Positions 1 to 64,000 are shown, numbered from the stretch's first letter. The stretch is 64,000 bases of DNA from Halococcus saccharolyticus DSM 5350 (GCF_000336915.1 NZ_AOMD01000009.1:1-64000); one strand, 5' to 3'. Translations and numbers: made by a program. Notes: a model not told the origin generated them from the letters alone.

Positions 1-464
1 TTGCCGCTCGGCGCGAGCGCGTGCCAGGCGAGACCGTCGGGACCGTCGACGAACCGAAGCCGTTCGAACTCCGCCCGACGAAGCGCGATGCGTGACCACT
101 CGACCGGTCGCGCCCGCCAGAGGAAGGCAGCGGCCCCGGGTTTCCGCCGGAGCAGCGCGTCGAGCGCCTCGTCGTCGCTCAGCGCGTCGACTGTGCTTTC
201 GATCGTTTCGCTCCCGTCGGGCGCGGTGGCGCTCCACTTCGACACGGGACCCCGACCGTCGTCGAGTGCTCCGGTCGCCGGGTCGTCGGGCGTCCGCTCT
301 CGCCGGCCGTCGGGCGTGCCCGCCCGTCGATCGTCGCGCGTGTCGCCTGGTTCGCCGTCGACCGCGACGACCGCCCCCTTCCGGGCTTCGGCGGCGAGCC
401 AGTGATCGATGACGACGCGCTCCCCTACCGGCTCGCCTGCCCACGCCGCGCTGTCGGACGCCAC
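1..464 (-). CDS. hypothetical protein, N-terminal part (runs off window)
   Basis: I do not recognise this protein. The reverse strand stays open from a GTG at 464 to the window edge, giving about 154 residues with haloarchaeal composition and codon use (acidic N-terminal half, more arginine-rich after about residue 100). The GTG lies 27 bp downstream of the stop of the methyltransferase gene (492-1400), so it is probably the last or next gene of the same leftward operon. An in-frame stop just upstream of the GTG supports this start. The C-terminus is not visible, so no function can be given. It may belong to the pterin/glycan-like cluster before it. Confidence 0.55.
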   Translation of the reverse strand, partial: MASDSAAWAGEPVGERVVIDHWLAAEARKGAVVAVDGEPGDTRDDRRAGTPDGRRERTPDDPATGALDDGRGPVSKWSATAPDGSETIESTVDALSDDEALDALLRRKPGAAAFLWRARPVEWSRIALRRAEFERLRFVDGPDGLAWHALAPSG

Positions 465-491
465 GGCCCCGGCCTTGGCCCTCGACAGTCT

Positions 492-1400
492 TCAGCGCTC
501 CGCCGGGATGCGGCCGAGCGCGTCGAGCTGGTGGGCGACGTACACCAGCTCACCACGGTCGATCTGGCGGTGGCGCGCCGCGGCCCAGCCCGCGAGCGTT
601 GCCGAGTCGCACTGTCCCGTTTCGTCGAGCGCGCCCGCGATCGTGTCCACGATGTACCGGAGGAAGAACGTCTCGTCGTCGGGGTACTCTCCCGATCGAG
701 GGTGGACCACCCAGTCCGAGCCACCGGCGGCGAGCACCGTGTCGATCTCGCTCGCGCGAGCGAGGAGATGGCTGCCGGCGTGGCTGTCGCCGCCGTCGTC
801 GATGTGGGCGTGAAAGGCCCGTTCGATCCTCGCGTCGAGGTCGGGGTCCACAGTTGGACGGAGCACCGTCCCGCCGTCGAAGGTGATCGGGAAGTACCAG
901 CAGCCGCCGGGGCGGAGCCCGTCGCGGAGGGCGTCGAACGCTCGCTCGGTGTCGAACAGGTCGAGGAACGCCTGGCCGATCAGTAGATCCCACGTGCTGG
1001 TCTCGACGTATTCGAAGGCGTCCGCAACCGCAAACTCGATATCGATCCATCGATCCTCGTTCTCGATCCGGAGCCCGGAATCGACCTCCGTTGCCTCGTA
1101 ACCCACGTCGGTGGCCCACCAGGGCAGACGCTCACGCACGGCGTCGACGTTCGCCGCCTGGCGGTCGACCAGCGTGTACTCGACGGCGGCCGGGAGCACG
1201 TCGTGTTCGACGAGGCGTTCGAGCGTCGCGCCGATCCCCGCGCCGACATCGAGTACGCGAAACGGTCGTTCGCCCCGTTCTTCGTCGAGTCGCGTCACCT
1301 CGGTCGCTAGCCGATCGAACACCTGTCGATCGAGTGCGCGGTCGTCGACCGTCCGTTTCGCGGCGAGATACCGGCGGAACCGGTCGTCAGTGTTCGACAC
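492..1400 (-). CDS. class I SAM-dependent methyltransferase
   Basis: 302-residue protein with a class I Rossmann-fold methyltransferase core. Motif I (VLDVGAGIG) is at about residues 49-57, with a motif IV-like LIGQAFLDLFD segment near residue 150. The substrate is not evident; small-molecule methylation fits better than nucleic acid because no RNA- or DNA-binding domain is seen. The ATG at 1400 overlaps the 3' end of the glycosyltransferase gene by 14 bp, showing translational coupling in a leftward operon that also holds a PTPS homologue. By context it may methylate a glycosylated pterin or related metabolite, which is an inference. Confidence 0.8.
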   Translation of the reverse strand: MSNTDDRFRRYLAAKRTVDDRALDRQVFDRLATEVTRLDEERGERPFRVLDVGAGIGATLERLVEHDVLPAAVEYTLVDRQAANVDAVRERLPWWATDVGYEATEVDSGLRIENEDRWIDIEFAVADAFEYVETSTWDLLIGQAFLDLFDTERAFDALRDGLRPGGCWYFPITFDGGTVLRPTVDPDLDARIERAFHAHIDDGGDSHAGSHLLARASEIDTVLAAGGSDWVVHPRSGEYPDDETFFLRYIVDTIAGALDETGQCDSATLAGWAAARHRQIDRGELVYVAHQLDALGRIPAER

Positions 1401-2526
1401 GATCCACCGTCCCAGCCGGGTTCCGGCGCTGTGATTGTCCCTTCAGTTCGGTGCCGTCCGCAACGAACCCGTCGAGAAAGGTCCGAACTCGATCGGTGGT
1501 CTCATCCCACGTCGGCCACGTTTCGTAACAATCACGGGCCGCCGTCCCCATCTGAGTGAGGCGTTCACGATCGTCCGCGAGCGTTCGGACGGCGCGCGCC
1601 ACCGCGCCGGGATCGCCGGGGCGGAGCAAGAATCCGGTCTCGCCATGGGTGACGACCGATCGTGCCCCGCCGGCGGTCGTGGCTAGCGCCGGTAGGCCAA
1701 AGCTCATCCCTTCGAGGTACGCGATCCCGAACCCTTCGTGGGTCGAGGGCATCGCGAGGACGTGGCTTTCGCCGAGAGCGTCCCGCAGCGCGCCGTCCGG
1801 AAGTTTGCCCACGAACGTCACGCGGTCGTCGACGCCGAGCCTGGCGACCAGGCGGCGGACGGACGAGACGTACCCCGGGTTCGCGTCCGGGCTCCCGACG
1901 ACCCGGAGTCGCCAGTGCTCGTCGGGGAGCCGCGACAGTCCCTCGATGAGGGTGTCGAGCCCCTTGCGTGGAACGAGACTGCCGAGGAAGACCACGCGGA
2001 GCGGCCCCGATTCCCGGGCACGGGCGTCGATCGTGGCCGAGTCGATGGTGGGGTCGAACCGATCACCCGCCGGCGGGGCGACCACCGTTTCGGTCGTGGC
2101 GAGGTCCTCGACCGTCGCGCGCGTCACCTCGCTGTTGCAGATCGCGCCGTCGACGCCGGCGAGGTAGCGCCGCTCGACCGCGCGGTACAGCCCCTTTGCG
2201 GGGCGGGAGTGTGCCTCGCTGCACCGGAGGTGGTGGACGATGGCGACGATCGGCACGTCGCGCCTCGCTCGCAGCCGGGCGTTGAGCCCGACGAGCGAAG
2301 GGTGGGCGAGTTCGTCCTGGATGATGACGTCGACGGGAACGTCGATCCGATCGAGCAGTCGCCCCGAGAGGCCGTCGAGCAGCCCGCGTGCGTAGTCACG
2401 CCACGGGAGTTCGATCACCTCGACGTGGTCGCCGCGTTCGCGCAGGCCCTCGACGAGCTGCCGGTCGTACCGGAACCCGCCGGTGTTGGTGTCGAGGTCG
2501 CCGTAGCACACGAGGCCGACGTTCAT
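1387..2526 (-). CDS. GT4-family glycosyltransferase
   Basis: 379-residue GT-B fold glycosyltransferase. The N-terminus has a glycine-rich acceptor-side loop (GGFRYDRQLVEGL). The second Rossmann domain carries FLGSLVPRKGLDTLIEGL and the family's E-x7-E signature (EGFGIAYLE) followed by GMSFGLP. It should transfer a sugar from a nucleotide donor with retention. Soluble, no membrane segment seen. The start at 2526 (MNVGLVCYGDL) matches the usual GT4 N-terminus. It lies 16 bp after the PTPS gene and overlaps the methyltransferase gene, so the three are probably co-transcribed. The acceptor is unknown; a pterin or a small glycan are both possible. Confidence 0.85.
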   Translation of the reverse strand: MNVGLVCYGDLDTNTGGFRYDRQLVEGLRERGDHVEVIELPWRDYARGLLDGLSGRLLDRIDVPVDVIIQDELAHPSLVGLNARLRARRDVPIVAIVHHLRCSEAHSRPAKGLYRAVERRYLAGVDGAICNSEVTRATVEDLATTETVVAPPAGDRFDPTIDSATIDARARESGPLRVVFLGSLVPRKGLDTLIEGLSRLPDEHWRLRVVGSPDANPGYVSSVRRLVARLGVDDRVTFVGKLPDGALRDALGESHVLAMPSTHEGFGIAYLEGMSFGLPALATTAGGARSVVTHGETGFLLRPGDPGAVARAVRTLADDRERLTQMGTAARDCYETWPTWDETTDRVRTFLDGFVADGTELKGQSQRRNPAGTVDRVEH

Positions 2527-2542
2527 GGGTTCGTGTCGGCGC

Positions 2543-2920
2543 TCACACCGACTCCTCGTAGGCGGCCCACGTGTCATCGTCCTCCCAGATCGTGACTGTG
2601 AGCGTCGAGAGGTGATCGGTGTCGAGTTCGTCGGCCGCGAGGTCCCAGACGACGTGCGCGAAGTGCTCGACACTCGGGTTGTGGCCCGCGAATTTCGACT
2701 GTTCGTTGAGCAGCGCGTCCTCGTAGCGCGCGCGGACCACAGCGAGAACCTCTTCAACCGTCTCGATGTCGACGAGGTAGTCGTACTCGTCGAGTTCGGG
2801 ACCTGAGAGCGTTAGTTCAGCCTCATAGTGATGGGAGTGGACCTCACCCTCGGGCCCTGGATCGGGCACCGTGAGGTAGTGCTGGGCGATGAAGTCCTCC
2901 ATCACGCTGACTGTGTACAT
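2543..2920 (-). CDS. 6-pyruvoyl-tetrahydropterin synthase/QueD family protein
   Basis: 125-residue T-fold protein. Zinc-binding histidines are seen as QHY near residue 14 and the HSHH cluster near residues 28-31. The region NPSVEHFA matches the family's NPT.ENLA motif. The catalytic Cys normally four residues before the HGH-type motif is replaced by Glu (PEGEVHSHH), a change known from PTPS-III type enzymes, so the reaction may differ from QueD. It heads a leftward operon with a glycosyltransferase and a methyltransferase. A TATA-like GGTATTTACG about 26 bp upstream of the ATG suggests a leaderless transcript. A role in archaeosine or folate-like synthesis is the alternative to pterin modification. 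Confidence 0.85.
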   Translation of the reverse strand: MYTVSVMEDFIAQHYLTVPDPGPEGEVHSHHYEAELTLSGPELDEYDYLVDIETVEEVLAVVRARYEDALLNEQSKFAGHNPSVEHFAHVVWDLAADELDTDHLSTLTVTIWEDDDTWAAYEESV

Positions 2921-2935
2921 ACCACTTGCACACTC

Positions 2936-2955
2936 GCCCGACGTAAATACCGTTG
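2936..2955 (-). promoter_or_regulatory. probable core promoter of the PTPS operon
   Basis: On the minus strand the AT-rich stretch GGTATTTACG sits about 25-30 bp before the ATG at 2920. This spacing fits a haloarchaeal TATA box for a leaderless mRNA. Sequence-based inference only. Confidence 0.45.
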
Positions 2956-3069
2956 CGCCGCGGAAGTGGCTGCGGCGGTGGTGGCGGTTGCGGTGCGGGC
3001 CTGGCGTCCTGCGGTCTCGGAGCGCCCGCAGGGCGCGAGGGCTTCGGCGGTGCGGTTGCGGGTGTGAGT

Positions 3070-3198
3070 GGAAAACCTCCGTGCGAGCGAACGGAGTGAG
3101 CGAGCGGGTGTTTTTAGTCCAGGTTTTTACGAGGAGTGGTGCCCGCAGCGCGAGCGCAGCGAGCGCGAGGACACCCGACGAAGTAAAAAAGTGGGTGT
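3070..3198 (-). repeat. dispersed repeat with T-run, terminator-like, copy 1
   Basis: Immediately after the TAG stop of the dehydrogenase gene, the minus strand reads CCCACTTTTTTACTTCGTCGGGTG, then an arm able to form a hairpin, then ACCACTCCTCGTAAAAACC and TGGACTAAAAACA. The same blocks in the same order follow the stop of another dehydrogenase near 62.6 kb. The T6 run next to a stop codon fits an archaeal transcription terminator. The G-rich sequence at about 2965-3065 (GCGGTTGCGG type) also resembles sequence near 62.8 kb, so the repeat may extend further. Confidence 0.7.
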
Positions 3199-4209
3199 CT
3201 AGTAGGTGAGCAACACACCGACCGCTTCACGGGGGCGTTCGTCGAGAAGGCGATAGGCGTCGTCGGCCCGCCCGATCGGGACCCGATGGGTAATGAGTCG
3301 TTCGGCATCGATCCGTTCGAGGAGTCGACAGGCTTCGCCCAGCCGGCGGTCCTTCGACCACCGACCACGATCGACGGGGTCTACAGTGCTGACCTGGCTG
3401 CTCTGGAGGCGGATCCGACTCCGGTGGAACTCGCCTCCGAGGTCGAGCGCGACGGGTTTCGTGCCGTACCACGATCCGATAACTACCTGGCCGGCAGTGC
3501 CCACGACGCCGATGGCGTTGTCGAGCGCGTCGGGCTCGCCCGAGAGTTCGTAGGCGAGGTCCGCGCCGCAGGGCGGTTCGTGGCCGTCGAAGCACGCGTC
3601 GAGGTCGTCGTCGGGATCGATCGCGGCATCGGCTCCGAGCGAGACCGACAGCGCCCGTCGGCGCTCGTAGCCGTCGACGGTGACCAGCGTTTCGAGCGGG
3701 AGTTCGGCGAGTAACGCCGTCGTAAGAAGGCCGACGACGCCCTGACCGAACACCGCGACGCGCTCGCCGATCGCGGGCCGCCCATCCAACAGGAAGTTGA
3801 CCGCGGCCTCGGCGTTCGCCAGCAGCGCGGCCTCGGCGTCCGAGAGGGCTTCGGAAACCTCGCGGAGCTCTGCCGGCGTGGTGACGAAGTGACTCTCGTG
3901 CGGGTTGAACCCGAACACCCGGCGATCGAGCCACGCGTCGTCGACGTTCGCTCCGACGGCCGTCACCCGGCCGACGGCCGCGTAGCCGTACTGGAGCGGG
4001 TACTCGAAGTCGCCGTCGAGCGCGTCGATCGATTCGTCGGCCGCCATCGATTCGGGCACCTCGCCGCGGTACACCAGCAGCTCCGTACCGGCACTGATCG
4101 CCGACGCGGCCGTGCGGACCCGCACCTCCCCGTTGGCCGGCTCCGGGACCGCCGTCTCGCGGAGTTCGAGCGCGTTCGGATCGGTGAAGTACAGCGAGCG
4201 CGCCGTCAT
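3199..4209 (-). CDS. MDR-family dehydrogenase lacking zinc ligands
   Basis: 336-residue medium-chain dehydrogenase/reductase. The GroES-like N-terminal half has SAISAGTELLVYRG where zinc enzymes carry the catalytic CGxCGSD, so the catalytic Cys is missing. There is no four-cysteine structural-zinc lobe either. The nucleotide-binding domain starts near residue 150 with VFGQGVVG. It is therefore probably a zinc-independent NAD(P)H oxidoreductase. In layout it resembles BchC-like and other biosynthetic MDR enzymes. It lies upstream of the PTPS/glycosyltransferase/methyltransferase run on the same strand, separated by a terminator-like repeat, and may serve the same pathway. Confidence 0.8.
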   Translation of the reverse strand: MTARSLYFTDPNALELRETAVPEPANGEVRVRTAASAISAGTELLVYRGEVPESMAADESIDALDGDFEYPLQYGYAAVGRVTAVGANVDDAWLDRRVFGFNPHESHFVTTPAELREVSEALSDAEAALLANAEAAVNFLLDGRPAIGERVAVFGQGVVGLLTTALLAELPLETLVTVDGYERRRALSVSLGADAAIDPDDDLDACFDGHEPPCGADLAYELSGEPDALDNAIGVVGTAGQVVIGSWYGTKPVALDLGGEFHRSRIRLQSSQVSTVDPVDRGRWSKDRRLGEACRLLERIDAERLITHRVPIGRADDAYRLLDERPREAVGVLLTY

Positions 4210-4405
4210 CGGCGTTCCCGACCACGGTCGAGCGCCTGGCCTCGCGACGAGTCATCGAACGGCCTGGATCCGGCGCTTCCCCCCGCGCTGGCGTTCCCCA
4301 TGTGCGCTATCACGTCACACGATAGGAAGTATCTGTGCGTGGCGGAAGGACGGACAGCCGAATTTCCCACAACACTGCGGTCCGAACTGCGTCAAAAACG
4401 ACGAA

Positions 4406-5038
4406 TCATCGAAGCGGCAGACGTCCGTCCGCAGAGAGGACGTCCGGAAGGTCACCGAGCGTCGAAATCCGAACGTCGGGCTCTCGGTACGGCGTCTCCT
4501 CGTCGTTTTCGACCCACACTGACGCCATCCCGAGCGTTTCGCCCATCATGAGGTCCTCGTTGTATTCGTCGCTGACGAAGGCGACTGGTTCGTCGCCCTC
4601 GGGAAGGCACTCGAAGTACCCCTTCGGATGGGGTTTCGGCCGTTGCAGATCCGAGGAAACGACGAGATCGTCGAAGCAGTCGAGAACGTCATGCTCCGAG
4701 AGAACCGTCTCGATCCACGGGCGCGCCATGTTTCCGAAGAGGACGAGCGTGTGATCGCGAGCGAGGTCCTGGAGAACGTCGACGTGCTCTTCGGGAAACT
4801 CGGGGTCGAGCCACGTCTTTTCGATGTACTCGCGACACGCCTCGTGGGGCGCTCCGGTGAGCGTCGAGAGGAGCTCGATGTACTCTGCGGTACTCTGGAC
4901 GAAGCCATCACGAAATGCGAAGTAGGCGAGCCATCCAGGATAGGGATCGGTTTCGGGATCGACGCCCAGAACGTGGGCGTGTTCGCGCTCGTCGCCGTGC
5001 TCGACGATGACACCGCCGTAATCGACGACGAGATACAT
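4406..5038 (-). CDS. HAD-superfamily hydrolase
   Basis: 210 residues. HAD motif I is degenerate but recognisable at the N-terminus (VVDYGGVI, nucleophile Asp6). Motif II is LFGNM. Motif III/IV is KPHPKGYFE followed by FVSDEYNEDLMMGETLGM. The helical cap lies between motifs I and II (subfamily I, like sugar-phosphate phosphatases and haloacid dehalogenases). Probably a phosphatase acting on a small phosphometabolite. It lies 26 bp downstream of the epimerase gene on the same strand, so the two are likely co-transcribed. The substrate is unknown. Confidence 0.8.
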   Translation of the reverse strand: MYLVVDYGGVIVEHGDEREHAHVLGVDPETDPYPGWLAYFAFRDGFVQSTAEYIELLSTLTGAPHEACREYIEKTWLDPEFPEEHVDVLQDLARDHTLVLFGNMARPWIETVLSEHDVLDCFDDLVVSSDLQRPKPHPKGYFECLPEGDEPVAFVSDEYNEDLMMGETLGMASVWVENDEETPYREPDVRISTLGDLPDVLSADGRLPLR

Positions 5039-5064
5039 GAGATTCTGCTGGACCGTCTAAGTGG

Positions 5065-6165
5065 TCAGATACGTTTGAACACGCCCTTCACGAGCGCGAG
5101 CGCACCCTGATCCCACGCGACCCGGTGGTCCAGTCCCGTGGCGTCGTCCTCGCGTTCGGGCTCCTCGTAGTTGTCGAGATACCACTCGTAGGTCTCGACC
5201 AGCGCCTCCTTGTTCGAGTAGTTGGGCTCCCAGCCGAGCGATTTCAGTTTCTCGACCGAGACGTACGAATCCTCGTGGGCGGTCTCGTAGACCCACGGAT
5301 AAAGCGGCGAGAGGTTCAGTTTTTCGAGGACACGGAGCGCGAACACGGTGAGCGGCGTGGGCGTCCCGATCGTGCGCTTGCCGGTTCCTGCATAGTCGAT
5401 CGGAGCCTGGAAGTCCTCTTTCATCGTGCCGAACTCGTCGGCCCCGACGTTGAACGTCGTGTTCACGTCCGCTTCGTCCTTGGCGAACATGAACTCCATC
5501 GCCCGCACGAGATCGTAGACGTGCATGAGCTGGTACTTGTTGTTGCCCCAGCCCACCATGGGGACGTTTGCGCCGGATTCGATCCAGTCGAAGAGAACTT
5601 GGAAGACCCCGAGGCGCTGAGGGCCGATGAACGTCTTCGGGCGGAGGATCGGCACGCACATCCCCATTCTGCGGAAGTCAGCACAGATCTTCTCGGCCTC
5701 GATCTTCGCCTCACCATACGCCCCGACGCCGTCGAGCGGCGACTCCTCGGTGATCGGGTGCGAATCGTGGGTGCCGTAGACCGCCGTCGAGGAGACGTAC
5801 ACCACGCGGTCGACGCCCTCCTCCTTGGCGGCCCAGAGCACGTTCCGGGTGCCGTCGATGGTGGTCTCGCGGATACGCTGGTCGTCCCACAGCGGGAGCG
5901 CGGCGGCGGTGTGAACCACCGCGTCAGCGCCGGTCGTCTCGATCGCCCGGCGAATGCTCTCCTCGTCGCGGACATCGCCCTCGACGTACTCGACGCCCTC
6001 GATCTCGTCTTCGTCTTTGAACGGTTTGAGATCGAGGGCGGTCACGTCCCAGCCGCGCTCTTTGAAATACTGGCAGGTGTGGAGTCCCAAAAAGCCGGTG
6101 CCACCGGTGACCAGCATCGACCCTGGCTCCGCGAGTCGCTCGTCGCCCTCGGAGGGAGATGACAT
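5065..6165 (-). CDS. NAD-dependent epimerase/dehydratase (extended SDR)
   Basis: 366 residues. The GGTGFLG nucleotide-binding loop is at residues 21-27 and the catalytic YxxxK (YGEAK) follows an SSTAVYG block. The C-terminal half carries the NVGADEFGTMKE and YPWVYETAHEDSYVSVEKLKSLGW segments seen in 3-beta-HSD-like and sugar-nucleotide SDRs. The ATG at 6165 gives a 16-residue polar tail before the usual MLVTGGTG start at about 6117, which could be the true start. It is divergent from the UbiA gene across about 160 bp. It may interconvert an activated sugar or polyprenol-linked sugar used by the neighbouring envelope genes (inference). Confidence 0.85.
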   Translation of the reverse strand: MSSPSEGDERLAEPGSMLVTGGTGFLGLHTCQYFKERGWDVTALDLKPFKDEDEIEGVEYVEGDVRDEESIRRAIETTGADAVVHTAAALPLWDDQRIRETTIDGTRNVLWAAKEEGVDRVVYVSSTAVYGTHDSHPITEESPLDGVGAYGEAKIEAEKICADFRRMGMCVPILRPKTFIGPQRLGVFQVLFDWIESGANVPMVGWGNNKYQLMHVYDLVRAMEFMFAKDEADVNTTFNVGADEFGTMKEDFQAPIDYAGTGKRTIGTPTPLTVFALRVLEKLNLSPLYPWVYETAHEDSYVSVEKLKSLGWEPNYSNKEALVETYEWYLDNYEEPEREDDATGLDHRVAWDQGALALVKGVFKRI

Positions 6166-6326
6166 TAAGTCGGGGTTGACGACCCGGTTTCAACTATCTA
6201 CCGATACGACTTCGAGCACTCATTCGGTGATTTTACTCTTCAACTGCCCGACGGAGGCACGAAACGATCCGGAACGGTGCGTATCGATCGGTCAGGTTTA
6301 TGGCTCGCGACGACACACGAGGGACA

Positions 6327-7247
6327 ATGGCCGAGGCACAGACTCATCAGGCGAGCCTCGCGCAGACGGCCGCCGGGCTCGCCCGCGAGGTCCGCCCGTG
6401 GCAGTGGTACAAGCAGGCGGTACTCCTGATCGCGATCGTGTTCTCGGGCCGGCTGTTCGATCCCGTCGCGTGGGGGCAGGTCGCGATCGGTGTCGCGGCG
6501 TTCTGTGCGGTCGCCGGCGCGACCTACATCTTCAACGACATCAGCGACGTCGAGGCCGACCGCCGCCATCCCGAAAAGCGAAAGCGACCGATCGCGAGCG
6601 GCCAGGTGAGCGTGCCGACCGCGGCTGCGTTCGGCGTCGGCCTCCTGTTGTTCGGGTTCGCGCTGTCGTACGCGCTCGGCGCGTTGTTCGTGCTGATCGT
6701 GGCAACCTATCTGGCGCAGAACGCCGCCTACTCGCTGTACCTGAAGGACGTCGTCCTCGTCGACGTGCTCCTGATCGCGTTCGGGTTCGTGCTGCGGGCG
6801 GTCGCGGGCGTGGTCGCGATCGGTGTCGCGCTCAGTCCATGGCTCGTGGTCTGCACGTTCCTCGCTGCACTCCTGCTCGCGCTCGGCAAGCGCCGCCACG
6901 AGTTCGAAGCGAGCGCGAATCCGGCTGAGACTCGCGCGACGCTGGAGGAGTACACCCCCGAGACGCTCGACCAGCTGCTCGTGGTCGTCATCTCCACACT
7001 CCTCATCTCGTACTCGATCTACACGTTCACGGGCGCGAAGCTCGCGATGATGCTCACGCTGCCGTTCGCCTTCTTCGGCGTCTTCCGCTACCACCACCTC
7101 GTTCACACCACCAACGGGGTCGCCGCGTCGCCAGGAACATTACTTTTCGACCGCCAGTTCCTGCTCAATCTCGGGCTGTGGGGCGTCGTCGCGGTCGTCG
7201 TGCTCTACGGACGCCCGCGGGCGTGGCTCGTCGGGCTGGTCGGATGA
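6327..7247 (+). CDS. UbiA-family transferase, phosphoribosyl-polyprenol-synthase-like
   Basis: 306-residue polytopic membrane protein (about 8-9 helices). The first Asp-rich motif is N70-D71-x2-D74-x3-D78-x2-H81-P-x-K84-x2-RPI. This, plus the downstream YSLYLKD, RAVAG and SPWLVV...GKR blocks, matches the subfamily of decaprenyl-phosphate phosphoribosyltransferase (mycobacterial Rv3806c) rather than ubiquinone or menaquinone UbiA. Predicted reaction: transfer of 5-phosphoribose from PRPP to a polyprenyl phosphate. I chose the ATG at 6327 (MAEAQ) over 6300 because it removes a short charged extension. Its stop overlaps the next gene (ATGA), so the operon continues into the PHP and flippase genes. 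Confidence 0.75.
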   Translation: MAEAQTHQASLAQTAAGLAREVRPWQWYKQAVLLIAIVFSGRLFDPVAWGQVAIGVAAFCAVAGATYIFNDISDVEADRRHPEKRKRPIASGQVSVPTAAAFGVGLLLFGFALSYALGALFVLIVATYLAQNAAYSLYLKDVVLVDVLLIAFGFVLRAVAGVVAIGVALSPWLVVCTFLAALLLALGKRRHEFEASANPAETRATLEEYTPETLDQLLVVVISTLLISYSIYTFTGAKLAMMLTLPFAFFGVFRYHHLVHTTNGVAASPGTLLFDRQFLLNLGLWGVVAVVVLYGRPRAWLVGLVG

Positions 7248-7900
7248 GTCGGTCGCGCTCGCGGTACGACCTTCAGGTTCACACAGACGCCTCGCCGTGC
7301 TCGGCGACGTCGCCCGAAGCGGTCGCTCAGGCGGCCGAGAAGGCAGCTCTCGATGGGATCGTCGTCACCGATCACGACACGCTCGCAAACGTCGATCGCG
7401 TTCGATCGTCCGCACCTGACGATCTCGACGTCGTCTCGGGCGTCGAAGTCACGACCACCCAAGGCCACCTCCTCGGAATCGACATCGAGCGCGCGCCCCC
7501 ACAAACCGATCCGCTCTCCGTGATCGACGACATTCACGATCAGGACGGGCTCGCGGTGCTCTCGCATCCGTTCGACGCGCTCCGCCAGGTGTACGACACC
7601 GATCTCGCCGCCCTCGCGGCGGCGGTCGACGGCGTCGAGGCGATCAACGCGCGGTGTGTCCGGGAGTCGTTCAACCACGAAGCGCGGGCGTTCGCCGCCC
7701 ACCACGACCTCGCGACGACCGGCGGCAGCGACGCCCACTTCCCGATGGAGGTCGGGCGCGCGTACACCGAGTGCGAGGGATCGCTCCGCGAGGCCATCCG
7801 TACCGGCACGACTGTCCCACGGGGCCGCGGCCGATACCTCTCCGGCCACGTCGCCACCAAGCTCCACCAAGCGCGCCGCGCGGTCGCGGGGTGGCGGTAA
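7244..7900 (+). CDS. PHP-domain phosphoesterase
   Basis: 218 residues with all the usual PHP metal-site motifs: D-x-Q-V-H13-T at the N-terminus, VVTDHDT near residue 40, LSHPFD mid-protein and GGSDAH near residue 165. Predicted hydrolase for a phosphomonoester or phosphodiester. No polymerase domain is attached. The ATG overlaps the UbiA stop by 4 bp and its own stop overlaps the next ATG (TAATG), so the three genes are translationally coupled. By context it could dephosphorylate the phosphoribosyl-polyprenol made by the UbiA enzyme, which is an inference. Confidence 0.85.
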   Translation: MSRSRSRYDLQVHTDASPCSATSPEAVAQAAEKAALDGIVVTDHDTLANVDRVRSSAPDDLDVVSGVEVTTTQGHLLGIDIERAPPQTDPLSVIDDIHDQDGLAVLSHPFDALRQVYDTDLAALAAAVDGVEAINARCVRESFNHEARAFAAHHDLATTGGSDAHFPMEVGRAYTECEGSLREAIRTGTTVPRGRGRYLSGHVATKLHQARRAVAGWR

Positions 7901-8934
7901 TGGCGGAGTACCGCGAGGCAAGCGGTGACCGGCCCGGTGGAGCGGATCCCGGCGACGACACCGACGACCAATCTGGACGAATCCGACGGTGGGTGAGCGA
8001 ACACGGCGTCCAGGCCACCGCGGTGCTCACGCTCGTGGTGTTCGGCGCGCTCTTCCTCTATGCCGACGCCGGTGCGGTCATTGAGGCCTTCTCCCGGTTC
8101 GAGTGGCCCGCGTTCGCCGCGGTGATCGGGCTTACCACCGTGGGCTACGCCTTCCGGTTCGGAAAGTGGGAGTTCTACCTCCGGGAACTCGGGGTCGAAA
8201 TACCCCTGAAAACCAGCCTCACGGTGTTTTTTAGCGGGCTGATGATGGTCGTCACTCCTGGCAAGGCCGGCGAGGTCTGGAAGGCGTGGCTGCTACGCGA
8301 CATGGAAGGAACTCCAGCCAGTCTCACGACCTCGGTGGTCGGAGCCGAGCGCGTGACCGACCTCGTCTCGCTCGCCATGCTCGCCGGCGTCGGCGTCGTG
8401 GCCTACGGCCGCTCGCCCACGGTGTTGGTCGTGTTCGCGGTCGCCTTCGCCGCCGGGATCGGGCTGCTCCAGTGGCGGGCGGGCTGTCTCCGACTGCTCG
8501 ATGCCGCCGCATCGCTCCCGGTCGTCGGCCAGTACGCCACGTCGCTCGAACGGTTCTACGAGAGCACCTACGCTCTCTTCCGACTCCGTCCGCTCTCGGT
8601 GGCCACGCTGCTGGGGATCATCGCGTGGGGGCTCGAAGGCGTCGCGCTCTGGATCGTGCTTGCGGGGTTCGGTATCGAGGCCGCGCTCCTCGTGGGAGTG
8701 TTCGTCTTCGCGCTCGGCTCCGTGATCGGTGCAGTCAGCATGCTGCCCGGCGGCCTCGGCGCGGCCGAGGCGAGCATGGCCGGCCTCCTGCTCACCTTCG
8801 GGATCTCCCAATCCGTCGCGGCGGGCGCGACGATGGTGATCCGGGTCGGTACGCTCTGGTACGCAGCGATTCTCGGATTCATCGTGTTCTCGGCGCACAA
8901 GTATCTCGCCGACGAGCCGAGTCCCGACGCATAA
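7900..8934 (+). CDS. lysylphosphatidylglycerol synthase TM-region/AglD-like flippase
   Basis: 344-residue membrane protein with a short polar N-terminus and about eight hydrophobic helices. It contains the UPF0104/LPG-synthase-TM signatures: GLTTVGYAFRFGKWEFYLR, FFSGLMMVVTPGKAGEVWKAWLLR and GAVSMLPGGLGAAEASM. Members occur in archaeal protein-glycosylation and lipid-linked sugar pathways, where they are thought to move lipid-linked sugars or build phosphodolichol sugars. Last gene of the UbiA-PHP operon. Convergent with the next gene, with a 41-bp gap. Confidence 0.85.
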   Translation: MAEYREASGDRPGGADPGDDTDDQSGRIRRWVSEHGVQATAVLTLVVFGALFLYADAGAVIEAFSRFEWPAFAAVIGLTTVGYAFRFGKWEFYLRELGVEIPLKTSLTVFFSGLMMVVTPGKAGEVWKAWLLRDMEGTPASLTTSVVGAERVTDLVSLAMLAGVGVVAYGRSPTVLVVFAVAFAAGIGLLQWRAGCLRLLDAAASLPVVGQYATSLERFYESTYALFRLRPLSVATLLGIIAWGLEGVALWIVLAGFGIEAALLVGVFVFALGSVIGAVSMLPGGLGAAEASMAGLLLTFGISQSVAAGATMVIRVGTLWYAAILGFIVFSAHKYLADEPSPDA

Positions 8935-8975
8935 CGACCCGGTGACGGTAGCCGTCCGTACTGATTGCTACACCC

Positions 8976-10373
8976 TCACCAGAGGTAGTCCCCAACGATC
9001 TGCATCAGGAGTGCCTGTCCGAACACCGCGGCCGCGAGCAGCGCTTCGCGCCGTCTCGTGGGGTCGGCAGCACGGAGTGCGGCGGCGACCGGCAGCATGA
9101 GGAACGGGTAGATGAACATCGCGCCGCGGGCGGTCTCGCCGGTGTGGTAGACGCCGACCGCAAACAGTCCGAGCAGCGATCCGGTCGCGATCCCGAAGAT
9201 GACGAGGGGCTCGCTGTCGATCCTGCTGAGACCACGTGCGGACCGCCACAGCACACCCACCCCGCGAACCGCGAGCACGGCGAGGACCGGCGTGAAAAAG
9301 AGCGCGATCTCGGCGACGTTCTCAACCCGCGTGGTGAGATAGCGCAACGGCTCGGCGAGCGGGAAGAACCCGTTCGGGTTCTGCTGGTGAGAAGCGGTCA
9401 GAAACGAGGCGATGTAGTCGTAGCCGAAGACGACGTTCACGAGGGCGTAGATCCCGAGCGACGAGAGGCCGATCACGACGAGGGGTGCGATGCGGTCGCG
9501 GCGCAGGAGCGCGAGCCCGACGAGCACAGGTCCGAGAAACACGGTCATGAACGTCTGAGAGGCGGCGACGAACAAGCAGGCGAGCGTGCCGAACGTCGCT
9601 ATGACCTGTGAGTCGCGGGTGAAGCAGTAGATCGCGCCGAGTGCCGCCACAGTAATGAGCGCGTCGAGGGTCGTGAGGTAGTAGATCTGGACCGCTGGTA
9701 GGAGCACGAACAGGTATGTGGTGTACTGTGCGACATCGCGCGGGTAGTACGTCGCGAGTAGTCGGTGAAGAAGAAGCGCCGAGAGCGCGAGTGAACCGAT
9801 CCCGACCGCGAGTGAGACAGCGCGTGTCGACGGCAGGAGCGTGTCGAGGATCCAGAACGACAGTACGGCTCCCGGCGGGTGGGTCCGGGCGTGAAGCGGG
9901 AGCCCCAGCTGGTTCGCCTCGAACGTCTCGACGAACGCGACCGGATCGGTGATCGTGACCGCCGCACGGTAGTACGACCCGCCGTTGGCGATCGGTCTGA
10001 TGAGTCCGGCTTGGTGACCCTGTGTGAGCGTGGTGAGCACGAGCAGCACCGTCCCGGCAACGACGACCGGCCAGAGGCTGGTACGATCGAACCACCGCAG
10101 ATACACGGTCGCAACCGTGAAAACGACGATCGCGAGCACGACCAACACCGCGACGCGCGAGGCCTCGAGACGGCCGAGCCGAACCGCGAACTTGCTGATC
10201 GGCCAGTGGATCGGTACCCCGACGTCGTTGTCGAGGATCGTGCGGTAGAAAAACCGGACGAAGACGTTGAAAAATATCAGTGACGCGACCGTCACCCAGC
10301 CCGCAACGATGATCTCACGGAGCGAGAACAGTCCCGGGTGCGCTCCGGAGTCGGTGCCGCCAGCCATGTCCAC
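8976..10373 (-). CDS. polytopic membrane protein, GT-C-glycosyltransferase-like
   Basis: 465 residues with roughly eleven predicted transmembrane helices spread along the chain. An extracytoplasmic-type loop near residues 160-170 reads LHARTHPPGAVLSF; H-P-P-G loops of this kind occur in GT-C enzymes that use polyprenyl-phosphate sugars. No acidic D-E/D-x-D pair is obvious, so catalytic activity is not certain. Start is ATG 10373 or 10367. Its position next to the UbiA/PHP/flippase operon suggests it might use the same lipid-linked pentose donor, which is speculative. Confidence 0.6.
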   Translation of the reverse strand: MDMAGGTDSGAHPGLFSLREIIVAGWVTVASLIFFNVFVRFFYRTILDNDVGVPIHWPISKFAVRLGRLEASRVAVLVVLAIVVFTVATVYLRWFDRTSLWPVVVAGTVLLVLTTLTQGHQAGLIRPIANGGSYYRAAVTITDPVAFVETFEANQLGLPLHARTHPPGAVLSFWILDTLLPSTRAVSLAVGIGSLALSALLLHRLLATYYPRDVAQYTTYLFVLLPAVQIYYLTTLDALITVAALGAIYCFTRDSQVIATFGTLACLFVAASQTFMTVFLGPVLVGLALLRRDRIAPLVVIGLSSLGIYALVNVVFGYDYIASFLTASHQQNPNGFFPLAEPLRYLTTRVENVAEIALFFTPVLAVLAVRGVGVLWRSARGLSRIDSEPLVIFGIATGSLLGLFAVGVYHTGETARGAMFIYPFLMLPVAAALRAADPTRRREALLAAAVFGQALLMQIVGDYLW

Positions 10374-10475
10374 CTCTCCGATCGATGGGGTTTAGGCACT
10401 TCCGTCTCGCCGCAGACACGATCGTGGAACGAATCGGCTCGCCTGTGGCCCACGGTATCTGCGACGAGCTATCGA

Positions 10476-10799
10476 TCAGGCCCCGCCGCGGTTCGCCGCG
10501 TTGGAGCCGGGCGTGTACTCCCAGAACCCGTTTGCGCGCATCGCCTCGCCGACCCGCCGGTGCATCGTCTGAATGTCCCCGATCTCCTCGTCCTCGACGC
10601 TGTCGAAGATCTCACGGAGGCTTACGACCCGCTCGTGGTTGAGTCGGATCGGGTCGTCGCCGTGTGCCTCGACGAACTCGGCGACATCGAGCGGGAAGTC
10701 CTCCTCGTCGTCGACTTTCTTCGCCACGATCGCCTGTCCGTACTTGCGCATCCCCTCGCTGCCCTCCTCGCCGTCGGGATCGTGCGGCCAGTCAGCCAT
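10476..10799 (-). CDS. small conserved haloarchaeal protein (DUF5785-like)
   Basis: 107 residues, acidic, no membrane segment. The start MADWPHDPDGEEGSEGMRKYG and the middle block FPLDVAEFVEAHGDDPIRL resemble a haloarchaeal-only family that I recall as DUF5785. Function unknown. It stands alone between two membrane glycosyltransferase-like genes on the same strand. Confidence 0.7.
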   Translation of the reverse strand: MADWPHDPDGEEGSEGMRKYGQAIVAKKVDDEEDFPLDVAEFVEAHGDDPIRLNHERVVSLREIFDSVEDEEIGDIQTMHRRVGEAMRANGFWEYTPGSNAANRGGA

Positions 10800-10888
10800 A
10801 CCGGCCGATGGATCGGTCGGCGCAAAAGGGTTGCTGCTCGCCGTCGGGCGACGAGGTATGTGGGTTCCCGTGATGGTGCGATCGTGGT

Positions 10889-12157
10889 TCAGTCGTCATC
10901 CGTCAACCACTCGCCATCGTCATCCAGCGGCGTCCAACTGTACTCGTCCGTCGACTCTCTGACGAGGCGCTCGGTGCCGTCGTGGTCCGCGATCGCTCCG
11001 GGTTCGAGCTCCGGATGCTCGACTTCGATTTCCGTCGGAGAGACCTTCTCCGTGACCTCGAATCGCTCGATCGGCCGGACGATGCCCCACAACGCCCCGA
11101 CGGCGTGGAACAGCGCCGCCAGCGGGGTCAGCACCACGAACACCGGCCACAGCACGGGATGTTTGCGATAGCCGACGACGCCAGCGAACATGTAGACGAA
11201 GAGGATGCCGAACAGTCCGATCGAGAGCACCGTGTATAGCCGGCGGTACGGAAACGCGTTCGGAAGGAACGTCGCCGCCGCGACGAGCGCCGGAACGACC
11301 GGCGAGAACCCCCACGCGATCGCCCGAGTGAGATAGAGCGGGCGGTAGCGTCGGGGCAACAGCGAACCGTCTCTAACCGTTCCGGACATCCACCGTCGAC
11401 GCTGCTTGATCATCGCCCGGAGCGAGGGCGGAGCCTGGTTCCGGAACCGTGCGTCGACGAGACGATAGGATACCTCACTCCGGTCGGCGGCCCGCCAGAT
11501 GAAGTTCGTGTCTTCCGTGATGGTAGCGACGTCCCACGTGATCTGCTGTTCGATCGAGTGGCGAACCGCGATCCCGCCACCCCACGCGTACAGCGGGTAC
11601 GAGAGGCGGTGGAAACCGTACTGTTCGAACTGGTAGCCCACCCGGAACACCTCACAGAAATACGTCAACCACGACCCCGTGTAGAGTGGTTTCTCGGTGA
11701 ACTGGACGAAATCGGCGTCCGGAAGTCCAGTGAAGCCGGTCACGAGCGTGTCCTCATCGAGATAGAGCACGTACTCCTTGTCACAGTCGACGTTGCGCCG
11801 CGCCCATTCGAGCGCCCGGCCCTTGTTGGTGGCCGTACAGTCGAACGACTCGGGGACGACGTGGACGGTCGCGCCGTCGATGTCGATTTCTCGCTCACTC
11901 ACTACGCGCACGTCGTCGATTCCGTCGGGGATCGAATCCACCGTTCCCTGAACGACCGCCTCCGCGCCGATCGTGAGCACCCGGACCTGGACGTCTTCGA
12001 CGCCCCACTCCTCGGTCCTGTTTTTACCTCTCCAGCCCCACGAGAAGCCAGCGGTCTCGACGAGCCACCACAGCGCCGAGAGGCCGTAGAGTCCAAGGAC
12101 GACCCACAGCGAAACGACCATGACGAGAAAAAGCGTGTCTTCGAGGACGAGCACCAT
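10889..12157 (-). CDS. membrane-bound family 2 glycosyltransferase, processive type
   Basis: 422 residues: one N-terminal helix (residues 5-35), a cytoplasmic GT-A domain, then three to four C-terminal helices and an acidic tail. Visible motifs are the metal-binding D134-E-D136, a TED motif (TITEDTNF) near residue 215 and K-QRRRW near residue 258. The Q-x-x-R-W signature is typical of processive beta-glycosyltransferases such as cellulose, hyaluronan and Egghead-type enzymes. Probably makes or extends a surface polysaccharide or glycolipid. An AT-rich TATA-like element lies about 30 bp upstream of the ATG. No synthase partner gene is adjacent. Confidence 0.85.
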   Translation of the reverse strand: MVLVLEDTLFLVMVVSLWVVLGLYGLSALWWLVETAGFSWGWRGKNRTEEWGVEDVQVRVLTIGAEAVVQGTVDSIPDGIDDVRVVSEREIDIDGATVHVVPESFDCTATNKGRALEWARRNVDCDKEYVLYLDEDTLVTGFTGLPDADFVQFTEKPLYTGSWLTYFCEVFRVGYQFEQYGFHRLSYPLYAWGGGIAVRHSIEQQITWDVATITEDTNFIWRAADRSEVSYRLVDARFRNQAPPSLRAMIKQRRRWMSGTVRDGSLLPRRYRPLYLTRAIAWGFSPVVPALVAAATFLPNAFPYRRLYTVLSIGLFGILFVYMFAGVVGYRKHPVLWPVFVVLTPLAALFHAVGALWGIVRPIERFEVTEKVSPTEIEVEHPELEPGAIADHDGTERLVRESTDEYSWTPLDDDGEWLTDDD

Positions 12158-12180
12158 ACAGCGAAACGAATACTGGATTG

Positions 12181-12200
12181 CCTAATATTAAATAGTATTC
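12181..12200 (-). promoter_or_regulatory. TATA-like promoter of the GT2 gene
   Basis: The minus strand reads TATTTAATATTAGG within an otherwise GC-rich region, centred about 31 bp upstream of the ATG at 12157. This is a strong archaeal TATA candidate for a short-leader transcript. Confidence 0.6.
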
Positions 12201-12247
12201 ATCGTGACCCTTGCTAACCGGTAGTCGAATGCGGACTCAGAGAAACG

Positions 12248-12269
12248 CGGTGGGGATGGGATTCGAACC
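12248..12269 (-). repeat. duplicate of tRNA-Ser 3' end (att-like remnant)
   Basis: 22 bp identical to the last 22 bp of the tRNA-Ser gene (12399-12420): part of the T-arm, the acceptor 3' strand and the discriminator. A further 10-bp partial match (gattcgaacc) lies at 12320-12329. Duplicated tRNA 3' ends usually mark att sites of integrated elements. Only about 130 bp remains between the copies, so any element has been lost or reduced to a scar. Confidence 0.7.
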
Positions 12270-12398
12270 ACGGTCGATCGCTTCCTTCCTCACTTCGCTC
12301 GGAAGACTGCGCTCTCCCTGATTCGAACCCCAGCGTCTCGATTGCTTGCCCACGCGTTGCTCGCGCACAGGGCGCTCGCAGGTGTGTTCGCAATCCAT

Positions 12399-12482
12399 CG
12401 GTGGGGATGGGATTCGAACCCATGAGGCCATAGGGCCACCTGTTTTCAAGACAGGCGCGATAGTCCACTCTGCCACCCCACC
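12399..12482 (-). tRNA. tRNA-Ser(UGA)
   Basis: 84-nt tRNA on the minus strand. The acceptor stem pairs GGTGGGG with CCCCACC perfectly, with discriminator G73 as expected for serine. The anticodon arm is CCTGT-CTTGAAA-ACAGG, giving anticodon UGA. A long variable arm (class II tRNA) and a T-arm ATGGG-TTCGAAT-CCCAT are visible. CCA is not encoded. Its 3' end is duplicated downstream. Confidence 0.95.
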
Positions 12483-12508
12483 GCGCTCGGGTCTATCGAC
12501 CCACGCAC

Positions 12509-13285
12509 CTAATCGCTGTCGGTATTCGGTTTCGAAAGCGCGAGGCCGCTCTCGTCTTCGACGAGTTCCACCCCGAGATCGTCGAGACACGCGGCGGTCC
12601 GTGCCGGGATCTCACGGCCGGCGCGCCGGCGCGCCCGGATCAGCGAGAGCGCACCGATCAGGTCCTCGCGGGTCTCGATGACGGGGGCCATTGGACCGAA
12701 GTCGACCTCGTGGCCGGCGTCGTGCGCGCGATCGGTCAGCGTCTCGATCGCGGGCGGTGCGTCGGCGTCCTCGAAATCGATGGGCGACGCGAAGCCGGCG
12801 TAGTGAACCCGGCCTTCCGACGTCGGCCCGAGCACGACGTCGCTCCGACGGAGTTTCATCGCCATCCCGTCGAGGGCGCTGCGCGTCAGGAAGGGGACGG
12901 TGGGTTCGATCACCGCCACCGAACCCGCTTCCTCGGTATCGAGCAGGTGGCTCACGGTGTTACCCATGCGAGCCGCGAACGTCGAGCCGACCTGAACCTC
13001 GTAGCGCGCTGCCTCCGGATCGTCGAGCGCCGCGTCGGCGAGCGCCCGCACCGCGCTTTCGGCGTCGTCAGCGTCCTCGCCGCTACGTTCCTCCGGCAAG
13101 TCCTCGTCGGATCGGTAGTTGACGAGCAGTTCGCTCGCGCTGGCTTCGACCGCCCGAAGGGTGTCGGCACACATTGCGGCGTAGAGGTCGGCGGCCTCGG
13201 CTTTCGAGAGCGACGTCGTCGCCGCCAGCTCGGACAGAACGACTCCCTCGTGCGGCGGATCACAGAGCACGGCGGTAGTGGGCAT
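12509..13285 (-). CDS. DUF2064/nucleotidyltransferase-like protein
   Basis: 258 residues, acidic. The N-terminus (MPTTAVLCDPPHEG) and the segment FLTRSALDGMAMKLRRSDVVLGPTSEG resemble proteins of the DUF2064/TIGR04282 group, a GT-A-like fold related to CofC and MobA-type nucleotidyltransferases. The middle carries the acidic block about residues 65-75 that is probably a halophilic insertion. No metal-binding D-x-D is obvious, so activity is uncertain. The ATG at 13285 gives the family-like N-terminus; a longer open frame upstream has no family match. It ends 26 bp before the tRNA-Ser gene. Confidence 0.6.
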   Translation of the reverse strand: MPTTAVLCDPPHEGVVLSELAATTSLSKAEAADLYAAMCADTLRAVEASASELLVNYRSDEDLPEERSGEDADDAESAVRALADAALDDPEAARYEVQVGSTFAARMGNTVSHLLDTEEAGSVAVIEPTVPFLTRSALDGMAMKLRRSDVVLGPTSEGRVHYAGFASPIDFEDADAPPAIETLTDRAHDAGHEVDFGPMAPVIETREDLIGALSLIRARRRAGREIPARTAACLDDLGVELVEDESGLALSKPNTDSD

Positions 13286-13409
13286 AGTCGATATCGTCGT
13301 CGTGGTCCCTTCAACGACGCGGGTCGGATGCGGCGAACGTCGAACCGTGGTCGCCGTCCCAACGATGCGGCCGGTGGCGGTTTCGGGCGGACCGCGAATC
13401 TTATGAACG

Positions 13410-13895
13410 ATGGCCGTGTCCAATGGTACGAAAACAATGGTCTCCGACAACGCGGCTGGTTCGTCGTGGGGCGTCCCACAATGGCTCCTCTCGGGGCTCA
13501 GCGCCGCCGACGAGACCGATCGGCCGACCGGGTCGATCCCGCTCTCGACCGAGACTGTCTGCGAGCTGATCAGCAACGCCCGCCGGCGCGCGGTCATTCA
13601 CCACGTCTCGGCGCTCGATTCCGACGAAAACGTCCGAATGGGCGATCTCGCACGAACGATCGCGGGCGAGGAAAACGACATCGCACCGACGGCGGTTTCG
13701 GCGGAGCAACGCAAGACCGTCTACGTCTCCCTGCTCCAGAATCACCTCCCGAAGCTCGATTCGGCCGGTGTGGTCGACTGGAACGACCGTTCGGGTGACA
13801 TCTCCCACGGCCAGTCAGTCGACGAACTCGCGGCGCTGGTCGAGTCGATCGAACGCGCCTGCGAGCCAGAACGCGAACACGAACGAGTCGCGTAA
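13410..13895 (+). CDS. DUF7344-type winged-helix protein
   Basis: 161 residues. The central part, about residues 48-130 (STETVCELISNARRRAVIHH ... RKTVYVSLLQNHLPKL ... GVVDWN), is the haloarchaeal winged-helix domain found in many small predicted regulators (DUF7344). It probably binds DNA; target genes are unknown. The start is ATG 13410 or 13437. A TATA-like CTTATGAA near 13398-13407 better fits the 13437 start as a leaderless transcript. Divergent from the DUF2064-like gene. Confidence 0.75.
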   Translation: MAVSNGTKTMVSDNAAGSSWGVPQWLLSGLSAADETDRPTGSIPLSTETVCELISNARRRAVIHHVSALDSDENVRMGDLARTIAGEENDIAPTAVSAEQRKTVYVSLLQNHLPKLDSAGVVDWNDRSGDISHGQSVDELAALVESIERACEPEREHERVA

Positions 13896-13917
13896 TCGAC
13901 CCCCGACAGCTCCATCC

Positions 13918-14115
13918 ATGCGTGCTTCACAACTCGTTGCCGGCCTCGTGGTCGCTGGGACGCTCCTCGCAGGGATCGGTGCGCTCGTAACGCTCGCCCT
14001 CTCGTCGCTCCAGCTCGCGGCCGTGATCGTCGTGGCGCTCGCCGCCCTCTACGTCGTGGCTGCAAGCGCAGTTGGCAGCCGCTCACGGCGGTGGCTTGCG
14101 AACCCATACTGGTGA
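13918..14115 (+). CDS. small membrane protein
   Basis: 65 residues with two hydrophobic helices (about residues 6-28 and 33-52) and a short basic C-terminus (SRSRRWLANPYW). It begins 22 bp after the winged-helix gene and is probably co-transcribed with it. No known family recognised. Confidence 0.55.
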   Translation: MRASQLVAGLVVAGTLLAGIGALVTLALSSLQLAAVIVVALAALYVVAASAVGSRSRRWLANPYW

Positions 14116-14198
14116 CCCAATACGGAGGAATCGACCCGTGAACGGTCCCGGCATCTGCGGGCCGGGTGCTTACCCGTGGCGATCACCGATACATACCT

Positions 14199-14438
14199 GT
14201 GAGGACACCCCAGGAACTGCGGACTACCGACGACCGGGGTACCGTGGTCACTGAATACGAATACGACGACGGCAGCCTCGTCGCCGTGGATTTCGGGGCC
14301 GATCGCGGCGATCTCGCGGTCGATGTCCTCGACGACACGGCGATCGTGGTCGCCAGCGACGAACAGTTCGAGTTCGAACTCCCCGATGAGGCCACCGAAG
14401 TCGCCGCCAACAACGGCGTCCTCACGATCACGGAGTGA
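14199..14438 (+). CDS. small Hsp20-like/DUF7127-type protein
   Basis: 79 residues, very acidic, all-beta pattern: EYEYDDGSLVAVDF, DLAVDVLDDTAIVV and an end VAANNGVLTITE. The closing NGVLTI is typical of alpha-crystallin/Hsp20 folds; haloarchaea have a short version annotated DUF7127. The GTG at 14199 gives the usual N-terminus (RTPQELRTTDD). Function probably structural or chaperone-like, unproven. Confidence 0.6.
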   Translation: MRTPQELRTTDDRGTVVTEYEYDDGSLVAVDFGADRGDLAVDVLDDTAIVVASDEQFEFELPDEATEVAANNGVLTITE

Positions 14439-14491
14439 GGCGACGGCGGAGGAACCAAACGGCCTGCTCGCGCCGGCACTGTCGGTTCGTC

Positions 14492-16165
14492 TCAGTCGCG
14501 TTTCGTCGTCGCATCCCCGTTCTCTGATTCGCGCTCGCGGAGTTTTCGGCGCTGTATCTTGCCGGTCGTGGTCTGCGGGAGGCTCTCGACGAACGCAATC
14601 TCCCGCGGGTACTCGTACTTCGCGAGACGATCACGGACGAGTTGCTGTATCCCCTCGCGCAGCTCGTCGGAACCCGATACGCCCGCGACGGGCTGGACGA
14701 ATGCCTTGATGATATCGCCGCGGGTCTCGTCGGGGACGCCGATGACGCCGACCTGCTCAACGGACGCGTGATCAAGGATCGCCGCCTCGACCTCGCCCGG
14801 CCCGACGCGATAGCCGCTCGTGATGATGAGGTCGTCGTCGCGGGCTTTGAACCACAGATACCCGTCCTCGTCGCGGATCCCGAGATCGCCGGTCAGATGC
14901 CAGCCGTCGACGGTGGCGGCTGCGGTCTTTTCCGGCTCGTTCCAGTACTCCTGAAAGATTACCGGGTCGTCGCCACGTCGGACGGCGATCTCGCCGGTTT
15001 CGCCGCGGGGACGCTCCGCGCCGGTCTCGGGATCGACGATCGCGACGTCGTGGCCCGGAACCGGTTTACCCATACTGCCTGGCTGGGCCGGAAACCAGTC
15101 CTGACTGTTGGTCACGAGCAGATTCGCCTCGGTCTGACCGTAGAGTTCGTTGACCACCACGCCGGCAAGCGCCTCGTCGGCCCAGTCGAGGATTTCGGGT
15201 GTGAGCGGCTCGCCGCCCGAACAGATCGCTTCGAGCGCGAGATCGTATCGCTCGGCCGGCTCGTCGATCCCCATCAGCATCCGTATCGCCGTCGGCGGGA
15301 CGAACGCTCCCGTCACGTCGAACTCCGCCATCAGTGAGAACGCGGTCTCGGGATCGAACCCCTCCATCGGGTAGCCGACGACGGGTTGGCCGTAGTGCCA
15401 GGCCGGGAAGACGAGGTCGCCGAGCGCGCCGATCCACGCCCAGTCGGCGGGCGTCCAGTAGACGCCGTCGAGGTCGTGTTCGAAGTACATCGCAAAGGCC
15501 GGACAGTGGCCGACCCAGACACCGTGACCGTGGAGCACTCCTTTGGGTGGGCCGGTTGAGCCGCTGGTGTAGAGAATGATCGCGGGCGTGTCGGCGTCCG
15601 TTTCGGCGGTCTCGAACCCCTCGTCAGCGAGACAGTCGGCGAACGCAACCGCACCCTCCGACGGAGTTCCGACGTCTGTAACGTCACCGGGTGTGGCCTC
15701 GACGACGTGTTCCAGCGCGTCGCAATCGGGGGCCACGTCGAGCGCGGTCCCGGTCACGTCAGGGTCGGTGACGACGGCTCGCGCGCCGCTGTCGTCGAGG
15801 CGATAGCGGAGGGCGTCAGTACCAAAGAGGACCGACAGCGGGAGCGAGATCGCGCCAAGCTTCCAGCATGCGAGATGGGTTAGGACGTTCTCGGGACGCT
15901 GAGGGAGGACGACCGCCACGCGATCACCGCGCTCGATCCCGCGTTCGGCGAGTCCGTTCGCCAGTCGATCCGAGAGCGCGTCGAGATCGCCGAACGTGTA
16001 CCTCTCGCGGCGGCCGTCGGGGGAGGCCTGGTAGAGTGCCGGCTGGTCGGGGTCGTGTTTCCCGACGAGATCGTGTGCGAGGTTGTAGTCGTCGGGCAGA
16101 TCCCACGCGAATCGCTCACGTGCCGTCTCGTAGCTGTCGTCGTCGAGGGTGAGTGTCCAAGTCAT
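14492..16165 (-). CDS. acyl-CoA synthetase (AMP-forming, medium-chain type)
   Basis: 557-residue ANL-superfamily ligase. The P-loop YTSGSTGPPKG is at residues 199-209, the A8 hinge segment is SGYRVGPGEVE, and the C-terminal catalytic lysine lies in TTGKIQRRK. It should activate a short- or medium-chain carboxylate to its CoA thioester via an acyl-adenylate. It is the last gene of a leftward run: small membrane protein, sodium:solute symporter, small unknown protein, then this ligase. That order implies uptake followed by activation of the same carboxylate. Confidence 0.9.
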   Translation of the reverse strand: MTWTLTLDDDSYETARERFAWDLPDDYNLAHDLVGKHDPDQPALYQASPDGRRERYTFGDLDALSDRLANGLAERGIERGDRVAVVLPQRPENVLTHLACWKLGAISLPLSVLFGTDALRYRLDDSGARAVVTDPDVTGTALDVAPDCDALEHVVEATPGDVTDVGTPSEGAVAFADCLADEGFETAETDADTPAIILYTSGSTGPPKGVLHGHGVWVGHCPAFAMYFEHDLDGVYWTPADWAWIGALGDLVFPAWHYGQPVVGYPMEGFDPETAFSLMAEFDVTGAFVPPTAIRMLMGIDEPAERYDLALEAICSGGEPLTPEILDWADEALAGVVVNELYGQTEANLLVTNSQDWFPAQPGSMGKPVPGHDVAIVDPETGAERPRGETGEIAVRRGDDPVIFQEYWNEPEKTAAATVDGWHLTGDLGIRDEDGYLWFKARDDDLIITSGYRVGPGEVEAAILDHASVEQVGVIGVPDETRGDIIKAFVQPVAGVSGSDELREGIQQLVRDRLAKYEYPREIAFVESLPQTTTGKIQRRKLRERESENGDATTKRD

Positions 16166-16208
16166 TGATCGTCGGTATCGTCAGTTGGAGTCCGGAAAAC
16201 GGTTCGCC

Positions 16209-16682
16209 TCAGAGGAAGGCGAGCCGGGGTGATTCGATTTCGACGTCCGCTCCGGCCAGCGCGTCGTGTTCGGCGAGCGTCTCGACGAGATCGGCCTGGT
16301 CGTCGCCACGGTTCGTGTTCGAGAGCGTCCACGACGTGCCGCCATCAGCGTCGTCCCACGTGAGCGTCAGCCGTGCCCGCCTGGTCCGAGTGCCCTCGCG
16401 GAGCCGGAGTGCCGTCACGGACGATAGCGGGACGGCGAAGTTCCGTTCGTCGAGGCCGATGGCCGCCTCGATCGTCGAGCAGTCATCGAGTGCGCGGCGA
16501 GTCGACTCCCCCATGTCGGCCCGGAGGAGGTGCGAGCTGAACGACTCGCCAGCAAAACACCAGGCGAGTCGGTCCTCGCCGATCAGCACCTCCCAGAACT
16601 CCAGCGAGGTCGGCCGATTCCGGAACCACTCGGTGAATCGTCCCTCAACGCTCGCCGAGGGCCGCACTTCGTGCTGGCTCAT
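16209..16682 (-). CDS. hypothetical protein in symporter/ligase operon
   Basis: 157 residues with no membrane segment. Beta-rich pattern with the blocks FRNRPTSLEFWEVLIGEDRLAW and LRLREGTRTRRARLTLTW, which resembles a PH-like or other small beta-barrel fold, but no family is recognised. Its ATG overlaps the symporter stop by 4 bp, so it is translationally coupled to the transporter. It may be a regulatory or accessory subunit of transport, which is a guess from position. Confidence 0.65.
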   Translation of the reverse strand: MSQHEVRPSASVEGRFTEWFRNRPTSLEFWEVLIGEDRLAWCFAGESFSSHLLRADMGESTRRALDDCSTIEAAIGLDERNFAVPLSSVTALRLREGTRTRRARLTLTWDDADGGTSWTLSNTNRGDDQADLVETLAEHDALAGADVEIESPRLAFL

Positions 16683-18250
16683 CGCTCCATGACGGCGGCG
16701 ACGTCCTCCGGAACGGACGAGCCGGATTGGGTGACGAGCGAGACACCGACGAACGCGACGATGGCCGCGAGCAACGCGGTTGCGCCGACCGGCAGGCCGG
16801 TGAACAGTCCGTCGTAGAATCCGGTGATCCCGGCCCCGAACGCCTCGGCTCCCGCTGCCTGACCGATCCGCGGCACTGCGCTGAACACGATGTTGATCCC
16901 CATCCCGACGACGGCCGCGGCGATGGCTCCCTGCTTCGTCGCGCCCTTCCAGTTCATCCCGAGCGCCGCGATCGGGAAGATGGCGGCGGCGAAGAAGCCC
17001 CAGCCGATGGTGCCGAGGATTCCCACCAACTCGTCGGAGAAGAAGACCACGAGCGTGGCCATCACGGTGAGTCCGGCGAGCGCGCCCTGAGTGACCCGGA
17101 GCTCGGTCCGGTCGTCGTCGATAGTGCGGCCAAGCGCGCGCGGGATGTCTCGCGAGATCGCCGCCGCGCCGATGTTGAGAAAGGAGTCGCTGGTCGACAT
17201 GATCGCGGCGAGCAACGCGGCGAGGATCAGCCCAGCCACGACGCCGGGCGTGTGTTCGAGGACGAACACCGGGCCAGCGATCGAGGCGCTCGCGGGGGCG
17301 GACGTCTCGCCCGCCTCGACCATCGCGCGCAGCGAGAGGCCGGTCGAAAGCGCGAGCAGACTCGAGATCGCATAGGAGATGGCGGCGATCGGTGCGCCCC
17401 ACCGGAGGATGGTGAGATTCCGGCTCATGTAGAACTTCGTGATGAGGTGGGGCTGGCCGGCCGCCCCGATCGAGAACAGCACCCACCAGCCGAGGCCGGT
17501 GAAGATCGGGACCGCGAGTGCCGTATCGACGCCGAGGCTGCCGAACGGCGAGATCAGCGACGGATCCGCGGTCGCGAGGTTCCGCGAGATGTTGCCGATC
17601 CCGCCGCCGAAGGAGATCGCGAAGAAAAAGACGATGACAGCGCCTGTGATCATCGTGATCGCCTGGACGAAGTCGGTCCAGACACCCGCGATCATCCCGC
17701 CGAGTGCGCTGTACAGCAGGAGGATGAGCGCGCCGCCGAACAGCCCGTAGATGACGGGGATCCCGAAGATGGCGCGCATCACGTACTGGAGTGCGGCGAG
17801 ATTCGTCGCGAGATACGCGATCACGCCGACGACGACCGCGACCGCGGTCAGTCCCCGGACCCACGCGCTCTCGTAGCGAACGTACATCCCGTCGGCGAGC
17901 GTGAGCACGTCCCTGACGTCCGCGAGCACCCGCATTCGCTTCGCGAGGACGACCCACGTGACGAGAAATCCCAGAGGGGCTGTCAGGAAGATCCAAAAGG
18001 AGGTCGTCCCGAAGGCGTAGATCAGCTCCGGCCCGCCGACGAACCCGAAGCCCGACTGGATGACCGAGAAGGCCGTCAGCGCGAGCACCCACGTCCCGAT
18101 CGACTTCCCGGTGATGAGGAAGTCCTTCGTCGATTCGGTCTGGAGATAGCCCCACGCCCCGATGGCGAGCACCATGAGAAGATACACCGAGCCGAACAGC
18201 AACACGAACGGGTCGTCGGCGACCGGAATCTCCGCTTGGAGGGGGAACAT
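16679..18250 (-). CDS. sodium:solute symporter (SSS family)
   Basis: 523 residues with about thirteen transmembrane helices. SSS-family hallmarks are the N-terminal YLQTESTKDFLITGKSIG loop, GFGFVGGPELIYAFG, the GWWVLFSIGAAGQPHLITKF segment and ILAALLAAIMSTSDSFLNIG. It is a Na+-coupled importer, and its operon with an acyl-CoA ligase suggests a monocarboxylate substrate (acetate, propionate or similar). The first codon overlaps the stop of the upstream small membrane protein by 1 bp. Confidence 0.9.
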   Translation of the reverse strand: MFPLQAEIPVADDPFVLLFGSVYLLMVLAIGAWGYLQTESTKDFLITGKSIGTWVLALTAFSVIQSGFGFVGGPELIYAFGTTSFWIFLTAPLGFLVTWVVLAKRMRVLADVRDVLTLADGMYVRYESAWVRGLTAVAVVVGVIAYLATNLAALQYVMRAIFGIPVIYGLFGGALILLLYSALGGMIAGVWTDFVQAITMITGAVIVFFFAISFGGGIGNISRNLATADPSLISPFGSLGVDTALAVPIFTGLGWWVLFSIGAAGQPHLITKFYMSRNLTILRWGAPIAAISYAISSLLALSTGLSLRAMVEAGETSAPASASIAGPVFVLEHTPGVVAGLILAALLAAIMSTSDSFLNIGAAAISRDIPRALGRTIDDDRTELRVTQGALAGLTVMATLVVFFSDELVGILGTIGWGFFAAAIFPIAALGMNWKGATKQGAIAAAVVGMGINIVFSAVPRIGQAAGAEAFGAGITGFYDGLFTGLPVGATALLAAIVAFVGVSLVTQSGSSVPEDVAAVMER

Positions 18251-18723
18251 TAGTCGTCACCCTCTCGAGCGGTCCGGTCGGGCACCAGCGGGAGTCGTCG
18301 TCCGTCTTGGGCCGACCGCGCCCGTTCCATGATCCCGTCGACGATCTCGTCGCTGCCGATCGCGGGGAACCGAAGCGAGTAGAGAATCGCCCCGGCGAGC
18401 GGGAAGAGCCAGATCAGTACGAGATACGCGAGCGTCGCCTGCGGGATTCCGAACACGTAGGTGTACTCGGTCTGGCCAGGCGTCCAGAGCAGCCAGATCG
18501 CCGTCACGCCGGCGAAGAAGGTCGCTGCAAGCAGTCCCAGAAGTCCCCAGTACGGCGCGAGGTCGAGTTCGCGGGATCCGCGTTCGATCGACGAACTCGC
18601 GACGACGCCGACGATGAGCAGCGCGGCGATGTACGAGAGGACGCGGTACGATCCTACCATCGTGGCCACCAGCGCCCCGAGCGCCAGGACGCCGATCGCC
18701 GTCATGACTGTATTACGTGACAC
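18250..18723 (-). CDS. small integral membrane protein, DUF3311-like symporter partner
   Basis: 157 residues with four to five hydrophobic helices and a polar C-terminal tail. Small DUF3311-type membrane proteins commonly precede SSS symporters, and this gene directly abuts one. The start is GTG 18723, supported by a TTTAAC element about 25 bp upstream, or ATG 18705. Probably the first gene of the symporter/ligase operon. Confidence 0.65.
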   Translation of the reverse strand: MSRNTVMTAIGVLALGALVATMVGSYRVLSYIAALLIVGVVASSSIERGSRELDLAPYWGLLGLLAATFFAGVTAIWLLWTPGQTEYTYVFGIPQATLAYLVLIWLFPLAGAILYSLRFPAIGSDEIVDGIMERARSAQDGRRLPLVPDRTAREGDD

Positions 18724-18760
18724 GGCCGTTCGTTCGGGGACAGCGCGTTAAAGATGCGCA

Positions 18761-18772
18761 TTAACATGTTAA
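18761..18772. promoter_or_regulatory. 12-bp perfect palindrome upstream of the symporter operon
   Basis: TTAACATGTTAA, a perfect palindrome, lies about 40 bp upstream of the GTG of the operon. It is just upstream of a TTTAAC TATA-like element at about 18746-18751, where an activator or repressor could contact the transcription-factor-B site. It is unusually AT-rich for this genome. Confidence 0.45.
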
Positions 18773-18912
18773 CCCACAGCAGCACGGTCGACGCCGCTGA
18801 CGGCCGACAGTTTTGGCGACCGTGACCGAAACGAACCGTTCTCACAGGAACGTCGCCGGCAGTCGACATCGTCGGTATCGACGCCACACCCGACCTTCGA
18901 TCGATTCCGTTC

Positions 18913-20103
18913 TCAGTCCTCGGTCGACTCAGCGCTCGTCGGTGCGTACGCGGGATCGTTCTCCGGACTGCTCGGGTGATAGTTAGTGTCGTACTCGCCC
19001 ACGTTCCCGTCGAGTCGATCGGGATTGATCCGTCCGCCGAGCAGCATGAAATCCACCATCGTGAGCGCGCACATCGCCTCAACCACGGGAACGCCCCGCG
19101 GCGGGAGGACGGGATCGTGCCGGCCGATGACCTGAGCGGTCTTCTCCTCGCCGGTTTCCCAGTCGACGGTAGTCTGTTCTTTCGGAATCGACGTCGGCGC
19201 GTGGAGAGTCACCTCGCCACGAATGGCCTGGCCAGTCGTGATCCCACCTTGGAGACCACCGTGATCGTTGCCCGCAGGGACAGGATCGCCATCCTCATCA
19301 AATTTCCAGTCCTCGTTCCGCTCGCTCCCCTGATACCGGCGGGCCTCCTTCCCCAACCCGAACTCGAAGCTCGTGGCGGCGGGCACGCTCAACATTGCTT
19401 GGCCGAGCCGCGCCGGCACGGAGTCGAACCGGGGTGCACCCAGGCCTTGGGGCGCGCCGCGGATCTCGAATTGAATGGAACCACCGATCGAGTCGCCCGC
19501 TTCCTGGTATTCGTCGATTTTCTCGCGCATCCGGTCTGCAGTCTCGGGGTGTGCACACCGGACCTCGTTCTCCTCGACGTGCTCACCCATCTGCTCGAAG
19601 GTCACGTCGGGGGCCTCGATCTCCCCGATCTGGTTGACGTGCGCCCGGATCTCGATCCCCTCGCTCGCGAGGATCGCCTTCGCGATCGCGCCGGCGGCGA
19701 CCCAGTTCGCGGTCTCGCGGGCGGAGGAGCGTCCGCCGCCGCCCCAGTTCCGGGTGCCGAACTTCGCGGAGTAGGTAAAGTCGCCGTGGGAGGGTCGGGG
19801 AGCGGTGATGAACGGCTCGTACTTGCCCGAGCGTGCGTCCTTGTTCTGGATCACCATCCCGATCGGTGTCCCGGTGGTGTAGCCGTCCTGAAGCCCCGAC
19901 TTGATCGATACCGCGTCTGGCTCGCCGCGGCTGGTCGTGATCTGTGACTGGCCTGGTTTCCGTCGGTCAAGTTCGGCCTGAACCGTCTCTTCGTCGAGTT
20001 CCAGTCCTGCGGGACAGCCCGACACGGTGACCCCCATCGCCTCGCCGTGGCTCTCGCCGAACGTGGTGACCCGAAAGAGCCGCCCGAACTCGTTGCCGTT
20101 CAT
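18913..20103 (-). CDS. aroC: chorismate synthase
   Basis: 396 residues. Converts 5-enolpyruvylshikimate-3-phosphate to chorismate using reduced FMN. The three family signatures are present: RVTTFGESHG near the N-terminus, RSSARETANWVAAGA in the middle and HDPVLPPRGVPVVEAM near the end. The ATG at 20103 (MNGNEFGRLF) gives the standard start; the upstream extension is not conserved-looking. Other shikimate-pathway genes lie within 12 kb (aroA, aroK, chorismate mutase, tyrA-like) but not in one operon. Confidence 0.97.
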   Translation of the reverse strand: MNGNEFGRLFRVTTFGESHGEAMGVTVSGCPAGLELDEETVQAELDRRKPGQSQITTSRGEPDAVSIKSGLQDGYTTGTPIGMVIQNKDARSGKYEPFITAPRPSHGDFTYSAKFGTRNWGGGGRSSARETANWVAAGAIAKAILASEGIEIRAHVNQIGEIEAPDVTFEQMGEHVEENEVRCAHPETADRMREKIDEYQEAGDSIGGSIQFEIRGAPQGLGAPRFDSVPARLGQAMLSVPAATSFEFGLGKEARRYQGSERNEDWKFDEDGDPVPAGNDHGGLQGGITTGQAIRGEVTLHAPTSIPKEQTTVDWETGEEKTAQVIGRHDPVLPPRGVPVVEAMCALTMVDFMLLGGRINPDRLDGNVGEYDTNYHPSSPENDPAYAPTSAESTED

Positions 20104-20340
20104 GTTCGAGGGTTGTGGCGTGGGGATTTGAAGGTTGCAATCCACACGGTGTTTTGCGATGCGAGCGGAACCTCGTGAACAATACTCCCGAAGCCCTCAC
20201 GCTGAAAACTCGCGCGGATCGCGCTGCGCTCCTCGGTCGCTTCCTGTGGTGCTTGCGGCTCCGTGCTTCGTTTTCAGCGCTCGCCCTTCGAGTCCACCAG
20301 GACCGCACCACTCCACACCGCCCGCACGCCACCGCTGCCG
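20104..20340. other. intergenic region with degenerate dispersed-repeat sequence
   Basis: No gene seen. The stretch near 20275-20340 (cgccc-tcgagtccaccaggaccgca) resembles the sequence at about 62780-62825 (tcgatccaccaggtccgca), so it may be a decayed copy of the dispersed repeat also found near 3.0 kb. Confidence 0.4.
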
Positions 20341-21606
20341 TTACTCCTGCAACAAATCGATCGTGGCGGCCGCGAACGGGACGAGCATCTCGTCGGGGTG
20401 CATTCCGCCGTGCATGCCGACATAGGACAGTCCCTCGTCGCTCATGTCGGCGAACCCGTGGCGCGGAACCGCGAGCACATCGGGGCACCGCCGCTCGAAC
20501 CGCTCGCTCGGCTCGCGGTCGCCGAACAGGTTTTCGGCGAGCAGTTCCTCGCGGGTCACCACCAGCGGATCCAGCGGATCGAGGCCCGTTTCGATCGCCG
20601 CGACGAGCGCGTCACGGTGGCCCTCGCGGGCGTGGAACTGGAGGTTGCGCGGCCCGCCGAGCGGCCGGATCGGGTCGCCGTTCGCGTCCCGGCGAAGATG
20701 CTCGTCAAGGGCAAGTTCCCGCAGGTCGACGGTCGTCTCGGGCGTCGCGTCGACCTCGCCGTGATCGGCGGTCACGACGAGCAGCGTCCGTTCGGCCACA
20801 GCTGGGTCGAGAAGTTCGACCACCTCCCGTTTCAAGGCATTGAGGACGTAGCCGAGCTGGGCGTCGGTCTCGGGATGAGCGACGCCGGCGTAGTGGGCCA
20901 GCGAGTCGACGCTCGGCACGTAGAGATAGCAGTACGTCGGGTCGGTCGCCGCCGCCAACTCTTCGCGGACGCGGTAGGCACCCTGCGCGACGTTGTGGTA
21001 GTCGCGGTGGCGCGCGCCGCGAGTCGCCTGGCGGGAGTACGACGAGTCCGCCTGGCCCGCCGGGGCGACGATCATCGAATCGCCGGACAGCCGGTCGTAC
21101 ACCGATCGTTCGTCGACTAGCACCGAAGCGTCGGTGTCGTGGAGGTGCGCGATCGGTTCGTCGTCCGCATCGGCGAACGGGAGCGTCTGGAGCGTCGTCC
21201 CGAGCTCCTCCGAGTACGCCCACCAGCCGAGCACGCCGTGTTCGACGGGCTGGGTCGCGGTGTTGTGCGTGGTGATCGCTGCCGCCGTCTCCGAGGGGTA
21301 GATGCTCGTCAGCGGCGTCACCGTCGCCCGTTCGGCGAGCGTTCCGAGAAACGGGTGATCAGGCCTGGCGCGCCGGAAATGGTTCCAGCCGAACCCATCA
21401 ACCAGTGCGACGACGACGTGCTCCACTCCCTCGGTGTCGACGCCGTCGAAGACGTCCTCGGGGAGCGGCCGCCTCGCGTCGTCGTCGAACAGCGACAGCA
21501 CGGTGTCGGCGACGTTCCCGAACGAGTAGTCCTCCCACGCGGGACGAACCATGCCCGGCGCGAGTTCGTCCTCGCGGAGAGTGGCGGCGAGATCGGTTCG
21601 AAGCAC
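20341..21606 (-). CDS. alkaline-phosphatase-superfamily nucleotide pyrophosphatase/phosphodiesterase
   Basis: 421 residues. Metal and nucleophile motifs of the superfamily are visible: VVVALVDGFGWNHF (first Asp), TSIYPSETAAAITT (Thr/Ser nucleophile region), LYVPSVDSLAHYAG, VVTADHGEVD and GMHGGMHPDEM. It probably hydrolyses nucleotide or other phosphodiesters; several haloarchaeal genomes annotate the family as type I phosphodiesterase/nucleotide pyrophosphatase. No signal peptide is seen, so a cytoplasmic location is likely. Monocistronic, in line with aroC and aroA on the same strand. Confidence 0.85.
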   Translation of the reverse strand: MLRTDLAATLREDELAPGMVRPAWEDYSFGNVADTVLSLFDDDARRPLPEDVFDGVDTEGVEHVVVALVDGFGWNHFRRARPDHPFLGTLAERATVTPLTSIYPSETAAAITTHNTATQPVEHGVLGWWAYSEELGTTLQTLPFADADDEPIAHLHDTDASVLVDERSVYDRLSGDSMIVAPAGQADSSYSRQATRGARHRDYHNVAQGAYRVREELAAATDPTYCYLYVPSVDSLAHYAGVAHPETDAQLGYVLNALKREVVELLDPAVAERTLLVVTADHGEVDATPETTVDLRELALDEHLRRDANGDPIRPLGGPRNLQFHAREGHRDALVAAIETGLDPLDPLVVTREELLAENLFGDREPSERFERRCPDVLAVPRHGFADMSDEGLSYVGMHGGMHPDEMLVPFAAATIDLLQE

Positions 21607-21677
21607 GAGTCGGAATCACATCGGTGGACAAAGAAGACACCGATCGAACAGGTGTCGCTGCCGTCCGTCCTCGCCGC

Positions 21678-22970
21678 TCACTCTGTGGTCTGCACGTCTG
21701 CCCCCAACCCCGCCAACTCCCCGAAGAAGTCTGGAAAAGAGACGTCGACGTGTTCCGAGCCCGTGATCGTCGTCCCGCCGTCCGCAATCAACCCTGCGAC
21801 CGCGAGCGCCATCACGATTCGGTGATCACCGCGCCCGTCGACACGCGCTCCCCGGAGGTCGGTGTCGCCGCCGTGGACCGTGAGCGAACCAGGCGTCTCT
21901 TCGACCCGTGCGCCCATCGCCGCCAGCTCGTCGGCCATCGCGCTCACCCGATCGGTCTCCTTGTACCGGACGTGTTCGGCGTTCACGAGCCGCATCTCGT
22001 CGTCGGCCGCGGCCCCGAGGACCGCGAGCGTCGGGAGGAGGTCGGGCGTGTCGCCCACGTCGACCTCGACGCCCGAGAGTGCGGACCGCCGGACCGTGAT
22101 GACGCCCGTCTCGCGATCCCACGCGATCTCGGCTCCCATCCGATCGAGGATCTCGACGATGGCGGCGTCGCCCTGGGCGCTCGGGTACGCGCCGTGGACT
22201 TCGAGCCCGTCGTCGGCCGCGAGCGCGCCCGCCGCGAGCAGGTACGAGATCGAGGAGAAGTCGCCGGGCACACGATACCGGCCGTCCGCCGCCGCGTACG
22301 ACTGCCCGTCCGCGACCGCAAAGCCCGCATCGGTCGACCGGGTGTCGATCCCGAAGTCGGCGAGCACCTCGCGGGTGATCTCGACGTAGGGAGCGGACTT
22401 GAGTTCGGTTTCGAGGCCGATCTCGATCCCTCCTTCCATGTGTGCGCCGGCCATGAGGAGCGCGGTCACGAACTGCGAGGAGACGTCGCCAGGCATCGAG
22501 ACCGTCCCGCCCTCGATCGGCCCGCCCACGACGAGCGGTGCCTGACCGTTCGCGCGGGTGCTCTCGGCTCGCCCACCGAGATCGTGGATCGCGTCGAGCA
22601 GCGGGCCGTGCGGACGCGAGCGCAGCGAGCCGTCGCCGGTGAGCACGGTGAGACCATCGCCGAGCGCCGCGGCCGCGGTCGTGAGCCGGATCGTCGTGCC
22701 GCTGTTAGCGCAGTCGATCACGTCCGCGGGCGTTTCGGGTCGCCCGCCGAACCCCTGGATCGAGAGTTCGTCGTCGGTTTCGGTGACCGTTCCGCCGTAG
22801 GCCTCGACGGCGCGCATCGTCGCCCGGGTGTCGGCGCTCACGAGCGGTCGTTCGATTACGGTCTCCCCGTCGGTGTAGCCCGCGGCGAGGATGGCCCGGT
22901 GGGTGTAGCTCTTCGACGGCGGCGCGTCGACCCGTCCCCCGACCGCTGATTCGCGGATTTCGGCGTCCAT
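21678..22970 (-). CDS. aroA: 3-phosphoshikimate 1-carboxyvinyltransferase (EPSP synthase)
   Basis: 430 residues. Condenses PEP with shikimate-3-phosphate. Motifs seen are [14 protein letters not shown] at the N-terminus (shikimate and PEP binding), [27 protein letters not shown], and near the C-terminus the [13 protein letters not shown] and [12 protein letters not shown] blocks. The ATG at 22970 ([12 protein letters not shown]) gives the standard length; the longer open frame upstream has no family similarity. Supplies the substrate of the nearby AroC. Confidence 0.97.
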
Positions 22971-23331
22971 GATCGCCCGCACGGACGGGGATGGTATCAG
23001 GCTGCCGACCACGACAACAATCCGTTTATCGAAAACAGCGGACCGGCGTTCAGTGAGGGTTTTCGAAAATAGCTGGCTCGTGTGGGATGACTTCCGACAC
23101 AAATGAGAACCGTAGTCCACACACTTCCCCAACCGATTCCTTCGCTCGGGCCGCTGGCCCTCACTCAGTCATCCCTCGCACGCGAGTTGCGCGCCGACGA
23201 GCGGCGCGCAGCCGCGCGCCACCCCAATGAGCGGATGTGTCCCGACCGACACATCCACGACAATAATCGCGCCCTCAGGTCGAGTGTTGCCGAAGCACTA
23301 CCGTTTTGTTCGCGCCTGGCGAGGGTCGACC
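22971..23331. other. divergent intergenic region, aroA / M24 peptidase
   Basis: 361 bp with no gene. A TTTATCG AT-rich element at about 23022-23030 may drive aroA. At 23189-23220 three alternating copies of GCGCGCC/GGCGCGC can form two mutually exclusive 7-bp hairpins (loops GACGAGC and AGCC). The remainder is GC-rich without clear features. Confidence 0.4.
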
Positions 23332-24495
23332 ATGGACCCAGACCTCTCCACGCTCGACGAAGCGCTCGACGGGGCCGGCGTCGACGGCTATCTTCTCGAC
23401 GCCGACTCCGATGTACCGGACCAGCGCTACCTCGCCGGGTTCGACGCGCCCGACCCCTTCGTGACCCTCTACGACGGCGACACACACCTCCTGGTCTCGG
23501 CGCTCGAATACGGCCGCGCGAAGACCGCGAGCCGGGCCGACACCGTCGCACGCCACAGCGATTACACCGAGGGGGCCGGCAGCCGGGAGGCCGCCGGCGA
23601 GGTGCTCGCGGCGTTCCTCGAAGACCACGACGTCTCGTCCGTCCTCGTCCCGCCGCGCTTCCCGGTCGGGGTCGCCGACGATCTCCGCGAGCGCGACGTC
23701 GCGGTGACCAGCGAGGACGACGGCGCGGGGGTCCTCACCGACATCCGAGCCGTGAAGACCGACGAGGAGATCGACCACGTCCGTAGTGCGCAGCGCGCCA
23801 ACGAGCGCGCGATGGCCGCCGCCGAGGAGCTCCTGCGCGAGGCCACGATCGAGGGCAACCGGCTCGTCCACGACGGCGAGACGCTCACCGCCGAGCGCGT
23901 GAAGACCGAAATCGAGACCACCCTCCTCCACGAGGGGTGTGCGCTCTCCGAAACTATCGTCGCGAGCGGTGCGGACGCCGCCGATCCCCACGACCGCGGC
24001 AGCGGCCCGATCGCGCCAGGCGAGGCGGTCATCGTCGACATCTTCCCGCAGGACAACGATACGGGCTATCACGCCGACATGACCCGAACGTTCGTGAAGG
24101 GCGAGCCGAGCGAGGCGATCGAGGAGTGGTACGATCTCACCGAGGACGCCTTCGAGGCGGCACTCGACGTCGTCGAACCGGGCGCGACGGGAGCCGAGGT
24201 CCACGACGCGGTCTGTGACGTCTACGAGGACGCCGGCGAGCCCACGCTCAGAGCAGATCCCGAGACCGAGACAGGGTTCATCCACGGGACGGGCCACGGC
24301 GTGGGGCTCGCGGTCCACGAGATGCCGAGCCTGAGCTTCGAGGGTGAGGAACTCGAACCCGGCAACGTCATCACGGTCGAACCGGGGCTCTACGATCCCG
24401 ATGTCGGCGGCGTGCGGATCGAGGATTTCGTGGTCGTCACGGAGGACGGCTACGAGAACCTGACCGACTACCCGAAGGCGCTCCGGGTCGAGTAA
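23332..24495 (+). CDS. M24-family Xaa-Pro aminopeptidase/dipeptidase
   Basis: 387 residues. The N-terminal creatinase-like domain (about 1-150) precedes a pita-bread catalytic domain with the dinuclear metal ligands in order: VDIFPQDNDTGYHADMTRTF (two Asp), GTGHGVGLAVHEMP (His), VEPGLYDP (Glu) and GVRIEDFVVV (Glu). It cleaves Xaa-Pro bonds or dipeptides in the cytosol. The ATG at 23332 begins the family-like N-terminus MDPDLSTLDEAL. Confidence 0.9.
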   Translation: MDPDLSTLDEALDGAGVDGYLLDADSDVPDQRYLAGFDAPDPFVTLYDGDTHLLVSALEYGRAKTASRADTVARHSDYTEGAGSREAAGEVLAAFLEDHDVSSVLVPPRFPVGVADDLRERDVAVTSEDDGAGVLTDIRAVKTDEEIDHVRSAQRANERAMAAAEELLREATIEGNRLVHDGETLTAERVKTEIETTLLHEGCALSETIVASGADAADPHDRGSGPIAPGEAVIVDIFPQDNDTGYHADMTRTFVKGEPSEAIEEWYDLTEDAFEAALDVVEPGATGAEVHDAVCDVYEDAGEPTLRADPETETGFIHGTGHGVGLAVHEMPSLSFEGEELEPGNVITVEPGLYDPDVGGVRIEDFVVVTEDGYENLTDYPKALRVE

Positions 24496-24547
24496 CGGGT
24501 CAACTTCGACCGCCAATATTTTCAGCCGCGTGACTTTTGGAGAGGAC

Positions 24548-25348
24548 ATGCGCCGCCCGCCGATCGACGCGTTCGATCTCGCGCTCGGTGTCTACGTGGG
24601 GACGGTCGCGCTCGTCACCGCTGCCGCGGTGACCGGGCGAGGCCTCCTCACCCGGCTGCCGTTCGTGGCTGCTATCGCCGCCCTGCTTGTCGGTTCCAGC
24701 ATCGCAGCAACTCGGACGAATCCCGTCGTGTGGCTGGTCGAACGCCGCCTCCATTCCGCGCTCGTGTTTGCTCCGACGGCTCCCCTGCTGGCCGTCATGG
24801 TCGGAGCTTCGTTCGGCGTCATCTCCTTCGAAACGACTCTTCTGTGGCTCCAGTATCTGCTCCCGCTCGCAGTTGCCGGACTGTTCGTGGCCGTCGTGGC
24901 GATGCGCCGCTACGTGGCTCATGTCCGCGAGCACGAGCGCGTTCTCGCCGAGTGGACCGCCGAGCCCGACGCCCGTTACAAATGGGGCGTCCGGACGCTG
25001 TTGTTCGTCGGTGCCGTGGCGTTCATCGTTGGCAGCTTCATGATCAGCCTCGAATTCGATACCGAAACGACGTTCCTCACCTCGTTTGGCGGCGTGTTCA
25101 TCGCTTACGCGGCCTTCACGGGCCGCGAGCGACGATACACGCTTTTCGAGACCGGTCTCGTGGTACACACCTCGGGGACGATGAACGGGGTGTTCGTCCC
25201 GCTCGGGCGGCTCCGCTCGGTCACGCGGTCCGACCGCGTACTGACGATTCATCGCCGCCTGCCGTGGCCAATCCCGTTCCGGTGTTCGCTCGCCGCTATC
25301 GGGGACCCCGACACCGTCGAATCGACGCTGCGCGAGCGGCTCGGATAG
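24548..25348 (+). CDS. membrane protein with C-terminal PH-like domain
   Basis: 266 residues. Six hydrophobic helices within residues 10-180, then a C-terminal segment, about 195-266 (YTLFETGLVVHTSGTMNGVF ... VLTIHRRLPWPIPF), with the beta pattern of bacterial PH-like (bPH) domains. No known function. It starts 52 bp after the peptidase gene and could be co-transcribed with it. Confidence 0.65.
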   Translation: MRRPPIDAFDLALGVYVGTVALVTAAAVTGRGLLTRLPFVAAIAALLVGSSIAATRTNPVVWLVERRLHSALVFAPTAPLLAVMVGASFGVISFETTLLWLQYLLPLAVAGLFVAVVAMRRYVAHVREHERVLAEWTAEPDARYKWGVRTLLFVGAVAFIVGSFMISLEFDTETTFLTSFGGVFIAYAAFTGRERRYTLFETGLVVHTSGTMNGVFVPLGRLRSVTRSDRVLTIHRRLPWPIPFRCSLAAIGDPDTVESTLRERLG

Positions 25349-25390
25349 CGGTCGGACAGGCTTTTGCCGCCCGCCAGGAAACGGCGAGCA

Positions 25391-26197
25391 ATGAAACTAC
25401 TCGTCGTCGGCGCGGGCACGATGGGTCGGTGGTTCGCCGAGACCGTCATTGCGGAACGAGCGGCGGACACCGATGTCGCCTTCACCGACGCCGATTCCGA
25501 CGCCGCAACCGCCGCTGCCGACGCAATCGACGGACGGACGATACCACTCGACAGCGACGAGCACTTCGATGCGGTCTGTCTCGCGGTCCCGATCTCGGCG
25601 ATCGAGGAACGCATCGCCGTGCACGCCCTGCAAGCCGACCGCGCGATACTCGACGTCACGGGAGTGATGGCCGCTCCCGTGGCGGCAATGGCCGAACACG
25701 CCGCGGACCGCGAGCGGATGAGCGTCCACCCGCTGTTCGCACCCGAGAACGCGCCAGGCACCATTGCCGTGGTCGCCGACGCGCTCGGTCCGGTGACCGA
25801 CGAGATCCGCACGGCGCTCGCGGTCGAGAACGATCTCTTCGAAACCACACCCGCCGAACACGACGAGGCGATGGCCACGGTACAAGCCCGCACCCACGCC
25901 GCAGTGCTCGCCTACGCGCTCGCCGCCGAGGACGTTCGTGAGGAGTTCCACACCCCGATCTCCGGTCCGCTCGATGCGCTCGCCGAGCAAGTTCTCTCGG
26001 GCTCACCAGGTGTCTACGGCGAGATTCAAACTGCGTTCGACGGCGCGGAAGCGGTCGCCGCCGCGGCCGAGCGGATCGTCGACGCCGACGGCGAGGAGTT
26101 CGAGCAGCTCTACCGCGAGGCACGCGACGCACGCGCTGGGGAGTCGGACGACGAACCGGGCGACGATCCGGCCGGCGGCCGTGAGGTCGAGCGATGA
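25391..26197 (+). CDS. tyrA: prephenate dehydrogenase-like protein
   Basis: 268 residues. The N-terminal NAD(P)-binding fold (LLVVGAGTMGRWFAE) is followed by CLAVPISAIEERI, ILDVTGVMAAP and MSVHPLFAPENAP. The last carries the family's HP-x-FGP-like motif, here HPLFAPE. The C-terminal helical domain includes QARTHAAVLAYALA. Predicted to convert prephenate to 4-hydroxyphenylpyruvate for tyrosine. It overlaps the next gene by 4 bp. The symbol is by similarity; substrate preference cannot be told from sequence. Confidence 0.85.
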   Translation: MKLLVVGAGTMGRWFAETVIAERAADTDVAFTDADSDAATAAADAIDGRTIPLDSDEHFDAVCLAVPISAIEERIAVHALQADRAILDVTGVMAAPVAAMAEHAADRERMSVHPLFAPENAPGTIAVVADALGPVTDEIRTALAVENDLFETTPAEHDEAMATVQARTHAAVLAYALAAEDVREEFHTPISGPLDALAEQVLSGSPGVYGEIQTAFDGAEAVAAAAERIVDADGEEFEQLYREARDARAGESDDEPGDDPAGGREVER

Positions 26198-27606
26198 ACG
26201 ACGAGCAGCGCGAGGCGATCCGCTCGAACGCGAAGTACCTCCGTGAGGTCAGACCCGTAGATCCCGAGGAGATCCACGAGTACGTCGACGGCCAGCCCCA
26301 CCCCGCCGTCGTTCGGACCGTGCTCCGCGAGTCGGCGGTCGATCTCGGACTCGTCGAGCGGGCGGACGGGACCTTCGTTCCAGTTTCCGCAGAGCCGATC
26401 GCTCTCGACTTCGAGGGTGTCGAGCGCTTTCCCGAGTCCCACGCCAGGCGGCTCGAAGACATGCTGGTCGAGCGGTACGGGCCGGGATGGCCCGATGGTG
26501 AATCCGGCGACGGCCTCCGTGAGCGCATCCGGGCGTTCAAGGAGTCGTATTTCGCGGGTGCACCGGTAGAGTACGACACCGAGACGGCGCTCGCGTACGC
26601 GATCTACCACCTCCCGGATTACTACGCCGCGATCCAGTACGTGCTCGCCGATCTCGCCGCCGACGGGCTACTGTCCCGCCGGCTGCGCGTTCTCGACGTG
26701 GGCGCTGGCGTCGGCGGTCCCGCCCTCGGACTCGCCGATCTCCTCCCCGACGACGCGCTCGTCGAGTATCACGCAGTCGAGCCGAGTCCCGCCGCCGACG
26801 TGCTCGACGCGCTGCTCGACGGGACTGGGAGGAATTTCCGTCCGACGATCCACCGCACCTCGATAGAGGAGTTCGCGTTCGACGACGAGTACGATCTCGT
26901 GCTGGCGGCGAACGTGCTGAGCGAGCTCGACGAACCGATCGAAATCGTCGAGCGCGCGCTCGATGCGCTCAGCGAGGATGGCTCGCTGGTCGCACTCGCC
27001 CCCGCCGACCGCGAGACGTCGATCGGTCTTCGGGAGGTCGAGCGAAGCGTGGCCGACGAGGGGTCGGCGACGATCTACGCGCCGTCGGTGCGGCTGTGGC
27101 CAGGCCATGCGCCGGCCGACCGCGGCTGGTCGTTCGACGTGCAATCCGATCTCGCCGTGCCACCGTTTCAACGCCGCCTCGACGAGGCAGCGAGCGGTCC
27201 CGACGCCGAGCCAGGCGAGTTCGTGAACGTCGATGTCCAGTACTCCTCCTCGATACTCCGCACCGACGGCCGGCGACGGATCGAGTTCACGCCCGACGCA
27301 AACCGTACGGCGAAGATGGCCGAATCGGAGGGCCACGTCTCCGAACGAGTCGATCTCGTGGCCGCGAAACTCAGCCACTCGCTCGCGGCGGGCGACAACC
27401 CGCTGTTCAAGATCAGCGACGGCAGCGAACGAACCGACCACTACGCGGTCTGCGTGCGCGAGTCGGCGCTCAATCGTGACCTGTTGGCAGCGGAGTACGG
27501 TGCACTATTGCGATTCGAGAACGGTCTCTTGCTCTGGAACGACGACGAGGAGGCCTACAACCTCGTGGTCGACGGCGAGACGGTCGTCGACCGGATTCCC
27601 GTATGA
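26194..27606 (+). CDS. Rsm22-family rRNA methyltransferase-like protein
   Basis: 470 residues. The SAM-binding motif RVLDVGAGVGGPALG is near residues 169-183, with LVLAANVLSEL as the motif IV region. This is the Rsm22/METTL17 family, linked to small-ribosomal-subunit assembly. Family members usually carry an iron-sulfur cysteine set in APCPH...CP / WCHF-type segments. Here that region reads YAPSVRLWPGHAPADRGWSFD with no cysteine, and the whole protein has only one Cys, so no cluster can form. Translationally coupled to the tyrA-like gene. Confidence 0.75.
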   Translation: MNDEQREAIRSNAKYLREVRPVDPEEIHEYVDGQPHPAVVRTVLRESAVDLGLVERADGTFVPVSAEPIALDFEGVERFPESHARRLEDMLVERYGPGWPDGESGDGLRERIRAFKESYFAGAPVEYDTETALAYAIYHLPDYYAAIQYVLADLAADGLLSRRLRVLDVGAGVGGPALGLADLLPDDALVEYHAVEPSPAADVLDALLDGTGRNFRPTIHRTSIEEFAFDDEYDLVLAANVLSELDEPIEIVERALDALSEDGSLVALAPADRETSIGLREVERSVADEGSATIYAPSVRLWPGHAPADRGWSFDVQSDLAVPPFQRRLDEAASGPDAEPGEFVNVDVQYSSSILRTDGRRRIEFTPDANRTAKMAESEGHVSERVDLVAAKLSHSLAAGDNPLFKISDGSERTDHYAVCVRESALNRDLLAAEYGALLRFENGLLLWNDDEEAYNLVVDGETVVDRIPV

Positions 27607-27716
27607 CGTGCTGTGCAGTCGGTGGCTGTGCCAGGACGCAGGAACGTTCGCTGGTTGCATCCGAGTGAAACGGGTTCCGTCCCACAGTATTTACCGATCG
27701 CCCACGAGAGCGGGAC

Positions 27717-28640
27717 ATGACCCAGAAGGTCCTCTTCGATACCGATCCCGGCTGTGACGACGCCGTCGCGCTCGCGCTCGCGCTCGCGAGCGACGAGATC
27801 GAGGTCGTCGGCGTGAGCACCGTCGCCGGCAACACTACCGTCGCAAACACCACGCACAACGCGCTCGCGATCCTCGAACTCCTCGATCGAACCGACGTGC
27901 CCGTGGCGCGTGGCTGCGCCGGTCCGCTGTGTCGCGACCTCGAAACCGCAGAAGAGATCCACGGGCCGGAAGGGATCACCGGCAACCCGCCCGAACCGAC
28001 GAGCGAGCCCGTGAGCCAGCACGGCGTCGAGTTCATCCGCGACCGCGTCCGCGAGTACGGCGACGACCTCACGATCGTCGCGATCGGCCCCCAGACCAAC
28101 CTCGCGACCGCGATCGCGATCGACGAGGACCTCCCCGCGACCGTCGACGACATCTACCTGATGGGCGGTGCGGCGCTGTGTCCCGGCAACGTCACCCCGG
28201 CGGCGGAGTTCAACTTCTACGTCGATCCCGAGGCCGTCTCTCGGGTGTTCCGTGGCGCGACGCCCAAGGTGGTCGGCCTCGACGTCACCGAGGCAGCGAC
28301 GATTCCGGTTGCGACGATCGAGGAACTCGTGGCGGAAGACGAGCCCCAGCGCACGCTCGGCGCGTGGCTCGGGTACAGCGAGATCGATGCGATCCGCGAT
28401 GGCGCGCTCGCTGGCGACCAAGCGATCCACGACGCGACCGTGATCGTCGACATCCTCGACGACGTGCTCGATTACCGGGAGGTACCGGTCGCAGTCGGCA
28501 CTGGCGACGGCCCCTTCCGTGGGGCGATCGCGCCCGACATCGATGGGGCGACCGACGACCTTCCGAACACGCAGGTCGCACTCGACGTCGACGAGGCGAC
28601 CCACCGCGATCGGATCGTCGACGGGATTCGCGGGCTGTAG
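27717..28640 (+). CDS. inosine/uridine-preferring nucleoside hydrolase
   Basis: 307 residues. The N-terminal Asp cluster LFDTDPGCDDAVAL (Ca2+ site) is followed by VSTVAGNTTVANTTHNAL, the YLMGGAALCPGNVTPAAEFNFYVDPEAV block and a C-terminal HDATVIVDIL aspartate. It splits ribonucleosides to base plus ribose. The downstream neighbour surE, a nucleotidase, would supply nucleosides, so the pair makes sense as a nucleotide-salvage unit. Confidence 0.92.
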   Translation: MTQKVLFDTDPGCDDAVALALALASDEIEVVGVSTVAGNTTVANTTHNALAILELLDRTDVPVARGCAGPLCRDLETAEEIHGPEGITGNPPEPTSEPVSQHGVEFIRDRVREYGDDLTIVAIGPQTNLATAIAIDEDLPATVDDIYLMGGAALCPGNVTPAAEFNFYVDPEAVSRVFRGATPKVVGLDVTEAATIPVATIEELVAEDEPQRTLGAWLGYSEIDAIRDGALAGDQAIHDATVIVDILDDVLDYREVPVAVGTGDGPFRGAIAPDIDGATDDLPNTQVALDVDEATHRDRIVDGIRGL

Positions 28641-28678
28641 TCGGGCCTCGCCGGTGCGCTTTTGCGACCCCCGCCCGG

Positions 28679-29476
28679 ATGCGGCGCATGCACGTTCTCC
28701 TGACGAACGACGACGGGATCGAGAGCACGGGCCTCCAGGTGCTCTACGAGGCCCTCGACGAAGCCTGTGAGGTCACGGTCGTCGCGCCCGCCGACGACCA
28801 GAGCGCGGTCGGGCGCACCCTCTCGAACCGCGTCACCGTCGAGGAACACGAGTTGGGCTATGCGGTCGACGGGACACCCGCCGACTGCGTGGTGGTGGGT
28901 GTCGGCTCGCTCTGTCCCGACATCGATCTCGTGGTGTCGGGCTGCAACCAGGGCGCGAACCTCGGCGAGTACGTCCTCGGCCGCTCCGGTACTGTCAGCG
29001 CCGCGGTCGAGGCAACCTTCTTCGATGTGCCCGCGATCGCGGTCTCGCTCTACATCCCCGGCGGCGACATCGACTTCCGGGAGTACGCCGCCCGCGAGGC
29101 CGAGTACGGCGAGGCGATTCGGGCGACGACACACCTCGTCGACAACGCCACCGGCAACGGCGTGTTCGAGCACGCCGACTACCTCAACGTGAACGCGCCG
29201 ATCCCCGAGCGCGCGACCGGCGATCGCGCCGCGATGGAGACCACCCGTCCCTCGACGGTCTACGAGATGGACGCCGTCCGCGACGGTTCGACCATCACCC
29301 TCAGCGATCACATCTGGCAGCGCATGGACGAAGGCGACGTCCCCGACCCGGAAGGCACCGACCGCCGTGCGGTGGTCGAGGGTCGGGTGAGCATCTCGCC
29401 GTTGACCGCACCCCACACCACCGAACACCACGACACGCTCGATGCGGTGTGTGCGGCGTACGGCGACGGCGGGTGA
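28679..29476 (+). CDS. surE: 5'/3'-nucleotidase SurE
   Basis: 265 residues. The N-terminal metal motif LLTNDDGIESTGLQ and a long family region VVSGCNQGANLGEYVLGRSG with the GTVSAAVEA continuation are typical of SurE (usually SGIN.G.N.G...YSGTVGAA). It dephosphorylates nucleoside monophosphates. The start is ATG 28679 or 28688 (MHVLLTNDD). 38 bp after the nucleoside hydrolase, so probably one transcript. Confidence 0.92.
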   Translation: MRRMHVLLTNDDGIESTGLQVLYEALDEACEVTVVAPADDQSAVGRTLSNRVTVEEHELGYAVDGTPADCVVVGVGSLCPDIDLVVSGCNQGANLGEYVLGRSGTVSAAVEATFFDVPAIAVSLYIPGGDIDFREYAAREAEYGEAIRATTHLVDNATGNGVFEHADYLNVNAPIPERATGDRAAMETTRPSTVYEMDAVRDGSTITLSDHIWQRMDEGDVPDPEGTDRRAVVEGRVSISPLTAPHTTEHHDTLDAVCAAYGDGG

Positions 29477-29640
29477 ATCGACACCGGCCCCGCTCGACGT
29501 TCCCGGTGATCGTCTCGGTCAAAGCAATCATGATCCACGGTAACGATTATTGTGGTAGCCATCGAAGTCCGTACGCACTCCCGACGAGGCCAACGAGCGA
29601 TGGGTGGTGGCGTCGAACGGAGCGCGACGGAGGCGAGACA

Positions 29641-30072
29641 ATGTCAACGACAGAAACAAACACGGAACTCGTCCGGCGCTATCTGAACGCGTTCAACGAG
29701 CGGGACGAGGACACACTTTCGGAACTCCTCGCAGAGGACGTCGTCGAGCACGGGGCGCAGGAGGAGCTGCACGGCCACGAGGAGATCCTCGCGTACCTCG
29801 ACGCACATTTCGAGACGTTCCCGGACTACTCGGGGACGACCGACGCCGTGATCGCAGAAGACGATACGGTCGCCGTCCGATACACGGTCAGCGGGACTCA
29901 CACGGGCGAGTATCGGGACGTCGAGCCGACGGGCCACACGGCCGAGTGGACCGGGATGGCCACCTACCGGATCGACGGCGACGAGATCGCGGAGATCTGG
30001 CTCGAAGAGGATCGGCTCGGTCTGCTCGAACAGCTCGAAGTCGTCGATCCGCCCGCACATCTGCGGATCTGA
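29641..30072 (+). CDS. SnoaL-like ester cyclase/polyketide-cyclase-fold protein
   Basis: 143 residues with the cystatin-like alpha+beta fold of the SnoaL/NTF2 superfamily: N-terminal helix VRRYLNAFNERD, EDVVEHGAQ, ILAYLDAHFETFPDYSGT and C-terminal WTGMATYRIDGDEIAEIWLEED. Often annotated ester cyclase; the actual substrate in haloarchaea is unknown. Its ATG at 29641 follows a 164-bp gap in which an AT-rich gattattgt element is the only promoter hint. Confidence 0.8.
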   Translation: MSTTETNTELVRRYLNAFNERDEDTLSELLAEDVVEHGAQEELHGHEEILAYLDAHFETFPDYSGTTDAVIAEDDTVAVRYTVSGTHTGEYRDVEPTGHTAEWTGMATYRIDGDEIAEIWLEEDRLGLLEQLEVVDPPAHLRI

Positions 30073-30172
30073 CTTCTCACTCGCGGTCTCTCCGTGAGGG
30101 TCGAGTTCGCGCTCGACCGAAGGGAATGACGCTACGTTCGCCGATTGCTGCTGTGACGGACGGCGGTCGGCG

Positions 30173-30478
30173 TCATCGGTTGTCGCGCTGCTCGACCTTG
30201 TTGAGTTCGATCAGCAGCCGGAAAGTCGCCTTCACGAGGTTGTCGTCGACGCCGAAGCGTTGGGCGTTCTCGCCGGCGCGTTCCATCACGCGTTCCTCCT
30301 GTCGCTCGTCGGTCGTCGGAAGGTCGCGCTCGCGCTTGACATCGGCGACCGTCTCGGCGACGTACGTGCGTCGCGCAATGAGTTCGACCAGTTCCTGGTC
30401 GATGGACTCGATCTCCGCCCGCAGCTCGTCGAGGCTCATCCCGTCCATGCACCGTCGGTCCGGGTCGTCGTCAGCCAT
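30173..30478 (-). CDS. aroQ: chorismate mutase (AroQ class)
   Basis: 101 residues, all-helical. MSLDELRAEIESIDQELVEL, RRTYVAETVADVKRERDLP and the DERQEERV / LIELNKVEQR region carry the conserved Arg, Lys and Glu residues of AroQ mutases. Converts chorismate to prephenate. Its start codon lies 43 bp inside the 3' end of aroK, an unusually long overlap that implies tight co-expression. The ATG at 30478 gives a short charged N-terminal tail; MDGMSLDE could be an internal start. Confidence 0.9.
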   Translation of the reverse strand: MADDDPDRRCMDGMSLDELRAEIESIDQELVELIARRTYVAETVADVKRERDLPTTDERQEERVMERAGENAQRFGVDDNLVKATFRLLIELNKVEQRDNR

Positions 30479-31326
30479 GTATGTCCCTCGTACTCGTCCC
30501 ACGCCTCTTGTACCTTCTCGACTCCGGATCGGTCGCCGACCGCGACGTAGCTCGGGCCGGTCCCGGAGAGCGAAACCCCTTCGACGCTCCCGAGTGCAGT
30601 GATCGCCGGCTCGGTCGGGAAGTCGAGCGCCGCACAGAACGCGAGACCGTTCACGGTCATCGCCCGCTCGTACTCGCCGGCGAGCGCGAGATCGGTCGCC
30701 ACCCTCACGACTGGTGCGACCCGCTCGCACCGCGCGGTATCGGCGTCGGCACTGAACGCGCGCTCGTCGGGCGTCCACACCGCAACGTCCCACGCGATCG
30801 TCTCGCGCGCGAGGAGTTCGTCGCTCGTGTTGTCCGTGACGGTGACACCACCGAGCATGCTCGCGCTCGCGTCGTCGAACGCACCCGTCACAGTGACGCC
30901 AGCCTCGCGGGCGGCGCGTACGCCGAGCCTGGCGGCCCTCTCGCGCGATACTGCCACCGTGCTGCCGTCCGGTGTGTGTCCTTCGCCGTCGTCGATCGCC
31001 ACGCCGAGCGCGTCGAGCGTCGCCAACACGGTGGCGTTCGCCGCAGCACTCGAACTCTTCAAGCCGGCAGCCATCGGCACCTCGCTTTCGGTGTGGACGT
31101 GCCCCCCCTCACCGTCACCGTACTCCGCGATAACGAGTTCGACGCACCGCTCGATCAGCCGGGTGTCGGCGTCCGGTGCGCCGTCGATCTCACCGGTGAC
31201 ACCCCCTTCGTCGTGGAGTTCGACCGTCGCGGCTGTCTCGCGATCGATGGCGAACGCCGCGCCGCAACCGGTGGCGAGCGCGTTCACGATCGTGCCCGCA
31301 GCCGGCGCGCTCGCACGTCCGTGCAT
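30436..31326 (-). CDS. aroK: shikimate kinase, archaeal GHMP type
   Basis: 296 residues. GHMP-kinase motifs are APAAGTIVNALATG at the N-terminus, PMAAGLKSSSAAANA (phosphate loop) at about residues 84-98 and LSGTGPSYVAVGD near the C-terminus. Archaea use this kinase in place of bacterial AroK/AroL. It phosphorylates shikimate for AroA. Overlaps the chorismate mutase gene by 43 bp and is divergent from the gene at 31413. Confidence 0.95.
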   Translation of the reverse strand: MHGRASAPAAGTIVNALATGCGAAFAIDRETAATVELHDEGGVTGEIDGAPDADTRLIERCVELVIAEYGDGEGGHVHTESEVPMAAGLKSSSAAANATVLATLDALGVAIDDGEGHTPDGSTVAVSRERAARLGVRAAREAGVTVTGAFDDASASMLGGVTVTDNTSDELLARETIAWDVAVWTPDERAFSADADTARCERVAPVVRVATDLALAGEYERAMTVNGLAFCAALDFPTEPAITALGSVEGVSLSGTGPSYVAVGDRSGVEKVQEAWDEYEGHTWLTTTRTDGAWTG

Positions 31327-31412
31327 GTGGAAGGCTCCCGGACAGTCGCACTTACCGCTGCCGGTCGGCGTTCGAGCACGTCGCTTTTGCTGGTGGCGTC
31401 GCTACTGTCCGC

Positions 31413-31841
31413 ATGAGCCAGCGCAGCGAGTTCTCGCCGGATACCCTTCCAGTGGATCTCACCGATGCTGGGATCGTGGTGGAGTACACCGATGGCCGCG
31501 AGGTGTTCTACGGCGGCGTTCCCGAGACGGTCACCGGCGAGCTCACGACCGCACCGGGCAAGGAGGTCCACGTCCTCGTCACCGATCCCACCGAAACCGA
31601 AGGTGTACTGGTCTACGTCAACGACCGGACGACCGCCGACTCGATCATCGCGGACACGGGCGTGGGACGCGTCCTGCTGGATCAGGACGAGGAGACCACG
31701 CTGTTCCCGGGCGTGAGCGTCCACGAGACGGGCTATCGAACGATCGTCGACGCCGACCCCGAGACCGCCCGTGGCCGAGTGTTCGTCTTCGAGGAAGACG
31801 ACATGGGCGAACGATCCTTCGAGATCGTCGAGAGCGAGTGA
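31413..31841 (+). CDS. DUF5796-type conserved haloarchaeal protein
   Basis: 142 acidic residues, beta-rich (GIVVEYTDGREVFYGGVPETV, VLVYVNDRTTADSII, RVFVFEEDDMGERSFEIV). I recall this haloarchaea-restricted family as DUF5796. No membrane segment. It is divergent from aroK with an 86-bp gap. Function unknown. Confidence 0.7.
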   Translation: MSQRSEFSPDTLPVDLTDAGIVVEYTDGREVFYGGVPETVTGELTTAPGKEVHVLVTDPTETEGVLVYVNDRTTADSIIADTGVGRVLLDQDEETTLFPGVSVHETGYRTIVDADPETARGRVFVFEEDDMGERSFEIVESE

Positions 31842-31889
31842 CCCGTCGAACGGCTTCGAGAGCCGTGTGTTCGCGTCATACAGATTCGA

Positions 31890-31928
31890 GGGTATGTATT
31901 TACCCGAAAGACGTTGTTCTCGAACAAC
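31890..31928. promoter_or_regulatory. two palindromes in the region before the globin gene
   Basis: GGGTA-TGTATT-TACCC (31890-31905) and GTTGTTC-TC-GAACAAC (31913-31928), both perfect inverted repeats, lie between DUF5796 and the globin gene. They may be an operator or the terminator stem of the upstream gene. Confidence 0.35.
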
Positions 31929-32064
31929 TTCGGTTCCGATGACGTTCGACCGGACCGATCTATTATGGCTCCGGCAGTCGTTACTGGCGGAAGTCTGCCG
32001 ATCACACCGTGCATTGATAGATAAACACAACCACGGTAATGCGTCGGCGGAGCAAACCCGCAGA

Positions 32065-32083
32065 ATAATTATTATATACCGGC
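32065..32083 (+). promoter_or_regulatory. TATA-like promoter of the globin gene
   Basis: aataattattatatacc, a strongly AT-rich tract about 15-30 bp upstream of the GTG at 32097. Fits a leaderless haloarchaeal promoter. Confidence 0.6.
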
Positions 32084-32096
32084 GCGAATCAGGGCC

Positions 32097-32579
32097 GTGT
32101 CCGAACCAGAGACTACGGAGATCGAACCGGGGGCGTCGGAGACCGACGGCGGAGAATCGTTGTACGAGCGCCTCGGGGGTGCGTACGGCATTGCTGGAGC
32201 GGTAGACGATCTGGTCGATCGACTGTACGAGAACGACGCCGCCAACCAGAACCCCGCGGTGCAGGAGTTCCACGAGGAGGGCGGGAAGGCGGGCTTCAAG
32301 TACCTCGTGACGGCGTGGTCCATCGAGGCAACCGGCGGCCCGGAGATCTATCCGGGCCGCGACATGGACGAAGCACACGCCGATCTCGATGTCAGCGAAC
32401 ACGACTTCGATATCGTCGCCACGTCGATTCGACAGAGCCTCCATCAGGTGGGCGTGCCTGAAGAGGAAGAAGCGGAGTTCATGGAGATCATCGAGAGCTA
32501 CCGGGACATGGTGGTCGCCGACCGCGACTACGACGAGGACGAAATCCCGGACTTCGTCGAGAGTCCGACTTCCTACTAG
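32097..32579 (+). CDS. truncated hemoglobin (group 1 type)
   Basis: 160 residues. A polar 20-residue leader is followed by SLYERLGGAYGIAGAVDDLVDRLY and the group 1 trHb E-F region GGPEIYPGRDMDEAHADL, whose His is the predicted proximal heme ligand, then DFDIVATSIRQSLHQVGV. Binds heme and diatomic gases (NO detoxification or oxygen chemistry in the family). The GTG at 32097 sits at the right distance from a TATA-like tract. Monocistronic. Confidence 0.88.
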   Translation: MSEPETTEIEPGASETDGGESLYERLGGAYGIAGAVDDLVDRLYENDAANQNPAVQEFHEEGGKAGFKYLVTAWSIEATGGPEIYPGRDMDEAHADLDVSEHDFDIVATSIRQSLHQVGVPEEEEAEFMEIIESYRDMVVADRDYDEDEIPDFVESPTSY

Positions 32580-32680
32580 CGACGACCGGTGGTATCGAGC
32601 ACATCGTTGCACGATCGGACGTCCAGCAGAACGCCGAGGAGTAGCGGACCGATCGGAGGAAGGAGAGGCCGTCGGGCGGT

Positions 32681-33043
32681 TCAGATTCCGGGGACGCCGA
32701 GCGCGTCCGGCGTGACGAACCCGACCGTCGCGAGCACGTACGCTACGATGAAGACCACGACCCATGCGACGAGACCGATCCCGGCCGCGGCGACCCAGCC
32801 GCCGGGATAGCGCCAGTTGATGACGCCGATCCAGATAACGAGCATCAGCAACGGCCCGAGAAGCGGGATCCAGCCGACGAAGAAACTCACCAAACCCCAC
32901 ACTAGCGCGCCGATCAGAGCCGTGATGGCGGCGTTGACGTAGCCGACGTCACGGTCGGCGACGAGTCGAACCCCGGCGTAAATTCCTACTGTCCCGAGGA
33001 TCAGACTGAGGAGAAAGAAGATGACGCTGTCGAGGACCGCCAT
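32681..33043 (-). CDS. small membrane protein, four helices
   Basis: 120 residues, almost wholly hydrophobic with about four helices, including ITALIGALVWGLVSFFVGWIPLLG and VAAAGIGLVAWVVVFIVAYVLATVG. No family recognised. It starts at the stop of the amphi-Trp gene (33043) and is probably co-transcribed with it. Confidence 0.65.
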   Translation of the reverse strand: MAVLDSVIFFLLSLILGTVGIYAGVRLVADRDVGYVNAAITALIGALVWGLVSFFVGWIPLLGPLLMLVIWIGVINWRYPGGWVAAAGIGLVAWVVVFIVAYVLATVGFVTPDALGVPGI

Positions 33044-33282
33044 CAGTCCGGCCTCCAGTCCATCGTGATCGTCACCGACTCACGACGGCCACGAAGGATC
33101 GAGGAACTCTCCCGTGCCCCGACCTCGAAGCCGATGACCGAGGGCGGACGAAGCGAGATCGTCTTGTTGCCGATATCGACGTCGAAATCCTCGCCCGATT
33201 CGAGATCGTCCGCGATCTCGCGGAGGCGGTCGGCGGCCTCGGTCCGGTCGAGTTCGTCCTCGTCGATGTTCTTTTCCGCCAT
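33043..33282 (-). CDS. amphi-Trp domain protein
   Basis: 79 residues. The pattern EAADRLREIADDLESGEDFDV followed by beta strands and a C-terminal Trp-containing strand (ESVTITMDWRPD) matches the small amphi-Trp family found in archaea and actinobacteria. Function unknown. Coupled to the downstream four-helix membrane protein. Confidence 0.75.
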   Translation of the reverse strand: MAEKNIDEDELDRTEAADRLREIADDLESGEDFDVDIGNKTISLRPPSVIGFEVGARESSSILRGRRESVTITMDWRPD

Positions 33283-33408
33283 ACTCCCGACTACGCGACG
33301 ATTCGGATTAAGTATTACGCCGATTAATAGTGGTAATCGAATATCGCTCCCGACACGACCTAACGACGACGCGATCGGCCGAACAGGCGGGATTCAGGAA
33401 TCCGGCCG

Positions 33409-37215
<3,807 letters not shown>

Positions 37216-37237
37216 TGTGTGAGGTCGGCTCGCTCTC

Positions 37238-37525
37238 TCAGTCGGCCACCCGACCGCTCGTACCGCCCGCGCCGCCCGCTTCGCCAGTTTCGTCGGTCTC
37301 GCCGCCGGACGATTCCCGGACGAGCCGCGCCCCGATCCGTGCCAGCACGTACGTCCCACCCACGAACGCGGCGATGCCCGCCGCGAGCACCGGATAGGTG
37401 ATCGCCCACAGCAGTACCGGGATGAGCAGCGCCACCCCGCTCACGACCGCCAGCTCGTCCCATCCGATCGGTCTGTCCAGCCGCGGTTCCCCGGTCCGCC
37501 CGTGCCGAGTCGTTTGTCGCCTCAT
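37238..37525 (-). CDS. small membrane protein
   Basis: 95 residues. One long hydrophobic segment (ELAVVSGVALLIPVLLWAITY and VLAAGIAAFVGGTYVLARIG, probably two helices), then a Gly/Thr/Glu-rich tail. No family recognised. The start is ATG 37525; a longer frame upstream is less likely because its extension is not haloarchaeal in composition. Sits next to the IS left end. Confidence 0.55.
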   Translation of the reverse strand: MRRQTTRHGRTGEPRLDRPIGWDELAVVSGVALLIPVLLWAITYPVLAAGIAAFVGGTYVLARIGARLVRESSGGETDETGEAGGAGGTSGRVAD

Positions 37526-37656
37526 ACAGGTAGAGACACGGTCCCTACCCCAATAAGTGTAATCTGAAGACAATTTCTGTAACGAGTGTTACTGAACTCG
37601 ATTTCAGTAGATAGCGGGGTCGAGCACACCGCGAAGCGGCAAAACGATCGTGACAA

Positions 37657-38538
37657 TTACGCGTCGGTGCGCCGGGTGTCGACGAGCGCCAGGTCCTCGT
37701 CGAGGGTCGCGCGGAGTCGTTCGTCGCCGAGTGCGACGTCGATTTCGAGCTTCCACGGATCGGTCGAGCGCACGGTGGTGTGATCGTCGCTCACACACCA
37801 GTCGAGTCGCCAGTACGGCGTCGCCCCGAGGTCGATCCCGTGATCCCGGTAGAACGCCACCACGGGGGAGCGATCGAGCAGACTCAGCCCGATCGCCGAG
37901 CAGAGGCTGTGATCGCACTGCTCGCAGACGTGATCCGCCCGGAGTCCGACCCCGAGACAGCACTCGCCCTCCTTCGAGATTTCGGTACGCATCCGGCCGC
38001 TGCACTCGGGACAGACGCCGTCCTTCGCGAGACAGTGGAGGTGGCGCACCCGCTGGTCGAACGCGTCGAGTACTTCGGGGTTGGTGCGGTCGTGGAGCCC
38101 GCCAGGCGGGAAGGAGTACTCGCCGTGGGCGCGGCCACACTCGGGGCAGTCGAGCGCCAGCATCTCGTCGGTATAGCTCGCGACGAGCGGTTCGCCACAC
38201 CTGGTGCAGCCGTCGTCGATCGCGAACGGTTCGAGCCGCGGATGCTCGTTGAACGAGCCCGCGAGCACCGCCCGGACGACCTTCGCACCGGCGTTCCGAA
38301 GTTCGTAGCCCTCGTCGGTCTTCCGGACGTACTGGTCGGTGAGCTTCCCGAGGTGGTAGTTGAACTGTGCGCTGTCGCGCATCCCAACCGCGTCGTTGAG
38401 TGTCGAAAACCGCACGGGTTCCTCGTCGGCGCGCCAGAGCGCTTCGAGGATGCTCAGCCGGGTCTCGTTCCCGATGAGCGCGAACGCGTCGGCCGGCGCG
38501 ACGCACTCGACACACTCCTGGATGTCCGGCTTGCTCAT
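37657..38538 (-). CDS. winged-helix transcriptional regulator with zinc motifs
   Basis: 293 residues. The N-terminal ArsR-type winged helix (FALIGNETRLSILEALWRA ... SAQFNYHLGKLTDQYV) is at about 20-90. The C-terminal part has cysteine pairs: CTRCGEPL, CPECGRAH, CPECSGRM and CEQCDHS, likely zinc ribbons. Such haloarchaeal proteins are one-component regulators with an unknown ligand domain. The ATG at 38538 follows a 98-bp gap from the ASST-like gene on the same strand. Confidence 0.85.
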   Translation of the reverse strand: MSKPDIQECVECVAPADAFALIGNETRLSILEALWRADEEPVRFSTLNDAVGMRDSAQFNYHLGKLTDQYVRKTDEGYELRNAGAKVVRAVLAGSFNEHPRLEPFAIDDGCTRCGEPLVASYTDEMLALDCPECGRAHGEYSFPPGGLHDRTNPEVLDAFDQRVRHLHCLAKDGVCPECSGRMRTEISKEGECCLGVGLRADHVCEQCDHSLCSAIGLSLLDRSPVVAFYRDHGIDLGATPYWRLDWCVSDDHTTVRSTDPWKLEIDVALGDERLRATLDEDLALVDTRRTDA

Positions 38539-38636
38539 ACGCGGACTACTGGCAGGGAGGGTAAAAGCTTTCTCTGGGAGTCGGTCGGCAGCGACGAGAT
38601 CCTGTCGTCGACGGTCGGTATCGCGCCAGCCTGACG

Positions 38637-40049
38637 TCACCGACCGCGCTCCAGCCGGTGGCGGACGTTCCCGAGTGAACCCGCGAGTCGTCGCTGGATG
38701 CGCCGACGCTGATACACTCCTTCGCCGACACCCCAGACCAACAGGACGCCCAGCGAGACCACCACGATCGAGAACGCCCAGATCGGCATCCACGTCGGCT
38801 TGAACCACGGCGAAACCCGTCGCCAGCTCTCGGCGAGACCCGTGACTCCGGCCGGCAGTGGCGTTTTCGCGACCACACCCTTGACCACACTCGGAATCGT
38901 CGGCGCGCCGGAGACGCCCGTCTCGCTCCCGCCGTAGAGCGTGACGTTCCCCGAGGCGTTCTGATCGGTGATGGTCGGTCCGCCTGGCTCGTCGCCGTGA
39001 GCGATCCGCTCGGCGTCGTAGGTGGCCCACGGTGCGTCCATCTCCCAGACCACCTCGCCGGCCGGCGTAACCTCGATCACCCGGTGGTTCATCGAGTCCA
39101 CCACGAGCGTGTTGCCATTGGGAAGGCGATCGGCGTCACGGGGCCAGTTCAGATCGCCGGTCAGCGTCCAGGTGCGTTTCCACTCGCCCTCGCCCGGCGG
39201 CCCGCCGACGCGGGCGTACTCCACGATCCGGTCGTTTTCGGAATCGGCCACGAGGATCGTCGGCGTCCCGTTCTCGCTTTCGAAGTAGGTCGGGTTGTGC
39301 TGTTCGTACAGCGTGTCGTGGTCGTCGTCCGCACCGAGGCGCAGTTCGATATCTTTCGTCGAACGGTTGATCGAGATCACCTGATCCATGTTGCGCACCG
39401 AGACGAGGAACTCGCCGTCACGGACCGCATCGACGTCGTTGACGTGGGTCCAGTCCTCGGTTCGGACTCCCTTGTCCGCGTCGGCAGGGTAGTGGTTCTT
39501 GAACAGCCACTTCCACGTGACTTCGTCGGCAGTGCGGTTGTAGACGAACACCCGATCCCGGCTCGGGCGATTCTCGTCGTAGTTGATACCCGCGACGAGG
39601 AGTTCGTCGCCGTTGATGAGATCGACGTCGTGGATGTCGACGAGATCGAACCGCTCGGTCCAGACCCGTTTCTGAGTACGAGGATCGTACTCGTAGACCA
39701 CCGTGTTGCCCTGGACCGGGTTCACGACCAGCAGGTTGCCGTTCGGCAGCGGGTCGACGTCGTAAAACCAGTTATCGACCCCGTCCGGCCCGTCGTGTGT
39801 CCACTCAACGGCACCCGATTCGTTAACCGAGACGAGCCGGGCCGGGCGGCCGGGCAGCGAGACGTTGCGTGCGTTCCAGCCCTGGCTGGCGACCACCGTA
39901 TCGCCCTCCGGCGCGGATTCGGTGACGTCGGCTTCGAGCGTCGGCTCCTCGTACGAGAGCGTCAGCACGCCGCTGAACAGCAACAGCGAGACCACGATCG
40001 CCCCGAGTAGCCCCCGCACGAGCCACCGACGGGGCGGCAGATCGGCCAT
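38637..40049 (-). CDS. arylsulfotransferase-like membrane-anchored beta-propeller protein
   Basis: 470 residues. N-terminal signal anchor (about 12-32), a large extracytoplasmic domain of repeated beta blades with NGNLLVVNPVQGN, DPRTQKRVWTERFDLVDIHDVDLINGDELL, NHRVIEVTPAGEVVWEM, then a C-terminal helix near 420-445. ASST-family beta-propeller proteins have this layout. The catalytic His of true sulfotransferases is not clearly identifiable, so activity is unproven. Probably acts on the outer face of the membrane. Confidence 0.75.
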   Translation of the reverse strand: MADLPPRRWLVRGLLGAIVVSLLLFSGVLTLSYEEPTLEADVTESAPEGDTVVASQGWNARNVSLPGRPARLVSVNESGAVEWTHDGPDGVDNWFYDVDPLPNGNLLVVNPVQGNTVVYEYDPRTQKRVWTERFDLVDIHDVDLINGDELLVAGINYDENRPSRDRVFVYNRTADEVTWKWLFKNHYPADADKGVRTEDWTHVNDVDAVRDGEFLVSVRNMDQVISINRSTKDIELRLGADDDHDTLYEQHNPTYFESENGTPTILVADSENDRIVEYARVGGPPGEGEWKRTWTLTGDLNWPRDADRLPNGNTLVVDSMNHRVIEVTPAGEVVWEMDAPWATYDAERIAHGDEPGGPTITDQNASGNVTLYGGSETGVSGAPTIPSVVKGVVAKTPLPAGVTGLAESWRRVSPWFKPTWMPIWAFSIVVVSLGVLLVWGVGEGVYQRRRIQRRLAGSLGNVRHRLERGR

Positions 40050-40395
40050 ACCAGATCATGTCCGAATCGAACAATAACAGTTGCGAAACGGATGGGACAA
40101 CGGCGAGAGCGCGATAGGGACCGCTACGTGGTGATTGGCTAGAACGTACACAAGAGCGGGCGTACAGCGCGATCGTTGACCCGTGAGCTGCTCCTTCAGA
40201 GCTGGCCATCGGTGTATCCCGTGACGCGCTGTTGAACGTATGCGCGAACGACGATGCGCACTATGCCCTCCACATGGTTGTGGGCAAGGAGGCGTACTGA
40301 TTGTCATTACCCGTATGGTTGATTCGAGTCGCCCACGATTCTGTCGTGGTACAATCCGCGCGAGTCAAGTCATACGTCGGTGAGTGAGTAAAGAG
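40050..40395. other. intergenic region at the left edge of the RM island
   Basis: 346 bp with no gene I can support. Composition becomes more AT-rich towards the endonuclease gene. No clear inverted or direct repeat marks a boundary. Confidence 0.4.
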
Positions 40396-41292
40396 CTACA
40401 CAACGTCTGAAATACGCGAGAAGTCGATCGAATGTGTTGGAAGTTCGATACTTTCGTCGAACGCATTCCAGATGCGTTTGTTGATTCGTCCGTCGCTAAA
40501 GTTCAGATCATGCCACCAGATGTGTTTCAAGATACGGTCGTCTTCGATATCGTTGATGCCTGTGAGGACATCAAATAGGATTTCGACGAAGTGGATGTCG
40601 TCAAGTACAGGAAGTTGCGGATCAGGGTTGCCTGGCGTTGGGAAGTGCTTGGGGAATACGACTACATCAGGGATTACGCTCCCCTCGTTAGTGACGGCAC
40701 CTGCTGGTGGGTCTCGAATAACCATATAGCTCGGGTCCTGCGATTGGTTGAACCCCCAGCGGACAGCTCTATTGATGACCTCGTTCAAACGTGAGGACGG
40801 TGACTTTGTGTTTCGTGCATTTCTCTCGGACCATAGCATCAGCACGTCAGTGTTACTCGGAACTAATAGGTGGCCGATGGACTGGCCCTCACCACCCTTC
40901 ACGTCCATCGCGAAGGATTCACCAGTATCATCCAGCCTCCCTTTGAAGTCGATACGCTCACTCCCTCGCTGGTCAACGTACGTTAGTAGACCTTGCTCCT
41001 CTGCAGATTCAAGGAAAACGTCACGCACGACATCCTCGTTGTCTGCTCCGTGGCCCTGTCGATACATTCCTCCAAGGGAGAAGACGGCGTCCCGAAGTTC
41101 CCGTGAATAGTCTTGGGGAGTGATTGCCTCGTCATCAAACACTTCCGGGTGAGTGTCTCCGAGATTCTCTATCAATCGTTTCACCTCTTCCAACGTCTTC
41201 TTACGGTCTGCAGTGCCCAAGTCTGTGAATCCGAGCGTATCTGTCCAGGGGTCTTTCTCTACCACATACTGATTCGGACACCGTCTCTGCAA
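40396..41292 (-). CDS. predicted type II restriction endonuclease (PD-(D/E)XK)
   Basis: 298 residues. A PD-(D/E)XK-type core is visible as RID115F...D130-V-K132-GGEGQS, with Asp115, Asp130 and Lys132 as the likely catalytic set. The GGEGQS stretch after the lysine recalls several type II restriction enzymes, but I cannot assign a recognition site. Lower GC and codon use unlike the neighbours suggest transfer. The frame opens at TTG 41292; the GTG at 41265 (VVEKDPW) is an alternative start. A palindrome upstream is shared with the methyltransferase promoter, pointing to coordinated control. Confidence 0.7.
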   Translation of the reverse strand: MQRRCPNQYVVEKDPWTDTLGFTDLGTADRKKTLEEVKRLIENLGDTHPEVFDDEAITPQDYSRELRDAVFSLGGMYRQGHGADNEDVVRDVFLESAEEQGLLTYVDQRGSERIDFKGRLDDTGESFAMDVKGGEGQSIGHLLVPSNTDVLMLWSERNARNTKSPSSRLNEVINRAVRWGFNQSQDPSYMVIRDPPAGAVTNEGSVIPDVVVFPKHFPTPGNPDPQLPVLDDIHFVEILFDVLTGINDIEDDRILKHIWWHDLNFSDGRINKRIWNAFDESIELPTHSIDFSRISDVV

Positions 41293-41316
41293 ATAGAATA
41301 GATCCGAGAATATCGA

Positions 41317-41338
41317 TGCATAGGTTTCTACCTACGCA
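41317..41338. promoter_or_regulatory. operator-like palindrome, nuclease copy
   Basis: TGCATAGGT-TTCT-ACCTACGCA, 9-bp arms with one mismatch and a 4-bp spacer, lying 25-46 bp upstream of the endonuclease TTG start. 18 nt are identical to the copy at 42946-42967. The arms contain the AT-rich part of the presumed promoter. Confidence 0.65.
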
Positions 41339-41425
41339 AACAGATAGGTCTTCAGTTCGGTGAACGAAACGAGACCGCACGGATGAGTGGATAGTGGGTT
41401 TAGCTGTCTGCTGGTTCGAAGTCCG

Positions 41426-42208
41426 CTAAAAGTCGGCCAGCGACTGTTGCTGAATGGGGGCGAGACGCTCTTCGATGACAGCTCTGAACTCTTCGTTCAG
41501 CTCGTACCCGATGCACGCCCGCTCAAGGTCAAGAGCTGAGCACGCAGTCGTGCCGCTTCCGAAGAACGGGTCGAGGACGGTGTCCCCTTCATCTGTTGAG
41601 ACCTGAACGATTCGGTTGCTGAGCGAGACAGGGAACGGTGCTTTGTGCAGGACGTTCGTGCCGACCGACCCCCGCTTCACTGGATGCCGCCAGAGATTGC
41701 CGAGCCGATGTCCGGTCTCCACCGCGGGGTCTTCAGTACCGTTTGAACCACGCTCCTCACGAAACTTGTGGCCCTTCGACTTAGAGAGGTAGACGACATA
41801 CTCCTTCTTGTTCACGACGTTCCGGGCGGTCATCCCTGCGATGGCGGTCGGCTTGTACCAGGTGACCACGTCCTGAAGAACAAAGCCTACCTCTTCTGCT
41901 CGTTCAGCGATGTGATATGGGAGGAGTTGGAGGTCCCCCCGCTCCATCACGGTGTCAACGACAATCCACATCGTCCCGTCGTCGGCGAGTTTGTCGTAAC
42001 ACTCGCTCCATACTGTCTGCATCCGGTCGTGATACTGATTGTATGACTCATCGTTCGTGCCTATCTGGTCCTCGTGACCGTAGTCCTTCAAGTTCCAGTA
42101 GGGGGGCGATGTAATCACAGACTGGATTGACCCGTCCTCAACGGCTTCCATATTCTCACTTGACCCCCAGTGTACGTCCAACTGGTCGAAGGTGTCGATG
42201 TCTGGCAT
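41426..42208 (-). CDS. beta-class DNA amino-methyltransferase
   Basis: 260 residues. Motif IV TSPPY is at residues 33-37 and motif I LDPFFGSGTT is near residue 215, so the order IV...I marks the beta class. TSPPYW fits N4-cytosine or N6-adenine modification. The central part, about 60-190, should include the target-recognition domain. The ATG at 42208 overlaps the stop of the upstream methyltransferase-like gene (TGATG), so the two are coupled. It precedes the endonuclease on the same strand and is likely the protective enzyme of this system. GC is low for the window. Confidence 0.85.
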   Translation of the reverse strand: MPDIDTFDQLDVHWGSSENMEAVEDGSIQSVITSPPYWNLKDYGHEDQIGTNDESYNQYHDRMQTVWSECYDKLADDGTMWIVVDTVMERGDLQLLPYHIAERAEEVGFVLQDVVTWYKPTAIAGMTARNVVNKKEYVVYLSKSKGHKFREERGSNGTEDPAVETGHRLGNLWRHPVKRGSVGTNVLHKAPFPVSLSNRIVQVSTDEGDTVLDPFFGSGTTACSALDLERACIGYELNEEFRAVIEERLAPIQQQSLADF

Positions 42209-42933
42209 CAATTGGTCACTTCTCCGGTAAGGTTCGTGTGAGCGAGTTTCTCAACGACCCGGTCTTCGCCTGTGACCGTATCCACGAGGCTGTCGCCACC
42301 GTTGATGACGTAGACGGCCTCACCCTCGTCTGAACCAACGATAACGCATCGACGGACTGCTTCTTCGAGGGGAATCGGTCCCGTTTCGTCGATCTCTTGA
42401 TTGTCTGTTTGTGTCCGATCTTCCTTGAGCCAGACGTTGCCTGGGTCCTTGCCGTTCTCATTGTACCGACTCACTTTCTGGTCATGGTATGCACTATTGC
42501 CCTTCCTCCGTTCCCCACCCCACTCGTGCCCTTCGTAGACGTGTGCAACACGTATTCGGTCCTTCTCGAACCGATATTCGCGCTTGTTCTTGACAAAGAA
42601 GAGAATCTCGTCGTATGCGCTCTCCATGTCTGCCCCTCGGTCTTCCCATCGATGGACAGTGATGGTGTTCTTCAGCACAAGGTTTGCCTCCCCTCTGGCA
42701 TGGTCTGCTATTGCCATCGCTGCAGGCCACATTCGACCGCCTCGGTAGTCGTTTGGGGCAATGACCCAGAGGACCTCACTATCGCTCATTCGGTCGTAGA
42801 TAGATGACCAGAGACCACTCGTCTCATCTAGCAAACCGTCTATAGAAGTCGCCTGAGAAACACAAGCAGTGAGGTCAACGAAGTACATCCGATCATCTAT
42901 CCCTTCTCGTTCTCGGTGACTTGAGTTCTTCAT
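42208..42933 (-). CDS. catalytically degenerate methyltransferase-like partner
   Basis: 241 residues that follow the same plan as the neighbouring methyltransferase. VLWVIAPNDYRGG matches its MWIVVDTVMERGD, YDEILFFVKNKREYRF matches EYVVYLSKSKGHKF, DPGNVWL matches RLGNLWR and PIPLEEAVRRCVIVGSDEGEAVY matches PVSLSNRIVQVSTDEGDTVL. But the motif IV position reads VDLTACV instead of TSPPY, and the motif I position reads VINGGDSLVDTV instead of LDPFFGSGTT. It probably cannot bind SAM or catalyse. It may be a structural or DNA-recognition subunit of a heterodimer. Not a recent pseudogene, as the frame is intact. Confidence 0.7.
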   Translation of the reverse strand: MKNSSHREREGIDDRMYFVDLTACVSQATSIDGLLDETSGLWSSIYDRMSDSEVLWVIAPNDYRGGRMWPAAMAIADHARGEANLVLKNTITVHRWEDRGADMESAYDEILFFVKNKREYRFEKDRIRVAHVYEGHEWGGERRKGNSAYHDQKVSRYNENGKDPGNVWLKEDRTQTDNQEIDETGPIPLEEAVRRCVIVGSDEGEAVYVINGGDSLVDTVTGEDRVVEKLAHTNLTGEVTN

Positions 42934-42945
42934 TCTACTCCCGAA

Positions 42946-42967
42946 TGCATAGGTTTCTACCTAGGCA
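42946..42967. promoter_or_regulatory. operator-like palindrome, methyltransferase/regulator copy
   Basis: TGCATAGGT-TTCT-ACCTAGGCA, 9-bp arms with one mismatch and a 4-bp spacer. It lies 13-34 bp upstream of the methyltransferase-like gene (ATG 42933) and in front of the divergent regulator. More AGGT half-sites (cataggtgattaggtatg) continue to about 42983, beside a TATA-like tatagtttatg for the regulator. Confidence 0.65.
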
Positions 42968-43020
42968 TAGGTGATTAGGTATGTATAGTTTATGACCGAC
43001 CTAAAGAAACATCTCTGTGA

Positions 43021-43266
43021 ATGAGTTTGACGCTGACGGACGCCAAACGGACCATCCTCGCTCTCCTCGCGGACAAGCCCCGGCATGGATACGCGCTCGC
43101 GAGCGAGGTTGGCGTCCAGGGGAGCACAATGTATGAACACTTGCAGCAGCTCGAAGGAGCAGGCTACGTCACAAGTCACGAAGACGGTCGCAGGAGGATG
43201 TATAAGCTCACTCGGCGAGGTGAACTGACTGTTGAAGCCGATCAGATCGGTGACTCCACTGGCTAA
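43021..43266 (+). CDS. PadR-like winged-helix regulator
   Basis: 81 residues. The whole protein is a winged-helix domain: ILALLADKPRHGYALASEVG, then GSTMYEHLQQLEGAGYVTS, wing EDGRRRMYKLTRRGE. The HGYAL block is a PadR hallmark. It has no PadR C-terminal dimerisation helix, so it is a minimal form. It is divergent from the methyltransferase pair across a palindromic site and probably controls the restriction-modification genes, similar in role to a C protein. The ATG is 25-38 bp from a TATA-like element. Confidence 0.75.
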   Translation: MSLTLTDAKRTILALLADKPRHGYALASEVGVQGSTMYEHLQQLEGAGYVTSHEDGRRRMYKLTRRGELTVEADQIGDSTG

Positions 43267-43361
43267 CAGTATCCCGCACTGGCGAGCGAGACTTCTCTTC
43301 CCAGAGGAGTGCAGCGAGACTCACAAACGTACTGTGTATTAAAATTCGTTTACTGAAGACA

Positions 43362-46199
43362 TTAATCCCAGAACGACTGGGTGCGAGCGTACTGGCGTTC
43401 CTGGGCTAAAATGTCGCGATAGAAGTCGTCCTCGTTCTCGCGGAGTTTCGCGATGATTCGGGCGGCGTTGTGCGGGCCGACCCCGCGGGCAGCGAGCGCG
43501 ATCACGGCCTGCTTGCCGTGACTCTGGACGAGCGTCGCGGCCTGGTGTGCGCGCTGAGTCTGCTTTTCCTGCTCGTCGTCCTTCTCGTCGGCCCGGACGG
43601 CCGCGACGACCTCCTCGGCCCACGGGTTGAGCGCCGCGATCCGGGTCGACCCACACAGCGGACACTCGGGCTGGTCGGGAATCCGGCCCACCTCCTGGGT
43701 GCGCTCCCACTCCTCGCAGTGCAGACAGAGCAGGCGCATCCGATCCTCCCGGATCCGCTCGCGGATCGTCTCGATCACGCTCGCATCGGCATTTTCGGGC
43801 GCAAGTAGCTCCGTGCCAGACGATCGGCCATCGATCCCGATCGGCGTGCGCCCGCCGTGGGTTTCGATCGCGATCTCGCCATTCTGAATCGCCGCGAGGA
43901 TCTCGCCGGCAATCTCGATGGCCAGATCCTCGTGGAACACCTCGCGGACGGCCTCGTCGTACACCGGTGTGCCTTCGAGCGCCGCGAGCAGCCGATCCCG
44001 ACCGAACCGCTCGTTGCCCTGCCACGACTTGAGCGCGCCGAAGGTGGCCGCGACCTGGGCGAGCTTGAACTTCAGCGCGTCGGAGTTCTTGAGGCTGAGT
44101 TCGATGATCCCCTCAACGTGTGCGGGGTCGGTTTCTTCGAGAATTTCGACAATATCTCGACCCGCTATGCCGCGGGGGACGTCAAGTTCGATCCGGTAGG
44201 GATCGATCTCCATCCCGACCGAAGAGCCGGTTTGCTGGCCGAGCAGCGCCGACAGCACGCGCCCGAGCGTCTCGTTCACGGTGTGACCGAACGCGGCGTT
44301 CACCACCGCGTCGCGGTTCTCGAACTCCACCACGATCCGGTCGTCGGTCGGCATCGGTGCGTCGGTCTCGGCGTGGCGTTCGATCGGGCCGAGCGCCTCG
44401 CTCGCGGTGTACTCGTCAGTCGGATAGCGATCGACGAGATCGCGCGCCACCCCATCTCGCGACGCTCCCCCGGAAAATGACTCGCCTGCCCGTCCGCGAA
44501 TCGCGCCGACCTCGCCCGCGACCGGTTGCGGCACCGGGATCTCCTGACCGGTCCAGGAAGGCACTTCGCCCGCGGGGTCCTCGATCGGGCTCACCTTCAC
44601 TTCGCTCTCTTCGTCGTCGACCTCCGCGATCCGCCACATCTCGCCCCGTTGAATGAACACCTCACCTGGCCCGGCGAAGTTGACCACGAAGCGCTCGTCG
44701 AGCGTGCCGATCGTCCGACCGGAGGCCATGTCGGCCACAGTATAGGTCTCCTCGTCCGGGATCATCGAGAGGTTGGCGTAGAAGTACTGCCACGTGCCGC
44801 CCGATTTTTCGAGACGGTCGGCCTCCTCGTCGAGCCAGAGGATCCGATTGCCCGAGAGTTCGCGGACGACCTCTTTGAACCGCTCGCGCGAGAGGTCGCG
44901 GAACGGATAGGCACGAGTGACGATCTCGTAGGCCCGCGCTGCGGCGATCTCGCCGAAGTCCATCACGAGCCCCGCGATCTGGTTCGCCACCGTGTCGAGG
45001 CTGCCGTGGTGGATTTCCGCGGGTTCGACGAGGCCCTCATGCGCGCGCCGGCAGATCGCGAGCGCTTCGAGTGTGTCGTCCGGCCGGGTCGTGAGCACAG
45101 TTCCGGACGAAAGCCGGTCGGCGCGGTGGCCCGCCCGCCCCACTCGCTGGAGGAGGCGGGCGACTTCACGAGGGCTCTGGTACTGGATCACATGATCAAC
45201 CCGTCCCACGTCGATTCCAAGTTCCATCGAGGACGTGCAAAGGAGTCCGTCGAGTTCGCCAGCCTTGAACGCGTCCTCGATCTCGATCCGGGCCTCCTTC
45301 GAGAGCGAGCCATGGTGCACTCCAATAGGAAGGTCAAGCGCGTTGCACCGCGAACCGAGCGCTTCGGCGGTCTGGCGGGTGTTGACGAAGATCAGCGTCG
45401 ACTCGTTGTCGGCGACGAGATCGCGGATCGCGCGGACGTGGCTCGCGAGCGGGGGTTCGGTGGCGAGTTCGCCCGCGAGCCGTTCGTCCTCGTCGGTGAC
45501 GTGGGGCTCGCGAACCCTGACGTCGAGTCGACTGCCGACATCGACCTCGATGAGTTCACAGCCCCGACCGCCGGTGAGGAATGCGCCGACCTCGCCGGGG
45601 TCGCCGACGGTCGCCGAGAGCCCGATCCGCTGGAACGCGTTCGCGAGCTCGCGGAGGCGTTCGAGCCCGATCGTGAGCTGGGCTCCGCGCTTCGACGCCG
45701 CGAGTTCGTGGACCTCGTCGATCACGACGTGCGAGACATCCGAAAGCGCTTTCCGGAGTTTTTCGCCCGTGAGCATCGCCTGAAGGGTTTCGGGCGTCGT
45801 CACGAGCACGTCCGGTGGGTCGTCGGCCTGTTTCTGTCGCTGGTACTGGGTGGTGTCGCCGTGGCGCACGTCGATATCCAGATCGAGCTGATCGCCCCAC
45901 CAGTCGAGCCGATCGCGCATGTCGCGGTTGAGCGCCCTGAGCGGCGTGATGTAGAGCACCGAGATGCCGAACCGTTCCGTCCCGGCGACCGCGTCGAACA
46001 CCGGCAACATCGCGGTCTCGGTTTTGCCGGTCCCCGTCGGTGCGATCACGAGTCCGTCTCGGCCGGTGGCGAGCGGCGGGATCGCCTTGCGCTGTGGCTC
46101 GGTTGGCGTCTCGAATCCGCGTTCTGAGAGCGCCGTCCTGACAGCGCTGCCGAGATGCGTGAAGGCCGCCGCAGAGTCGGCGGCCTCGCTGTCTGCCAT
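43362..46199 (-). CDS. lhr: Lhr-type DEAD/DEAH helicase
   Basis: 945 residues. Q-motif region ERGFETPTEPQRKAIP, Walker A APTGTGKTETAM, DEAH-like DEVHEL, TLIFVNTRQTAEALGSR, then HQYQSPREVARLLQRVGRAGHR-type motif VI (QRVGRAGHR). An Lhr winged-helix and beta-barrel region follow, and a zinc motif CLHCEEWERTQEVGRIPDQPECPLCG is near residue 845. Lhr translocates on single-stranded DNA in repair. Monocistronic; the 3' end lies 95 bp from the regulator gene. Confidence 0.92.
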   Translation of the reverse strand: MADSEAADSAAAFTHLGSAVRTALSERGFETPTEPQRKAIPPLATGRDGLVIAPTGTGKTETAMLPVFDAVAGTERFGISVLYITPLRALNRDMRDRLDWWGDQLDLDIDVRHGDTTQYQRQKQADDPPDVLVTTPETLQAMLTGEKLRKALSDVSHVVIDEVHELAASKRGAQLTIGLERLRELANAFQRIGLSATVGDPGEVGAFLTGGRGCELIEVDVGSRLDVRVREPHVTDEDERLAGELATEPPLASHVRAIRDLVADNESTLIFVNTRQTAEALGSRCNALDLPIGVHHGSLSKEARIEIEDAFKAGELDGLLCTSSMELGIDVGRVDHVIQYQSPREVARLLQRVGRAGHRADRLSSGTVLTTRPDDTLEALAICRRAHEGLVEPAEIHHGSLDTVANQIAGLVMDFGEIAAARAYEIVTRAYPFRDLSRERFKEVVRELSGNRILWLDEEADRLEKSGGTWQYFYANLSMIPDEETYTVADMASGRTIGTLDERFVVNFAGPGEVFIQRGEMWRIAEVDDEESEVKVSPIEDPAGEVPSWTGQEIPVPQPVAGEVGAIRGRAGESFSGGASRDGVARDLVDRYPTDEYTASEALGPIERHAETDAPMPTDDRIVVEFENRDAVVNAAFGHTVNETLGRVLSALLGQQTGSSVGMEIDPYRIELDVPRGIAGRDIVEILEETDPAHVEGIIELSLKNSDALKFKLAQVAATFGALKSWQGNERFGRDRLLAALEGTPVYDEAVREVFHEDLAIEIAGEILAAIQNGEIAIETHGGRTPIGIDGRSSGTELLAPENADASVIETIRERIREDRMRLLCLHCEEWERTQEVGRIPDQPECPLCGSTRIAALNPWAEEVVAAVRADEKDDEQEKQTQRAHQAATLVQSHGKQAVIALAARGVGPHNAARIIAKLRENEDDFYRDILAQERQYARTQSFWD

Positions 46200-46456
46200 T
46201 GGAGTGGAAAAGAGCGCGAGCCGATTAAGAACTCCGTCTCGTCGGCGTTTCGGCAGAATCGGCGATCAGTTTTCGAGCGCACGCTGTCGTTCCCGCACCA
46301 CGTCGGCGACGGTCTCATAGTCCACGATGCCGGAGAAACTCAGCATCGAGCTGTTCTCGATTCTGAGTGCAATGGCCTCGTTGACGACTACGATTCCCAG
46401 CGCGATAGCGTCCGCCGATTGCGTGCACTCACGATAGGCTAACGGGGAATGCTGAT
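46200..46456. other. intergenic region with degenerate open-frame fragment
   Basis: On the minus strand a frame ending at 46266 (ALGIVVVNEAIALRIENS...ERQRALEN) looks haloarchaeal, but no usual start codon precedes it within the gap other than an internal ATG (ATG CTG). It may be a decayed gene or a non-coding stretch. No other feature seen. Confidence 0.3.
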
Positions 46457-47230
46457 TCAGACGTCCCGATATGTGCCGAGGCGCGTCCCGTCGAGCAGGT
46501 ACGCCTCGCCTTCCGCGAGTCCGTCCGGCAAGAACGGTGCGAGGAACTCTTGGCCAGGCACGTTCACCCACGTCCCGCCCGATAGATCGTTGAACGCCGG
46601 GAACACCACCAACTCGCCGTCGATCGCGAGTTCCTCGTCGTGGTGGTCGCGAAACGGCTCCGGGGCGAGCCGACCACGGAGCCAGGCGCGCTCGGCCCGG
46701 CTCCCGCCCACGTCGTCTTCCAGGCGCACGGTCGGATGTTCGTGGCCGATACAGACCACCTCGCACTCCAGGACCTCCTGGCTCGGCCACGTATGGCCGT
46801 GTGAGAGTCCCACGTCCCCGAACGTGGTGCCGTCGGTCGGTGTCACGTCGATCTCGATCCCCACATCGTCGGCCAACGAGTCGATCTCGCCGTCGTGATT
46901 CCCTTTCACGACCGTCACCGACGCCCGACCGTCGAGTGCGGCGAACAGTGTCGTGAGTTCGTCGCGTTCGGCTCCCCGTGCGCCGCCGATCGCGTGGGCG
47001 AGATCGCCGAGGAACACGACGCGGTCGACACCGGTCGTATCGAGCAACGAGAGGAGGTGTTCGCGCCGCTCGCGTGATTGGCTCGGAAGCTCGACGCCCT
47101 GTCGACCCAGCCCGGCTTCGAGCCCGGCGTGGTAGTCCGCCACGCAGAGTGCGCGCTCGTCATCGCCCTCGATCACGGCAACGGATTCGCCGGGCACGGG
47201 TTCGACGCGCCCGGACTCGGCCCGCGCCAT
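46457..47230 (-). CDS. rpe: RPA-operon metallophosphoesterase (RPE)
   Basis: 257 residues. Calcineurin-type metal ligands are seen: VADYHAG (Asp/His), FLGDLAHA (GD-x), VKGNHDGEID (GNHD), LSHGHTWP and IGHEHPTV (GHxH). It hydrolyses phosphoesters, probably of nucleic acids. It sits directly after rpap1 with its start overlapping that stop by one base, matching the rpa1-rpap1-rpe operon known from Haloferax. The ATG at 47230 gives the family N-terminus. Confidence 0.88.
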   Translation of the reverse strand: MARAESGRVEPVPGESVAVIEGDDERALCVADYHAGLEAGLGRQGVELPSQSRERREHLLSLLDTTGVDRVVFLGDLAHAIGGARGAERDELTTLFAALDGRASVTVVKGNHDGEIDSLADDVGIEIDVTPTDGTTFGDVGLSHGHTWPSQEVLECEVVCIGHEHPTVRLEDDVGGSRAERAWLRGRLAPEPFRDHHDEELAIDGELVVFPAFNDLSGGTWVNVPGQEFLAPFLPDGLAEGEAYLLDGTRLGTYRDV

Positions 47231-48885
47231 CAGATGGGTTTGAGCGTGTCGTCGTCGGGCTCGTAACACTCGCCGCTCATCAGCGCGTCCTGAATGCCGT
47301 CTTCGGCCTTGTCGGGAGTCAGCCCGTACTCCTCGATCACGCGCTCGACGACCGCTTCACGGTCCGCACCGTCGCCGTCGTCGAGGTCACGCATCACCGC
47401 GACGACCGCCTCTTCCGGTTCGGTGTCGGCGTCCACCTCGTTGCCCTCCTCAGCCTCGGCATCGTCCGTCGCCTCGGCTTCGTCGCTTTCGCTAGCTTCG
47501 CCGTCGTCGCTCCCATCGGCTCCCGACGGTTCGGGTTCGTCGGCCTCGGTCGTTGCTTCGTCGGTCGTATCGGACACCTCGATTTCCTCGTCTCTCTCCG
47601 AAGGGTCGGGCGTCTCGATGTCGGCCTCGCCTGGTCCGTCGACCTCCGCGGCGCTCTCGAAGTCGGTGCCGTACTCCGCTTCGACCTGCTCGCGCACCTC
47701 GTCGTCGAGTTCGAACGCGTCGGGGTCATCGAGATCGACGTCGGCCGCAGCTTCCTCGTCCGCCCCGTTGTCGGCTTCGTCGACGCTCGCCTCGGTCTCG
47801 TCCATTTCGCCGATCGGCTCGCCGTCCTCGATGGATGGGTCGGTTGGCGTCCCACCGGCGTCGACCTCGCTTTCGCTCGTCGCTCGGTCCGTGTCGGTCG
47901 CACGGTCTGTCTCCGACGCCTGGCCTGGTTCGGCCGTCGTCTCCACGGTGGCCGGTTCGTCGGTTCCGGAAACGGGCTCGCTCTCATCGTCCGAGATGGC
48001 CGTCGTATCGGAGTCTAGCCCCGAGTTCGTCCGAGTTTCGTCGGACGATTCGGCCGTCGGCGTCGACTCGGCTCCGACGGTAGCGTCGTCGTCCGACGCC
48101 GCGGCGGCCGCTGGTTCGCCGCGATCGGCTTCGTCACGATCGGTCGCGTCGGCGGTGTCGGGATCGATCTCGTCGCGATCGGGTCCCTCGGGTTCGGGCG
48201 CATCGCCTTCGTCGGGGGCGACGGTGAGCGAGCCGACTTCCTCGCGCTCGCCCGCGACCACCCGCGCCGCGTCGAGCGCCATTCCCCGCACCGCGTCGAG
48301 ATACGTCGGCGTCGTCCCGTAGTGTTCGATCGCGCGCGGGATACCGGCCGCGAGGCCAGTCTCGACGGTCTCTGCTTCGAGCGCCTCGCGGAGCGCGTCA
48401 CCCCGCTCGTTATGATCGAGCGCGTCGCGCATCGTCGTGGTGCGCTCGACGGTCCGCTCGGCAGTGGTGATCGTCCAGCGGTCCCGGGTCGCGGCATCGA
48501 CCGCGGCGAGCGACTCGGGACGGATCGAGGTGAATACTCGATCGGAGTCCTCGGGCTCGAAGGTGCGTGCCTTCCCGGTGACGGCGACGAACGCAGGCGG
48601 ATCGGTGCGTTCGAGAAAGGAGAGCGCCTCGGGCTGGTACTGGCCGGCGTAGACCACGAACGCGCCGGTGGGATCGACCACTCGCGCGCGGAGCTGCTCC
48701 TCGTTCACCGACTCGATCTCGGTCAGGACGCCCACCACAAAGAGACGGTTGACCCGCGCGCCGGTCGGCGTCACGACGTAGTTCGGTGCGCGCTCCTCGT
48801 CGCTTTCGGCGTACGAGAGGGTCGTGTCGTCGAACTCCGCGGCGAACACCCGGTAGGCGGTCTCGCGCTGTGGACGGGTACTCAT
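47230..48885 (-). CDS. rpap1: RPA1-associated protein RPAP1
   Basis: 551 residues. The N-terminal 110 residues form an OB-fold domain (ETAYRVFAAEFDDTTLSY ... NRLFVVGVLTEIESVNEEQLRARVVDPTG). Residues about 230-480 are an extremely acidic Asp/Glu/Ser/Thr-rich low-complexity region. The end (EEAVVAVMRDLDDGDGADREAVVERV ... GECYEPDDDTLKPI) resembles the RPA2-type winged helix. It partners RPA1 in single-stranded DNA binding. Overlaps rpa1 by 4 bp. Longer than I expect for the family because of the acidic tract. Confidence 0.88.
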   Translation of the reverse strand: MSTRPQRETAYRVFAAEFDDTTLSYAESDEERAPNYVVTPTGARVNRLFVVGVLTEIESVNEEQLRARVVDPTGAFVVYAGQYQPEALSFLERTDPPAFVAVTGKARTFEPEDSDRVFTSIRPESLAAVDAATRDRWTITTAERTVERTTTMRDALDHNERGDALREALEAETVETGLAAGIPRAIEHYGTTPTYLDAVRGMALDAARVVAGEREEVGSLTVAPDEGDAPEPEGPDRDEIDPDTADATDRDEADRGEPAAAAASDDDATVGAESTPTAESSDETRTNSGLDSDTTAISDDESEPVSGTDEPATVETTAEPGQASETDRATDTDRATSESEVDAGGTPTDPSIEDGEPIGEMDETEASVDEADNGADEEAAADVDLDDPDAFELDDEVREQVEAEYGTDFESAAEVDGPGEADIETPDPSERDEEIEVSDTTDEATTEADEPEPSGADGSDDGEASESDEAEATDDAEAEEGNEVDADTEPEEAVVAVMRDLDDGDGADREAVVERVIEEYGLTPDKAEDGIQDALMSGECYEPDDDTLKPI

Positions 48886-50240
48886 TCGTCTCCCCGTCGA
48901 GGTTCGTTAACCCCGTCTCCCATCGTCCCGTCATGCGACACGCCGTCGAGCGTTCCACCGTCGGCCGCCACCGCGTCGGTCGAATCGAGCAGCTCGTGGG
49001 CCCGGTCGGCAGGATCGTCGTCGCACGCTTCGAACTCGGTCGCTTCGAGGTTCGCACCGTAGTCGTCGACCGAGAGGGTTCCACGGACGCGGAACTCCCG
49101 GCCGACGATCGACTCGCGGATGTCGTCGGCGACGACTTCCTGATCCATCGCGTCGCGGGCGGCCTCGCGCGCCGCCTCGATCCCGCCGCCGTACACCGCG
49201 GCGGTGAGGTCGGTCCCGAGCACCGCGGTCAGCGAGTCGGTGCCGTCGTCGACGATCGCCTTCACTCGGAGATCATCCTCGCCGTCGACGTCGCCGTGTG
49301 ATCGACACTGACCCTTCTGGACGACGCGCCCGCATTCGGGACACCGCTGGATCAGCCCCGAGCCATCCCGAACCTCAAGCACGTTGCCTGCCACTTCGAC
49401 GTCGAACAGCCCCTCGGAGGCGACCGCCTCGCGGACGGATATTCGTGGTGCGCCGTCACCGGTCTCGACGGCGCGGTCGAGCGCTTCCACCGTGGAGAAC
49501 TCCGAGACGTTCACGGACGGTACTCCGCGAAACTCCCGGACGTAGGCGTTCTCGATCCCCACCGACGTCCCCTCCTCGATCGCGTCGTTCGGGTCCCAGT
49601 CGGTGAACGGCAGTCGTCCCGTCCCGTCGGCGAACACGCCGCTCAGGATCTCGGTCTCGCCGTCGCGGCCGTCGATGGTCTTGCGTTCGACCTCCGCGAC
49701 CGCGACCTCGAGCGCGACACCACGATCACCGGGCGCGAGCGCCGAGAGGTGGGTGTCGCCACCGATATCGTACGGCACGTCGAGCGGCTCGTCGGCGATC
49801 TCGACGGTGGTCTCGGAACCGAGGTTGAGTTCGGGGCTGCCCTCCCATTCACGGACGCCAGCGCCGACGATCTCGACCGTGTCACCCGGTGTGAGATCGA
49901 ACTCCTCCCACGCGGTGTAGGAAATCGTCCCGGACTCGTCGGCGATCTCGCCCTCGCGGATCACGAGGTCGTCACCCTGGTATCGGATCGAGCGCTTGCC
50001 GACGGTGAGGACCACCCCATGAACGGCGACCGCGGAATCGGTGGTCGAGACGTCCGCAATCGACCTGGCCGACGGCTCACCGCCACCACCACCGTCGCCG
50101 TACTTCCGCCGGAGGCTGTCCTTCGCCTCGTCGATCGGGACGCTGTAGTTCACCAACTTTTCGAGATCCGCTCTGACCTCCGCTTTGTCAACGCCGAGGG
50201 TGGAGGCGAGCTCCTCGGCATGATCGTCGAGCTCCATCAC
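48882..50240 (-). CDS. rpa1: replication protein A, RPA1 type
   Basis: 452 residues. Three OB-folds are seen (about 60-165, 170-275 and 270-400), the last with a zinc finger C-P-E-C ... C-R-S-H near residues 297-312. It coats single-stranded DNA in replication and repair. Starts MMELDDHAEELASTL (ATG 50240, or 50237). First gene of the rpa1-rpap1-rpe operon. The three OB-folds distinguish it from the shorter RPA3 form. Confidence 0.92.
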   Translation of the reverse strand: MMELDDHAEELASTLGVDKAEVRADLEKLVNYSVPIDEAKDSLRRKYGDGGGGGEPSARSIADVSTTDSAVAVHGVVLTVGKRSIRYQGDDLVIREGEIADESGTISYTAWEEFDLTPGDTVEIVGAGVREWEGSPELNLGSETTVEIADEPLDVPYDIGGDTHLSALAPGDRGVALEVAVAEVERKTIDGRDGETEILSGVFADGTGRLPFTDWDPNDAIEEGTSVGIENAYVREFRGVPSVNVSEFSTVEALDRAVETGDGAPRISVREAVASEGLFDVEVAGNVLEVRDGSGLIQRCPECGRVVQKGQCRSHGDVDGEDDLRVKAIVDDGTDSLTAVLGTDLTAAVYGGGIEAAREAARDAMDQEVVADDIRESIVGREFRVRGTLSVDDYGANLEATEFEACDDDPADRAHELLDSTDAVAADGGTLDGVSHDGTMGDGVNEPRRGDE

Positions 50241-50373
50241 GTTCGTTTCGAGCGGGGCGAACTAAAAGCGTTCGCGCCGTTCACAGCGTAGACGTGGGTC
50301 CGAACGGGCTGTGCGGTGGGCTCGCCACCGGCTGGTTACGCTGCGTGCACGCGACGGCGGCCAGCGCAGAAGT

Positions 50374-51180
50374 CTACGGCCGGCCCGTCCCCGGTGGGTC
50401 TTTCGGGTCGTGCGGATCGCCCGTCACGACCGCATCGCGCAGTCGGGGCAGCACGTCGGTCACGTCCGCCCGGAAGTCGTACTCGGCACGGTCCGACAGC
50501 GGCGTGCGCTCCAGATTGACGAGCACCATCGTCGCACCGCGATCGGCCGCCGTACGGGGGAGCGACGCCGCGGGCTCGACTGTGAGCGACGAGCCGGCGA
50601 CGAGGAAGACGTCAGCGCGCTCGGCGAGCGATTGGGCTTCGAACAGTGCGTGCTCGGGGAGGGACTCGCCGAACAGCACGACGCCAGGCTTCAGCACGCC
50701 CTCACACTCCTCACACCGTGGCGGGAGTTCGCCATCGCGAGCGCGCTCGCGGACGGGCTCGGCCGGAACACGCCGTCCGCAGTCCCGACAGACCGAACGC
50801 TGGCCCGAACCGTGGATCGTGACGACACCTTCAGAGCCCGCCGCGACGTGGAGCCCGTCGATGTTCTGGGTCACGACCCGATCGAGGTGGCCCGTGGATT
50901 CGAGATCGGCGAGTGCCTCGTGGGCCGCGTTCGGTTCGATGGCGTCGCCGTAGATCTCGTCGTGGAGGGCGAGCCGGTCGCGCCAGAATCCCCCGGGATC
51001 GCGGTCGAGCCGCGAGACGTGGAAATCGTCGGGATCGTGTCGGTCCCAGAGGCCGTCGTCGCCCCGGAAGTCGGGGATTCCCGAGGCGGTGCTTGCGCCC
51101 GCGCCGGTCATCGCCACCGCGGTGTCGGCTTCGCGGATGACCCGAGCCGCAAACCGGAGATCGTCGGCGTCGACAGTCAT
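50374..51180 (-). CDS. Sir2-family NAD-dependent protein deacylase
   Basis: 268 residues. Sirtuin motifs are GAGASTASGIPDFRG (NAD binding), TQNIDGLH (catalytic region), the zinc cysteines CRDCGRRVP and CEECEGVLKP, and GSSLTVEPAASLP. It removes acyl groups from lysines using NAD+, likely on chromatin or metabolic proteins. The ATG at 51180 gives the standard sirtuin N-terminus; the longer frame upstream is non-coding. 133 bp downstream of the RPA operon's start. Confidence 0.93.
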   Translation of the reverse strand: MTVDADDLRFAARVIREADTAVAMTGAGASTASGIPDFRGDDGLWDRHDPDDFHVSRLDRDPGGFWRDRLALHDEIYGDAIEPNAAHEALADLESTGHLDRVVTQNIDGLHVAAGSEGVVTIHGSGQRSVCRDCGRRVPAEPVRERARDGELPPRCEECEGVLKPGVVLFGESLPEHALFEAQSLAERADVFLVAGSSLTVEPAASLPRTAADRGATMVLVNLERTPLSDRAEYDFRADVTDVLPRLRDAVVTGDPHDPKDPPGTGRP

Positions 51181-51429
51181 GGGAGATGATGGCGGTGAGC
51201 GAGGAAAAGTTCGCTGCCTGTCTCCGACACTAACTCGAATAACTATGGTATCCGTATCTGGGAAGTGTGTTCGAAGTGGTTGCTGAGGTTCGACTCTATG
51301 TGACTTAGAAGACAGGCGATTGCGACGGTGAAGTTGCCTCAGTTTGCCGTTCCGTGTAGTCCCGGACACAGCCCGCCGAACTCTGTCCACCTCGCTTCAC
51401 TGCTCCGGCGAGTCATTCTCGGTGGTCGA

Positions 51430-51942
51430 TCATTCCTCGTTCGGCTCAGGCTGGGACGACGCGTCGTCGGTAGCCTCTTCGTCGGGCCCAAACCAGTGGA
51501 ACGGGCAGAAGTACTCGTTGTGTACCAGTTCTTCTTCGACGATCTCCAAACCGAGCGAGGCGAGGTCCCGCCCGATGCGGCTGAGGTCGTCGCCATCACG
51601 CCCGACGGCGACCACGTGGATGTTCTCTTCACCAGTCATCAGCTCCCGGGCCGAGACCACACCGGGGATCTCCAACGTGTCGCGAGCGAGCTGTTCGCGC
51701 TTCGGGATCGGGGCGGTACAGAAGATAATGGTGAACAGCTGATAGCCGACGCGTTCGTAGTCGACGTCGATATGACTCCCCTGAATGACGTCGTCGTCCC
51801 TGAGACGAATGATGCGGTTGCGGACCGTACTCGGCGAGACACCGTAATCCGCGGCGATCTCGGCGGCCGAGGTCTCCCAAGCGTTCTCCTGGAGCCGATA
51901 GATGACGTACCGATCCAACTCGTCTAAATCGCGCTGTGGCAT
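51430..51942 (-). CDS. Lrp/AsnC-family transcriptional regulator
   Basis: 170 residues. AsnC-type HTH (LDELDRYVIYRLQENAWETSAAEIAADYGVSPSTVRNRIIRLRDDDVI) at about 5-60 and a RAM ligand-binding domain to about 145, then an acidic tail. The likely ligand is an amino acid. It sits just downstream of an APC amino-acid transporter gene on the same strand (45-bp gap), so it may control that transporter. Confidence 0.88.
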   Translation of the reverse strand: MPQRDLDELDRYVIYRLQENAWETSAAEIAADYGVSPSTVRNRIIRLRDDDVIQGSHIDVDYERVGYQLFTIIFCTAPIPKREQLARDTLEIPGVVSARELMTGEENIHVVAVGRDGDDLSRIGRDLASLGLEIVEEELVHNEYFCPFHWFGPDEEATDDASSQPEPNEE

Positions 51943-51986
51943 GGATTGAGTACGCGGCCCCTCCCACGAAAGCGTTTGTCGTTCAG

Positions 51987-54164
51987 CTACAGTAGCCAGC
52001 GCTCGAGCACACGACCGAGCCATCCGGGTTTCGTCGCCTCGCGCGGGCGGACGACGAGCGCCGGACAGTCGGCATCGGCGACGAGTCGCTGTCCTTCGGT
52101 GCTGACGACGAGGACATCGGCCGCCCGACTTTCGAGCGGCGTGGTCCCGCCATCGGCGACGACACCGGTTCGAACGGGTGCCGAGCAGAGCTGTGCGACC
52201 TCCTCGTGGTAGTCGGTGATCGTCCGCTGCTGTTCCTCGGAAGCGAACTCCTCGACAGCGTACTCGAGGGTCACCTCGGCATCGTGGGCCGTCGCGATCG
52301 CGTCCGCGATGGCGATCTTCGCCGGGTCGTACGGCCCCTCGTCGGTGATGACGGCAACGGTGTCGACCGTTCCGAGTCCCTCGCCGTCGTCGTCCACCAG
52401 CACCGCGTCGCAGTCGGTGTGTTCGAGCACCCAGTCCGCGTCGGAGCCGAACAGTCGGTCGCGGAGGCCGCCTGCTTCCCGTTCCATCACCAGCGTGTCG
52501 ACGCCGGTCTCGGTCACGTGATGAGCTAGCGCGTGGCGGGTGTCGTGGCTCACGACCTCGCTCACGTGAACGGGAACGTTCACATCGGTGGCGAGCGTGC
52601 CCGTCCGCTCCTCGAACTCGATGTCGGCGGGCGATTGCTCGGCGGCAGCTTCCAAAGGCACCTGGTCGGCCACCTCGTCGAATCGGACGACCGACACCTG
52701 TCCGTGCTGCGGGGCTGCGAGATCCGCAGCGACGTCCACGAGCGCCGCCTCGTGTGATGGGTCCACGTCTTCGGGGACCGCAACGAGCGCTTCGTAGCTC
52801 TCGCCGGTCGGGCTGACGGCTGTACGGGTGCGCTCGACGGCCTGCTTGCCGAGTTCACGCCGGACGGCATCGACGGCGGCCCCCTCGCGCTCGACGCGGT
52901 CGCGGGCGTACCAGAAGTACCACGCGACGCTTCCGGCCGTGATGAGGACGGCTCCGAGGAGCGGGATGGTCCCCATCTGCGTGAGCAAGAGCAGTCCACC
53001 GACGACGCCGAACCCCTGCATCCAGGGGTACAGCGGTGCCTCGAACGTGGGCTCGTACTCCATCGAGCCGCGGCGAAACGCAACGACGGCGAAGTTGACG
53101 AGGACGAACACGAGGATCTGGAACGCGCTCGCCAACTTGGCGATGCTTTCGAGCGGGACGAACGCGATGAGGAGGAGCAGGACGACGCCGGTGAGGGTGA
53201 TCGATGCGCTCGGTGTGTTGAAGCGGTCGCTGATCTGCCCGAGCGACGGGGGAACGAGGTTGTCCCGACTCATCGCAAACGGGTATCGTGAAGACGAGAG
53301 GATACCGGCGTTGGCGGTACTCACCAGCGCGAGCAGCGCCGCAACCACGACGGCAGCGACGCCTGCAGGGCCGAGTGCGGCCTCCGCGGCGACTGCCATC
53401 GGTGCATCCGAGGCGGCGATGGCGGACGTGTCGGTGACGCCGAGCATGACGATCACGATCAGCGCGTACAGCGCCGTCGTGAACCCGAGCGAGCCGAGAA
53501 TGCCAAGCGGGATGTTCCGCTCGGGGTTTTCGACCTCCTCGGCGACGCTCGCCACCTTCGTCACGCCCGCGTACGAGACGAACACGAGTCCGGTAGCCGT
53601 GAGAATCCCCCCGATACCGCTCTCGAAGAATCCCGCGTAGTTTGCCGGCTGCACCGATGGCGTCCCACCGACCGCAAACCAGCCGAGTGCGGCGAGCATC
53701 ACAGCGACGATGACGACCTGTACGCGACCGGTCTGCTTGGCCCCGAGCAGATTCACGAGCACGAGAATGACGGCAAGCGTGAGCGCCAGCGGCGTCGTGA
53801 TCGTCGGCGGGACATCGAACAGATAGAGGAGATACGGCACCCCGCCGACCAACGCCAGTCCACCCTTGAACGACAGCGAAAACCACGTTCCGATACCGGC
53901 AACCGTCCCCAAGAGCGGCCCCATACCGCGCTCGATGAAGATGTACGTCCCACCCGATTCGGGCATCGCCGTCGCCATCTCGGATTTCGAGAGCGCTGCC
54001 GGAAGAACGACGATCCCGGCGAGAACGTACGCGAGCACGACCGCCGGGCCTGCGTACCCGACCGCGACCGCTGGCAGGATGAAGATGCCGCTCCCGATCA
54101 TCGCCCCGATGCTGATGGCGAGCACCGAAATCAGTCCGAGGTCGCGTTCGAGACTCTTCGGCAC
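51987..54164 (-). CDS. APC-family amino-acid permease fused to USP domains
   Basis: 725 residues. APC transporter core of about twelve helices (residues 1-430), with GAMIGSGIFILPAVA, VLPAALSKSEMATAMPESGGTYI and FVSYAGVTKVASVAEEVENPERN. It continues into two universal-stress-protein-like domains (about 455-725; the C-terminal one has VAVITDEGPYDPAKIAIADAIA and PALVVRPREA). The USP part is probably a nucleotide-sensing regulatory domain. The start is GTG, overlapping the TrkA-N stop (TAGTG). Confidence 0.9.
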   Translation of the reverse strand: MPKSLERDLGLISVLAISIGAMIGSGIFILPAVAVGYAGPAVVLAYVLAGIVVLPAALSKSEMATAMPESGGTYIFIERGMGPLLGTVAGIGTWFSLSFKGGLALVGGVPYLLYLFDVPPTITTPLALTLAVILVLVNLLGAKQTGRVQVVIVAVMLAALGWFAVGGTPSVQPANYAGFFESGIGGILTATGLVFVSYAGVTKVASVAEEVENPERNIPLGILGSLGFTTALYALIVIVMLGVTDTSAIAASDAPMAVAAEAALGPAGVAAVVVAALLALVSTANAGILSSSRYPFAMSRDNLVPPSLGQISDRFNTPSASITLTGVVLLLLIAFVPLESIAKLASAFQILVFVLVNFAVVAFRRGSMEYEPTFEAPLYPWMQGFGVVGGLLLLTQMGTIPLLGAVLITAGSVAWYFWYARDRVEREGAAVDAVRRELGKQAVERTRTAVSPTGESYEALVAVPEDVDPSHEAALVDVAADLAAPQHGQVSVVRFDEVADQVPLEAAAEQSPADIEFEERTGTLATDVNVPVHVSEVVSHDTRHALAHHVTETGVDTLVMEREAGGLRDRLFGSDADWVLEHTDCDAVLVDDDGEGLGTVDTVAVITDEGPYDPAKIAIADAIATAHDAEVTLEYAVEEFASEEQQRTITDYHEEVAQLCSAPVRTGVVADGGTTPLESRAADVLVVSTEGQRLVADADCPALVVRPREATKPGWLGRVLERWLL

Positions 54165-54694
54165 TACGCGTCGCCTCCCGCCCCGCCTGATCGGAGTCGT
54201 TCACGTTCCGGTTCGTCCGTCGGTTCCTCGTATTCCGTGCGCCGATCTGCAGTCGCTCGATTTGACGAGGACTGGGTTTCGACTGCCTCGACGCCACGGC
54301 GCTGCCGATCGAGCGCGGTCGAAAGTGCCGTCGAGGCACAGACGGTCTCGATACCGGCCTCGGCGAACGCGTCGAGGTTTGCGGGGTCGTTCACGAGTGC
54401 GATCACGCGCCCAGTCCGCTGGAGACGGAGAAACTGTGCGAGCAACAGGTTCTGGCTGTCCTGGCGTGAGGTCACGATGGCGATGTCCGCCTCACCGATG
54501 TCCTCACGGTCGAGCGTGGCTGGCTCGCTCGGGTCGGCCACGCGGGCGTCAGCGCCCGCTTCAGCCGCGCGGTCGGCCGCATGGGCGTCGCCAGCGAGAA
54601 ACGTCACTGCTGGCGAACCGTTGGCGAGCTGCACCGCGAGTGTCTCTCCAACCGCCCCCTCACCGCCAAGTATCACTGCATGGGTCCCATCCAT
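54164..54694 (-). CDS. TrkA-N (RCK_N)-like regulator of the adjacent transporter
   Basis: 176 residues. N-terminal NAD-binding RCK_N-like fold (AVILGGEGAVGETLAVQLANG, then ADIAIVTSRQDSQNLLLAQFLR and IALVNDPANLDAFAEAG) over about 120 residues, then a polar, Ser/Arg/Glu-rich tail. The RCK_C ligand domain is absent. Coupled by one-base overlap to the APC-USP gene, so it is most likely a nucleotide-dependent regulator of that transporter. A strong TATA-like element lies 24 bp upstream of its ATG. Confidence 0.85.
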   Translation of the reverse strand: MDGTHAVILGGEGAVGETLAVQLANGSPAVTFLAGDAHAADRAAEAGADARVADPSEPATLDREDIGEADIAIVTSRQDSQNLLLAQFLRLQRTGRVIALVNDPANLDAFAEAGIETVCASTALSTALDRQRRGVEAVETQSSSNRATADRRTEYEEPTDEPERERLRSGGAGGDA

Positions 54695-54710
54695 AACGAA
54701 ACGTTTCCGA

Positions 54711-54724
54711 TGCCTATATTATAT
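54711..54724 (-). promoter_or_regulatory. TATA-like promoter of the TrkA-N/APC operon
   Basis: Minus strand GGATATAATATAGG, centred about 24 bp upstream of ATG 54694. Very AT-rich against the local background; fits a leaderless haloarchaeal promoter. Confidence 0.6.
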
Positions 54725-54960
54725 CCTGAAACGTGATAAGGTAGTCGATGTATTATCGATTCGTGAATAGACGTTCGTTACTTTCAATGTCTTACTGTCT
54801 CCACAGTCCCGGGATCGAGCGCGTAGCTCCGACGTGTATTCGGCGGGCTACACTCTCGATTCTTGGGAGTCACAACTACTGCGCGTTGATGATTGCCCCA
54901 TTACTGAGTCACGATCACGTTCTCGATCGAGGACGGGAGTCGGGGCAAACAGGGGAAGAG

Positions 54961-56184
54961 TCAGTCGGCCGGATTCCCGAACTGCGGGATCGCCGCGATC
55001 TCTGCCGGGTCGGTGTTCTCGAAGGCCGCACGTGCGATCGTGCGCTTGTGAACCTCGTCCGCGCCGTCGATGATCCGGAACGCCCGCACCGCCTCGTAGA
55101 AGTCCGCGAGCGGCAGGTCCCGACCGATCCCCGCCCCACCACAGCACTGAACAGCGAGATCGATGGTCTCCTGGGCCACCCGCGCGGCGAACACCTTGCT
55201 CATCGAGACCTCGACTCTGGCCTCCTCGCCGGCCGTGATCCTCTCGGCCGCGTCGCGGACCATCGTCCGGGCGGCGTGGAGTTCGGTTTCGGCCTCCGCG
55301 ATCGAAAAGCGCTGTGACTGCTTGTCCGCGAGCGACGATCCGAACGCGTCGCGCTCGTCCATGTACGCTTTCGCCACGTCGAGTGCGCGCTCGGCCATCC
55401 CCGAAAACCGCATGCAGTGGGTCAGTCGGGCAGGTCCCAGTCGCTGCTGTGCGATGTCGAACCCGGCGTTCTCGGCACCGAGCAAGTTCTCCTCGGGCAC
55501 CCGTACGCCGTCGAACGTGATCTCGGCGTGGCTCTCGGGTACGAGGCTCTGGCCGAGGTGGGGAATGTCGCGAACGATCTCCACCCCGTCGGTGTCGGTC
55601 GGCACGAGGATGATCGAGCAGCCGGCGTAGGGGTGGGCGTCGGGATCGGTGCGCGCCATCACGAGGAGGACATCGGCCGCACCACCCTGTGTGGTCCACC
55701 ACTTGTGGCCGTCGATGACCCACTCGTCGCCCTCCTTCTCGGCGGTCGTCCGGAGCATCTTCGGGTCCGACCCACCCCCGGGAGCGGGCTCGGTCATCGC
55801 GAACCCGGATCGAATCTCGCCCGCGACCAGGGGCCGGAGCCACTCTTCTTTCTGGTCGTCGGTGCCGACGAGTTCGAGCGTATGCATGTTGCCCTCGTCG
55901 GGCGCGTCGACCCGCATCGCGGGCGCGCCGAGCAGGCTCCGGCCCGCCTGCTCGAACACCGGCAGCACGTCCCGGAACGCCATCCCCATCCCGCCGTGCG
56001 CTTCGGGAATCTGCGGTGCGTAGATATCGTACTCGCGGGCCTGCTCGCGCAGATCGGCGATGGTCTCGTGCGAAACCGACTCGCCGCCGGCGTGGGAGCG
56101 CTCCGCGGGCAGGACGACCTCCTCCATGAACGCGCGGGCGCGGTCGGTCGCCTCGCGTGCGGCCGCCGAGTCGTCGTACTTCAT
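54961..56184 (-). CDS. acyl-CoA dehydrogenase, ACAD10/11-like
   Basis: 407 residues. FAD- and substrate-binding segments GFAMTEPAPGGGSDPKML, INGHKWWTT-type IDGHKWWTTQGG and the VQCCGGAGIGRDLPLADFYEAVRAFRIIDGADEVHK C-terminal motif. The position of the classical catalytic Glu (YEGT-Q) reads DGADEVH, a signature of ACAD10/11-type enzymes. These process 4-hydroxyacyl-CoA via a phosphorylated intermediate together with a kinase of the APH fold, which is encoded divergently here. The ATG at 56184 is used rather than the upstream frame. Confidence 0.85.
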   Translation of the reverse strand: MKYDDSAAAREATDRARAFMEEVVLPAERSHAGGESVSHETIADLREQAREYDIYAPQIPEAHGGMGMAFRDVLPVFEQAGRSLLGAPAMRVDAPDEGNMHTLELVGTDDQKEEWLRPLVAGEIRSGFAMTEPAPGGGSDPKMLRTTAEKEGDEWVIDGHKWWTTQGGAADVLLVMARTDPDAHPYAGCSIILVPTDTDGVEIVRDIPHLGQSLVPESHAEITFDGVRVPEENLLGAENAGFDIAQQRLGPARLTHCMRFSGMAERALDVAKAYMDERDAFGSSLADKQSQRFSIAEAETELHAARTMVRDAAERITAGEEARVEVSMSKVFAARVAQETIDLAVQCCGGAGIGRDLPLADFYEAVRAFRIIDGADEVHKRTIARAAFENTDPAEIAAIPQFGNPAD

Positions 56185-56316
56185 GCAGATACATCGGCAC
56201 ACACCATTGTAAAACGATCGGGCCACCCAACGAATCGCTACCCCCGTGAACCCCCAGTTATTCATACGATGTCTACGAACAGACCTACCAATGGTAACAA
56301 AACGACCACACCCGCT

Positions 56317-57423
56317 ATGGTGGAACGCATGAGCGGCAGTGACGACACCGAGGGGGCCGAGGGAGCGTACTTCTCCCGAATCGTCGACGAGGAGGCGCTG
56401 GCGAGCTACTTCGAAGAGGAGTTAGGTTCTGTCGAAGAATACCGCATCGAACACCATCAGGAAGGGCACTCGAACGAGACGTTGTTCGTGGAGTGGGGAG
56501 AGCGCGACCTCGTGGTCCGTCGGCCGCCGCCTGGTGAGACCGCCGATACCGCTCACGACGTTCTTCGAGAGTATCGGGTGATGGACGCCCTTCAGGATAC
56601 CACGGTGCGAGTCCCGCCGACGGTGCTCGCGTGCGAGGACGAGTCGATTCTCGACTGCGAGTTCTACGTGATGGAGCGCGTCGCGGGGAGCGTGCTGCGC
56701 GAGACCGAACCCGAGCGGTTCGCCACGCCGGAGCACCGCCAACGGATCGGCGAAGAGCTGATCGACGGCCTCTGTGAGATCCACGCCGTCGACCCTGGAA
56801 CGGTGGGACTGGACGAGTTCGGCCATCCCAAGGGGTTCACCGAACGCCAGGTAAAGCGATGGTCAGAGCAGCTGACGTGGGCGTTCGACGTCACGAGCGA
56901 CGAACGCGAGGTGCCCGAACTCTATGACGTGATGGAGTGGCTGACCGAGAACGTACCCGACGCGCCGGCGCACACACTGGTTCAGGGCGATTACAAGCTC
57001 GACAACGTGATGTTCGCGCCCGGCACGCCGCCCGAACTCGTCGCGGTGTTCGACTGGGAGCTGAGTACCCTTGGAAATCCGCTCGTCGATCTCGGGTGGC
57101 TCCTCTCGTACTGGTGGGACGCGGGCGATCCGGACCCGCCCGCGGCGACCGACTCGCTCAACGCGACGTTCATGACCCGCGAGGGCTACCCCACCCGAGA
57201 GGAACTCGTCGAGCGCTACGAGGCACAGACAGGAATCGAGTACGAGAACGATCGATTCTACCGTGCGCTCGCGGTCTACAAGCTCGCTGGGCTAGGAGAG
57301 ATGTTCTTCCGGCGGTACCTGGAAGGCAACGCCGATGACCCGTTGTACCCGAAGATGGAGACCGGTGTGCCCGAACTCGCCGACCGCGCGCTCCGGATCA
57401 TCGAGGGTGAGGAGCCGCTGTGA
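56317..57423 (+). CDS. APH-fold phosphotransferase, 4-hydroxyacyl-CoA-kinase-like
   Basis: 368 residues. Kinase-like motifs are GHSNETLFVEWGERDLVVRRPPPG at the N-terminal lobe, LVQGDYKLDNVMFAPG (catalytic loop, Gln in place of the more usual His before GD) and VFDWELSTLGNPLVDLGW (metal Asp). This subfamily sits beside or is fused to ACAD10/11-like dehydrogenases; homologues in Pseudomonas (LvaA) phosphorylate 4-hydroxyacyl-CoA. The start is ATG 56317, or 56329/56269. It overlaps the MaoC gene by 4 bp. Confidence 0.8.
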   Translation: MVERMSGSDDTEGAEGAYFSRIVDEEALASYFEEELGSVEEYRIEHHQEGHSNETLFVEWGERDLVVRRPPPGETADTAHDVLREYRVMDALQDTTVRVPPTVLACEDESILDCEFYVMERVAGSVLRETEPERFATPEHRQRIGEELIDGLCEIHAVDPGTVGLDEFGHPKGFTERQVKRWSEQLTWAFDVTSDEREVPELYDVMEWLTENVPDAPAHTLVQGDYKLDNVMFAPGTPPELVAVFDWELSTLGNPLVDLGWLLSYWWDAGDPDPPAATDSLNATFMTREGYPTREELVERYEAQTGIEYENDRFYRALAVYKLAGLGEMFFRRYLEGNADDPLYPKMETGVPELADRALRIIEGEEPL

Positions 57424-57860
57424 GCTACTTCGAATCGGTCTCGGTCGGCGACACGTCCCGAACGGCGGGCCGGACGGTAACGGCCGCCGACGTGACGAAC
57501 TTCGCGGGTGTGAGTGGCGATTTCAATCACCACCACACCGACGCCGAGCGGATGGCCGACACCGAGTACGGTGGCCGGATCGCTCACGGCGCGTTCGTCT
57601 TTTCGGCAATGACTGGTCTGCTCTGGCAATCACGAACACAGGACGAACGCGAGGACGTGATCGCGTTCTACGGGGTGGACGGGCTCCGCTTCACCGCCCC
57701 GACCTACGTCGGCGACACCATCCGCGTCGAGATCGAGGTCGTCGAGAAAAAAGAGCGCGACCATCCACGAGCCGCTGGTACTGTGCGGTACGACGCTGCG
57801 GTGAAAGCTCAGGACGACGAGACCGTGCTCCGGTGTGAGCTCCTCTCGCTAGTGCGCTGA
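57420..57860 (+). CDS. MaoC-like dehydratase (hot-dog fold)
   Basis: 146 residues. Hot-dog hydratase motif FAGVSGDFNHHHTDAERMADTEYGGRIAHGAFVFSAM with the catalytic Asp and His. Hydrates or dehydrates an acyl-CoA ester. The GTG at 57420 overlaps the kinase stop by 4 bp, making a kinase/hydratase pair that fits beta-oxidation of a modified acyl-CoA. Confidence 0.88.
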   Translation: MSYFESVSVGDTSRTAGRTVTAADVTNFAGVSGDFNHHHTDAERMADTEYGGRIAHGAFVFSAMTGLLWQSRTQDEREDVIAFYGVDGLRFTAPTYVGDTIRVEIEVVEKKERDHPRAAGTVRYDAAVKAQDDETVLRCELLSLVR

Positions 57861-57984
57861 GGGTCGAGATCACGATTTCACCGAAATTGCACAATTCCAC
57901 CGTCTCATTGATTTATCGGCGGTCAGTAACTCCGTGAGCCGATGGTGGCGATACAATGATGTGTCGAAATGTTGTATCGGGTGT

Positions 57985-58173
57985 ATGGACGGACGGTGGC
58001 TTCTCTTGGGATTCGGTCTGTTGTTCGGGGCCCTAACCGTCGCGTTCGTCGTCCAGGGGAAGACGCTACAAGCACTCATCGCGGTCGTTCAGACGTTCTG
58101 GACTCTCGGTGGTTTCTGGTGGTATACGACTCACGACGAAGCGGCCAATACGAGACTTCAGCGGCTTCTGTAA
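57985..58173 (+). CDS. small membrane protein
   Basis: 62 residues from ATG 57985 with two hydrophobic segments (LLLGFGLLFGALTVAFVVQG and LIAVVQTFWTLGGFWWY). A longer frame from 57934 adds a short cysteine-bearing piece. No family recognised. Confidence 0.5.
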   Translation: MDGRWLLLGFGLLFGALTVAFVVQGKTLQALIAVVQTFWTLGGFWWYTTHDEAANTRLQRLL

Positions 58174-58176
58174 CAG

Positions 58177-58791
58177 TTATTGGCAGTTCTCGGGTATACA
58201 GACCACTGTCGATTCCATACCACAGTCGAGGCAGACGTTGACGACGTTCTCCTCATCCGAATCGAGAACGACGCGCAGATCGCTCTGACCGCACTCAGGA
58301 CATTCGACCGGCGATTCAGCCTCACAGTCCGGACAGACGAGAACCTCTTCCTCGTCGACGACGACCGGCCGTCTGTCCTCATGATCGCACTCGGGACACG
58401 GGAGCGGAATCCGTACGTCCTCGCTGTCGCGGGGAGCACCTATCGCGAACGCAACCACCACCTCGTCGGACGCGTTTTTACCGGACTGGAACTCGCCAGG
58501 CGCGAACCGGATCGCTTCGTTCTCGCCGACGGTAATCTCGCTACTCGAACAATCCGGTTCTACACGGTTTCGCGGTGTGTACGTTTCGAACGTCACCTCG
58601 CCCTCAACGATGAGGAACACCTCTTCTTGATCCATATGGGCGTGGAGCGAGCCGCTGAACCGCTCGCCGGGGCCGAGGGCGTACCGATTGATCGCAACGT
58701 CGGCGGTGTTCAGCGGGTCGGACAGTTTTCGGCGGTCGATGTCGTTCTCGGACGAGATGGAATCGAGGCCATCGATCGAGACAGTCTCCAT
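58177..58791 (-). CDS. cupin protein with two zinc ribbons
   Basis: 204 residues. The cupin core, about 30-120, has the metal-binding motif LHAHMDQEEVFLIVEGEVTFE. A tail of about 75 residues holds two CxxC/CxxC zinc ribbons: CPEC...CPDC and CPEC...CLDC. The zinc ribbons suggest a nucleic-acid or protein contact. The cupin Gly-rich strand is intact, but the ligand is unknown. Neighbour of a winged-helix regulator gene (58862) on the same strand, which may control it. Confidence 0.75.
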   Translation of the reverse strand: METVSIDGLDSISSENDIDRRKLSDPLNTADVAINRYALGPGERFSGSLHAHMDQEEVFLIVEGEVTFETYTPRNRVEPDCSSSEITVGENEAIRFAPGEFQSGKNASDEVVVAFAIGAPRDSEDVRIPLPCPECDHEDRRPVVVDEEEVLVCPDCEAESPVECPECGQSDLRVVLDSDEENVVNVCLDCGMESTVVCIPENCQ

Positions 58792-58861
58792 ATCCACGGC
58801 CCCAACCCCAGAGGACAAAAGCGTGCATCCGCTCGGGCAGGAACGACGTGCGGCTCGTCGC

Positions 58862-59374
58862 TCACTCGTCGTTCAGGCTTTCGAGGAGTTCGGGATCGGT
58901 CCCGAACTTGAGGACGTTCGTCACGACGGAGTTGCGGATGTTCGCCACGACCTTGCCGTGGCGCTTGTAGAACTCGTGGATCCATCGAGATTCAGCCTCG
59001 CGGGCCGGGAACATCATCACGGTCTTCCACTGGTACTCGCCGTCCGAGAGGAAATAGAAGAGGGTGTTCGGCGAGTCACGGATGTACTCCATCGCCGCTC
59101 GCCACTCCTCCGCGAAGTGCTCGGGATCGAACTTGAACTCGAACAATCCGAAGATGAAGTACTCCTCGTTCGGGATGATTGCCTCGCGGAAGACCCCCTC
59201 CTCGCGCATCCGGCGGATCGACTCGCTGATCGTGACGTGCGAGACGTCGATGTCGTACTCTGCGGCGAGGATGTCGGTGAGTTCGCGCGAGGATACCTGG
59301 GGGTCGCGTGCGAGCTCGCGCAGGATCACCACGTCGCGGTGCGAAAACTCCCATTCGGGCGCGTCGTCGGTCAT
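58862..59374 (-). CDS. winged-helix regulator (Lrp-like, haloarchaeal)
   Basis: 170 residues. N-terminal HTH (FSHRDVVILRELARDPQVSSRELTDILAAEYDIDVSHVTISESIRRMREEGVF) at about 10-60, followed by an alpha+beta effector domain (FGLFEFKFDPEHFAEEWRAAMEYI) ending near 165. Resembles haloarchaeal one-component regulators of metabolic genes. It lies 19 bp downstream of the hydrolase gene on the same strand, so it may regulate the hydrolase/dehydrogenase run. Confidence 0.8.
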   Translation of the reverse strand: MTDDAPEWEFSHRDVVILRELARDPQVSSRELTDILAAEYDIDVSHVTISESIRRMREEGVFREAIIPNEEYFIFGLFEFKFDPEHFAEEWRAAMEYIRDSPNTLFYFLSDGEYQWKTVMMFPAREAESRWIHEFYKRHGKVVANIRNSVVTNVLKFGTDPELLESLNDE

Positions 59375-59393
59375 CTGGTCGCTCCTACGGGAA

Positions 59394-60284
59394 TCATCCC
59401 GCACTCAAGGTAAGAAACTCACGGAGTTCCGCGACGTACGCCTCCGTCCGATCCGCCATCACCCAGTGGTAGGCCTCGTCGAGTTCCACCACCTCTCCAT
59501 CGAGGTCGTCGGCGAGGCGTTCGCCGTATTCGATCTGCTGGAAATCGTCGCCCGCACCCCAGAGTCCGAGGAAATCGGCGGTGATCGCGCCGTAGTCGAT
59601 CTCGGTCGTGTGGTTCGTGTTGGTCGCTACTGCACACCGGGAAAGCGAGGTGCGACCTTCCTCCGAGAGCCACGGCGCGGTCAGTCCCTCGACGAATTCG
59701 GGATCGGGGTCGCCGTACGCACCGAGCGTGAACGCCGAGGAAACCTCGTCCTCGATATCGTCGATCGGCCTCTCGGTAGTCTCGGGCAACCCGAAGTCAG
59801 TGATGAACTCGACCGGCCACGAGTCGTAACACACCGCGTTCGAGCAGACCAGCTTTGCGACCGTATCCGGATGGTTGGCAGCATACCGCAGCGCGACCCC
59901 GCCACCGATGTCGTGGGACACGATCGAAACCGTCTCGATGCCCAACTCCTCCAGCAACGCCGCAAGCATCGCCTCCTGGGCTCGGATCGACCGATCGAAC
60001 CCATCGGCCATTGTGGAGTTGCCATACCCGAGAAGATCGGGGACGATGACGCGCCGATCCTCCGCAATCGTTGGGGCGATGTCGCGCCAGAGAAACGACC
60101 ACGTCGGGATGCCGTGGAGAAAGACGACCGGCGGCTCGTCGGCCCCGTTCGTGCTGCCGCTGCGTTCGCTATCATCGCTCCCGCTGTCGCCGGGACCGTC
60201 GTCGCGGTACGCCACCGAGAGATCGTGGCCGTCGACCGTCACGGTGGTCGTCGCCTGGCCCCCGGCCCACTCGTCGTGGTTCAT
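59394..60284 (-). CDS. alpha/beta hydrolase (haloalkane-dehalogenase-like)
   Basis: 296 residues. Oxyanion region VVFLHGIPTWSFLWRDI, nucleophile elbow VSHDIGGGVALRYAANHPD (Asp rather than Ser in the S-H-D-I-G-G elbow) and a C-terminal AYHWVMADR His. The Asp nucleophile points to haloalkane- or epoxide-type hydrolysis rather than an esterase. The ATG at 60284 overlaps the acyl-CoA dehydrogenase stop by 4 bp. Confidence 0.85.
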   Translation of the reverse strand: MNHDEWAGGQATTTVTVDGHDLSVAYRDDGPGDSGSDDSERSGSTNGADEPPVVFLHGIPTWSFLWRDIAPTIAEDRRVIVPDLLGYGNSTMADGFDRSIRAQEAMLAALLEELGIETVSIVSHDIGGGVALRYAANHPDTVAKLVCSNAVCYDSWPVEFITDFGLPETTERPIDDIEDEVSSAFTLGAYGDPDPEFVEGLTAPWLSEEGRTSLSRCAVATNTNHTTEIDYGAITADFLGLWGAGDDFQQIEYGERLADDLDGEVVELDEAYHWVMADRTEAYVAELREFLTLSAG

Positions 60285-61417
60285 AGGATGTTGTCGGCGA
60301 TGATGTTCTTCTGGATCTCGCTCGTGCCCTCGTAGATCTTGGTGATCCGGGCGTCGCGGTAGTACCGCTCTGCGGGGTGGTCGGTGACGTAACCCGCCCC
60401 ACCGAACACCTGGATCGCCTCGTCGGCCACGTCGACCGCGTGCTCGCTCGCGAACAGCTTCGCCATGCTCGCAAAGCGCACCGCATCGTCGTCGCCCGCC
60501 TCGACGTGCGAGGCTGCGCGGTAGGTCAGCGATCGTGCGGCGTCGACGTTCGTCGCCATCTCGGCGAGCTTGTGCCGGATCGCCTGGAACTCGGCAATGG
60601 GTTGATCGAACTGCTCGCGCTCGCCGGCGTACTCCCGGGCGGCGTCAAGCGCACCCTGGGCGGCTCCCACCGCCTGAGCGGCGACGCTGGTCCGACCCGA
60701 TGCGAAGAAGTCCATGAGCTGGTAGAACCCCTTGTTCACCTCGCCGATAACGTTCTCTTCGGGCACGCGCACGTCGTCGAGCAGCACCTCGGCGAGATCG
60801 GAAGCCCTGATCCCGAGCTTGTTGTCGATCTTCTCGGTCGAGAATCCCTCGGTGTCGGTGGGAACGAGGAAGGCCGTGATCCCCTGGTGGCCCGCGCCGG
60901 GATCGGTCTTCGCCATCACGACCGCGACGTCGGCGACCGTCCCGTTCGTGATCCACATCTTGTTGCCATTGAGAACGTACTCGTCGCCGTCCTTCTCGGC
61001 GCGGGTTTCGATGCCAGCGACGTTCGAGCCGTGGGCGGGTTCGGAGATCGCGCTCGCCGAGGCCGACTCGCCGGCCGCGATCGGCGGGAGCCACTCCTCT
61101 TTCATCCACTCGTCGCCGTACTTGACGATCATGTTGCTCCCGAACCCCGCCGATCCGACCGCGCTCCCGATCCCCGGATCGGCGCGCCAGAGCTCCTCGG
61201 TCACGAGCGCCGACGACAGCGTGTCCATCCCCGCGCCGCCGTACTCCGTCGGAATGTTCGGGGCAACGAAGTCGTACTCGGCGGCCTCCCGGCGGAGTTC
61301 CTCGGGATACTCCCCCGATTCGTCGTGTTCGCGCGCGACGGGCACGATCTCCTCCTCAGCGAACTCCCGGACCGCACTTCGGATGGCTTCCTGCTCGCCC
61401 GATAGCTGAAACGACAT
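60281..61417 (-). CDS. acyl-CoA dehydrogenase (classical type)
   Basis: 378 residues. FAD-binding SAISEPAHGSNVAGIETRAEKDGDEYVLNGNKMWITNG region and the C-terminal ITKIYEGTSEIQKNIIADNIL with the classical YEGT catalytic-Glu block. Introduces the alpha,beta double bond of acyl-CoAs using FAD. It contrasts with the ACAD at 54961, which lacks this signature. The ATG at 61417 begins MSFQLSGEQEAIR. Divergent from the alcohol dehydrogenase at 61503. Confidence 0.93.
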   Translation of the reverse strand: MSFQLSGEQEAIRSAVREFAEEEIVPVAREHDESGEYPEELRREAAEYDFVAPNIPTEYGGAGMDTLSSALVTEELWRADPGIGSAVGSAGFGSNMIVKYGDEWMKEEWLPPIAAGESASASAISEPAHGSNVAGIETRAEKDGDEYVLNGNKMWITNGTVADVAVVMAKTDPGAGHQGITAFLVPTDTEGFSTEKIDNKLGIRASDLAEVLLDDVRVPEENVIGEVNKGFYQLMDFFASGRTSVAAQAVGAAQGALDAAREYAGEREQFDQPIAEFQAIRHKLAEMATNVDAARSLTYRAASHVEAGDDDAVRFASMAKLFASEHAVDVADEAIQVFGGAGYVTDHPAERYYRDARITKIYEGTSEIQKNIIADNIL

Positions 61418-61502
61418 ACCCAACCATCGCCTTCCAGCGAAAAGTATCTTCGCCTCTATGTTGAACATCGGTAACTACAACACCGATTTCGGGGGAACGA
61501 CT

Positions 61503-62591
61503 ATGACGATGCCGCTCGTCGGCCGCAGTATGCGCGCAGCAGTCCTCCGTGAGTACGGCGAACCGCTCGACGTGACCGAGGTCGACGCGCCCGATCCTGC
61601 GGCCGACGGCGCGGTGATCGAACTTGAGGCGTGTGGCATCTGCCGGAGCGACTGGCACGGCTGGCAGGGCGAGTGGGACTGGCTCGGCCTCAAACCGCCG
61701 GAAGGACAGATCCTCGGCCACGAGCCCGCGGGCAGGGTGATCGAGGTCGGGAGCGAGGTCGAGAACGTGAGTGAAGGCGATCAGGTAACCGTCCCGTTCA
61801 ACCTCGGCGACGGCACCTGCCATCAGTGCCGAACCGGCCACTCGAACACCTGCGAGAACATCGTTCCTCTAGGGCTGAACGAAGCGGCTCCGGGCGCGTT
61901 CGCCGAGGAGATGCACGTCCCGGTCGCGGATCACAACGCTGTCCAGCTCCCCGACGGTGTCTCCGCGGTCGACATGGCGGGACTTGGCTGTCGGTTCATG
62001 ACCTCCTTTCACGCGCTCGCCCACCAGGCGGACGTCGACGCCGGCGATTGGGTCGTGATCCACGGCTGCGGCGGTGTCGGCCTCTCGGCGGTTCACATCG
62101 CTGACGCGCTCGGTGGGAACGTCGTCGCGGTCGATCTCCAATCGGAGAAACTCGATCTGGCAGAGGACCTCGGCGCGAGCGAGACGGTGAACGCGAGCGA
62201 GGTCGACAACGTACCCCGACAGGTGAAAGCCATCACCGACGGCGGTGCGGCGGTCTCGGTCGACGCACTCGGGATCGCGACCACCTGCCGCAACTCAATC
62301 ATGAGCCTCGGCACGCGCGGCCAGCACGTTCAAGTCGGACTCAGCACCGACGACGAGCAGGGGTCCGTCGAACTCCCGACCGACATGATGGTAATGCAGG
62401 AGATCGAGTTCGTCGGCTCGCTCGGCATGCCGCCGACCCGATACGACGAAATCTTCCGAATGGTCGCCGACGGCAAACTCGACCCCAGTGCCGTGGTCTC
62501 CGAGACGGTCGACCTCGACGACGTGTCGGCGAAGCTCGCCGCGATGAGCGATTTCGAGACGATGGGGATCCCGGTGATCGACGAGTTCTAA
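61503..62591 (+). CDS. zinc-dependent alcohol dehydrogenase (MDR family)
   Basis: 362 residues. Catalytic zinc CGICRSDWHG and GHEPAGRV, structural zinc CHQCRTGHSNTC, NAD-binding IHGCGGVGLSAVHIADALGG. It is a typical zinc MDR. The start is ATG 61503, or the conserved-looking MRAAVLREYG at 61530. Oxidises an alcohol produced in the adjacent hydrolase/ACAD pathway, or reduces an aldehyde. A terminator-like repeat follows its stop directly. Confidence 0.92.
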   Translation: MTMPLVGRSMRAAVLREYGEPLDVTEVDAPDPAADGAVIELEACGICRSDWHGWQGEWDWLGLKPPEGQILGHEPAGRVIEVGSEVENVSEGDQVTVPFNLGDGTCHQCRTGHSNTCENIVPLGLNEAAPGAFAEEMHVPVADHNAVQLPDGVSAVDMAGLGCRFMTSFHALAHQADVDAGDWVVIHGCGGVGLSAVHIADALGGNVVAVDLQSEKLDLAEDLGASETVNASEVDNVPRQVKAITDGGAAVSVDALGIATTCRNSIMSLGTRGQHVQVGLSTDDEQGSVELPTDMMVMQEIEFVGSLGMPPTRYDEIFRMVADGKLDPSAVVSETVDLDDVSAKLAAMSDFETMGIPVIDEF

Positions 62592-62899
62592 AACCCACTT
62601 TTTTACTTCGTCGGGTGCGCTCACTCCGTTCGCGCACCACTCCTCGCAAAAACCTGGACTAAAAACATCCGCTCACTCGCGCTACGCGCTCGTTCGCGGC
62701 GGGATCGCTGGCGCTCTCGGCCACCGCCCTGTGACCGCAGACCGCACAGCACCGCCCGAGCCCTCGCTCCCCATGCTCGCTCGCCCTCGATCCACCAGGT
62801 CCGCATCCGCCACCGCAACCGCCAAGCGTCGGCAGACAGCAAAAATGTCACGCAGCGACGAACCACAACGTTGTTAGTTCGATCGGCGAAGGAACTGAC
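62592..62899. repeat. dispersed terminator-like repeat, copy 2, and intergenic region
   Basis: Directly after the TAA, the plus strand reads AACCCACTTTTTTACTTCGTCGGGTGCGC, a variable hairpin, then ACCACTCCTCGCAAAAACC and TGGACTAAAAACAT. This is the same order of blocks as after the dehydrogenase at 3199, but on the opposite strand of the window. Sequence to about 62830 resembles further parts of the repeat. The T6 run suggests a terminator. Confidence 0.7.
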
Positions 62900-63931
62900 G
62901 TGCAGACCGAGCACGTGACCGCGGTCGGCGACGCCCGCGACCTGGCGCTCGCCAATGATTCGATCGACCTCGTGGTCACGTCGCCGCCGTACCCGATGAT
63001 CGAACTCTGGGACGACCTCTTTACGGACCTCGACCCCGCGATCGGTGACCATCTCGATCGGGGTGCGGGCGACGCGGCCTTCGAGGCGATGCACACAGCG
63101 CTCGCCCCCGCGTGGGACGAACTCGCGCGCGTGCTCAAGCCAGGCGGAATCGCCTGCATCAACGTCGGCGATGCCACCCGTTCGATCGACAGCGAGTTTC
63201 AACAGTACCCGAACCACGCGGCCGTCATCGAGGCGATGCGCGAGCGCGGGTTCCGGTCACTGCCCGACATTCTCTGGCGAAAACCCGCCAATCGCCTCAC
63301 CAAGTTCATGGGCTCGGGAATGGTGCCGACGAACGCCTACACGACCCTCGAACACGAGTACATTCTCGTCTTTCGCAACGGCTCGACCCGCGAGTTCCCG
63401 CCGGGCGAGCGCCGCCGCTACGAGAGCGCGTACTTCTGGGAGGAGCGCAACGAGTGGTTCTCCGATCTCTGGACGCTCACCGGCACCGACCAGACGCTTG
63501 ACGGCGAGGGCCGCGACCGCTCGGGCGCGTTCCCCCTCCAACTCCCACTTCGGCTCGTCAACATGTACTCGGTCTACGGTGATCGCGTGCTCGACCCGTT
63601 CTCGGGCACCGGCACTACCACGCTCGCGGCGATGCTCGCCGGTCGGAACTCGGTCGGCTTCGACCGCGACCACGCGCTCCTCGCTGGGTTCGCCGACCGG
63701 GTTTCGGGTCTCGAAACACGCTCGCAGTCGTACGTCGAACGACGTCTCGACCGCCACCGCGAGTTCGTCGCCGAGCGCGAAGCGGCAGGCGAACAGCTCG
63801 GTTACGACGCCAAGCACTACGATTTTTCCGTCGTCACGAATCAGGAACGACGAATCCGACTCTACGCCGTCGAGAACGTCCGACTGACCGTCAGCGGATA
63901 CGCCGTCGAGCACACGCCGTTCGAGTCATAG
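62900..63931 (+). CDS. zim: Zim-like archaeal CTAG DNA methyltransferase
   Basis: 343 residues. Begins MQTEHVTAVGDARDLALAND, then TSPPYPMIELWDDLFTDLDPAIGD (motif IV) and late LDPFSGTGTTTLAAMLAGRN (motif I), so beta class. It matches the conserved haloarchaeal Zim methyltransferase, which modifies CTAG at cytosine N4 and is an orphan enzyme in this class (recalled from Haloferax work). Starts GTG 62900. Unrelated to the 41-43 kb methyltransferase, except that both are beta class. Confidence 0.8.
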   Translation: MQTEHVTAVGDARDLALANDSIDLVVTSPPYPMIELWDDLFTDLDPAIGDHLDRGAGDAAFEAMHTALAPAWDELARVLKPGGIACINVGDATRSIDSEFQQYPNHAAVIEAMRERGFRSLPDILWRKPANRLTKFMGSGMVPTNAYTTLEHEYILVFRNGSTREFPPGERRRYESAYFWEERNEWFSDLWTLTGTDQTLDGEGRDRSGAFPLQLPLRLVNMYSVYGDRVLDPFSGTGTTTLAAMLAGRNSVGFDRDHALLAGFADRVSGLETRSQSYVERRLDRHREFVAEREAAGEQLGYDAKHYDFSVVTNQERRIRLYAVENVRLTVSGYAVEHTPFES

Positions 63932-63965
63932 CGGGACTTTTGTTCGCCCGGCCGGACTCGGGGAC

Positions 63966-64000
63966 ATGAACTTCGAGTCGCTCGTTCTCGCGGCTGTCAC
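63966..64000 (+). CDS. start of next gene (partial)
   Basis: ATG AAC TTC GAG TCG CTC GTT CTC GCG GCT, about 11 codons (MNFESLVLAAV) before the window edge. An RBS-like GGGGAC precedes the ATG. No function can be given. Confidence 0.4.
   Translation, partial: MNFESLVLAAV

What the first reader, a model, noticed from the sequence alone, without database searches (positions are those of the whole stretch)
40396..43266. Undescribed regulated restriction-modification locus with a two-subunit methyltransferase and a minimal PadR-like controller
On the minus strand, the methyltransferase-like gene, active methyltransferase and then endonuclease lie within a low-GC island. A divergent 81-residue winged-helix gene flanks it, and a shared palindrome sits at both promoters. 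This is the logic of controller-protein RM systems (methylate first, then restrict), but with a PadR-like protein instead of an XRE-type C protein, and with a dead methyltransferase partner. I know of no archaeal RM system with this combination.
Basis: partly seen in the sequence, partly recalled or inferred. Interest (0 to 1): 0.85.

Follow-up and report, generated by a model that had tools for sequence, protein, structure and literature searches.

The report
Haloarchaeal restriction system with winged-helix controller
A 3.3-kb cassette that moves between salt-loving archaea carries a probable DNA-cutting enzyme of an unnamed family, a protective DNA methyltransferase made of one working and one dead subunit, and a tiny winged-helix regulator whose binding site lies at both promoters; it looks like an archaeal counterpart of the bacterial 'methylate first, cut later' control circuit.

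Summary
Four genes (81-aa winged helix | dead methyltransferase - active methyltransferase - PD-(D/E)XK-like protein) form a discrete 3,263-bp low-GC insert; two close relatives have 48 bp there instead. The four genes recur together, same order and orientation, in 13 of 394 Halobacteria genomes (12 genera) and in none of eight other genomes of the window's genus: a mobile module. The putative nuclease has no Pfam, NCBIfam, PADLOC or PDB relative; its catalytic signature is invariant in 13/13, but no confident fold was obtained. One methyltransferase subunit lost both catalytic and SAM motifs in every copy, yet is under purifying selection. A tripartite operator (TAGGT-n6/7-CCTATGCATAGG) sits in every regulator/methyltransferase intergenic region and reappears before the nuclease, 46-47 nt from its start codon in 11 of 13 loci as scanned. 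It abuts the regulator and nuclease promoters but overlaps the methyltransferase start region, which fits repression of M and co-control of C and R; the sign is inferred. Relatives of the regulator also accompany 7 of 9 haloarchaeal SacI-type RM loci. It works like a C-protein RM system but is not a member of the C-protein family: a new variant of a known kind.

The parts
40097..43359 (.). whole inserted module (3,263 bp), absent from two close same-genus relatives, which have 48 bp here
   Evidence: junctions; no terminal repeats or integrase seen
40396..41265 (-). nuc: probable restriction endonuclease, 289 aa, GTG start; invariant D106, D121-x-K123, and D75-N76-E77-D78 in a preceding predicted helix
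   Evidence: alignment A1 of 13 homologues; no family match; predicted secondary-structure order fits PD-(D/E)XK but model pLDDT is 49.5
41313..41337 (-). operator 2, upstream of nuc (GCGTAGGTAGAAACCTATGCATCGA), ends 47 nt before the nuc start codon
41286..41298 (-). TATA slot of the nuc promoter (TTCTATTTGCAGA here; ATTATC-like in most homologues), about -27 from the start codon
   Evidence: inference from haloarchaeal leaderless promoters
41426..42208 (-). mtA: active beta-class amino-methyltransferase, 260 aa, TSPPYW (motif IV) and DPFFGSGTT (motif I)
   Evidence: PF01555 E 1.6e-45; PDB relatives TTHA0409, MboIIA, CcrM; alignment A3
42208..42933 (-). mtD: catalytically dead paralogue of mtA, 241 aa, no SPPY and no DPFxGSGT; conserved central block ending in RYN-x-x-GKDPGNVW
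   Evidence: PF01555 E 1.9e-7; profile-profile with mtA E 5e-8; Foldseek hits to beta-class methyltransferases; median dN/dS 0.12
42947..42971 (+). operator 1, shared by reg (+) and mtD (-): GCATAGGTTTCTA + dyad CCTAGGCATAGG; 49 nt before reg ATG, dyad 26 nt before mtD ATG
   Evidence: conserved in 13/13 loci
42988..43000 (+). TATA slot of the reg promoter (GTTTATGACCGAC here; CTTATC in most homologues), about -27 from the start codon
43021..43266 (+). reg: 81-aa PadR-like winged-helix protein, divergent from mtD, present in all 13 intact cassettes
   Evidence: PF03551 E 1.2e-10; alignment A4

Best explanation
It is a mobile Type II-like restriction-modification module with its own controller. 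(1) nuc is the restriction endonuclease, a PD-(D/E)XK-type family without a name (inferred from the invariant motif and linkage). (2) mtA is the catalytic methyltransferase; mtD is a dead paralogue that pairs with it, probably supplying DNA recognition and the dimer partner that beta-class methyltransferases normally get from a second identical copy (inferred). (3) reg is a winged-helix protein that binds the tripartite operator at two promoters. Binding over the mtD start region represses the methyltransferase pair, while the same operator placed just upstream of the reg and nuc TATA boxes co-controls reg and nuc, most likely activating them. On entry into a new cell the methyltransferase is made first, reg builds up, then nuc is switched on and the methyltransferase is throttled. 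Shown: conserved linkage, mobility, operator positions, loss of catalytic motifs. Inferred: enzymatic activities, heterodimer, sign and order of regulation.
For: Cassette reg<- ->mtD-mtA-nuc intact in 13/394 Halobacteria genomes of 12 genera; precise empty site; one copy on H. walsbyi plasmid PL100, next to a Type I RM locus. Operator in 13/13 intergenic regions; leave-one-out PWM finds it before nuc, 46-47 nt from the start in 11/13 as scanned, 12/13 if L023 starts at its upstream GTG. TATA slots of reg and nuc lie at the same distance from the dyad, whereas at mtD the dyad covers about -24 to -35 of the start in most loci. mtA has both motifs; mtD neither, with the methyltransferase fold kept and purifying selection. 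Division of labour between two beta-class subunits is established for EcoP15I Mod2 (PMC4490356). Relatives of reg sit last in D12 methyltransferase-SacI endonuclease operons in 7 of 9 haloarchaeal SacI-type loci, so this winged-helix family repeatedly accompanies recognised RM systems.
Against: No structure or family confirms nuc as a nuclease: the AlphaFold model is poor (pLDDT 49.5, alignment of two) and its Foldseek hits are noise. The sign of regulation rests on promoter geometry only; transcription starts are unmapped. In L022 the nuc operator is degenerate, and in L024 mtD starts further from the operator. One methyltransferase pair exists without nuc and reg (L050).
Confidence: 0.66

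Rival explanations
1. Same RM module, but reg is a plain repressor of all three promoters: a homeostat that keeps nuc, itself and the methyltransferase low rather than a timing switch.
For: PadR and ArsR-type winged helices are commonly autorepressors (general knowledge); the operator is present at every promoter.
Against: At reg and nuc the operator ends about 47 nt upstream of the start, clear of the TATA slot, unlike the mtD side where it overlaps the start region.
Confidence: 0.25
2. nuc and the methyltransferase subunits act as one complex, with mtD as the shared recognition subunit (Type I/IIB-like), not as independent Type II enzymes.
For: mtD has lost catalysis but keeps a strongly conserved central block; nuc shows no recognisable DNA-recognition domain.
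Against: nuc has its own promoter and operator in the 160 bp after mtA, the logic of separately timed enzymes; the mtD-mtA pair also exists without nuc (L050).
Confidence: 0.12
3. Not restriction: an epigenetic methyltransferase locus with a linked protein of other function that only resembles PD-(D/E)XK.
For: No nuclease family or fold match; an orphan methyltransferase pair exists (L050).
Against: D106...D121-x-K123 invariant in 13/13 with the expected strand order; nuc has the lowest median dN/dS of the four genes; patchy mobile distribution typical of RM in Halobacteria (PMC6471742).
Confidence: 0.08

Closest known systems
C-protein-controlled Type II RM systems (PvuII, BamHI, Esp1396I)
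   Same: Small autogenous regulator with operators at its own, the endonuclease and sometimes the methyltransferase promoter; delayed restriction, repressed methyltransferase (review PMC12707154)
   Different: Regulator here is a PadR-like winged helix, not an XRE-type helix-turn-helix; nuc has its own promoter instead of being co-transcribed with C; the methyltransferase has two subunits
SacI-type RM loci of haloarchaea (PF09566 endonuclease + D12 methyltransferase + 81-aa winged helix)
   Same: A 38-46% identical winged-helix partner in 7 of 9 loci; inverted repeats seen before R and before the regulator in some
   Different: Single D12 methyltransferase, endonuclease of a known family, regulator last in the operon rather than divergent
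Type III Mod2 of EcoP15I; METTL3-METTL14
   Same: Beta-class dimer with one catalytic and one recognition/scaffold subunit (PMC4490356)
   Different: Mod subunits are identical polypeptides; METTL3-METTL14 is another lineage and mainly an RNA enzyme; here the dead copy is encoded inside an RM operon
TTHA0409, M.RsrI, M1.MboII, M.BceJIV, CcrM (beta-class DNA methyltransferases)
   Same: mtA belongs to this class; mtD has the fold
   Different: Those are taken to act as homodimers (general knowledge); mtD lacks motifs I and IV

Membership tests
Type II restriction-modification system | site-specific methyltransferase and separate endonuclease encoded together | tested here: met
   linked in 13/13 intact cassettes; endonuclease identity itself inferred
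Type II restriction-modification system | endonuclease cleaves a defined unmethylated site; cognate methylation protects | not testable with these tools
   needs biochemistry or methylome data
PD-(D/E)XK nuclease superfamily (nuc) | catalytic D...(D/E)xK on adjacent strands of an alpha-beta-beta-beta-alpha-beta core | tested here: inconclusive
   D106, D121-V/I-K123 invariant and strands 104-111, 117-123 predicted, but pLDDT 49.5 and no fold match
RE_SacI or another known REase family (nuc) | profile match | tested here: not met
   no Pfam, NCBIfam or PADLOC REase model matches
beta-class amino-methyltransferase (mtA) | motif IV (S/D/N)PPY before motif I DPFxGSGT | tested here: met
   TSPPYW at 33-38 and DPF(F/L)GSGTT at 213-221 in all 14 copies
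active methyltransferase (mtD) | motifs I and IV | tested here: not met
   absent in all 14 copies
C-protein family of RM controllers | XRE/HTH_3-type helix-turn-helix | tested here: not met
   Pfam and NCBIfam hits are PadR, TrmB, ArsR and other winged helices
C-protein family of RM controllers | conserved operators at the promoters of C, R and/or M | tested here: met
   (works like, not member of)
PadR family | PF03551 winged helix | tested here: met
   E 1.2e-10, above the gathering score
PadR family | C-terminal helical dimerisation segment after the winged helix (general knowledge) | tested here: inconclusive
   only about 10 residues follow the winged-helix match; dimer mode unknown

The most novel reading that the evidence does not exclude
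Haloarchaea evolved their own controller family for restriction systems: a minimal PadR-like winged helix, recruited by at least two unrelated RM types, which independently reproduces C-protein logic (M repressed, C and R co-activated) on archaeal TATA promoters. Here it controls a new endonuclease family and an obligate active/dead methyltransferase heterodimer that separates recognition from catalysis.
Probability: 0.45. Interest if true: 0.78.

Novelty: new variant of a known kind. Interest (0 to 1): 0.66.

Why it matters
Archaeal RM regulation is little described: a text search of the 2023 archaeal RM survey for controllers or C proteins found none. A portable module with a footprinted operator at two promoters makes the question 'how do archaea avoid cutting their own DNA when they acquire an RM system' directly testable in a model such as Haloferax volcanii. 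The dead/active methyltransferase pair would be a prokaryotic example of the division of labour seen in EcoP15I and proposed for METTL3-METTL14. nuc would add an endonuclease family.

Tried and rejected
nuc against Pfam, NCBIfam, PADLOC, PHROGs and PDB, singly or as a profile: nothing credible. Viral contigs: the single nuc hit (L051) is a short match inside an unrelated ORF of a phage-like contig, rejected; none for mtD. nuc outside Halobacteria in a phylum-wide sample: every match was in the same order. Terminal repeats at the insert ends: none. Operator elsewhere in the genome: one 3-mismatch match against four in the reversed-pattern control, so no evidence of a wider regulon.

Full report
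OBSERVATION. The window is haloarchaeal DNA (GC about 0.65), and between about 40.1 and 43.3 kb GC falls to 0.52-0.55. On the minus strand lie mtD (42933-42208), mtA (42208-41426) and nuc (41265-40396); on the plus strand the 81-aa reg (43021-43266). The repeat is not chance: the 19-mer TAGGTAGAAACCTATGCAT occurs exactly at 41316-41334 and 42945-42963, and in none of 100 shuffles.

A MOBILE MODULE. A search of 394 Halobacteria genomes finds nuc in 14 genomes (one a decayed remnant) and a full-length mtD in 14. In 13 of them all four genes are present in the same order and orientation: reg divergent from mtD-mtA-nuc. Identity to the window is 54-67% (reg), 48-68% (mtD), 65-80% (mtA) and 61-74% (nuc). 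The eight other genomes of the window's own genus in those searches hold none of it. In the two closest, G072 and G325, the flanks align at 89-95% and the whole segment 40097-43359 is replaced by 48 bp. The module therefore arrived (or was lost elsewhere) as one 3,263-bp piece. No integrase or terminal repeats are seen. One copy is on the H. walsbyi C23 plasmid PL100, beside a Type I RM locus, where nuc is annotated 'hypothetical protein'.

THE PUTATIVE NUCLEASE. nuc matches no profile in Pfam, NCBIfam, PADLOC (which holds many restriction-enzyme models), PHROGs or PDB. Its alignment has invariant E103-R104-I105-D106-F107 and F118-A119-M120-D121-[VI]-K123-G-G-E-G-Q-S, preceded by D75-N76-E77-D78 in a predicted helix. 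The helix-strand-strand(D)-strand(DxK) order is what the PD-(D/E)XK fold would give. The model is too poor for a fold search to count (pLDDT 49.5), so nuclease identity rests on motif, conservation and linkage.

THE METHYLTRANSFERASE PAIR. mtA is a beta-class amino-methyltransferase (PF01555, 1.6e-45) with TSPPYW and DPF(F/L)GSGTT conserved. TSPPYW is often seen in N4-cytosine enzymes (general knowledge), but the base is not settled here. mtD is its paralogue (hhalign E 5e-8). Its alignment with mtA begins after the SPPY segment, and the position of DPFxGSGTT reads VYVINGG or similar. Its model, though weak (pLDDT 55.9), matches 36 solved chains at E <= 1e-3, those listed being DNA methyltransferases (M.RsrI, M1.MboII, M.BceJIV, TTHA0409, M.PvuII). 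All 14 copies are open and lack both motifs; median dN/dS is 0.12 for mtD, 0.07 for mtA, 0.05 for nuc, 0.10 for reg. So mtD is a maintained pseudo-enzyme. Its most conserved part is the central block between the two halves of the fold, where beta-class enzymes carry target recognition (PMC4490356). The orphan mtD-mtA pair in G186 (L050, after a ParB-DUF488 gene) suggests that the dead subunit travels with methylation rather than with restriction. The EcoP15I structure, where one Mod recognises and the other methylates, is the obvious precedent.

THE CONTROL REGION. In all 13 intact loci the 81-118-bp intergenic region holds CCTATGCATAGG (10-12 of 12 bases) plus a third, less strict TAG-type half-site 6-7 bp away on the mtD side. 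A PWM trained on these sites, leaving the tested locus out, finds its best hit upstream of nuc in every locus with shuffle p 0.001-0.005; the distance to the nuc start is 46-47 nt in 11 loci as scanned. In L023 the 80-nt distance becomes 47 if the start is the GTG eleven codons upstream. In L022 the in-register site is degenerate. Only one or two 110-nt tiles per locus reach the nuc-site score, so the two operators are nearly the only such sites there. The operator has the same orientation and nearly the same distance to reg (44-50 nt) as to nuc, and in both a TATA-like CTTATC/ATTATC falls in the slot about 27 nt before the start codon in most loci, as expected for leaderless haloarchaeal genes (general knowledge). 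Towards mtD the dyad begins 20-28 nt before the start codon in 12 loci, that is over the expected TATA or start region. The simplest reading is repression of mtD-mtA and shared, probably positive, control of reg and nuc. The sign has not been shown. In several nuc operators (window, L016, L026, L027) the half-site nearest nuc is degraded, which may set a different affinity (inference).

THE CONTROLLER FAMILY. reg scores as PadR (PF03551, 1.2e-10) and also as TrmB/ArsR-type winged helices, not as HTH_3. In 394 genomes all matches with E below 1e-25 are cassette members. The next tier (36-50% identity) includes roughly 80-90-aa proteins beside other DNA-enzyme genes: 7 of 9 haloarchaeal SacI-type endonuclease loci (PF09566) carry one just downstream, the two exceptions having the most divergent endonucleases, and three are divergent from a NucS_C-like gene, two of which were scored and match PADLOC's PDC-S11. 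This family thus accompanies RM systems repeatedly, which strengthens the controller reading independently of the window's locus.

COMPARISON AND VERDICT. In function it resembles C-protein RM systems, where C activates its own and R transcription and can repress M (review PMC12707154). It is not a member of that family: the regulator fold differs, nuc has a separate promoter, and the methyltransferase is a two-gene unit. Literature searches found no paper joining PadR with RM controllers and no prokaryotic active/dead methyltransferase pair in RM. The library is partial and REBASE was not available, so priority is not proven. I rate it a new variant of a known kind, well supported as a unit and moderately supported in mechanism.

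Noticed in passing
L121-L126, L129 (also L092, L097, L100, L103): SacI-type RM operons of haloarchaea (D12 methyltransferase, PF09566 endonuclease) end with an ~81-aa PadR-like winged-helix gene in 7 of 9 loci; inverted repeats (ATCGGTTTTAGCCGAT-like) lie before the endonuclease and before the regulator in some.
   Followed up: partly
L095, L098, L102: Relatives of the same small winged helix are divergent from a NucS_C-like nuclease gene matching PADLOC PDC-S11 (candidate defence) where scored; ACCGGT-type repeats in the intergenic region.
   Followed up: partly
L050:5556-8185: Orphan mtD-mtA pair without nuc and reg, following a ParB-DUF488 fusion gene; possibly a provirus or mobile element.
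   Followed up: partly
L028 (G365): Decayed copy of the cassette: mtA gone, mtD and nuc reduced to fragments with stops, reg partial.
   Followed up: no
L058 (Haloquadratum walsbyi C23 plasmid PL100): The cassette lies a few kb from a Type I RM locus with two S subunit genes, a defence cluster on a plasmid.
   Followed up: no
L024 (G348): nuc has an altered, longer C-terminus and mtD a C-terminal extension of about 35 aa; the mtD start lies further (57 nt) from the operator than elsewhere.
   Followed up: no
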